From Anaerolineae bacterium (GTDB lineage Bacteria > Chloroflexota > Anaerolineae > J102), in contig JALWZT010000360.1 of NCBI GenBank assembly GCA_027002405.1, positions 1 through 32,216 of the forward strand: a stretch of 32,216 nucleotides of DNA, read 5' to 3'. Shown here piece after piece: positions 1-32,216 of the stretch. Numbering within the stretch: position 1 is the first letter of the stretch; each line of letters opens with the position of its first letter. The notes under the pieces are model-generated. The model saw nothing but the letters and a program-made list of their open reading frames with translations, ran no database searches and had not been told where the DNA came from. The position numbers and the translations under genes are program-made.

Positions 1-35
1 ACCAACGCCCTATCCACTTTGGATGCCTTTCATCC

Positions 36-63
36 AGTATACCACAAAATCCGGCCTTGTCAA
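36..63 (-). promoter_or_regulatory. Strong sigma70-type promoter reading off the left edge
   Basis: On the minus strand a perfect -35 box TTGACA (63 to 58) is followed after 16 nt by TATACT (41 to 36). Transcription would start near position 29 and leave the window. The ATG just downstream opens only a 7-codon frame, so the real product (protein or stable RNA) must lie beyond the edge. Box quality is seen in the sequence; activity is inferred. Confidence 0.6.
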
Positions 64-96
64 CCCCCCTGCGGCATGGGACCTGAAATGGGAACG

Positions 97-460
97 CAGG
101 TTGCAGGTTTGCAAGTCGCAAGTGGCAAGTGGCAAGTGGCAGGTGGAGAGAACGCAGATTTGCGCAGATGCGACGCAGATTGACGCGGATAATCTTTCAC
201 CACAAAAGACACAAAGAGCACAAAGGCACCAAGAAACAGCCACCCCACTGAACACTGAATACTAAACACTGGATGCCTGATCCCTGACTCCCCTGCGGAA
301 AGGATACTCACCGCAGAGAACGCAGAGGGCGCGGAGTCAACTGAACACTGATTACTGATAACTGATCACTGATTACTTCTGCTCGCGCCTTCGCGTGAGC
401 TATCTCTCGGAACCGCGCCGGATGACCTCGGTTACTAGCCCCCCACCCCCAGGGGCGCGG
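97..460. repeat. Intergenic repeat block: heptamer arrays and a decayed composite repeat
   Basis: There is no credible gene between the left-edge promoter and the permease. The block holds tandem 7-bp units of the GCAAGTG type (about 110-150), a GCAGATT/GCGCAGAT stretch (about 153-190), an ACAAAG stretch (about 203-230), and an array of (N)ACTGAT heptamers (about 340-377). It ends with a degenerate copy of the hairpin module found elsewhere (about 400-460, recognisable by GCGCCGGATGA and CCCCAGGGGCGC). ORFs called here are repeat translations. Confidence 0.7.
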
Positions 461-500
461 TTTCTCCATGTTCATCATGGCGTTGGGAAAGGGGAGACGC

Positions 501-1292
501 TCAGTGGAAGGCCATGTAGAGCATACGCGCAGCCGAAACGACCACCACCACCAGCAGGAGCCGATACACCCATATCTGGGCCCAGGTTTTGGTGGCGAAC
601 TTCACCGCGGCCCACGCCCCTACCACATTCCCTATGGCCAGGATCAATCCCAACACCCATGCCACCTGGCCATTGTGCAAAAATACAAAAAACGCGAACA
701 CATTGAAAGCCAAAACCAAAAGGGCTTTGATGGCATTGGCATGGATTAAATCATGGCCCACCCCCATGACCAGCCCGACCAACAAGAAGATGCCCACCCC
801 GGCCTGAATAAAGCCCCCATACAGGCCGATGAAGAAAAACGCGAGGAGTAGCCCTGCCCAGGTCAGCCAGGTTTCTCGGCTGGGCTGCCGGGCCCCTTCC
901 TGACGACCGACCAACCATCGCTTGGGCTTGAGGATGATCAGGAAAAAGGTCAGGATGAGCATCCCGGCGATGGCGAGCCGCATGGCCCGCTCATCCAGGT
1001 TCACCGCGATCTGGGCGCCAAGCACCCCTCCAACGATAGTGGGTGCGAGGAGAATCAACGCTTCCCGCCAATGAAGATATCCCTGCCGATGAAAACTTTC
1101 GGTGCTAACTCCGGTTTGCAACAAAACCCCAATCCGGTTGGTGCCATTGGCCACATTCGCCGGCAGGCCCAAAAAGACCAGCAAGGGAAGGGTAATGGCG
1201 CTGCCACTGCCGGCCAGGGTGTTGATAAACCCGGCCAGAAAGCCAGCACCAATGACGGCAACTATCATGAAAGGTGTCAGTTCTGGATGCAT
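501..1292 (-). CDS. TSUP-family permease (TauE/SafE type)
   Basis: A 263-residue polytopic membrane protein of the TSUP family, whose members move sulfite, sulfonates, sulfolactate or other small organic anions across the inner membrane. The N-terminal repeat carries the family hallmark GFINTLAGSGSAITLPLL (residues about 21-38) followed by ANVANGTNRIGVLLQ. A second half with several hydrophobic helices (about 140-255) gives the usual duplicated layout. The start is supported by GGAGTGAT ending a few bases before ATG. The substrate cannot be told from sequence, and no sulfur-oxidation or taurine genes lie nearby. It stands alone between two repeat blocks, so it is probably monocistronic. Confidence 0.88.
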   Translation of the reverse strand: MHPELTPFMIVAVIGAGFLAGFINTLAGSGSAITLPLLVFLGLPANVANGTNRIGVLLQTGVSTESFHRQGYLHWREALILLAPTIVGGVLGAQIAVNLDERAMRLAIAGMLILTFFLIILKPKRWLVGRQEGARQPSRETWLTWAGLLLAFFFIGLYGGFIQAGVGIFLLVGLVMGVGHDLIHANAIKALLVLAFNVFAFFVFLHNGQVAWVLGLILAIGNVVGAWAAVKFATKTWAQIWVYRLLLVVVVVSAARMLYMAFH

Positions 1293-1335
1293 GGGATCAC
1301 TCCATTTGGTGCCTGGCCCAACGTGGACCTGACGG

Positions 1336-1578
1336 TCTCAATCCTAATCCTGATCCGAATCCTATTTTCAAAGCAGTCATCACGAACGGCAGTTCGCCGA
1401 TACCAAGGAAAACGCCTCGCGGCCAGGCTGGCGGGCCGTGAAACGTGATGCGTGATGCGTAATGACCTCACGTTTCACGTTTCACGCATCACGCCCGTTG
1501 TCGCCTCGCTCAACGCTGCCCTGGCGATCCTCAATCCTAATCCTGATCCGAATCCTATTTACAAAGCAGACGAAAAGG
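1336..1578 (+). repeat. Second composite repeat family (AATCCT array, CGCCTCGCGGCC module, inverted GCGTGAT/ACGTTTC heptamers)
   Basis: An AATCCT/GATCCG hexamer array leads into an ACGGCAGTTCGCCGATA...AACGCCTCGCGGCCAGGC segment. It is followed by GCGTGAT heptamers facing ACGTTTC and ACGCATC heptamers across a short spacer, then a second AATCCT array. Related copies occur at about 7030-7165, 27560-27790 and 27800-27960 (the last two inverted). No gene is supported here. Confidence 0.75.
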
Positions 1579-1631
1579 GGAACGCTGATTTGCGCCGATG
1601 CTTCGCAACGCAGATTTTCGCAGATATTCGT

Positions 1632-1765
1632 CATGCTGAGCGACCGGAGGGAGCGAAAGCCTGCCCTGAGGAATCGAAGGGCATCTAGCGAGCGAAGCGA
1701 GCGCCATGCGGTGGTTTTTTGCGCTTCGCTAGATTCCTCGGTCGCTACGCTCCCTCGGAATGACG
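1632..1765. repeat. Imperfect long inverted repeat (AGCGACCGGAGGGAGCGA type)
   Basis: The left arm, beginning GTCATGCTGAGCGACC and containing GGAGGGAGCG, is mirrored by a right arm ending CGCTCCCTCGGAATGAC. Inside it a shorter pair, TCTAGCGAGCGAAGCG and CGCTTCGCTAGA, repeats the symmetry. The whole could fold as one long hairpin. No ORF in it looks genuine. Elements of this GAGCGAAGCGAGC style are common non-coding repeats in bacterial genomes; assignment to a mobile family is not possible from one copy. Confidence 0.6.
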
Positions 1766-1778
1766 TCTCAAGACTCTA

Positions 1779-2017
1779 TTTACGGAACAGCCGACCGAAG
1801 TGGCGTCTGCCACGCTCGCCCGCCCGGCGATGAAGTCGCCGGGCTATAAAACGGCGCCGGATAATTCCGGCTAGCCCCGCAGGGGCGCTGTTTCTAGCCT
1901 TGGCGCTCCTGAACACTGAACACTGATTACTGATGACTGATCACTGATTACTCGTACTCGCGCCTAACCTCGGTCTAACAATCCTCAATCCTAATCCTGA
2001 TCCTGTTTACGGAACAG
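1779..2017 (+). repeat. Composite intergenic repeat, copy A
   Basis: It is bounded at both ends by TTTACGGAACAG. The order inside is a GCCGACCGAAGTGGCGTCTG segment; hairpin 1 (CCCGGCGA, 5 nt, TCGCCGGG); hairpin 2 (GCCGGATAATTCCGGC); hairpin 3 (GCCCCGCAGGGGC); GTTTCTAGCC; ACTGAT heptamers; CTCGCGCCTAACCTCGG; and the AATCCT hexamer array. The right end overlaps the last codons and stop of selB. Confidence 0.8.
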
Positions 2018-3898
2018 CAGAACACGATAATCACCCTCCCGACGCGTGATGCGCTCTCGATCCAGATGCTCGAGGAAGGCTAAGATGTATTTGCGACTGG
2101 CGCCGAAGAGATCGCGGCATTGCGCCACAGTGATGCGCCCATGTTCTTGCAGATAAGCCCGGGTGCGAGCCAACATGGACTCGTAGGTTTCTCGCAGAAA
2201 GAGGACATCTTCGCTCAAGCGGATAAGAATCCCCCGTTGAATCAGCGCGGAAAGGGTCTCTTCATCCACCAGGGTCAAGGCCTGCTTGACGGTAGGGGGG
2301 GTGTAGGGTTGAGCTCGGAATTGGGCCAACAAGGCATCCGCGCCTTGTTGCTGCCTGGGCGAAAATTGGGGCTGAAAGGAGGCCAGCGCCAGATAACCCC
2401 GGTCCTTTCGCAAGACACCCTCGGCCAGGGCCCGAGTGACCAGCGCGTTGAAGACCCGCACGCTCCAGCCCGTGCGTGGTTGAAGACGACTTTTGAACTC
2501 CTCGCGCGGGGCCCCCAACCAGGCCGGATGCTCCTGGTGGTAGCGCTGCAACACCCGCACCATGCGCTCGCGGAGGCGTTCCCAGGCCGCATCGTTCATC
2601 AAGACCTGCAAATCCGACGCCAGATACCAGGCCCGCCCCGAATCCATCAGGGCCTGCTGGGCCCGGGCCACTTGCTCGGGAGTCAACTGCAAGGCTTCCT
2701 CAAGTTCCCGAGGGGTAATAGGCCCCCATCGGGCGATGAAATGGTCCACCAATTCCACAGGATCGTTCCGTAGGAAAACCTGAAATTGATGGAAGAGCCG
2801 GGGGTCTCGGCGCTTATGGCGGCGCCGCGGGCCTGGGTCAACAATGACACCGCCGCCCAAGGTGGCGCTGGGGGAAGGTCGCCGGATGAGAAACCGATCG
2901 CCTCGGCGCATGGCGACCGGGTGTCGGAGTTCGATTTGGGCCCAGGTCTCATCCCCGGGCAGCAACTCATCCTCCTCCAACAGGCGTAAGCGGCCCAGGG
3001 TCTCTGCCGAACCGGTGTGGAAAGTGACCTCCATGTTGTGCCGCAAGATGGTAGGGGCATCTTCCCAGGCCCGCAAACGCACATCCACCCGTTTGGAACT
3101 TTTGACCCATCCGGACAGGGTGAGGACCTGACCCCGGTAAAGTTGTTTGGGATGCACGCCGGTCAGGTTCACAGCCACCCGAGAGCCCGGCCAGGCTTGC
3201 TGAATGCTCTGCTTATGGGATTGCAACCCTCGAATGCGCGCCTTAAGCCCGCCGGGTTCGATGAGGACCTCCTGCCCCCCATGCAAGGTGCCTTCCTTCA
3301 GGGTGCCAGTCACCACCGTTCCAAACCCGGCCATACTGAAAGCCCGGTCGATAAAAAGCCGGGGCGGCGCATCTGTGGGATGAGGTGGGGCCTGAGCCAG
3401 CACCTGCTCCAGAGCCTTGAGAAGGTCCTCCAGCCCCTCGCCCGTATACGCCGAGACAGGGATAATGGGCGCCTGGGCCAAAACAGTCCCTTCCAGCTCC
3501 TGACGGATATCCTCTTCCACCAGGGCCAGCCAGGCCTCATCCTCCACCAGATCGATTTTGGTCATTGCCACCACCCCCAGCGGCGCTTCCAGCAGGTCCA
3601 AGACAGCCAGATGCTCATGAGTCTGGGGCATGACCCCCTCATCCGCGGCCACCACCAACAGGGCTGCATCGACCGCACCGACCCCCGCGACCATGTTTTT
3701 GATGAAATCGATATGGCCGGGCACATCCACAATGCCTACGGGCTCCCCATTGGGCAGGGTCAGCCAGGCAAACCCCAAATCAATGGTCATGCCCCGGGCT
3801 TTTTCTTCGGCCAGGCGGTCGGGGTCGATCCCTGTCAGGGCCTGGATGAGGGTGGATTTGCCATGATCGACATGGCCGGCAGTGGCGATAACCTTCAT
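1991..3898 (-). CDS. selB: Selenocysteine-specific translation elongation factor SelB
   Basis: A 635-residue translational GTPase that delivers selenocysteyl-tRNA(Sec) to the ribosome at UGA codons marked by a SECIS element. The G domain shows G1 GHVDHGKS (8-15), a switch segment with GMTIDLGFAW, G3 DVPGH and G4 TKID. EF-Tu-like beta-barrel domains follow (about 175-350), then winged-helix repeats (about 390-630) that in SelB bind SECIS RNA. Length matches the bacterial family (about 615-640). ATG lies 3 nt after the ndk stop, so the two are co-transcribed and probably coupled; no separate Shine-Dalgarno is obvious. The last codons and TAG stop fall inside a dispersed repeat. No selA, selD or tRNA-Sec gene is in the window. 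Confidence 0.95.
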   Translation of the reverse strand: MKVIATAGHVDHGKSTLIQALTGIDPDRLAEEKARGMTIDLGFAWLTLPNGEPVGIVDVPGHIDFIKNMVAGVGAVDAALLVVAADEGVMPQTHEHLAVLDLLEAPLGVVAMTKIDLVEDEAWLALVEEDIRQELEGTVLAQAPIIPVSAYTGEGLEDLLKALEQVLAQAPPHPTDAPPRLFIDRAFSMAGFGTVVTGTLKEGTLHGGQEVLIEPGGLKARIRGLQSHKQSIQQAWPGSRVAVNLTGVHPKQLYRGQVLTLSGWVKSSKRVDVRLRAWEDAPTILRHNMEVTFHTGSAETLGRLRLLEEDELLPGDETWAQIELRHPVAMRRGDRFLIRRPSPSATLGGGVIVDPGPRRRHKRRDPRLFHQFQVFLRNDPVELVDHFIARWGPITPRELEEALQLTPEQVARAQQALMDSGRAWYLASDLQVLMNDAAWERLRERMVRVLQRYHQEHPAWLGAPREEFKSRLQPRTGWSVRVFNALVTRALAEGVLRKDRGYLALASFQPQFSPRQQQGADALLAQFRAQPYTPPTVKQALTLVDEETLSALIQRGILIRLSEDVLFLRETYESMLARTRAYLQEHGRITVAQCRDLFGASRKYILAFLEHLDRERITRREGDYRVLLFRKQDQD

Positions 3899-3901
3899 TG
3901 T

Positions 3902-4348
3902 TTATTCAAAAATCCAGCGGTCCACATCCCGATCCCAGGAGGGGATCTCATCGCCAAACCAAAGACCGATTTCAAAAGCCGCGGTTTCAGGGCCATCAGA
4001 ACCATGGACCAGATTGCGTCCGATCTCCAGGCCAAAATCCGCGCGAATGGAGCCGGGCGCGGCATCCACAGGATTGGTCGCGCCCATGGTGTTCCGGGCC
4101 GCCTGGATCGCATGGGTCCCTTCCAAAACCATGGCCACCACCGGGCCCGAGGTGATGTATGCGATCAGGCCAGGATAAAAGGGGCGCTCTTTGTGCACTT
4201 CGTAATGTTTCTCCGCCAGTTCACGAGACACATGAACTAGCTTCATCGCCACGATTTTGAGGCCGCGACGCTCGAATCGTTGGATGATTTCTCCAACCAG
4301 GCCGCGCTGCACCGCGTCCGGTTTAATCATGACAAATGTGCGTTCCAT
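3902..4348 (-). CDS. ndk: Nucleoside diphosphate kinase
   Basis: A 148-residue enzyme that transfers the gamma phosphate of ATP to NDPs through a phosphohistidine, balancing cytosolic NTP and dNTP pools. It begins [16 protein letters not shown] with the nucleotide-binding Lys (K9). The catalytic His is in [13 protein letters not shown] (H115). Size is typical (140-150 residues). I chose the ATG at 4348 because AAGGAG sits 7 nt upstream and the family starts there; an upstream in-frame ATG at 4384 would add 12 atypical residues. It is followed directly by selB and preceded 69 nt upstream by a TPR gene in the same direction. Confidence 0.96.
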
Positions 4349-4417
4349 AGTAAGCTCCTTGTTTTTGGGAATAATTTCCCCCATTTTGCCACAACTTTCC
4401 CCGAATCCCCTAGTTTC

Positions 4418-5164
4418 TCAGGCTTCTGCCGTCTCCTCCGGCCATGGGGGCAGGGTGGCGGGTTGGTCGAAAAATGCAGCCAGGGTCTGGGGTGCAAACC
4501 AACGCTGGCTGTAGTCACCTGTGGGGTCCAGTCCCCGGACTATTCGCCTATGACGGCGCGCGTGAATCCATTCCCCTTCCAATTGGGCATCGCTGAGCAG
4601 CAAAAGCAGGTGGGCTTTCAAACTGTAGGGCAATTCTTGCAACACGAACTGGGCCACCGTCTGCACGGCTTGAAAGTGCCCCAAATGGTAGAGGGCCTGA
4701 GCCAACCCCAAAGCCGCGTCCATCCTTTCGGGTGTTTGTGTGTACCCCTGATAAAAATACTGATAGGCTTGAGGCCAATCCCCCGCCTGGGCGGCCGCGT
4801 GAGCCCGGGCCAGGAAAGAAGCGCCAGCAGGGACTTCGGCACTGCGAGCGGCCCATAAATCCCGAGCATAGGCCTGGGCGATTTCCATTTCGCGCGTCAG
4901 GCCCAGGGCCTGGGCTGCCTGATGAAACCCTCGCCACATGGCCGCGTTCTCGGGGTCTGCGCTCAAGGCCCGCTGCAGCAAATCCACGCTATCCTCCGGG
5001 CGTCCGGCCTCTAGCGCGGCCAACCCCAGTTGCTGATACGTGAGAAGATGGCGCGGGTAATGACGCAGAATATGTCGCCCTAAAGCGAATCCTGCGTCAT
5101 AGTCCCGTGCTTCGAGCAATTGGGCCAGACGTTGGCTGAGTGCGGCCAAAGGAACAAAGGGCAT
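4418..5164 (-). CDS. Tetratricopeptide-repeat protein
   Basis: A 248-residue, helix-rich, Ala/Leu/Gln-rich protein without signal peptide or membrane segment. Degenerate 34-residue TPR-like units run from about residue 20 to 190, recognisable by patterns such as LLTYQQLGLAALEAGRPEDSV and a following LQRALSADPENAAMWRGF. A later pair surrounds DAALGLAQALYHLGHFQAV. TPR arrays act as protein-protein scaffolds, and no catalytic domain is visible. It sits inside the minus-strand run from the FtsK-like gene to selB. Partner and role are unknown. The start ATG has no strong Shine-Dalgarno, so it could be slightly misplaced. Confidence 0.8.
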   Translation of the reverse strand: MPFVPLAALSQRLAQLLEARDYDAGFALGRHILRHYPRHLLTYQQLGLAALEAGRPEDSVDLLQRALSADPENAAMWRGFHQAAQALGLTREMEIAQAYARDLWAARSAEVPAGASFLARAHAAAQAGDWPQAYQYFYQGYTQTPERMDAALGLAQALYHLGHFQAVQTVAQFVLQELPYSLKAHLLLLLSDAQLEGEWIHARRHRRIVRGLDPTGDYSQRWFAPQTLAAFFDQPATLPPWPEETAEA

Positions 5165-5209
5165 GCCCCATCTTACCCAAAAAATGGGCGAATGAGCAAA
5201 TGGCTTTAT

Positions 5210-5491
5210 TCAAGCAGCGATGCGCCGGGCCAGGCGCTCCATGGCCAGCCCCAGGCGGGTGCGCCATGAGGCCCGGGTCAAACGCCATTGGTCCAGATTT
5301 CGATCCCACTGCAGGCAAAAAGTGCGGCCCCGACTCCGTACCTGATAAATCCGTATGCCACGCTGAACACCCTGCGGCCGGCGCCGTATCCGCACAATAG
5401 CCTCGATGGGATAAACCCGCCCCTGCCATCGAAAACGACTGGGCGCGCCAAAACGATTGGTGTAGACAACAATAGGTTCGGTCATCATCAT
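5210..5491 (-). CDS. Small conserved-looking protein, DUF6504-like
   Basis: A 93-residue basic, Arg- and Trp-rich protein with no membrane segment. The central pattern G-x-P-x-R-F-x-W-x-G-R-x-Y-P-I-E followed by ...Y-x-V-x-S-x-G-R-T-F-x-L-x-W-D resembles the DUF6504 type of small beta-rich proteins, recalled from pattern only. Such proteins have no established function; the many Arg residues would suit nucleic acid binding, which is inference. An AGGA motif precedes a run of three ATG codons, so the exact start could be any of the three. It lies 21 nt downstream of a small membrane protein gene and 45 nt upstream of the TPR gene. Confidence 0.65.
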   Translation of the reverse strand: MMMTEPIVVYTNRFGAPSRFRWQGRVYPIEAIVRIRRRPQGVQRGIRIYQVRSRGRTFCLQWDRNLDQWRLTRASWRTRLGLAMERLARRIAA

Positions 5492-5512
5492 GATTCCTGG
5501 AAAAAGTGCGGA

Positions 5513-5911
5513 TCATCCCGCGGCAACCCAATCTTCGTCACTCACTTCCACCTGATCATTTTCCTCATACCCCATCAGGCGGAAACGTCGTGGCATGGTT
5601 TGGGTAGGCGGGGGAAGCATGGACTGCTGAGGTTGGGATGTGGGTGGTTGGGGTTGCATGTACTGAGGAGGCAGCATCCCTCCGCTGACCACAACCACAG
5701 GCGGTTGGGGCTGCTGCTGAGTGGTGGCGGTCATGGCATCCTGGTTTTTCTTTAGCAGATAGCCCACCAGCACGATAGTGGGCAAAACGGCCATCATTCC
5801 CAGCAAAGCGCCCACCAGCAATGAAAGGGCATCCGTGCTGAGGCGGAAGCTGAGGATGGCTGCAAACATCCCCACCAGGATGATGCCGCCAATGGCGAAG
5901 GTTTTCTTCAT
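5513..5911 (-). CDS. Small membrane protein with Pro/Gln-rich tail
   Basis: A 132-residue protein with two hydrophobic helices near the N-terminus (about residues 4-24 and 31-54), separated by a short polar loop. A low-complexity tail follows, rich in Pro and Gln, with runs such as QQQPQPPVVVVSGG and PPQYMQPQPPTSQPQQ. Its acidic end includes EENDQVEVSDEDW. I start it at the ATG at 5911 because AGGAG lies 10 nt upstream; the in-frame ATG at 5920 is only one base from that AGGAG. I do not recognise a family. The tail could be a flexible cytoplasmic or surface extension. It leads the short-gap gene run toward selB. Confidence 0.65.
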   Translation of the reverse strand: MKKTFAIGGIILVGMFAAILSFRLSTDALSLLVGALLGMMAVLPTIVLVGYLLKKNQDAMTATTQQQPQPPVVVVSGGMLPPQYMQPQPPTSQPQQSMLPPPTQTMPRRFRLMGYEENDQVEVSDEDWVAAG

Positions 5912-6012
5912 GATGAACATACTCCTAAAAACACGTTCGGTCTCGAAGCAGGGAACGCAGAACACGTGGTTGCTTCGCAGATTTCCACTGATTACTGATG
6001 ACTGATCACTGA

Positions 6013-7020
6013 TTACTTTCCTCGCGCTTCCAGAAGCAGCCGCCGAATGGTTTGATCCGTCACATACGCAGCCTGGAAGCGTACCATCTCCTGGCGGGCG
6101 ACCAGCAGAAAGTCGCCCCGCCCGCGCAGGCGGTTGGCCCCACTGCCAGCCACGCCCGTGGCTACTTTGGCATCTTCCGGGGTAGCCACAGACCCGACCA
6201 GGCGCACAGGGAGATTGGCCTTGACCATGCCGCCCACAATGGCGGAAGCCGGGCGTTGAGTGGCCAGGATCACATGGATGCCTGCCTCCCGGCCCCGTTG
6301 GGTCAGCCGGGTCAGGGCGGTTTCCACCCGCTTGCCCGCGACCATGCGCAAATCGGCCAGTTCGTCGATGACAATGACAATGGCCGGGCGGTTAAAATGC
6401 ATGCGGTCCCGGCGCTCCATTTCAATCACCAGGCCTTCCAACAATTTGACCGCCTTTTCAGCATCGGTTTCAATAGGGCGAAGCAGGTGGGGCAGGGCAG
6501 CCAGCGCCGCGAAACCTCGCGATTTGGGATCAATAAGGGCCAGACGAAGCTGATAGATGGGGTTGGTCAAGGCCAGGCTCAGCACCATGGTCTTGAGCAA
6601 CATGGTCTTGCCCGAACCGGTGGAACCCGCCACCAACACATGGGCGATGTCTGGACTGCTGATCTTCAACAGCAAGGGGGCGCCTTCTTCATCGACCCCC
6701 AGGATGGCGGTCATGGGGGGCAGGCGTTTGATCCGTTTATAAAGAGCCTCGAAGCGGACCGTGACCGCGTCGGTGCGGGGCACTTCCACGCGGATGGCAT
6801 CCCCCTTTCGATACACCCGGATATCAGGGACCCCCAGGCGCATGGCTACCTCCTCGCGCAAGGCCAATACCTTCTGCACCCGGGTTCCCACGGATGTGGT
6901 GACATCAAAACGAATGAAACGGGGGGTCACCGCACCGCCCCACACCCGACCTTCGATTTTATGGGCGGCCAATACCGATTCGATGATATCGGCCTGACGA
7001 TCGAGCTGGAACTTTTTCAT
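6013..7020 (-). CDS. Short soluble FtsK/SpoIIIE-type ATPase
   Basis: A 335-residue RecA-fold DNA translocase motor. An alpha-domain-like N-terminal part (1-115) precedes Walker A GSTGSGKT (132-139), Walker B IVIVIDELADL (214-224), and the sensor-like TQRGREAGIHVILATQRP expected in FtsK. It ends AAYVTDQTIRRLLLEARGK, where full FtsK would continue into the gamma winged helix. The membrane region and gamma domain are both absent, so it is about 40% of standard FtsK length. Such short versions could pump DNA without KOPS-type guidance; that is inference. I start at 7020 because the longer frame (to 7131) only translates repeat DNA. The stop TAA lies inside an ACTGAT heptamer array. Confidence 0.85.
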   Translation of the reverse strand: MKKFQLDRQADIIESVLAAHKIEGRVWGGAVTPRFIRFDVTTSVGTRVQKVLALREEVAMRLGVPDIRVYRKGDAIRVEVPRTDAVTVRFEALYKRIKRLPPMTAILGVDEEGAPLLLKISSPDIAHVLVAGSTGSGKTMLLKTMVLSLALTNPIYQLRLALIDPKSRGFAALAALPHLLRPIETDAEKAVKLLEGLVIEMERRDRMHFNRPAIVIVIDELADLRMVAGKRVETALTRLTQRGREAGIHVILATQRPASAIVGGMVKANLPVRLVGSVATPEDAKVATGVAGSGANRLRGRGDFLLVARQEMVRFQAAYVTDQTIRRLLLEARGK

Positions 7021-7029
7021 GGCAGGTAC

Positions 7030-7165
7030 TACAAGCAATAGTTCGCCGATACGGACGAAAACGCCTCGCGGCCAGGCTGGCGTGGGAAGCCGAGTTCGTA
7101 ATGCGTAATGCGTGATGCGTAAGGTTATCACGTTTCACGTTTCACGCATCACGCCTGTTGCTGCC
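7030..7165 (+). repeat. Second composite repeat family, copy 2
   Basis: It carries the same AGTTCGCCGATA...AACGCCTCGCGGCCAGGCTGGCG segment as at 1385-1435. GCGTAAT/GCGTGAT heptamers (about 7100-7122) then face ACGTTTC/ACGCATC heptamers (about 7130-7153). It abuts the start codon of the FtsK-like gene, whose over-long ORF call is caused by it. Confidence 0.75.
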
Positions 7166-7213
7166 TCGCCCAACGCGGGCTTCGAGTTGTTTTTGTAAAC
7201 GAACGCAACGCTA

Positions 7214-7521
7214 TTTTCGGAACAGTCACCATGAGCGAGAGCTCACCGCATAACGATGAAAATCAGACATGTGGCGTTGTTTAGCCGACCGGAATGGCGT
7301 CTGCCACGCCCGCCCGGCGATGAAGTCGCCGGGCTATAAAACGGCGCCGGATAATTCCGGCTACTCCCGCAGGGGCGTTGTTTCTAGCCTCGGCGCTACC
7401 GAACACTGAACACTGAAGACTGAACACTGATTACTGATAACTGATCACTGATTACTCGTACTCGCGCCTAACCTCGGCCTGACAATCCTCAATCCTAATC
7501 CTGATCCTATTTTCGGAACAG
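7214..7521 (+). repeat. Composite intergenic repeat, copy B
   Basis: It starts TTTTCGGAACAGTCACCATGAGCG and ends TTTTCGGAACAG. After the GTCACCATGAGCG...CATAACGATGAAAAT module it has the same three hairpins, ACTGAT heptamers, CTCGCGCCTAACCTCGG segment and AATCCT array as copy A. The 7166-7647 gap contains this copy and the aldolase terminator, and no gene. Confidence 0.8.
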
Positions 7522-7591
7522 TACATCCAGACTAGAACATATTTTCCCAAATTGTCAACACTTTTTCCCAACCTGTTATCCCAAAAAACAC

Positions 7592-7618
7592 AAAAAAAGC
7601 GCGGCACATGGCCGCGCT
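7592..7618 (-). terminator. Intrinsic terminator of the aldolase gene
   Basis: Reading minus, AGCGCGGC, a 5-nt loop and GCCGCGCT form an 8-bp GC-rich stem followed by seven T residues. It lies about 30 nt past the fbaB stop codon, the expected place. Confidence 0.85.
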
Positions 7619-7647
7619 GGGAATCCATAGCATGGAAAGGAGGGGAA

Positions 7648-8703
7648 TCAAGCCACCGTAATGCTTTCGTCCAGATACACGTCCTGGATGGCATGAAGCA
7701 GCTTGACGCCTTCTTCGAAAGGTTTCTGGAATGCCTTGCGCCCGGAAATCAAGCCCATGCCCCCGGCACGTTTGTTGATCACCGCGGTGCGCACGGCTTG
7801 GGCCAGGTCGTTCTTGCCCGAAGCGCCACCTGAGTTAATCAGGCCGATCCGGCCCATGTAGCAGTTCGCGACCTGCCAGCGTACCAGATCAATGGGGTGA
7901 TCGGTGGTCAGCTTTTCGTACACCAGGGGGTGCGTGCGGCCGAAGTTCAGAGCCAGATACCCACCATTGTTGGTGGCCTGCTTCTGCTTGATGATATCAG
8001 CCTCGATGGTAGCCGCCAGGTGGTTGGCCTGACCTGTGAGGTCCGCCGAAGTGTGATAATCCACGCCATCCTTCTTGAACGCGCCGTTGCGCAGATACGC
8101 CCACAACACAGTGACCATCCCCAACTCATGGGCCCGAGCGAACGCCTCGCTGATTTCCTGAATCTGGCGGCGAGATTGCTCCGAGCCAAAGTACACCGTG
8201 GCGCCTATCGCGATCGCGCCCATATCAAAAGCCTGTTCCACGGTGGCGAAAAGGGTCTGATCGTACTTCGCAGGATAGGTCAGCAGTTCGTTGTGGTTGA
8301 TTTTGACCAGGAAAGGGATTTTGTGCGCGTATTTGCGAGACACCGCGCCCAACACGCCCAGCGTCGAGGCCACCGCGTTGCATCCCCCTTCGATGGCCAA
8401 TTTCACAATGTTTTCGGGATCGAAATACATGGGATTAGGCGCAAAGGAGGCCGCGCCCGAATGCTCCACCCCCTGATCCACCGGGAGAATAGAAACATAT
8501 CCCGTACCGGCCAGGCGGCCATGATTGAGAATGGCCTGCATGTTGCGCAACACCGCGGGGGGACGATCCATGGGCGCCATGATCCGGTCCACGTAGTCGG
8601 GCCCGGGCACATGGATCATCTCCTTGGGAATACCTTGACATGTATGCGTTAACAGACTTTCCGCCTCATCACCCAGAAGGTCGAGGATCATAGGATTTGT
8701 CAT
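7648..8703 (-). CDS. fbaB: Class I fructose-bisphosphate aldolase, FbaB/DhnA type
   Basis: A 351-residue Schiff-base aldolase that cleaves or forms fructose 1,6-bisphosphate in glycolysis and gluconeogenesis. It follows the E. coli FbaB pattern closely along its whole length: [23 protein letters not shown]-like [66 protein letters not shown], and the end [19 protein letters not shown]...[11 protein letters not shown]. Length equals E. coli FbaB (350). The start at 8703 has AAAGGAG 8 nt upstream; the longer frame to 8805 adds unrelated residues. The gene is monocistronic, with its own terminator downstream and repeat blocks on both sides. Confidence 0.96.
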
Positions 8704-8834
8704 TTTATCAACTCCTTTATGAAAGGGAAAACGATATGCAGAGGGTCTATGATATGCAAGTTTACCATTTTTTCGACCGGAAGGGGTAATCAGGGGCAAT
8801 TTCAAACATGACGCAGCGGATATCCCAGCAGCCT

Positions 8835-9150
8835 TTTTAGAACAGTCACCATGAGCGGTAGCTCACCGCATAACGATGAAAATCAGACATTTGGCGTCGT
8901 TTAGCCGACCGAAGTGACGTCTGCCACGCCCGCCCGGCGATGAAGTCGCCGGGCTATAAAACGGCGCCGGATAATTCCGGCTAGCCCCCAGGGGCGCTGT
9001 TTCTAGCCTCGGCGCTACTGAACACTGAACACTGATTACTGATGACTGATCACTGATTACTCCTACTCGCGCCCAACCTCGGCCTAACAATCCTCAATCC
9101 TAATCCTAATCCTAATCCTAATCCTGATCCTGATCCTATTTACGGAACAG
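8835..9150 (+). repeat. Composite intergenic repeat, copy C
   Basis: A full-length copy in the same module order as copy B, from TTTTAGAACAGTCACCATGAG to TTTACGGAACAG. The AATCCT hexamer array is expanded here (about 9090-9138). It ends one base before the stop codon of the downstream minus-strand gene. No gene lies between 8704 and 9151. Confidence 0.8.
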
Positions 9151-9151
9151 T

Positions 9152-9586
9152 CTAAGGCTGCTGACGTTCGGGAGGGCAAATCACCCCATGGCCCCCAGTG
9201 TCCATATGCACCTGTTGCGTTTGTCCCTGGGCCTGGGTGACGACCAGATAGCCCTGGGTGATCACCTGGGCGTACATTTTCCCCGGCTCTGGGCACCCCA
9301 AGGAGGTATCCGACCACATGACCTCCTTAACAGAAAGCACGGTGACTTCCTCAGGGGCTATGTTCAGGCTGTCAGCAACCAACTTTACCGCGGTTTTGGC
9401 AACTTCCTTGTACTCCTCGGGGATTTCAGGAGCGGGCGTGGGGGTTGAAGTGGGAAGTTGCCCGGGGGCCGAAGCGGGGGGTAGCTCTTCAGGGGATGTT
9501 TGCTGTTGGCGCATGAGATAAATGCCTCCCAAAACAAGCACGACGACCACAACAATGATAAGGGAAATCCAGGCTCGTTGGTTCAT
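9152..9586 (-). CDS. Membrane-anchored protein with W-x-D-x-SLGCP-x-PG domain
   Basis: A 144-residue protein. Residues 6-25 form one N-terminal hydrophobic helix (uncleaved signal anchor or signal peptide). A Pro/Thr/Ser-rich linker (about 28-55) leads to a C-terminal domain of about 85 residues outside the membrane. The domain has VMWSDTSLGCPEPGKMYAQVITQGYLVV, with two Cys (in SLGCP and in VICPPE) that could form a disulfide. I recognise this SLGCP-PG-YAQ pattern as recurring in secreted proteins of several phyla but know no function. It sits alone between a repeat block and an intergenic transcription unit on the other strand. The stop is just outside the repeat. Confidence 0.7.
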   Translation of the reverse strand: MNQRAWISLIIVVVVVLVLGGIYLMRQQQTSPEELPPASAPGQLPTSTPTPAPEIPEEYKEVAKTAVKLVADSLNIAPEEVTVLSVKEVMWSDTSLGCPEPGKMYAQVITQGYLVVTQAQGQTQQVHMDTGGHGVICPPERQQP

Positions 9587-9612
9587 AGTGACCTCGAAAG
9601 AAAGATGATGCA

Positions 9613-9641
9613 GGTATCGCGAGCCCCAGCTCGCTGATACC
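9613..9641. promoter_or_regulatory. Interrupted palindrome upstream of the anchored-protein gene
   Basis: GGTATC-2nt-GAGC and GCTC-3nt-GATACC form a near-symmetric site of 29 bp, about 27 nt upstream of the gene starting at 9586. It could be an operator or a leader hairpin. No clear -35/-10 pair was found next to it. Confidence 0.35.
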
Positions 9642-9767
9642 CATGAAAAGTTTTGGCTGAATCCTACTACTTCATAGACGTTGCAGGCAGAACGAGGGTT
9701 CCATGGTCACGGTCAAGCGCGTTTATTGCGGCTGTCATCTAAAAATATGCGCGCACAAAATCAAAAA

Positions 9768-9814
9768 AATACGTATTTCTACGTATTGACTTTGCCCATT
9801 TTCGGGATTAAAAT
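9768..9814 (+). promoter_or_regulatory. Sigma70-type promoter with two overlapping TACGTATT sites
   Basis: TTGACT (9786-9791), a 17-nt spacer and TAAAAT (9809-9814) form a near-consensus promoter on plus, with an A-rich tract upstream. Two direct copies of TACGTATT (9770-9777 and 9780-9787) are spaced exactly 10 bp apart. The first lies in the perfect palindrome AATACGTATT, and the second overlaps the -35 box. One helical turn of spacing suggests cooperative binding of a regulator; that is inference. Confidence 0.65.
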
Positions 9815-9819
9815 AGAAG

Positions 9820-9966
9820 ACACAGTTAAATATCCTTTTTTGGCGAGGAGGATATTTAACGAAAAGGCGAGAGGGTGTTCACAGGTGGCCTAGGTGTTGA
9901 ATTCATTCCGGGGTCTTTTGGGTAGAGCGAGGTACCTCATTGGGAGTGCCTCGCTCTGCGTTTTTC
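9820..9966 (+). ncRNA. Candidate small RNA, about 145 nt, unknown class
   Basis: It starts about 6-7 nt after the -10 box at 9809-9814 and ends at the T-run after 9957. The 5' part has a perfect 11-bp inverted repeat, GTTAAATATCC (9825-9835) and GGATATTTAAC (9850-9860), with a 14-nt loop holding TTTTTTGGCGAGGA. The 3' end is an intrinsic terminator. The only frame is a 16-codon GTG ORF (about 9877) without well-placed Shine-Dalgarno; a GAGGAGG lies partly in the hairpin with no start codon behind it. It does not match 6S, SRP, tmRNA or RNase P features I know. It converges on tnaA, ending 14 nt before that gene's stop. Transcription is inferred from promoter plus terminator. Confidence 0.55.
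9924..9965 (+). terminator. Intrinsic terminator of the candidate small RNA
   Basis: AGAGCGAGG (9924-9932) pairs with CCTCGCTCT (9949-9957), and CTC/GAG extends the stem inside. Five T residues follow at 9961-9965. On minus the downstream side is ACCCAAAAGA, without a T-run, so it works best for plus-strand transcription. Confidence 0.8.
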
Positions 9967-9979
9967 TCTGTTACTTTTC

Positions 9980-11377
9980 TCATTCCTTATCGACCACCAG
10001 CGCGCCGTGCGCGGGCTCGAAGCGGGCAGTGAAATGACGAAGCACAGGGGGTTCTTCCACGATGCGCACCCCCCGAATGCGGGGGACCAGGCCCTTGATG
10101 TAATCCAAGACTTCGGCCAGGTAATCCACATGGCTCTGGGTATAAACCCGGCGGGGAAAGGCCAGACGGACCAGCTCCATGGCCGCGGGTTTCTCCGTAC
10201 CATCGGGCTGCCGCCCGAACATCACCGAACCGATCTCCACAGAACGGATGCCCCCTTCCACGTAAAGTACCAGAGAAAGAGCCCAGGCCGGGTATTCATA
10301 CCAGGGGATATGGGGCAGAAGCTCTCGCGCGTCGATATATACTGCATGTCCTCCCGTGGGCTCTACAAAGGGGATCCCCACCTTTTTCATCCGCTCTCCC
10401 AGGTATTCAATGGAGCGGATGCGGTAACGCAGGTAATCTTCGTTGAGGGCCTCGAAAAGCCCCACCGCGATGGCTTCCAGGTCATAGCCTGCCAGCCCCC
10501 CATACGTTGGGAAGCCCTCCCCCAAAATCTCCATATTGCGGCACTTTTGGGCCAGAGCGTCATCATTCATGGCCAGAAAACCACCGATATTGGCCATACC
10601 ATCTTTCTTGGCGCTCATGGTGGCCCCATCCGCATAACTGAACAGCTCCTGGGCTATCTCCAGGGGGCTTTTATCCGCATATCCCTCCTCGCGCATTTTG
10701 ATAAACCAGGCATTTTCGGCAAAACGACAGGCATCGATAAATAGAGGCACCCCATAGCGATGCGCGATTTCACTGGCCCCGCGGATGTTGGCCATACTCA
10801 CAGGCTGACCGCCGCCCGAGTTGTTGGTAATGGTGATCATCACCAGGGGAACCCGGCCCGGATTTTCGCGCAAAACCTGCTCCAGCTTCTCCAAATCCAT
10901 ATTGCCCTTAAAGGGATGATACCTCTTGGGGTCCCGGGCTTCGGGAATAGGGATGTCCAGAGCGATGGCCTTGCGGTATTCCACATTGGCTCGGGTGGTA
11001 TCGAAATGGGTATTGTTGGGCACGATATCCCCGGGCTTCAAGGCAGAACCAAAGAGGATCCGTTCTGCGGCCCGGCCCTGGTGGGTGGGCAAAATGTGCT
11101 TGAATCCTGTGATTTCCCGCACCGCGGCCTCAAATCGATAAAAGGAACGAGCCCCGGCATACGACTCATCCCCCACCATCATGCCGGCCCATTGCCGGGA
11201 AGACATGGCTCCTGTGCCCGAATCGGTGAGCAAATCGATGAGCACATCCTCCGCTTTGAGCAGAAAGGGATTATATCCGGCTTCCTGAATGGCTTCCAGG
11301 CGTTGCGCCCGGGTCGTACGCCGGATCGGTTCAACGGTTTTTATGCGAAAGGGTTCAATGATGGTCTGGAATTCCAT
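9980..11377 (-). CDS. tnaA: Tryptophanase (tryptophan indole-lyase)
   Basis: A 465-residue PLP enzyme that splits L-tryptophan into indole, pyruvate and ammonia. It shows IEPFRIKTVEPI at the start, FLLKAEDVLIDLLTDSGTGAM, PTHQGRAAERIL, TITNNSGGGQPVSMANIRG, IDACRFAENAWFIK, the PLP-lysine segment MSAKKDGMANIGG, and GIRSVEIGSVMFGR. Related tyrosine phenol-lyase has a different C-terminal segment (RSMERG in place of RSVEIG), so tryptophanase is favoured, not certain. The start at 11377 has GGAG 6 nt upstream and fits the family. An in-frame ATG at 11395, with AAGGA 3 nt upstream, is an alternative. No tnaC leader peptide or tnaB permease is present. Confidence 0.92.
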   Translation of the reverse strand: MEFQTIIEPFRIKTVEPIRRTTRAQRLEAIQEAGYNPFLLKAEDVLIDLLTDSGTGAMSSRQWAGMMVGDESYAGARSFYRFEAAVREITGFKHILPTHQGRAAERILFGSALKPGDIVPNNTHFDTTRANVEYRKAIALDIPIPEARDPKRYHPFKGNMDLEKLEQVLRENPGRVPLVMITITNNSGGGQPVSMANIRGASEIAHRYGVPLFIDACRFAENAWFIKMREEGYADKSPLEIAQELFSYADGATMSAKKDGMANIGGFLAMNDDALAQKCRNMEILGEGFPTYGGLAGYDLEAIAVGLFEALNEDYLRYRIRSIEYLGERMKKVGIPFVEPTGGHAVYIDARELLPHIPWYEYPAWALSLVLYVEGGIRSVEIGSVMFGRQPDGTEKPAAMELVRLAFPRRVYTQSHVDYLAEVLDYIKGLVPRIRGVRIVEEPPVLRHFTARFEPAHGALVVDKE

Positions 11378-11421
11378 AGCACACTCCAATGACATGGTCC
11401 TTGTCTGAATGATCCGACCCT

Positions 11422-11450
11422 ATTGTATCACAAGGGTGGATCAGCGTCCA
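11422..11450 (-). promoter_or_regulatory. Promoter of tnaA
   Basis: On minus: TGGACG (11450 to 11445), a 17-nt spacer and an extended -10 TGATACAAT whose core TACAAT is 11427 to 11422. Transcription would start near 11414, leaving a leader of about 37 nt, too short for an E. coli-style tnaC attenuator. Confidence 0.6.
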
Positions 11451-11482
11451 GAGCGCCCGACGAATGGGGCACTTTCTCGAGC

Positions 11483-11511
11483 TTGGGTTCGGGCCGAATC
11501 CGGGATATAAT
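11483..11511 (+). promoter_or_regulatory. Possible promoter of the ttuB-ttuA run
   Basis: A perfect TATAAT (11506-11511) is preceded after 17 nt by TTGGGT (11483-11488), a weak -35. It would give a leader of about 145 nt before ttuB. Confidence 0.45.
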
Positions 11512-11524
11512 GGGGGCTCGAGTC

Positions 11525-11592
11525 GATATTCGGTATCGGGTATTGGGTATTCGCGTCGTCCTGAAACAGGGGAATATCCAATATCCAATATC
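11525..11592 (+). repeat. Inverted heptamer arrays forming a leader hairpin
   Basis: Tandem GGTATTx units (11525-11552) face tandem ATATCCA units (11572-11592) across 19 nt. The 21-nt arms 11532-11552 and 11572-11592 pair at 20 of 21 positions, counting G-U pairs. It lies between the predicted promoter and ttuB, so it would be in the mRNA leader. Confidence 0.7.
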
Positions 11593-11662
11593 AAGCATCC
11601 AGTACCCATACTCTCATAGCCAATTTGTCGAGCTACAAAGCGTCCATGTGAACCACGCCAAA

Positions 11663-11884
11663 ATGACTACCCAGGAAAAAACAGTCCTCGTTACCCTACG
11701 TAAACAACGCTGGCAGGTCGAACCAGGTAAAACCGCCCGCCAGGTGATCCAATCGCTGGACTTGAATCCGGAAAACTACCTGACCATGGTGAATGGCCAG
11801 TTAACCGATGATAGTGTCCGGTTGAAAGCAGGTGATCACCTGAAACTCGTGGCGGTGATTTCCGGAGGCGCGCATGCCGCGTAA
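11663..11884 (+). CDS. ttuB: TtuB-like ubiquitin-fold sulfur carrier
   Basis: A 73-residue beta-grasp protein of the ThiS/MoaD/TtuB group. Carried as a C-terminal thiocarboxylate, TtuB donates sulfur for 2-thiolation of ribothymidine 54 in tRNA of thermophiles. The fold pattern is short strands, GKTARQVIQSLDLNPENYLTMVNGQ, and a C-terminal SGG. Unusually the diglycine is not terminal: AHAA follows, so processing would be needed before activation. Its GGA-GGC codons also serve as Shine-Dalgarno for ttuA, and the two genes overlap by 11 nt. The start ATG at 11663 is chosen on length; a GTG 15 nt upstream is possible. Assignment to TtuB rather than ThiS rests on the neighbour. Confidence 0.85.
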   Translation: MTTQEKTVLVTLRKQRWQVEPGKTARQVIQSLDLNPENYLTMVNGQLTDDSVRLKAGDHLKLVAVISGGAHAA

Positions 11885-12848
11885 ATGTCGCAAATGCCAA
11901 CGCCCCGCGGTCATCAACATGCGCCAACATAAATTGGCCTTGTGTGCAGACCATTTCCAGGAGTGGGTGGTTAACCAAACCGAACGATTTATCAAAAAAT
12001 ACCGCATGTTCACCCATGATGACCGGGTGCTGGTCGCGGTAAGCGGAGGCAAAGACTCCCTGGCCTTGTGGGATGTGCTTTTGCAATTGGGGTACCAGGT
12101 GGATGGCTTGTATCTTGGCCTGGGCATCGATGGCGGCTTTGGCTATAGCGATGAATCCCGGGCCATGTGCCAGGCCTTTGCCGAAAAACACCCCGAAACC
12201 ACCCTCCATGTCCTGGATATCCCCACCACCTATGGGGAAAGCATCCCAGAGATGGCCGCGCGCACCCGACGGGGCAAAGGCAAACCCTGCTCGGTCTGCG
12301 GACTGGTTAAACGCCATGAAATGAACCGCATCGCTCATGATTTGGGCTATCACGTCTTGGCCACAGGACACAACCTGGATGACGAAGTCGCGGTGCTTTT
12401 CCAAAACACCTTGAACTGGCAGGTGGGGTACCTGGCCCGCCAGGCCCCAGTGCTGCCCGAAAGCCCGGGCTTTGCCCGCAAGGTCAAACCCTTCTGCCGC
12501 TTCTATGAACGAGAAACCGCAACCTATGCCATTGTGCGGGGAATCGACTACGTCTACGACGAATGCCCCTTTGCCGAAGGCGCGACCACCATTTATTACA
12601 AAGAGCTTTTGAATCGATTGGAAGCCGATAAACCCGGGGCCAAACTTCACTTCTACCTGGCTTTTCTGAAAGCCCGCGAAACCCTCTTTGCCCACTGGCA
12701 GGAAGAACACGTGGAACTTCACCCCTGTGAGAACTGCGGTCAGCCCACTAGCGCGCCTGGGTTGTGCACCTTCTGCCGCTTATTGCCCGAAGAAGTACGA
12801 CCACGGGTACGCCATGCCCAGCCCATCATGGTGAAAAGCATGTTATAA
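11874..12848 (+). CDS. ttuA: tRNA-5-methyluridine(54) 2-sulfurtransferase TtuA
   Basis: A 324-residue N-type ATP pyrophosphatase. It adenylates C2 of m5U54 in tRNA and installs sulfur, giving m5s2U54, which stabilises tRNA at high temperature. Visible parts are an N-terminal zinc finger (C5, C8, C24, H27), PP-loop SGGKDS (57-62), three Cys expected to hold a [4Fe-4S] cluster (C139, C142 in PCSVCG and C231 in DECPF), ATGHNLDDE (163-171), and a C-terminal zinc finger (C285, C288, C298, C301). All four sets are intact. It overlaps ttuB by 11 nt, with GGAGG 5 nt before its ATG. It belongs to the TtcA/TtuA superfamily; the double zinc finger favours TtuA. Confidence 0.93.
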   Translation: MPRKCRKCQRPAVINMRQHKLALCADHFQEWVVNQTERFIKKYRMFTHDDRVLVAVSGGKDSLALWDVLLQLGYQVDGLYLGLGIDGGFGYSDESRAMCQAFAEKHPETTLHVLDIPTTYGESIPEMAARTRRGKGKPCSVCGLVKRHEMNRIAHDLGYHVLATGHNLDDEVAVLFQNTLNWQVGYLARQAPVLPESPGFARKVKPFCRFYERETATYAIVRGIDYVYDECPFAEGATTIYYKELLNRLEADKPGAKLHFYLAFLKARETLFAHWQEEHVELHPCENCGQPTSAPGLCTFCRLLPEEVRPRVRHAQPIMVKSML

Positions 12849-12855
12849 TGCATGC

Positions 12856-15447
12856 ATGGAAGTCATCCTTACTCATGAGCACGCGGATTTTGATGCTTTG
12901 GCCAGTCTGCTCGCGGCCAGCAAACTGCATCCCGAAGCCATTCCCATCCTGCCTCGGCAAATCAACCGCAACCTGCGGGACTTTTTAGTCCTTTACCAGG
13001 ATGCGCTGCCCTTTCTTTCGGTGCAGGAACTGCCGCGACGTAAAATCACCGAAGCCATCTTTGTGGATACCCAATCCGCCCAATTGGTGCGGGGCATGAC
13101 CCAACAGACCCCGGTACGGATTGTGGATCATCATGCATGCCGGGAAAACCTGCCCCCTCACTATCATTGCTGGTCCGAAGAGGTGGGCGCAACCACCACC
13201 ATCCTGGTGGAACAGATCATGGGAAGGGGGATTCAAATCACCCCGGTGGAAGCCACCTTGCTCATGTTGGGCATCTACGAGGACACGGGCAGTCTTTCCT
13301 ACATCAGCACCACCTCCCGCGACATGCGCTGCGCGGCCTGGCTGCTGGACCAGGGCGCGCGTCTAGACATTGTGCGGGACTTCCTGCATCATCCCCTCTC
13401 CCCCGCGCAACAACGCCTCCTGGATCAGCTCCACGCGTCGGCCGAAATCCAGGAAATCAAAGGCTTTACCATCGTCCTCACCCAGGCCCGTGTCCAGGAA
13501 CCGGTGGAAGAAATCAGCACCCTGGCCCATAAATTGCGGGATTTCTACGATCCCGACGCGCTTTTCTTGCTGGTCAGCCTGGATGACCACATCCAGATGG
13601 TGGCCCGCTCCACCACCAACCACATCCATGTGGGGCGCATTGCCGAACGCCTGGGAGGAGGAGGCCATGCCCGGGCCGCGGCCGCGTTGATTCGTGACCA
13701 ATCTCTAGACGCCCTTCGTGAACGTTTACTGGCCCTTCTGCAAGAACTCATCCAGCCCCAAATCACGGTGCAGGAGATCATGTCTTGGGGGGTGACCACG
13801 GTTTCGGAACATGCCACCGTGGCCGAAGTGGCGGATCGCATGGCCCAACGAGGGCACGAAGGGTTCCCCGTGGTGGATGCCCAAGGGAACCTGGTGGGGC
13901 TGATCACCCGGCGTCTCATCGACCTGGCCATCCGGCATGGGATGCAAAACCAGCCGGTGAGCAAAGTCATGCGCGCGGGCACGGTCACCGTTCATCCTGA
14001 GGATCCGGTCCATCTCGTACAAAAACGCATGCTGGAGAGCGGTTGGGGGCAAATCCCCGTGGTGGATGCCCAGGGGACCATCATCGGCATCGTCACCCGT
14101 ACCGATTTGCTGAAGCTCTGGGGCCAGGAAAAACCGCTCACCCCTCCTTCTGTGGCCCGCCTGCTGGAAGAAAACCTTCCCGCGGGGCTGATCGCGCTAT
14201 TGCGACGGGTCGGAGAAGCCGGGGCTGCCCTACGATATCCGGTCTACATCGTGGGAGGATTTGTTCGGGACTTGCTCCTCAACCGCCCGAACTTTGATGT
14301 CGATTTTGTGGTGGAAGGGGACGCGGTGGAACTGGCCCACCACCTGGCCCGACATCATGGCGGCCGGGTGCGTCCCCATCGGCGCTTTGGCACGGCCAAA
14401 TGGATCCGAGACGATGCCGCGTTTGCCGCGGGCCAGCGCCTGCCCGATGGCACACCCCCCAGCATTGATTTCGCCACGGCCCGCACCGAATTCTACGAAG
14501 AACCCACGGCCTTGCCCATTGTCGAACGCTCCAGCATCAAACTCGACCTCCATCGCCGGGACTTCACCATCAACACCCTGGCCATTCGCCTGGATGGGGC
14601 CCACTGGGGCGAGCTACTGGACTTTTATGGGGGCCGCCGTGACCTGGAAGAAGGGATCCTGCGCGTCCTTCATTCCCTGAGCTTCATCGAAGACCCCACC
14701 CGCATTTTACGCGCGGTCCGTTTTGAACAGCGCTTTGGATTCACCATCGAACCCCGTACCGCAGAACTCATGCACGAAGCCGTGGATTTGCTGCGCCGGG
14801 TGAGCGGGCCGCGCATTCGTCATGAGATCGAACTCATCTTACAAGAAAAAGAACCGGAAAAAGCCCTGCAACGGCTACACGACATCGGGGTGCTGCGGGA
14901 AATTGACATCGAACTCACCTGGGATGAGACCATGGCCGCGCGTTTTCAACGTTTGCGCTCGGAGCTGGCCCAACTGGAGACGCTCCCCGCCCCCATCGAG
15001 CGACTTTACTTCGCACTCTGGCTTTTCCATCTCCCTCCCATGGCTCATGATCGCATCTTAAAGCGCCTCCGGCCCACCCGAGCCACCACCCAATTGGTGC
15101 GGGAATCGGAGCGCCTGCGCCACCTCATCCCCACGTTGCGCCAGCCCGACCTGGCCAATTCGGAACTGGATCGGCTGCTGCATAAATTCAGCGACGCCAT
15201 CCTGGTGGTAGCCCGGGCTGCTCTGGATGACCCGCTCCTGCAAGAACGCTTACGCGTGTATCAGACGACCCTTCGTCCCATCCAAATTCATCTCAGAGGC
15301 CAGGACCTCCGGCAATGGGGAGTGAAGCCGGGTCCGATTTACAATCGGGTTCTGCGCGAGGTGCGGGCCGCGCGCTTGGATGGCCACATTCACACCCGAG
15401 AAGAAGAAATCGCCCTGGCTCAGGAGCTGCTCCGCAAGTCTGTTTGA
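12856..15447 (+). CDS. DHH-CBS-CBS-CCA/poly(A) polymerase fusion
   Basis: An 863-residue multidomain protein. Residues 1-310 are a DHH/DHHA1 phosphoesterase-like module (THEHADFDA 6-14, D71, DHH 91-93, and GGGGHARAAAA). Two CBS domains follow (about 315-440, each ending in VVDAQGxLVGLITR-like strands). Then comes a class II tRNA nucleotidyltransferase head with GGFVRD (about 465), the catalytic pair DVDF (about 480), RRDFTIN (about 566) and DPTRILRAVRFEQRFGF, and its RNA-binding body. This layout is known in bacteria, some members adding only part of the CCA end. It starts 7 nt after ttuA, so both tRNA-maturing genes are probably co-transcribed. A TATAAT 6 nt before ATG could also give a leaderless transcript. 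Confidence 0.92.
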   Translation: MEVILTHEHADFDALASLLAASKLHPEAIPILPRQINRNLRDFLVLYQDALPFLSVQELPRRKITEAIFVDTQSAQLVRGMTQQTPVRIVDHHACRENLPPHYHCWSEEVGATTTILVEQIMGRGIQITPVEATLLMLGIYEDTGSLSYISTTSRDMRCAAWLLDQGARLDIVRDFLHHPLSPAQQRLLDQLHASAEIQEIKGFTIVLTQARVQEPVEEISTLAHKLRDFYDPDALFLLVSLDDHIQMVARSTTNHIHVGRIAERLGGGGHARAAAALIRDQSLDALRERLLALLQELIQPQITVQEIMSWGVTTVSEHATVAEVADRMAQRGHEGFPVVDAQGNLVGLITRRLIDLAIRHGMQNQPVSKVMRAGTVTVHPEDPVHLVQKRMLESGWGQIPVVDAQGTIIGIVTRTDLLKLWGQEKPLTPPSVARLLEENLPAGLIALLRRVGEAGAALRYPVYIVGGFVRDLLLNRPNFDVDFVVEGDAVELAHHLARHHGGRVRPHRRFGTAKWIRDDAAFAAGQRLPDGTPPSIDFATARTEFYEEPTALPIVERSSIKLDLHRRDFTINTLAIRLDGAHWGELLDFYGGRRDLEEGILRVLHSLSFIEDPTRILRAVRFEQRFGFTIEPRTAELMHEAVDLLRRVSGPRIRHEIELILQEKEPEKALQRLHDIGVLREIDIELTWDETMAARFQRLRSELAQLETLPAPIERLYFALWLFHLPPMAHDRILKRLRPTRATTQLVRESERLRHLIPTLRQPDLANSELDRLLHKFSDAILVVARAALDDPLLQERLRVYQTTLRPIQIHLRGQDLRQWGVKPGPIYNRVLREVRAARLDGHIHTREEEIALAQELLRKSV

Positions 15448-15472
15448 CACCCCCCCACAGAGGTGATACACT
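15444..15472 (+). promoter_or_regulatory. Sigma70-type promoter at the end of the CCA-transferase gene
   Basis: A perfect TTGACA (15444-15449), a 17-nt spacer and TACACT (15467-15472). The -35 overlaps the stop codon of the preceding gene. It would start transcription near 15479, directly before the palindromic element and about 300 nt upstream of the next gene. Confidence 0.6.
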
Positions 15473-15481
15473 AAAAAGCTC

Positions 15482-15725
15482 GTAACTATACAGGTATCCC
15501 ATCCAACGCTTTGCCACGAAGGCTCGAAGGCCCCCCTCCGCCTCCCCCCGTAATGGAGTTTTACAAATTAAACGGGTCATAGGCCTCATTCTATTACCAG
15601 ATTGTTTTGTAAACGTTCATCACGGGGGGAGAGGCGAAGACACGAAGAGAACCTTTTATTTTCTCCTTTGTGCCTTCGTGTCTTCGTGGTTTTTACCTTG
15701 CTATGGAAGGGTAGTGTATAGTTAC
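15482..15725. repeat. Nested palindromic element, MITE-like
   Basis: The ends are an 11-bp perfect inverted pair (GTAACTATACA at 15482-15492, TGTATAGTTAC at 15715-15725) with weaker symmetry continuing inward. Further matched pairs lie inside: CCACGAAGGCTCGAAGGC against GCCTTCGTGTCTTCGTGG; CTCCGCCTCCCCCCGT (15536-15551) against ACGGGGGGAGAGGCGAAG (15622-15639); ATGGAGTTTTACAAA (15553-15567) against TTTGTAAACGTTCAT (15606-15620). The right arm has an extra 13-bp hairpin (15635-15647 with 15674-15686). No ORF or transposase is present and no clear target duplication was found. It fills the 330-bp gap before the next gene. Confidence 0.6.
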
Positions 15726-15777
15726 AAAAAATCATGACTTTCTTTTTCCAACCCCATGTTTTTCGTGCCACATCCTC

Positions 15778-16473
15778 ATGACTCGATGGCTTACCCTCTC
15801 CGCCGCCAGTAAACTCCTAGGCGTTCATCCTGCCACTCTGCGCCAATGGGCGGATTCAGGCAAAATCCCTTCCTACCGAACCCCTGGCGGACACCGACGC
15901 TTCCGGGCCGAGGACCTGCGCCAATTTCTGGTGCAGGCCAGCCACGCCGCGCCCGGAGAAGGCCCCACCGAGGACGTGCTGCTCACCACGGCCCTGGTCG
16001 AAACCCGTCGCGACCTCCAACAATCCCCTCCATCCCACCAGCAATGGTACAGTAAGTTTGATGAAAAAGGCATGGAGCGTCAGCGGATGTTGGGGCGCTC
16101 CCTCTTCGAAAAAGCCATCCGCTATCTCACATTGCCCGACGCCCGCCCGACCATCTTGGAAGAAAGCCGCGATCTGGGCCGGGCCTATGCGTACTCCTCC
16201 CTACGTTACGATATCTCCCTGCTAGACACGGTTCGTGCCTTTCAGTTTTTCCGCCACAAACTCTTGCGTTCCCTCACTTCTGCCGAATCGGGCATGCGCC
16301 TGGCTACCATTGACGACGACGTATTTCGGGAAGACTTCGATACCTTCTTCGACGAGGTCCTCTTTGGCATGATCGAAGCTTACGAACGCCAGTTATTGGG
16401 TGGGAAAAGCCATCCTGTCATCGACCAAACTCCCGAAGCCATCACCGCAGGGCAGGAGGAGGGGGCAACATGA
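15778..16473 (+). CDS. MerR/BldC-like HTH regulator with RsbRD-type C-terminal domain
   Basis: A 231-residue protein. Residues 4-52 are a winged HTH of the MerR/excisionase kind (LSAASKLLGVHPATLRQWADSGKIPSYRTPGGHRRF, with the wing motif PGGHRRF). After a linker, residues about 95-215 form an all-helical domain (GRSLFEKAIRYLTLP...YAYSSLRYDISLLDTVRAFQFFRHKLLRSL) that resembles the RsbRD N-terminal helical domain of stress and sensor proteins. This suggests a DNA-binding regulator with a helical signal-input domain; the ligand is unknown. Its stop overlaps the next start as ATGA, so it is coupled to the thioredoxin gene. The promoter at 15444 is the nearest good one. Confidence 0.78.
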   Translation: MTRWLTLSAASKLLGVHPATLRQWADSGKIPSYRTPGGHRRFRAEDLRQFLVQASHAAPGEGPTEDVLLTTALVETRRDLQQSPPSHQQWYSKFDEKGMERQRMLGRSLFEKAIRYLTLPDARPTILEESRDLGRAYAYSSLRYDISLLDTVRAFQFFRHKLLRSLTSAESGMRLATIDDDVFREDFDTFFDEVLFGMIEAYERQLLGGKSHPVIDQTPEAITAGQEEGAT

Positions 16474-17000
16474 CCCGCTCCCGCGTCCTGGCATGGAGCA
16501 TCCTGGTGGTTTTGATCGTGGGGGCAGGATGGATCTGGTGGCATCGCGTGCCTGCCACGGCCCAACAGGTCGAAAGCCTCCCCCTAAAGGACCATCGCGC
16601 GCCAGACTTCACCCTGGAAACCGTGGATGGTGGGACCGTCGCGCTTTCGGACTTGCGGGGGCAGCCGGTGGTGTTGAATTTTTGGGCCACGTGGTGCCCG
16701 CCCTGTCGGGCCGAAATGCCCGAGCTGCAAGCCGCGTATGATCTCTACAGCTCCGGGGGCCTGGTGGTTTTGGGTGTCAACCAGGGGGAAACCCAGGCCC
16801 AAGTCCAGGCCTATCGGCAGGAACTGGGGTTGACCTTTCCCATAGCCCTGGATAGACAATACCAGGCCTCGGAACGCTACGCGGTGAACTCTCTGCCCAC
16901 CACCTTCTTCATTGATCGAGAAGGGATCATCCGCACCATCGTCGTGGGGCAAATGAACGCGGCCCTGCTCAAAGAAAATCTCAAAAACATCTATCCCTGA
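16470..17000 (+). CDS. TlpA/ResA-type thiol-disulfide oxidoreductase
   Basis: A 176-residue protein. Residues 6-24 form a signal anchor and place a thioredoxin fold outside the membrane. The catalytic motif is FWATWCPPCRAEMPELQ (W-C-P-P-C). Upstream APDFTLETVDGGTVALSDLRGQPVVLNFWAT is the AhpC/TSA-Redoxin pattern, and LPTTFFIDREGIIR supplies the cis-Pro strand. Proteins of this type reduce periplasmic or extracytoplasmic disulfides, for example apocytochrome c haem sites. No cytochrome maturation gene is in the window, so the client is unknown. It overlaps the regulator by 4 nt and is followed 8 nt later by mutM. Confidence 0.9.
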   Translation: MTRSRVLAWSILVVLIVGAGWIWWHRVPATAQQVESLPLKDHRAPDFTLETVDGGTVALSDLRGQPVVLNFWATWCPPCRAEMPELQAAYDLYSSGGLVVLGVNQGETQAQVQAYRQELGLTFPIALDRQYQASERYAVNSLPTTFFIDREGIIRTIVVGQMNAALLKENLKNIYP

Positions 17001-17008
17001 TCTCTTGC

Positions 17009-17839
17009 ATGCCCGAGCTGCCGGAAGTCCAAACCATCCTCGATGCCCTCACCCCTCACATTCTCCACCAACCTATTCGTGCGGTGGCTCTGGTATGGCG
17101 CGGGGTGGTGGATCGTCCCGAACCCACCCTCTTTTCGGCATGGCTGACGGGCCGTCAGGTGGTGCACACGGCCCGCCGCGGCAAATACATGCTCTTCCGG
17201 CTGGATAATGACCGTTGGCTGATCCTGCATTTGCGTATGACGGGGAAGATGCGGGTGGTGGATGCTCACGAACCGTGGCGACCCCATGATCGACTGATCT
17301 TCCACCTGGCCCATGGTCGGGATTGGCGATTCGAAGACCAGCGGAAATTCGGACGGGCCTACCTGGTCGAAGACCCCGCGGAAATTGTAGGGGCCTTGGG
17401 GCCGGAACCCCTGAGCGCGGCCTTCCATCCTGACTACCTGGCCCAGGTTTTGGCCCGGCGCACCGCGGCCATCAAGTCCCTCCTGCTGGATCAACGCATC
17501 GTGGCCGGCATTGGCAACATCTATGCGGATGAAGCCTTATTCCGGGCCCGCATCCATCCCCTGCAGCCCGGTGGCACCCTCACCCCCACCGAAATCACCG
17601 CCCTGACCCAGGCCATCAAGACAATACTCACCCAGGCCCTGGCCGAGATGGGCACCACCCTACGAGATTACCGCCGCCCTGATGGGTCGGTAGGGGCTTT
17701 CCAAAATCGTTTGCAGGTGTTCCGTCGCACGGGCCAACCCTGTCCATCTTGCGGCACGCCCATCCAGCGCATCGTGGTGGGCGGGCGCAGCACCCACTTC
17801 TGCCCGCAAGAACAGCGGCTGAAACCGATCGAGCACTGA
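17009..17839 (+). CDS. mutM: Formamidopyrimidine-DNA glycosylase, altered zinc finger
   Basis: A 276-residue bifunctional glycosylase/AP lyase that removes 8-oxoguanine and formamidopyrimidines. It starts MPELPEV (catalytic P2 and E3), has the conserved Lys in ARRGKYMLF (K59), LHLRMTGKMR, QRKFGRAYLV, IAGIGNIYADEALF (here VAGIGNIYADEALF) and the helix-two-turn-helix region. The C-terminal zinc finger has C245, C248 and C265, but the fourth ligand, normally Cys in CPxCQ, is Glu (E268, codon GAA). The finger may bind zinc more weakly or use Glu. The stop TGA is inside an ACTGAT heptamer array. It probably shares a transcript with the two genes upstream. Confidence 0.94.
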   Translation: MPELPEVQTILDALTPHILHQPIRAVALVWRGVVDRPEPTLFSAWLTGRQVVHTARRGKYMLFRLDNDRWLILHLRMTGKMRVVDAHEPWRPHDRLIFHLAHGRDWRFEDQRKFGRAYLVEDPAEIVGALGPEPLSAAFHPDYLAQVLARRTAAIKSLLLDQRIVAGIGNIYADEALFRARIHPLQPGGTLTPTEITALTQAIKTILTQALAEMGTTLRDYRRPDGSVGAFQNRLQVFRRTGQPCPSCGTPIQRIVVGGRSTHFCPQEQRLKPIEH

Positions 17840-18192
17840 TAACTGATTACTCTATTTTCGGAACAGTCACCATGAGCGATGGCTCACCACATAACGACAA
17901 AAATAGGATGCAGTTTGCAGGTTTGCAAGTGGCACGTGGCAGGTGAGCATGAGACCTCGGAGGGTCTGCGCAGACCTGCGAGGTCTGGGACCACCACGCC
18001 CGCCCGGCGATGAAGTCGCCGGGCTATAAAACAGCGCCGGATAATTCCGGCTAGCCCCCAGGGGCGCTATTTCTAGCCTCGGCGCTACTGAACACTGATT
18101 ACTGATGACTGCTCACTGATTACTCGTGCTCGCGCCTAACCTCGGCCTGACGATCCTTAATCCTAATCCTGATCCTAATCCTAATCTTAATC
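17833..18192 (+). repeat. Composite intergenic repeat, copy D
   Basis: It fills the gap between mutM and recD2 and enters both genes. Modules in order are ACTGAT heptamers; TTTTCGGAACAGTCACCATGAGCG (from 17855); a GCAAGTG-type stretch; an AGACCTCG palindrome (about 17950-17990); the three hairpins (from about 18001); ACTGAT heptamers; CTCGCGCCTAACCTCGG; and the AATCCT array, which contains the recD2 stop. No gene is present. Confidence 0.8.
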
Positions 18193-20400
18193 CCATTCCT
18201 CTCGCAATCGCTCCGCCAGCGAGGTATGCCGTTCTGCCACCTGCTTGTTGCGCACCGCGATGCCAATGGCCCGTTTCGTCCCCACCAGAACCACCAACTC
18301 CCGGGCCCGGGTTACCCCGGTGTAGAGCAGATTCCGTTGCAGCATGACATAGTGGGTGGTATGCACCGGCATCACCACGGCCCGGAACTCGGACCCCTGG
18401 CTCTTGTGCACCGAAATCGCCCAGGCATGGGTCAGCTCATCCAGGTCAGCCCAATCATAGGTCACGACACGACCGTCAAAATCCACACTCAGGGTTTGCA
18501 TCTCCATGTTCACCCCGACGATGGCCCCTAAATCGCCGTTGAACACATCCAGGTGATAATTATTGCGGACCTGCATCACCCGATCCCCCACCCGCAGGGC
18601 GCGTCCGCCCTGCACCCGCTGGGGCTTGTGAGGCGATGGCGGATTCAGAACCTCTTGCAGCCGTTGATTCAGCGCGACGACGCCCAGCGGGCCCCGATGC
18701 ATGGGGGTCAGCACCTGAATGTCGGCACTGGGGATGCCAAAACGGCGGGGGATGCGCCGAGTCACTAACTCGATGACCATATCCGCGGCCGCGTTTACAT
18801 CCTCGATGGGAAAGAGGAAGAAATCCTCGGCATCTTTGGGGAAAAGAGGCATTTGGCCTCGCTGGATGCGATGGGCATTGGTGATGATATAACTGCCCGC
18901 GGCCTGGCGGAAGATCACCTCCAATCGCACCACGGCCACCTGATCCGACGCGATGATATCCCGCAACACGTTGCCCGCGCCCACCGATGGGAGCTGATCC
19001 ACATCCCCGACCAGCAGCAGATGAGCCCCGGTGGGGATGGCTTTAAGAAGATGGTTGGTCAGGGATACATCCAGCATGGAGGCTTCATCCACGATCACCA
19101 TATCCACATCCAGGGGATGCTCTGCGTTGCGTTTGAAAGTGAACCCCTGGCCCGGAGAAACCTCCAGCAAACGATGGATGGTCTTGGCTTCCACGCCCGT
19201 CACCTCGCTCATTCGCTTGGCCGCGCGACCTGTGGGTGCGGCCAAAGCAAAGGTGGCGCTGGCCGCCTGCAAAAGCCGGATGATCGCGCGCAGGGTGGTG
19301 GTTTTGCCTGTGCCCGGGCCACCGGTCAGGACCGACACGGGATGGGTCAACGCGGTCTTCACCGCGTCTCGTTGGGCCGGAGCCAGGTCCACCCCCAACT
19401 GGCGACGCAAATGCCTGAATGCCTGGGCCCAATCGAACACCTGGAACGCGGGCAGGCGGGTGCGCTCCAACGTGACTGGAGCCTGATTGAGTCGCTGCAA
19501 CCCGGTAGCCACCCCCACCTCGCTGTAATACATGGGGGTCAAATAGACCGCCGGCGATTCCCGCAACACCAGGCCCGCGGCTTCCTCTGGGCGAGACTCG
19601 ACCTCTTCCACCAGGATTTGTTCCTCCTCCTTTAGGCGGTTGATGGCCTCCTCCACCCGCTCCGGTGGGACCTCCAGCAAAGCCGCGGCCTTTTGCACCA
19701 GGTCCTTGCGCGGGGTATACACATGCCCCTCATTGGTATCCTGGCTGAGCACATACTGCACCCCTGCGGTCACCCGTTCCAGGCTGTCATGGGGGATCCC
19801 CAAAGCCCGGGCGATTTTGTCCGCGGTCTTGAACCCAATCCCGTAGATGTCCCGTTGCAGTTGATACGGGTTGGTCTGAAGCACACCAATGGCCGCGTCC
19901 CCATACTGTTTATAGATTTTCACGGCCAGGCTCGTGCTCACCCCATGGCTTTGCAGAAACACCATGACCTCTTTGATCTGCCGCTGTTCCTCCCAGGCTT
20001 CCTTGATCATGGCGACCCGCTTTTTGCCCACCCCCAGGACTTCCTTCAACCGATGAGGCTCTTCATCGATGATGCGCAGCGCGTCCGCGCCAAAGTGCCG
20101 CACGATGCGTTTCGCCAGCACGGGCCCGATGCCTTTGATCAGGCCGGACCCCAGATATTTTTCGACCCCTGCCGCGGTCGCGGGCAGGACCATCCGATAA
20201 TTTTCCACTTTGAATTGGCGCCCGAACCTGGGATGATGCGTCCATACCCCCTCCATTTCGATGGACGCGCCCACATGCACCCCGGCCATGGGGCCCACGA
20301 CCGTGACCAGCCCTCGCGGGCCGGACACCTTGGCCACGGTATACCCATTTTCGGGGTTCTGGAAGGTGAGTCGTTCAACAACGCCACGTAGGGTCTCCAT
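18187..20400 (-). CDS. recD2: RecD2-type 5'-3' DNA helicase
   Basis: A 737-residue superfamily 1B helicase found outside RecBCD and linked to DNA repair and replication-fork stability. The N-terminal OB-like region (METLRGVVERLTFQNPENGYTVAKV) and helix-hairpin-helix segments (about 85-200) are diagnostic of RecD2. The motor follows with Walker A LTGGPGTGKTTTLRAI, APTGRAAKRMSEVTG, Walker B MVIVDEASMLD, LLLVGDVDQLPSVGAGNVL, and the final motif HAWAISVHKSQGSEF. The length agrees with the family (about 720-760). No recB or recC is near. Its stop TAA lies in the AATCCT-type repeat array. A TATAAT ends 8 nt before ATG, which would give an almost leaderless mRNA. Confidence 0.95.
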   Translation of the reverse strand: METLRGVVERLTFQNPENGYTVAKVSGPRGLVTVVGPMAGVHVGASIEMEGVWTHHPRFGRQFKVENYRMVLPATAAGVEKYLGSGLIKGIGPVLAKRIVRHFGADALRIIDEEPHRLKEVLGVGKKRVAMIKEAWEEQRQIKEVMVFLQSHGVSTSLAVKIYKQYGDAAIGVLQTNPYQLQRDIYGIGFKTADKIARALGIPHDSLERVTAGVQYVLSQDTNEGHVYTPRKDLVQKAAALLEVPPERVEEAINRLKEEEQILVEEVESRPEEAAGLVLRESPAVYLTPMYYSEVGVATGLQRLNQAPVTLERTRLPAFQVFDWAQAFRHLRRQLGVDLAPAQRDAVKTALTHPVSVLTGGPGTGKTTTLRAIIRLLQAASATFALAAPTGRAAKRMSEVTGVEAKTIHRLLEVSPGQGFTFKRNAEHPLDVDMVIVDEASMLDVSLTNHLLKAIPTGAHLLLVGDVDQLPSVGAGNVLRDIIASDQVAVVRLEVIFRQAAGSYIITNAHRIQRGQMPLFPKDAEDFFLFPIEDVNAAADMVIELVTRRIPRRFGIPSADIQVLTPMHRGPLGVVALNQRLQEVLNPPSPHKPQRVQGGRALRVGDRVMQVRNNYHLDVFNGDLGAIVGVNMEMQTLSVDFDGRVVTYDWADLDELTHAWAISVHKSQGSEFRAVVMPVHTTHYVMLQRNLLYTGVTRARELVVLVGTKRAIGIAVRNKQVAERHTSLAERLREEWD

Positions 20401-20408
20401 CCATGATT

Positions 20409-20414
20409 ATTATA
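20409..20414 (-). promoter_or_regulatory. -10 box immediately upstream of recD2
   Basis: A perfect TATAAT on minus (20414 to 20409), ending 8 nt before the recD2 ATG. A start 6-7 nt downstream would fall at or next to the ATG. The -35 region is poor (TTTTCG at 17-nt spacing), so confidence is limited. Confidence 0.4.
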
Positions 20415-20424
20415 CGTTCACAGG

Positions 20425-20675
20425 GCCGTTCCGAAAATAAAGTACTGGACACTGGCGTTTTTTTGATCTTGACACAAATGAACGCGAATTTCACGAAAAA
20501 GAATAAGAAGAATTCGCCAAATTCGTTTAATTCGTGTCGAAAAATGGCGTGAAAATCGACCGAAATAAGCTTCGCCAGACTCCAGTAAAGTAATCGGTGA
20601 ACAGTAATCAGTCATCAGTGGGAATCTGCGTTACATCGGCGTTAATCAGCGTTCCCATTTTCGTCGTTATGTGCT
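20425..20675. repeat. Non-coding gap with relics of several repeat families
   Basis: The 280-bp gap between recD2 and the glycosyltransferase holds a GTTCCGAAAATA boundary relic (about 20428), an AATTCGT-rich stretch (about 20510-20540), an inverted ACTGAT heptamer tract (about 20595-20618), and a GCGTTxATCxGCGTT segment (about 20628-20655). I see no gene in it. Confidence 0.6.
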
Positions 20676-20681
20676 GACATC

Positions 20682-21836
20682 TCAGCTTTTGGCCGAGACC
20701 GCGGTTTCGAATTGCGCCACTTTGCGCCCGGCCAGCACATCGTAAAACAACGCTTCGTACGCGTCGGTGACAGCTTCCCAGGAAAATTTCTGCGCGGCCC
20801 GGGCGGCTGCCTTTCGGCGATATTGGGCGACCAGGTCGGGGTCTTCCAACAGGCGTTTCAAGACCGGGCGCAACCCTTCTCCCCCCAAACGCCCGTCGTA
20901 AATCAAACCCGCGTCACCAATGGTTTCTCGGTTTTCGGGGGTATCGTGCACCACCACACAGTTGCCAAAGGCCATGCTTTCCACCAAGGCTGGATGGGTG
21001 CCCCCGACCCCAGAAGTGAGCACAAAAGCATAGGCATTGCTGGAAAGTTCCCAGTATCCTTCACCAAAGATGTACCCCGGCATGATGACCCGTTCATCCT
21101 GATAGGACCGCAACAGGGCTTTGTACTCTTCGGCATAGGGCGCATCCCCCACAATCACGCATTTCATCTCTGTATCCAGACCCTGCCAGGCTTCGACCAG
21201 ATGATGCGCACAATTTTCGGGCACCAAACGCCCCACATAAAGCACGTATTCCCCAGGCTTCAGGCCCAAACGCGCCAGGGTGGGGCCAGGGGGGCGTTTG
21301 GGCAATTCCGCACCATACGCGATGTAGGTGGAGGGGATACCGTACACGTCTTGATAGTATTGTTGCACGACCCGGGAATCGGTGATCACGGCATTGGCCG
21401 TGATGCCTGAAACCCGTTCTGCGAAACGAATGTACTGCTTCGCGAAGCCGGGCCATTTTTCCCGTTTCCAATCCAGGCCATCCACATTGAGCACGGTTTT
21501 TTGCCCTACCACGCGGGGGATCCACACCACCGGGCTGTTGCCGGCAATGAAGTAAAGCACAATATCATACCCCTGGAAAAGCCCATGGAGGCTGGAAAGA
21601 AAGGTGTGGACGATGGTGTCCATGTATTTGTTGGGGATGGTGGGAAGTTTGACCAACCGCATGCCTTTGTAGGTGGGTTGGTCATAGGTGATGTGGTGCT
21701 TGCGCGCGTACACCGTGACCTGATGCCCGCGTTGGGCCAACCGGGACCCCAATTGCTCGACGCAGGTTTCAAAACCGGAATAGGAAGCAGGCACCCCGCG
21801 GGTACCCATCATCGCGATCTTCAGAGGGCGTTTCAT
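20682..21836 (-). CDS. DUF1972/GT4-type glycosyltransferase
   Basis: A 384-residue GT-B glycosyltransferase, probably adding a sugar (often rhamnose in relatives) during cell-surface polysaccharide synthesis on the cytoplasmic side. The N-terminal domain begins KIAMMGTRGVPASYSGFETCVEQLG, the DUF1972 signature. The C-terminal half is the GT4 nucleotide-sugar domain with LYVGRLVPENCAHHLVEAW, MPGYIFGEGYWELSSNAYAFVLTSGVGGTHPALVESMAFG and its E-x7-E type donor-site region. The start at 21836 is chosen because MKRPLKIAMMG fits the family; the longer frame adds 20 unlike residues. No Shine-Dalgarno is evident. It stands alone, although a flippase of related purpose lies 6 kb away. Confidence 0.9.
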   Translation of the reverse strand: MKRPLKIAMMGTRGVPASYSGFETCVEQLGSRLAQRGHQVTVYARKHHITYDQPTYKGMRLVKLPTIPNKYMDTIVHTFLSSLHGLFQGYDIVLYFIAGNSPVVWIPRVVGQKTVLNVDGLDWKREKWPGFAKQYIRFAERVSGITANAVITDSRVVQQYYQDVYGIPSTYIAYGAELPKRPPGPTLARLGLKPGEYVLYVGRLVPENCAHHLVEAWQGLDTEMKCVIVGDAPYAEEYKALLRSYQDERVIMPGYIFGEGYWELSSNAYAFVLTSGVGGTHPALVESMAFGNCVVVHDTPENRETIGDAGLIYDGRLGGEGLRPVLKRLLEDPDLVAQYRRKAAARAAQKFSWEAVTDAYEALFYDVLAGRKVAQFETAVSAKS

Positions 21837-21989
21837 AAAAGTATGATGGCCGAAAACAGCCAAGATGTCAATCCTGGCGGGGAGGAAACAAGGCATCCGC
21901 GCGCCTGGATGGTCAAGGACCCGCCCCTGACGATTTGCAAATCCACGCTGGGGTAAAGTAAGTTATCAGTGTTGGACGCCCTGCAAAAA

Positions 21990-22540
21990 GGCTTTTCAAC
22001 ACGGAGACACGGAGGACACAGAGGAAAGGTTGGAGGTAGGAGGTGGCAAGTGAACTACTTGCAAACCTGCCACTTGCATACTTGCCACTTTCCCTCCTCC
22101 GTGCCCTCTCCCCCGAGCATCGGGGGGAGCCGGAGGGGGGCTGTGTCTCCGTGGTTAAGGTTTTTTTCAGGAAATCCAGTGTTCAGTAGCACTCCCGTGG
22201 CCAGCCCGCAGGGCTTCGCATTCGTAGCTCGGAGGTTTCGCTCCGAGCAGAAGAAACAGCGCCCCTGGGGGGCTAGCCGGATTCATCCGGCGCCGTTTTA
22301 TAGCCCGGCGACTTCACGATGCTGTTGGCAAACCTCGAGCAGGCTGCTGAGCAATCCGGCAGGGGCGATGATCCGGCCGTTCGGCCCCCACCCCCTGCCC
22401 CTCCCCCGCTTGCGGGGGAGGGGTGATCGCCCGGAGCGGAGGGCTACGTAAGACTCATCCCCTCCTGCAGAAGCGGTCGAAAGGAGGTATTCCCAGCGTA
22501 CCAATAGTAAACCAACAGGTTCACTTCACCGCCGGGCGGG
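21990..22540. repeat. Repeat-filled gap with inverted arrays and truncated composite repeat, copy F
   Basis: The 720-bp gap between the glycosyltransferase and response regulator has no credible gene. It holds CACGGAGACACGGAG-type units (about 22002-22025) mirrored by CTGTGTCTCCGTGG (about 22140-22155), and inverted GGCAAGTG/CACTTGC heptamers (about 22040-22090). A GCTCGGA...TCCGAGC hairpin follows (about 22228-22250). The inverted composite hairpin module (about 22255-22317) breaks off in GACTTCACGATG. A perfect 12-bp G/C hairpin with a 2-nt loop (22398-22423) ends the block. Confidence 0.65.
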
Positions 22541-22555
22541 CTTCTGACATCTTCA

Positions 22556-23194
22556 TTAGTCCACCAGGCCATGCCGCACGGCCCATAGCGCGGCCTGGGT
22601 GCGGTCCGAAACGCCTAGTTTTTCGAAGATGTGGCGTACATGGGTCTTGACCGTGTTTCGACTCACGACCAGAGATTGGGCGATGGCGTCGTTGTTAAAG
22701 CCCAACGCGATCAATTTGAGCACACGGAGTTCTTGCTGGGTTAAATCCACTTGCGACAAGGCGTCCTTTTCTACGGCCGGGGTATGGGCCAGGATGCTTT
22801 GCAACAAGTCGGGGTCGATGATCATCTCACCTTCGGCAGCAGCCCGCACGACGCGGGGGATCTCCTCGGGGTCTGCATCTTTCAACAAATACCCGGCCGC
22901 GCCCGCGGCCACGGCTCGGGAAAGGTATTCCCGGTTGGCATACACGGTGAGCATCACCACCTTGATGTCGGGCATTTCGGCCTTGATGGCGGCCAGGGTT
23001 TGTAAGCCATCTTTGTCGGGCATCCGGACGTCTAAAAGCATGACATCAGGACGAAGCATGCGGGCCAGGGTCAGGGCTTCTTGCCCTGTGGCAGCTTCGC
23101 CCACCACCTCCAATCCCGCGGCCGTAAGCAGGCCCCTGAGGCCCGCCCGTACCACGCCATGGTCATCAGCAATGATCACGCGTATCTTCTTCAT
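22556..23194 (-). CDS. NarL/LuxR-type response regulator
   Basis: A 212-residue two-component regulator. The receiver domain (1-120) has the acidic pair D10/D11, phosphoacceptor D55 in LLDVRMPDKDG, a conserved Thr/Ser strand VVMLTVYAN, and Lys in YLLKDADPEE. The LuxR-type HTH (about 146-208) has LTQQELRVLKLIALGFNNDAIAQSLVVSRNTVKTHVRHIFEKLGVSDRTQAALWA. It should be phosphorylated by the kinase encoded just upstream, with which it overlaps by 29 nt, and then bind target promoters. Targets cannot be read from the window. It is the last gene of a minus-strand operon. Confidence 0.95.
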   Translation of the reverse strand: MKKIRVIIADDHGVVRAGLRGLLTAAGLEVVGEAATGQEALTLARMLRPDVMLLDVRMPDKDGLQTLAAIKAEMPDIKVVMLTVYANREYLSRAVAAGAAGYLLKDADPEEIPRVVRAAAEGEMIIDPDLLQSILAHTPAVEKDALSQVDLTQQELRVLKLIALGFNNDAIAQSLVVSRNTVKTHVRHIFEKLGVSDRTQAALWAVRHGLVD

Positions 23195-25502
23195 AGCCTT
23201 CTAAACCTCCTGCTTCGACGTTTAGGGGCAAGCGTACAAACACTTGAACACCCTCTCCTGGACGGCTGGTGATGGTGCACACGCCCCCCACCAGGCGAGC
23301 CCGTTCTTGCATGGCCACCAGCCCCACATGCCCGTATGCCGCGTTGACATCTTCCAAATCAAAGCCTTGTCCCCAGTCTTTGATCAGCAACGTCAATGTT
23401 TCGTCTTCGATGCCAACTTTTACCAGAACCCGCTGTCCCTGGGCGTATTTGTACGCGTTGGTTAACGCTTCCTGGATGATGCGGAAGGCCGCGATTTCTG
23501 TTTCGGGGGCAATGGACGCATGATTCAGGTTCATATCCAGTTCCAGGTCCCAGTTGGCTCGACGAGCCATGCCTACGGCGATCTCCCGCACAGCGGCTTC
23601 CAGGCCCAGGTCATCCAACAAAATGGGCCGCATCCCTTCGATAATCCGTCGCCCTTCGCTAATCGCGATCCCGACCTGTTCCATCCCTGCTTCCAGAAGG
23701 TCCCGCGCGGTTTCTGGCGATTTTTCTACCATAGAAGCATAATTGCGGAGCAGCAACCGGGCCGCGACCAGGTATTGCAAAAGCCCATCATGGATATCGT
23801 AGGCGACCACACGACGTTCTTCCTCCTGGGCCGCGATAAGGGCATTGACCAGATGCTGTAATTGCTGTCGATGATGGGCCAGGCGTTGGTACAGGTCCGC
23901 ATTTTCCAGGGCAATCGAACCCTGGGCCACCAGGCTGGAAAACAGTTTACAATGCCAGGGATCAAGCATTTGTTGAGCGTCGCCCACCAATTCCACTACG
24001 GCCCGCCGACTGGCGCTGACCCGCAACGGCGCGTAGCAGATCAGCTTATCCTCCTGATGATATTGGGTGACTTTGCCGATCTGGTGTTGGCTGGCCTGGA
24101 TGAGCCAGTCTTCATTTAAGGGATGAGCCCGCGGGGAGGTGCCTTGTTTACCGGTGGCCACCACCTGATAACGCACCGCATCCTTTTCGGTGGTCAGGCA
24201 AAAGATCATTTCTTCCTCCACCGGTAGCAGCCCCCGGATGGTGTTTATCATCAGAGCCAAAATCTCTTCCCGGTCCACATGGGCGCTGATGCGTAACCCC
24301 AAACGTTGGAGCTTATCCATCTGATCCAGATAGGTGCGGATCATTTGCGCCATGTCGTTGAAGGCTTCGGTCAATTGCCCAATTTCATCATGGGAGGTAA
24401 TGGTAATTCGTTCTGCAAAATCCCCCTGCGCCAGACGCTGCACCCCCTGTTGCAAGGCCAATACCGGTTCGGTGAAATTTTGAGCCAGGGCATACGTCAT
24501 GATGGTGGCCATGACAATGGCCGCGATGAGAATCAGCCCCGCGGTAAGGCGGAAGTCATGTAGAGGCGCCAACAACACATTGACCGGTGCCACCTGGATC
24601 AGCACCCAAAAACGTTGAGGGGGCGTAGGCCAATAGTGGATAGGCGTGTAAATGATGATTTTTCGGTTCGCGACCACATCCCCCGACCGGCCAGAGAGGA
24701 TGTGAGAGGCCATGGAGGGGAAATCTCGAACCACCGATTCCCCGGTATTGAGGTCGGTGGGCCCGCCCCATCGCTTCTCCTCCTGTGGATGCATCAGGTA
24801 ATAGCCATCTTGATCCACCATCAGGATTTGCAAGGCGTTGTGAGGTGATTCGACGAAATGGAGAATGGCCTCCCCTTCCACATTGATCACGATCACGCCC
24901 CGAAACGCGCCGTCCCGGTACACGGGCGTGACATAACGAATCACCGGATGGAGGGGCTGTTCCAATTGGCCGAATTCCCGATTGAGGTCTAGCGGGGAAA
25001 TGTAGATGTCGCCCGGAGCCAGCTTGGCTCCTTCGATGAAGTAGTAACGGTGCGCTTTGTTTTGCAGCCGTTCGGTGGGGACAATAAAGGTACGGCCCGC
25101 CTGGGTATCGACCCGCGCGATCTCCAGGCCCTCAGCATTCAGATAGCGGACCTGATAATAGTCGGGATGGGCCGAAGCAAAGATGAGGAAATCTTGGGCC
25201 AGCTGCTGCTGCCAATAGCGTTTGGTCTCCGCTTCCTCTGCATCCAGGTATTGATCCAGGCTATGAAGATGCACCAGGTAACGGAGGTCATTTTTATTCC
25301 CGCTGAGATAGCTTTCAATCTGTTGAGCCCGACGATCCAACTGCCCATAGGCCGCGGAGACAGCCTGGTGCTTGATGAGATCGCTGGTGAACCAATTGCC
25401 ATAAAAGGCTGTCCCCAGCAAAGGGGTGAGCACCACAAACATGACCGCCAGCAATAGCTTGGTGCGGATACTGTAAGGGCGATGACGAAGGGAATCAAAC
25501 AT
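23166..25502 (-). CDS. Membrane sensor histidine kinase (Cache-HAMP-GAF-HisKA_3)
   Basis: A 778-residue NarX/LiaS-family kinase. TM1 is about residues 16-34. An extracytoplasmic double-Cache-like sensor (about 40-305) contains VRYLNAEGLEIARVD and VIVINVEGEAILHFV. TM2 is about 319-340, followed by HAMP (about 341-393) and a GAF-like domain (about 400-545). The HisKA_3 dimerisation helix has phosphoacceptor H571 in AYDIHDGLLQYLVAARL. The ATPase domain is at about 660-770, with FRIIQEALTNAYKYAQ and IKDWGQGFDLEDV. It senses an external small molecule, type unknown, with possible GAF input inside the cell. It starts 5 nt after the nuclease-like gene and overlaps its response regulator, so translation is coupled. 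Confidence 0.94.
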   Translation of the reverse strand: MFDSLRHRPYSIRTKLLLAVMFVVLTPLLGTAFYGNWFTSDLIKHQAVSAAYGQLDRRAQQIESYLSGNKNDLRYLVHLHSLDQYLDAEEAETKRYWQQQLAQDFLIFASAHPDYYQVRYLNAEGLEIARVDTQAGRTFIVPTERLQNKAHRYYFIEGAKLAPGDIYISPLDLNREFGQLEQPLHPVIRYVTPVYRDGAFRGVIVINVEGEAILHFVESPHNALQILMVDQDGYYLMHPQEEKRWGGPTDLNTGESVVRDFPSMASHILSGRSGDVVANRKIIIYTPIHYWPTPPQRFWVLIQVAPVNVLLAPLHDFRLTAGLILIAAIVMATIMTYALAQNFTEPVLALQQGVQRLAQGDFAERITITSHDEIGQLTEAFNDMAQMIRTYLDQMDKLQRLGLRISAHVDREEILALMINTIRGLLPVEEEMIFCLTTEKDAVRYQVVATGKQGTSPRAHPLNEDWLIQASQHQIGKVTQYHQEDKLICYAPLRVSASRRAVVELVGDAQQMLDPWHCKLFSSLVAQGSIALENADLYQRLAHHRQQLQHLVNALIAAQEEERRVVAYDIHDGLLQYLVAARLLLRNYASMVEKSPETARDLLEAGMEQVGIAISEGRRIIEGMRPILLDDLGLEAAVREIAVGMARRANWDLELDMNLNHASIAPETEIAAFRIIQEALTNAYKYAQGQRVLVKVGIEDETLTLLIKDWGQGFDLEDVNAAYGHVGLVAMQERARLVGGVCTITSRPGEGVQVFVRLPLNVEAGGLEGYEEDTRDHC

Positions 25503-25507
25503 GGGGC

Positions 25508-26245
25508 TTAGGATCGACGGGCGACAAGAAGTTTGCCTGCCAGCAAAGAAAGGGCGAAGGTTTTCTCCCCTTTTTCCACAAAGTCAATGGTGACGTAGAC
25601 ATCATCCTCCCGTGGGGTCACAGCCCTCACCTGCCCGACCCCAAAATGGGTGTGCTTGACGCGCTGGCCTACATAGAGGCGTTTGGGATCGATTTTGCGT
25701 CGGGGCTTGGGCCCGGGTTCCCGCAGGGAGGCCACAACCTGAGCTTCCCGGTCGCGCCAGGCTTCGGCAAAGGGGACCAGGTCTTGAGATTGCTTTACCT
25801 GGCTATGGATAAGCTCCCATTGTTTGCGTGCTTTTTCCAGACGCCGCATGAGATCCGCTTTCCCTCGAAAACGGGGACGTTTGGCCTGACGCCGGATGAT
25901 TTCCCCCAAAGCCTGCCGGATTTTTTTCAATTCCGTTTGAGGATAGGGATCAAAGGGGTCCAGCAAGACCAGGGTGACATCATGCTGGCGGCAGAGTTCC
26001 CGCCGGATTTCGTCTCGCGATTGTTCTTCCAGGACCTCCCAATCGCTTTTGCGTCGTTGACCTTTGGCTTTCAGCCCCACGAAGCGCACAGCGAATCCAA
26101 TTTCTGGATAGAAATAGTCGAGTTTGAGTTTACGACGGGTGGCTGGATTCACCAACCAGGGAGGAGAGGCGTTTTTTTCGTAAGTGAAGTCCTGAAAAAT
26201 CCGGGCCAGGATTTCCTGCCAGCCCATGAGAGGAAGCATACTCAT
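25508..26245 (-). CDS. Vsr/DUF559-like nuclease fold with UvrD-type Tudor tail
   Basis: A 245-residue soluble basic protein I cannot name. Residues about 30-100 follow the Vsr/DUF559 PD-(D/E)XK pattern: KLDYFYPEIGFAVRFVG, then EEQSRDEIRRELCRQHDVTLVLLD. D43 and E48 are present, but the usual acidic residue of the second strand (IEIDG in relatives) reads VRFVG, so activity is doubtful. A charged helical middle (about 105-175) follows. Residues 190-245 (YVGQRVKHTHFGVGQVRAV...VTIDFVEKGEKTFAL) closely resemble the C-terminal Tudor-like tail of UvrD/PcrA, which binds RNA polymerase. It lies 5 nt before the kinase gene. A role in transcription-linked DNA handling is inference. Confidence 0.72.
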   Translation of the reverse strand: MSMLPLMGWQEILARIFQDFTYEKNASPPWLVNPATRRKLKLDYFYPEIGFAVRFVGLKAKGQRRKSDWEVLEEQSRDEIRRELCRQHDVTLVLLDPFDPYPQTELKKIRQALGEIIRRQAKRPRFRGKADLMRRLEKARKQWELIHSQVKQSQDLVPFAEAWRDREAQVVASLREPGPKPRRKIDPKRLYVGQRVKHTHFGVGQVRAVTPREDDVYVTIDFVEKGEKTFALSLLAGKLLVARRS

Positions 26246-26297
26246 CGTGTTCGTTCGAGATATGGAGGATGATGGGATGCGTCAACGTTCTGTCCGA

Positions 26298-26420
26298 TCA
26301 GAGACCGGGCCGTTCATACAAACGCGGCGGCGCCCACTGGCCACGTCGGGCTTCTTCGACGCGCCGCGGCCAACGTTTTGGTTCCACCAGGGTCGCCTGA
26401 ACCTGCATCATAGGGTTCAT
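26298..26420 (-). CDS. Possible 40-residue protein coupled to the Crp-type gene
   Basis: The ATG overlaps the stop of the Crp-type gene as ATGA, and the frame runs 40 codons to TGA. The product begins MNPMMQVQATLVEPKRWPRR and ends APPRLYERPGL. It is basic, Arg- and Pro-rich, with two Trp, and has no membrane segment or known motif. The overlap and the same-strand gene 52 nt downstream are typical of a real operon member. The small size means chance cannot be excluded. There is no separate Shine-Dalgarno; translation would depend on re-initiation. Confidence 0.45.
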   Translation of the reverse strand: MNPMMQVQATLVEPKRWPRRVEEARRGQWAPPRLYERPGL

Positions 26421-27160
26421 CGGCCGCCTGCCAGCGCCTCCAATCTTTTGATATCAAGCAAGATCGTTCGCCCCTTGTAATTCTGAATCAATCCCTCTTT
26501 GCGAAAGCGGCTCATCACCCGAATGGCGGTTTCGACGGTGGTCCCCGTCATTTCAGCGATATCCTGGCGGGTGAGGTGAATGTCGATCATGACACCTCGG
26601 CCCTCGGGCCCGGGCACGCCCCCCAGGTCTTTCAATCGCAACAAAGCCCGGGCAATCCGCTGTTCCACCCGGTCCACCGCCAGGCTGCGCACCAGTTCCG
26701 TGCATAGACGCAAGCGCCGATTCAGCTCCAGGATAACCTCCAGGGAGAGCAAGGGATAGCGATGGATCAGATTCATGAGGTCGTGGCGGGCGATGGTGAC
26801 CACGCCGCTTTCTTCCAGGGTGATGGCAGACATGGAATAAGGGCGCCCGTCAAAGATCGCCATTTCGCCAATGAGCTGGCCCGGTCCCAGCACCGTCACC
26901 ACCACGTCCCGCCCCTGGTTGGTATGGCGCACCAATTTGATGCGGCCGCTTCCGATGATGTAAAGGGCCTCGGGGGGGTCTCCCTGAAAGAACAGATAGG
27001 TATCGGCAGGATAAATGTGGGCGTGAAGATATTGCTCCACCGTTCGCCAGTCTTCATCGGAAAGGGAGCGAAAGAGAGGCGTGCCCCGCATGGCCTGAAC
27101 CATCTCGCGTTTGACAGGCTCTAACTGGGAGGGCGAGCGAGAGGAAGCGGCTTTTTTCAT
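26417..27160 (-). CDS. Crp/Fnr-family transcription regulator
   Basis: A 247-residue regulator. The cyclic-nucleotide-binding-type beta roll (about 28-145) has FQGDPPEALYIIGSGRIKL and GQLIGEMAIFDGRPYSMSAI. A long dimerisation helix follows, then a Crp-type winged HTH (about 170-240) with LTRQDIAEMTGTTVETAIRVMSRFRKEGLI. The sole Cys I see is in the dimer helix (RLCTEL), so an FNR-type [4Fe-4S] cluster is unlikely. The GEMAIFDGRPYS ring resembles cAMP-type pockets (consensus GELALFxxxPRxA), but the Arg contacting the phosphate sits differently, so the ligand is unsure. It leads an operon with the 40-aa ORF, the nuclease-like protein and the two-component pair, and its promoter makes a leaderless mRNA. 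Confidence 0.93.
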   Translation of the reverse strand: MKKAASSRSPSQLEPVKREMVQAMRGTPLFRSLSDEDWRTVEQYLHAHIYPADTYLFFQGDPPEALYIIGSGRIKLVRHTNQGRDVVVTVLGPGQLIGEMAIFDGRPYSMSAITLEESGVVTIARHDLMNLIHRYPLLSLEVILELNRRLRLCTELVRSLAVDRVEQRIARALLRLKDLGGVPGPEGRGVMIDIHLTRQDIAEMTGTTVETAIRVMSRFRKEGLIQNYKGRTILLDIKRLEALAGGR

Positions 27161-27166
27161 GGGTTC

Positions 27167-27195
27167 ATTTTATCATAACTTCGGCGCCTTGTCAT
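27167..27195 (-). promoter_or_regulatory. Promoter of the Crp-kinase operon, leaderless
   Basis: On minus: ATGACA (27195 to 27190), a 17-nt spacer and TAAAAT (27172 to 27167). Only six bases separate the -10 box from the ATG at 27160, so transcription should start at or next to the start codon. Confidence 0.6.
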
Positions 27196-27216
27196 TGATT
27201 GGCACCCCGAACGCGG

Positions 27217-27246
27217 TTGACAAATCACCCCAAATCGGCGTAAAAT
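27217..27246 (+). promoter_or_regulatory. Promoter of the tRNA-Cys gene
   Basis: A perfect TTGACA (27217-27222), an 18-nt spacer and TAAAAT (27241-27246). The expected start is near 27253, four bases before the mature tRNA 5' end. It is divergent from the Crp promoter and 22 bp away from it. Confidence 0.75.
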
Positions 27247-27256
27247 AAGAGTACAG

Positions 27257-27328
27257 GGCGACGTAGCCAAGTGGTTAAGGCAGAGGTCTGCAAAACCTCC
27301 ATCGCGGGTTCGAATCCCGCCGTCGCCT
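27257..27328 (+). tRNA. tRNA-Cys (GCA)
   Basis: The acceptor stem GGCGACG pairs with CGTCGCC, with discriminator U73. The anticodon stem GAGGT/ACCTC encloses loop CTGCAAA with anticodon GCA. The T arm is GCGGG-TTCGAAT-CCCGC. All stems are closed. CCA is not encoded; it would be added by a nucleotidyltransferase such as the one at 12856-15447. Confidence 0.97.
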
Positions 27329-27336
27329 CACCTTTG

Positions 27337-27359
27337 GCCAGGGTCCTCCTGGCTTTTTT
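27337..27359 (+). terminator. Intrinsic terminator after tRNA-Cys
   Basis: GCCAGG (27337-27342), a 5-nt loop and CCTGGC (27348-27353), then six T residues. It lies 8 nt after the tRNA. Confidence 0.8.
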
Positions 27360-27364
27360 CATGC

Positions 27365-27393
27365 TTGACGTTCTGCGCCGCAATTGTTATGAT
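27365..27393 (+). promoter_or_regulatory. Promoter of the tRNA-Leu gene
   Basis: TTGACG (27365-27370), a 17-nt spacer and TATGAT (27388-27393). The expected start near 27400 is within about two bases of the mature tRNA 5' end. Confidence 0.7.
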
Positions 27394-27401
27394 TACCTTG
27401 C

Positions 27402-27484
27402 GGGGCGGTGGCGAAATGGCAAACGCAGCGGACTTAAAATCCGCCGGGCGCAGGCCCTTGTGGGTTCGAGTCCCACCCGCCCTA
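27402..27484 (+). tRNA. tRNA-Leu (TAA)
   Basis: A class II tRNA of 83 nt. The acceptor GGGGCGG pairs with CCGCCCT (first pair G-U), with discriminator A. The anticodon stem GCGGA/TCCGC encloses CTTAAAA, anticodon TAA. The long variable arm GGGC-GCAG-GCCC is typical of leucine tRNA. The T arm is GTGGG-TTCGAGT-CCCAC. CCA is not encoded. Confidence 0.95.
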
Positions 27485-27494
27485 TTGTGATTCG

Positions 27495-27522
27495 GCCTGG
27501 CCACCTTGCGCCAGGCTTTTTT
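27495..27522 (+). terminator. Intrinsic terminator after tRNA-Leu
   Basis: GCCTGGC (27495-27501), an 8-nt loop and GCCAGGC (27510-27516), then six T residues. It is similar in sequence to the preceding tRNA-Cys terminator. Confidence 0.85.
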
Positions 27523-27559
27523 GTGTCATCTGCTATGAAAATAGAATGATCGCTGGTTG

Positions 27560-27970
27560 CTGAGGAATCGCCAGGCCGACGTTGGGCGAGTCGGCAACGG
27601 GCGTGATGCGTGAAACGTGAAACGTGAGAACCTTACGCATCACGCATTACGCATCCCGGGCTCGGCTTCCCGCGCCAACTTGGCCGCGAGACGTTTTCAT
27701 CCGTATCGGCGAGCTGCCGTTCGGGGTGACTGCTTTGTAAATAGGATTCGGATCAGGATTAGGATTGAGATCATCAGGACAACATTGAGCGAGGCACCAA
27801 CGAACGTCAAACGTAAAACGTGAAACGTCAGCTCATGACGCATGACGTTTGACGCTTGACGAAATCGGCTTCCCGCGCCAACGTGGCCGCGAGGCGTTTT
27901 CATCCGTCTCGACGAGCTGCCGTTCGTGGCGCCTGCGTTGTATCTGCGCAAATCAGCGTCCCCATACCCC
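27560..27970 (-). repeat. Two tandem copies of the second composite repeat family, inverted
   Basis: Copy 1 (about 27560-27790) has GCGTGATGCGTGAAACGTGAAACGTG facing ACGCATCACGCATTACGC in parts, then the GCCGCGAGACGTTTTCATCCG segment and the GGATTC/GGATCA hexamer array. Copy 2 (about 27800-27960) has AAACGT heptamers facing GACGCATGACGTTTGACG-type units and another GCCGCGAGGCGTTTTCATCCG. The ORF start of the flippase extends into this only because the repeat is open in that frame. No gene is present. Confidence 0.75.
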
Positions 27971-28011
27971 GTCGTATCCACGAGCTCTCCCTCGTATCAC
28001 CCATCGAGATC

Positions 28012-29448
28012 ATGACCACCGAAGCCCGTACCATGGGCCGTAACCTCTCCCTGATCACGTTGAATAAATTGATCCAGCTTATGGGAGGGGCGCTGTGGGC
28101 CCTTATCGTGCCCCGTTGGATGGGCCCGGACCATTACGGCCGATTTGCCCTGGCCATGTCCCTTTCTTTGCTCCTATGGTGGGCAGGGGATTTAGGAGGC
28201 CTGGAGGTCTTTGGGCGCCATATCCCCCCCCTATTGGAACGGGACCCGGACAAAGCCCACATGCTTTTTGGCCAAACCTTTCTTGTGCGGCTGCTCATCG
28301 CTTTGATGCTGGTGCCCGCCATGTGGGCGGTGGGGCCCTTGATCGCTCCATGGCTACGAGGCTGGCCTGCGGCTTTGGTGGGGCTCGCCGCGGGGCTGCA
28401 CATCCTTTCCTGGACCAGTTTTCACTTACTCTATGCCCGCAAAGAGATGGGCAAATGGGCCACGGAGCTTTCCTGGCGGTTGATGACCCAACTTCCTCTG
28501 GTTTTGCTGGCCGGGAAATACAGCCTCACGGCCCAGATGTTCGCGTATACGGCCAACGAGATCATCTACCTGAGCCTGGCCCTGTGGTGGACCCGGGACT
28601 GGTTCCGCTGGCGATATCTGCGCCCTCGTCTTCGTTTCTTGCATCCCTACATCCGCATGAGCCTGGGCTTTTGGGCCACCAATGTGGGGGTGATCTTGCT
28701 CTTCCGCACAGGGACATTGTTGGTCCAATTGCTCACCCACAATTCGGCCCAGGTTTCCTTTTACGATCTCGCGCTCACGGTCTTCTTCCTGATCTTTACC
28801 ATCACCGATCAGCTTCTTCGTGCTTTTCTGCCCACGGTCACCGAATTCCACGAAGGTGGGCAACAGGATCGCATGGGTCGATGGTTGCAAGAGCTGACCC
28901 GCTGGGGTGCGGCTTTGGCGGTCATTGCCGTATTGACCGTGCAATATACCGCGGATTGGCTCCTCCCCATGATCCTGGGAGGGGATTATACCGAAGCGGC
29001 CACGGTCCTGCGCATCATGCTGCTTTCCCTGCCCGCGTTGGTGCTTGTGGGCGCGGGGACTGTTGCCGCGGCCGTGCATCAGAGCCCGCGAGTCAAGCTG
29101 GCCGCCATTGCCATCGGGGCCATCACCTTTTGGACCACCGCGCTCTTCGTGGCGCCCCGCTATGGAGCCGTGGGGACAGCCTGGGCCCTGACCTTGGGAC
29201 TCAATGTGTATGCTTTGATCCTTTTTGCCCAAGTCCGTCGCGCTCTCCATGTATCCTGGCGCAAGCTAATTCCCCTGCTTCTCCTGGGCGTGCTCTTCCT
29301 CCCTCTGCGGATTTGGGTGGCGGATTATTGGCTGTGGGGCGTGGTGGCTTCGGTGCTCGCGGCTCTGGCCTATCTGACCGTGGCAAACATCACGGGCCTG
29401 CTTTCTTTGGATTTCGTGAAGATGGTGGTGGGGTTGTTCCGTAAATAG
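28012..29448 (+). CDS. Wzx-like polysaccharide flippase (MOP superfamily)
   Basis: A 478-residue polytopic membrane protein, probably moving lipid-linked oligosaccharide across the cytoplasmic membrane. It shows about 12-14 hydrophobic helices. The N-terminal family pattern is NLSLITLNKLIQLMGGALWALIVPRWMGPDHYGRFALAMSL, and the mid-protein VILLFRTGTLLVQLLTHN resembles the flippase repeat. I start it at 28012; ATG at 28033 is an alternative, and the longer frame to 27856 is repeat DNA. No clear Shine-Dalgarno. No polymerase or other sugar gene is adjacent; the glycosyltransferase at 20682-21836 could share the pathway. The C-terminal LFRK and TAG stop coincide with the TTCCGTAAA boundary of a composite repeat. 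Confidence 0.85.
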   Translation: MTTEARTMGRNLSLITLNKLIQLMGGALWALIVPRWMGPDHYGRFALAMSLSLLLWWAGDLGGLEVFGRHIPPLLERDPDKAHMLFGQTFLVRLLIALMLVPAMWAVGPLIAPWLRGWPAALVGLAAGLHILSWTSFHLLYARKEMGKWATELSWRLMTQLPLVLLAGKYSLTAQMFAYTANEIIYLSLALWWTRDWFRWRYLRPRLRFLHPYIRMSLGFWATNVGVILLFRTGTLLVQLLTHNSAQVSFYDLALTVFFLIFTITDQLLRAFLPTVTEFHEGGQQDRMGRWLQELTRWGAALAVIAVLTVQYTADWLLPMILGGDYTEAATVLRIMLLSLPALVLVGAGTVAAAVHQSPRVKLAAIAIGAITFWTTALFVAPRYGAVGTAWALTLGLNVYALILFAQVRRALHVSWRKLIPLLLLGVLFLPLRIWVADYWLWGVVASVLAALAYLTVANITGLLSLDFVKMVVGLFRK

Positions 29449-29648
29449 GATCGGGATTAGGATTGAGGATTGTCAGGCCGAGGCCAGGCGCGAGCATGAG
29501 TAATCAGTGATCAGTTATCAGTAATCAGTGTTCAGTGTTCAGTGTTCAGTAGCGCCGAAGCTAGAAACAGCGTCCCTGCGGGAGTAGCCGGAATTATCCG
29601 GCGCCGTTTTATAGTCCGGCGACTTCATCGCCGGGCGGGCGTGGTAGA
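29436..29648 (-). repeat. Composite intergenic repeat, copy E (inverted)
   Basis: Inverted module order: TTCCGTAAATAGGATC boundary, GGATTAGGATTGAGG array, CCGAGGCCAGGCGCGAG segment, ATCAGTxx heptamers, AGCTAGAAACAGCG, and the three hairpins ending in GACTTCATCGCCGGGCGGGCG. It contains the flippase stop codon at its left end. Confidence 0.8.
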
Positions 29649-29736
29649 CTTTATCTCTACGGGCTTTATGGGGAACGTGATAAAAATCATATTCATCGCC
29701 GGAAATTCGCGCGAAAATAAAGATGAGAAATCCAAG

Positions 29737-29756
29737 TTGGGAGTTGTTTCTCCCAA
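29737..29756 (+). promoter_or_regulatory. Inverted repeat in the leader of the CBS-protein gene
   Basis: TTGGGAG (29737-29743), a 6-nt loop and CTCCCAA (29750-29756), ending 16 nt before the GGAGG ribosome site. It could be an operator or a leader hairpin that controls translation. There is no T-run, so it is not a terminator. Confidence 0.4.
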
Positions 29757-29782
29757 TCCCATCAATCCGTTTGGAGGTACCC

Positions 29783-30232
29783 ATGAAGCACGAACTCGTC
29801 CGGGACTGGATGTCCAGCCCCCCGATTACCATACATCTCGAAGCCACGTTGCCCGAAGCGTGCGAGCTGCTGCGTGAGCACAAGATCCGTCGTCTCCCCG
29901 TGGTCGATGACGAGGGTAAGTTGGTCGGCATCGTCACCCGCGGGGACTTGCGAGGCGCCCAGCCTTCCGAAGCGACAACCCTGAGCATCTGGGAGCTCAA
30001 TTATCTGTTGGCCAAACTCAAAATCAAAGAAATCATGACCCCCGATCCCATTACCATTCGCGAAGATGCCACCATCGAAGACGCGGCCCAACTGATGATC
30101 GATTACAAGGTCAGTGGTCTGCCGGTGGTCAACGCTCAGGGCGATCTGGTGGGTATGATCACAGAATCAGATATCTTCCGCATGGTGGTGAAACACTGGC
30201 GAAAAGAAAAAACACCTCAGCCCGCCATGTAA
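29783..30232 (+). CDS. Two-CBS-domain protein
   Basis: A 149-residue cytosolic protein consisting of two CBS domains and little else (about 1-60 and 78-140). Each has the strand-helix pattern ending in RLPVVDDEGKLVGIVTRGDL and SGLPVVNAQGDLVGMITESDI. Paired CBS domains bind adenine nucleotides such as AMP, ATP or SAM and act as energy or ligand sensors. No attached catalytic domain means it probably regulates a partner. It starts MKHELVRDWMSSPPITI with GGAGG 6 nt upstream, which decides this start over the upstream frame. It is monocistronic, with its own terminator. AcuB- or IMPDH-type names would be guesses. Confidence 0.92.
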   Translation: MKHELVRDWMSSPPITIHLEATLPEACELLREHKIRRLPVVDDEGKLVGIVTRGDLRGAQPSEATTLSIWELNYLLAKLKIKEIMTPDPITIREDATIEDAAQLMIDYKVSGLPVVNAQGDLVGMITESDIFRMVVKHWRKEKTPQPAM

Positions 30233-30273
30233 GCACCTCTGAGAGACGCACGTTTCTTCTCCTTTTGGGTGGG

Positions 30274-30306
30274 ACTCCGACGGCCTTTGGGTCGTCGGAG
30301 TTTTTT
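30274..30306 (+). terminator. Intrinsic terminator of the CBS-protein gene
   Basis: ACTCCGACG (30274-30282) pairs with CGTCGGAGT (30293-30301), giving a 9-bp stem, then TTTTTT. It lies 42 nt past the stop codon. Confidence 0.88.
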
Positions 30307-30308
30307 GT

Positions 30309-30771
30309 CGGGAACAGTCACCACGACCAATAGCTCACCACATAACGACGAAAATGGGGACGCAGATTTGCGCAGATGCGACGCAGATTTCCACTGATTA
30401 CTGATTACTGATCACTGATTACTGATTTACGGAACAGTCACCATGAGCGATAAGCTCACCGCATAACGATGAAAATAGGGACGCAGTCTGCAGGTTTGCA
30501 GGTGGCACGTGGCAAGTGGTCACGGTGTGCGTCTCAGACATTTGGCGTGGTTTAGCCGAGCGAAGTGGCGTCCACCACGCCCGCCCGGCGATGAAGTCGC
30601 CGGGCTATAAAACGGCGCCGGATAATTCCGGCTAGCTCCGCAGGGGTACTGTTTCTAGCCTCTGCGCTACTGAACACTGATTACTGATGACTGATCACTG
30701 ATTACTCGTGCTCGCGCCTAACCTCGGCCTGACAATCCTCAATCCTAATCCTGATCCTATTTACGGAACAG
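30309..30771 (+). repeat. Composite intergenic repeat, copy G, with a doubled first module
   Basis: A partial unit (GGGAACAGTCACCACGACC...GCAGATTTGCGCAGATG...ACTGAT heptamers) is joined through TTTACGGAACAG to a full unit: GTCACCATGAGCG module, GCAAGTG stretch, three hairpins, heptamers, CTCGCGCCTAACCTCGG, AATCCT array, TTTACGGAACAG. This shows that whole units can be chained at the ACGGAACAG boundary. No gene is present. Confidence 0.8.
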
Positions 30772-30800
30772 GTATTTTTCTCTCCCACCCCGAAGATAGG

Positions 30801-30806
30801 TATAAT
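30801..30806 (+). promoter_or_regulatory. -10 box next to the FAD-oxidase start
   Basis: TATAAT (30801-30806) within the palindrome GGTATAATACC, ending 8 nt before the ATG at 30815. The -35 region is weak. If used, the mRNA would have at most a few leader bases. Confidence 0.45.
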
Positions 30807-30814
30807 ACCTTATT

Positions 30815-32194
30815 ATGGTCCCTCAAGCTTTTCTCAATGCCCTGCAAAATCTTTATCCCCCCGAACGCATCAGCACCCGACAGGCCATCCTGGAACAGCA
30901 CGCCCGAGACCAGTCCGCCCATCCCCCCCACCTCCCTGACCTGGTGGTCTGGCCCTTGACCACCGAGGAAGTGAGCCAGACCCTGCAACTGGCTCAGCAG
31001 CATCGCGTCCCCGTCACTCCCTGGGGAGCCGGCACCAGCATCGAAGGCAATCCTATCCCCATCCATGGGGGCCTGGTCATGGACTTCAGTCGCATGGACC
31101 GCATCCTGGCCATCCACGAAGAAGACTTTCAGGTCACAGTCCAACCGGGCGTGCTTTATAAGGACATGAACAAAGTCTTGGCCCGGTATGGCCTCTTTTT
31201 CGCACCGGACCCCGGCGCCAATGCCAGCATTGGCGGCATGCTAGCCAACAATGCCGCGGGGATTCGGACCGTGAAATATGGGGCAACCCGGGACAACGTC
31301 CTGGCCCTGGAGGTGGTCCTGGCCGATGGCCGCGTGATTCACACCGGGTCCCGGTCCGTCAAACAAAGTTCCGGATACGACCTCACCCATCTGTTTGTGG
31401 GGTCAGAAGGGACCCTGGGCGTCATCACCCAGGCCACCCTCAAACTCGCGCCCATCCCCGCGCATGTCAGCGCGGCTGTAGCCCGATTCCCCACCGTGGC
31501 CGACGCGGCCGCCGCGGTTTTCGAAATCATCGGCGCGGGGCTGGAACCCACGGCCCTGGAGCTACTGGACGCCACTGCCATGCGGGTGCTCAACACCGAC
31601 CCCGACATCCCCCACTTCCCAGAACAGCCCACCCTCTTCATGGAGTTCGCGTCCAGTCACCAGGCCGCGTTGGAGGACACCCTGGATCAGGTGCGCGAGC
31701 TATGTGCCGAACACTACGCTCAAGGGTTCGACACAGGCGTGGGGCGCCAAGAACGCGCGCGCATTTGGCGGGCCCGGCACCACCTTTTCGAAGCCCATGT
31801 CCGCTACTTTGCCGGGCAACAGTTCCTGGTGGGGGACGCGGCCGTGCCCATCTCTCGGTACCCCGAACTCATCGCCCGCACCGCAGCCTTGATGGAGAAA
31901 ATGGGCCTGGTCGGCAGCCTGCTGGGCCATGCCGGGGACGGCAACATCCACACCATCGTCTTTTACCCACCCGATGACCCTCAGGCCCGGGACCGGGCCC
32001 TGGCTTTCAACGATGCTTTTGTGGAACTGGCTTTGGAGCTGGAAGGCACCAGCACAGGCGAACACGGCGTGGGCCTGGGCAAACGCAAATTCATGGCCCG
32101 AGAACACGGCCTGGCTCTGGACGTCATGCGTCAATTGAAACACACCCTGGACCCCTACCACATCCTCAACCCGGGCAAAGTCTTACCCGAATAA
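30815..32194 (+). CDS. GlcD/D-lactate dehydrogenase-type FAD oxidase
   Basis: A 459-residue flavoprotein that oxidises a D-2-hydroxy acid such as glycolate or D-lactate to the keto acid. The FAD-binding PCMH domain (about 35-215) has VVWPLTTEEVSQTLQLAQ, PVTPWGAGTSIEGN and PGANASIGGMLANNAAG. The C-terminal FAD-oxidase domain carries GHAGDGNIHTIVFYP and the substrate-side EGTSTGEHGVGLGKRKFM, ending HILNPGKVLPE. All motifs are intact. The length is typical (455-480). No glcE, glcF or lactate permease is in the window, so the exact substrate is open. The stop is 22 nt from the right edge. Confidence 0.92.
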   Translation: MVPQAFLNALQNLYPPERISTRQAILEQHARDQSAHPPHLPDLVVWPLTTEEVSQTLQLAQQHRVPVTPWGAGTSIEGNPIPIHGGLVMDFSRMDRILAIHEEDFQVTVQPGVLYKDMNKVLARYGLFFAPDPGANASIGGMLANNAAGIRTVKYGATRDNVLALEVVLADGRVIHTGSRSVKQSSGYDLTHLFVGSEGTLGVITQATLKLAPIPAHVSAAVARFPTVADAAAAVFEIIGAGLEPTALELLDATAMRVLNTDPDIPHFPEQPTLFMEFASSHQAALEDTLDQVRELCAEHYAQGFDTGVGRQERARIWRARHHLFEAHVRYFAGQQFLVGDAAVPISRYPELIARTAALMEKMGLVGSLLGHAGDGNIHTIVFYPPDDPQARDRALAFNDAFVELALELEGTSTGEHGVGLGKRKFMAREHGLALDVMRQLKHTLDPYHILNPGKVLPE

Positions 32195-32216
32195 CCCCCC
32201 TTCCCCCTCCCCATCA

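Follow-up and report, generated by a model that had tools for sequence, protein, structure and literature searches.

The window, by which we mean the whole 32,216-nucleotide stretch of Anaerolineae DNA that was analysed, carries an intergenic element on its plus strand between two genes of the minus strand, a divergent small lipoprotein-like gene (9152–9586) and a convergent tryptophanase-family gene for a beta-eliminating lyase (9980–11395; PF01212, PRK13238 tryptophanase). The lipoprotein-like gene has no Pfam or NCBIfam match and is syntenic in genomes G000, G001, G005, G007 and G008. The element begins with a putative operator, the 16-bp inverted repeat TACGTA-TTTC-TACGTA (9770–9785, plus strand), a dyad that is also found in relatives, followed by a sigma-70-type promoter (9786–9814) consisting of TTGACT (9786–9791), a 17-nt spacer and TAAAAT (9809–9814). 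The predicted small RNA of about 146 nt (9821–9966) would start about 7 nt past the −10 hexamer and end at the T-run of the terminator. It features a 5′ hairpin (P2, 9825–9860) with arms GTTAAATATCC (9825–9835) and GGATATTTAAC (9850–9860) that form a stem of 11 bp, and an invariant UUGGCGAGG close to the loop at 9840–9848. A linker, GCGAGAGGGTGTTCACAGGTGG(CC), lies at 9866–9889, is nearly invariant in eight genomes and contains the second copy of the motif GCGAG. The intrinsic terminator at 9925–9966 reads GAGCGAGG..CCTCGCTC followed by TTTTT, with its arms at 9925–9932 and 9948–9956, the T-run at 9961–9965 and, within the 5′ arm, GCGAG for the third time. Promoter, hairpin and terminator are all present where a first-pass annotation of the window had placed them.

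The two promoter hexamers agree with the consensus at 10 of 12 positions, a match that taken alone is within chance (2 found versus 1.9 expected in shuffled sequence). As had been remarked from the sequence, the A/T-rich promoter is set off from its surroundings, with 35% GC at 9750–9849 versus 47–68% nearby. The 147-nt fold has a computed energy of −57.7 kcal/mol compared with a mean of −39.3 for shuffled sequences (z = −5.56), none of 200 shuffles being as good, and in this fold the 11-bp stem is lengthened to 16 through A-U and G-U pairs. Elsewhere in the window there are short tandem arrays of 6–7-nt units (ACTGATC/GAACACT-like, AATCCT), several of them intergenic, at 1909–1952, 7401–7456, 9016–9061, 9089–9138, 18153–18200, 29499–29550 and 30393–30427.

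Conservation and structure of the RNA

The genomes compared are metagenome-assembled, the window being contig C360 of an assembly of 4.3 Mb. The RNA is present in eight of the nine genomes of the genus, that of the window included, with one copy each, and the homologues in these eight score 104.6–128.7 bits; the only genome of the nine without it is G006, which is 88% complete. BLAST matches to the RNA end at the genus border. Diverged copies in G014 and G010 were found downstream of a class-V aminotransferase gene in sister genera, and a search with a model trained on the genus alone located them exactly behind the operator, at 24.7 and 28.6 bits, respectively. A second model that included both copies revealed a fourth genus, represented by G013 (32.0 bits, E 2.6e-5). 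Outside the genus the scores are 68.8 bits in G010, 65.2 in G014 and 32.0 in G013, three further genera of the same family. In these three genomes the copy shows GCGAG in the hairpin loop and again in the linker, and its terminator has a different stem sequence. Eight genomes from five other genera of the family gave no convincing match to the RNA.

Several weaker candidates were set aside. Class-wide matches of the genus-trained model outside the family are weak and many consist of the terminator only; an archaeal bin (L065) matches the core pattern once, exactly and over 19 bases, which was taken as chance; and many of the matches to a spaced GGCGAG pattern across the class are GGCGAG-rich simple repeats or other-looking sequence, that in G324 being a repeat within an apparent coding sequence. 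The single copy per genome rules out a mobile or repeated element. A phage or plasmid origin was rejected, as there was no plasmid match and no viral contig with the RNA core. The element was also rejected as a mere terminator of the tryptophanase gene, there being no T-run on the minus strand beyond the stem.

Alignment within the genus shows that both sides have changed in 7 of the 10 pairs of the 5′ stem. Its covariation score is 0.258, compared with 0.155 ± 0.023 in shuffled alignments (0 of 500 as high) and at most 0.122 when the stem is slid, so that the comparison of relatives proposed in the first-pass annotation did find a covarying 5′ stem. Three blocks, on the other hand, are fixed in the genus: the loop TTGGCGAGG, the linker GCGAGAGGGTGTTYACAGGTGG and the terminator arms GAGCGAGG/GCCTCGCTC, eight of the nine terminator pairs being invariant. 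A stem that changes freely yet remains paired is the pattern expected of an RNA and not of a protein. In several relatives the leader pairs with the 3′ part of the linker to form a further predicted helix, P1, which is strong in G001, G005, G010 and G014, each with a different sequence. The combined P for this pairing is 2e-8 over ten genomes, the window's own copy being weak (P 0.28); in G010 and G014 no linker pairs better with the leader than the one from the same genome, which is not so in G013. GCGAG occurs three times in four of the five transcripts counted and twice in that of G010, with shuffle P values of 0 to 0.0015 in three transcripts, 0.0045 in G014 and 0.037 in G010.

The immediate convergent neighbour is a class-V aminotransferase gene in five congeners and in G010 and G014, and in G005 this gene lies about 0.5 kb further downstream of the RNA. 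Tryptophanase is found beside the RNA only in the genome of the window, whose aminotransferase gene is on another contig. The link to tryptophan or indole metabolism that had been suggested from the position next to tnaA does not hold up, and gene order across the genomes indicates that the RNA has no lasting connection to the tryptophanase gene. In G008 (L060) the RNA is followed, between +230 and +562 relative to its core, by a second, paralogous copy of the lipoprotein-like gene.

On the comparative evidence the element is an RNA gene that stands on its own, is structured and conserved, and has a promoter marked by the dyad. It is intergenic, has its own terminator and a covarying structure, and contains no conserved reading frame, all of which are features of a stand-alone small RNA, the transcript itself being predicted. 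A covariance-model search of the window and the homologue loci against Rfam 15 left the element without a match that reached the gathering threshold (the best sub-threshold score was 17.7 bits), in agreement with the earlier impression that it fits no known RNA class. We conclude from the sequence comparisons that this is very probably a previously undescribed small-RNA gene, with a predicted product of about 145 nt, common to one uncultured Chloroflexota family, and that it very probably founds an RNA family of its own, though one whose general kind is known.

Operator and putative regulator

In the window, TACGTATT occurs at 9770–9777 and again 10 bp further at 9780–9787, and these had been described in the first-pass annotation as two sites. 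Both are present, but they are better read as a single inverted repeat. Since TACGTA is palindromic, a direct and an inverted repeat are indistinguishable in the window; the operators of the homologues (TACGTAgaaaTACGCA, TGCGTAgaacTACGCA; TACGTA..TACGCA, TGCGTA..TACGCA) have the degeneracy of an inverted repeat. We favour, on the strength of these variants, one dyad TRCGTA-N4-TACGYA that is read twice, and no tandem pair. In every copy for which the promoter was sequenced, the −35 hexamer immediately follows the dyad, whose centre is at about −43.5. The dyad occupies the same place in all six congeners with sequenced promoters as well as in G010 and G014; in G013 one half-site is changed (TACGTG). 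Homologues in four genera, a covarying 5′ stem and a conserved operator, together with the lack of an Rfam match and of a conserved frame, support the original proposal of an intergenic small-RNA gene that is complete and has a regulated-looking promoter.

The −10 hexamer follows the dyad-abutting hexamer after 17 nt in the other copies and after 18 nt in G013. A near-consensus TTGACT stands at −35 in four copies, those of the window, G005, G007 and G008; G001, G002, G010 and G014 have degenerate hexamers there. The degenerate forms among the copies include TTGCTA, TTGTAT, TTGCAT and TGGACA. A fixed distance of 17–18 nt to the −10 hexamer together with an often degenerate −35 hexamer is as expected for a promoter with activator help, and class-II activators typically have their site centred near −43.5. 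The window's own near-consensus −35 hexamer also fits repression, in which a strong promoter would be on by default and a repressor at the dyad would cover the −35 region. Although the abutting position of the dyad would suit such a repressor as well, the degenerate hexamers, the location of the centre and a response regulator gene that adjoins the RNA in two genera argue against it, and we consider repression possible but on the whole unlikely.

This response regulator gene is found in G010 and G013, where a histidine kinase gene, a NarL-type response regulator gene and the RNA follow one another on the same strand, directly adjoining; the kinase of G010 is of the HisKA_3 type. The two regulators share 51% identity and make up a clade of their own in a small tree. 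A search of the window's genus yielded no close orthologue of the G010 regulator: the best proteins there are 40–42% identical and belong to a different clade of this tree, and for this reason the G010 protein was set aside as a universal regulator. Adjacency of a kinase and a NarL-type regulator to the RNA in two genera makes two-component control likely, and we treat it as the leading idea and not as a result. A DNA-binding regulator dedicated to the RNA appears to switch it. The arrangement resembles LuxR/NarL operators centred near −42 in that a short dyad abuts the −35 hexamer and a NarL-type gene is adjacent in two genera; a literature search found no named LuxR/NarL operator with the consensus TRCGTA-N4-TACGYA.

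In the nine congeneric genomes the exact dyad marks six promoters of the RNA, two more sites in the window's genome and one more site with a CCGG centre. A stricter dyad pattern gave 12 matches in 396 genomes of the class versus 2 for the backwards control, and half of the 12 are promoters of the RNA; away from these promoters the dyad is thus very rare. The same operator with nearly identical promoters is present on the minus strand at G000:C127:1233–1251 (L071 1233–1251), G000:C296:9288–9306 (L074 1501–1519) and G005:C497:320–338 (L075 320–338). At these three sites the C tract within the −35/−10 spacer differs in length (C7, C5TTCCTC4 and C9), which is suggestive of phase variation. Short signal-peptide-like ORFs of 30 and 34 aa follow the promoter in C296 and C497, and a MATE-type transporter gene lies further down in C296. 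At G014:C508 (L114 1501–1855) a dyad with one mismatch, at the usual 17-nt spacing, precedes a Cas_NE0113 CRISPR-associated gene (PF09623, E 3.6e-12), and TACGTATTTCTACGGA precedes a small secreted-protein-like ORF at G049:C148 (L083 5382–5397), in a different family of the class. At G143:C74 (L107 1501) and G336:C201 (L108 1501), in two other families, the dyad and a promoter are followed by a short non-coding-looking stretch and a strong terminator; these terminated stretches have no clear sequence similarity to the RNA.

Proposed mode of action

The full explanation that we regard as the probable one is a stand-alone sigma-70 small RNA that is controlled by a dyad-bound activator and pairs with mRNAs through a GCGAG surface. 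A dimeric regulator, most likely a response regulator of the LuxR/NarL type that acts as a class-II-type activator, would bind TRCGTA-N4-TACGYA near −43.5 and tie synthesis of the RNA to one signal. The hairpin would present GGCGAG in its loop, the linker, mostly single-stranded, would carry a second GCGAGAGGG, and the terminator would close the RNA. The RNA probably acts through the repeated purine motif, and exposed GCGAG(A/G)G would contact CU-rich (CUCUCGCC/CCUCGCC-like) stretches, most likely in mRNAs elsewhere in the genome. Activation over repression, the identity of the regulator, the base-pairing mode and the targets are what we infer here. Within window positions 9866–9960, the GCGAG(A)GG of loop and linker repeats the 5′ arm of the terminator and is complementary to the 3′ arm (CCTCGC; CCUCGC in the RNA), so that competition, alternative pairing or dimerisation may occur within the RNA.

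OmrA and OmrB are enterobacterial trans-acting small RNAs under EnvZ-OmpR. The present RNA resembles RNAs of this type in being short and stand-alone, with a sigma-70 promoter, a regulator site just upstream of the −35 hexamer, hairpins, an exposed conserved single-stranded stretch and a rho-independent terminator, whereas it has no sequence similarity to them and no Rfam match, its conserved stretch is G-rich and its regulator is putative. In 6S RNA (SsrS), about 180 nt form a single long hairpin with a central bubble; here there are separate helices in about 145 nt and no RF00013 match. CsrB, RsmY and RsmZ, which are under two-component control in known cases, likewise have a repeated short purine motif that is partly in hairpin loops, and the RNA might sequester a protein through GCGAG in the manner of CsrB/RsmZ instead of pairing with mRNAs. 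Each RNA has two or three copies of the motif, one of them in a fixed loop on a covarying stem, which favours such a function. The motif is GCGAG and not GGA, however, the copies are few and do not all lie in hairpin loops, the sole well-supported hairpin loop is GGCGA where CsrB/RsmZ have many loop GGA motifs, and no partner protein was identified. We therefore think sequestration rather improbable. It is doubtful, if conceivable, that the dyad marks a class-wide Anaerolineae signalling circuit with a mainly non-coding output, in which the RNA sequence would be mostly rewritten between genera while operator, loop motif and architecture were kept.

Translation of a short peptide (VFTGGQ...) from a GTG frame in the congeners is very unlikely. 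In its favour, all seven congeners read have GTG TTY ACA GGT GG, and of the few changes found there two sit at third codon positions. Against it, the frame stops after 13–17 codons in five genomes and in G002 and G007 runs on through the terminator without a stop; G010 and G013 lack the GTG, and the peptide read from G014 is an unrelated one. The purine run GAGAGG, moreover, adjoins the GTG and so lacks proper ribosome-binding-site spacing. No reading frame is kept among the homologues, as anticipated when no convincing ORF was seen in the window. A cis-acting leader (riboswitch or attenuator), to which the order of promoter, structured RNA and terminator would correspond, is scarcely credible, because at all loci read the next gene downstream runs towards the RNA, whether it encodes tryptophanase, aminotransferase or the lipoprotein paralogue or is, as in G013, another opposite-strand gene, and these loci have no same-strand gene within reach downstream of the RNA.

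To our knowledge, regulatory RNAs of Chloroflexota are almost unstudied, and our literature search found nothing on this RNA or operator and no described Chloroflexota small RNA of such a kind. The stand-alone RNA proposed here can be traced together with its operator over four genera, and with a likely signalling pair in two of them. It offers an entry point into such regulation, with one short promoter, one regulator gene and one fixed motif to seek in targets.
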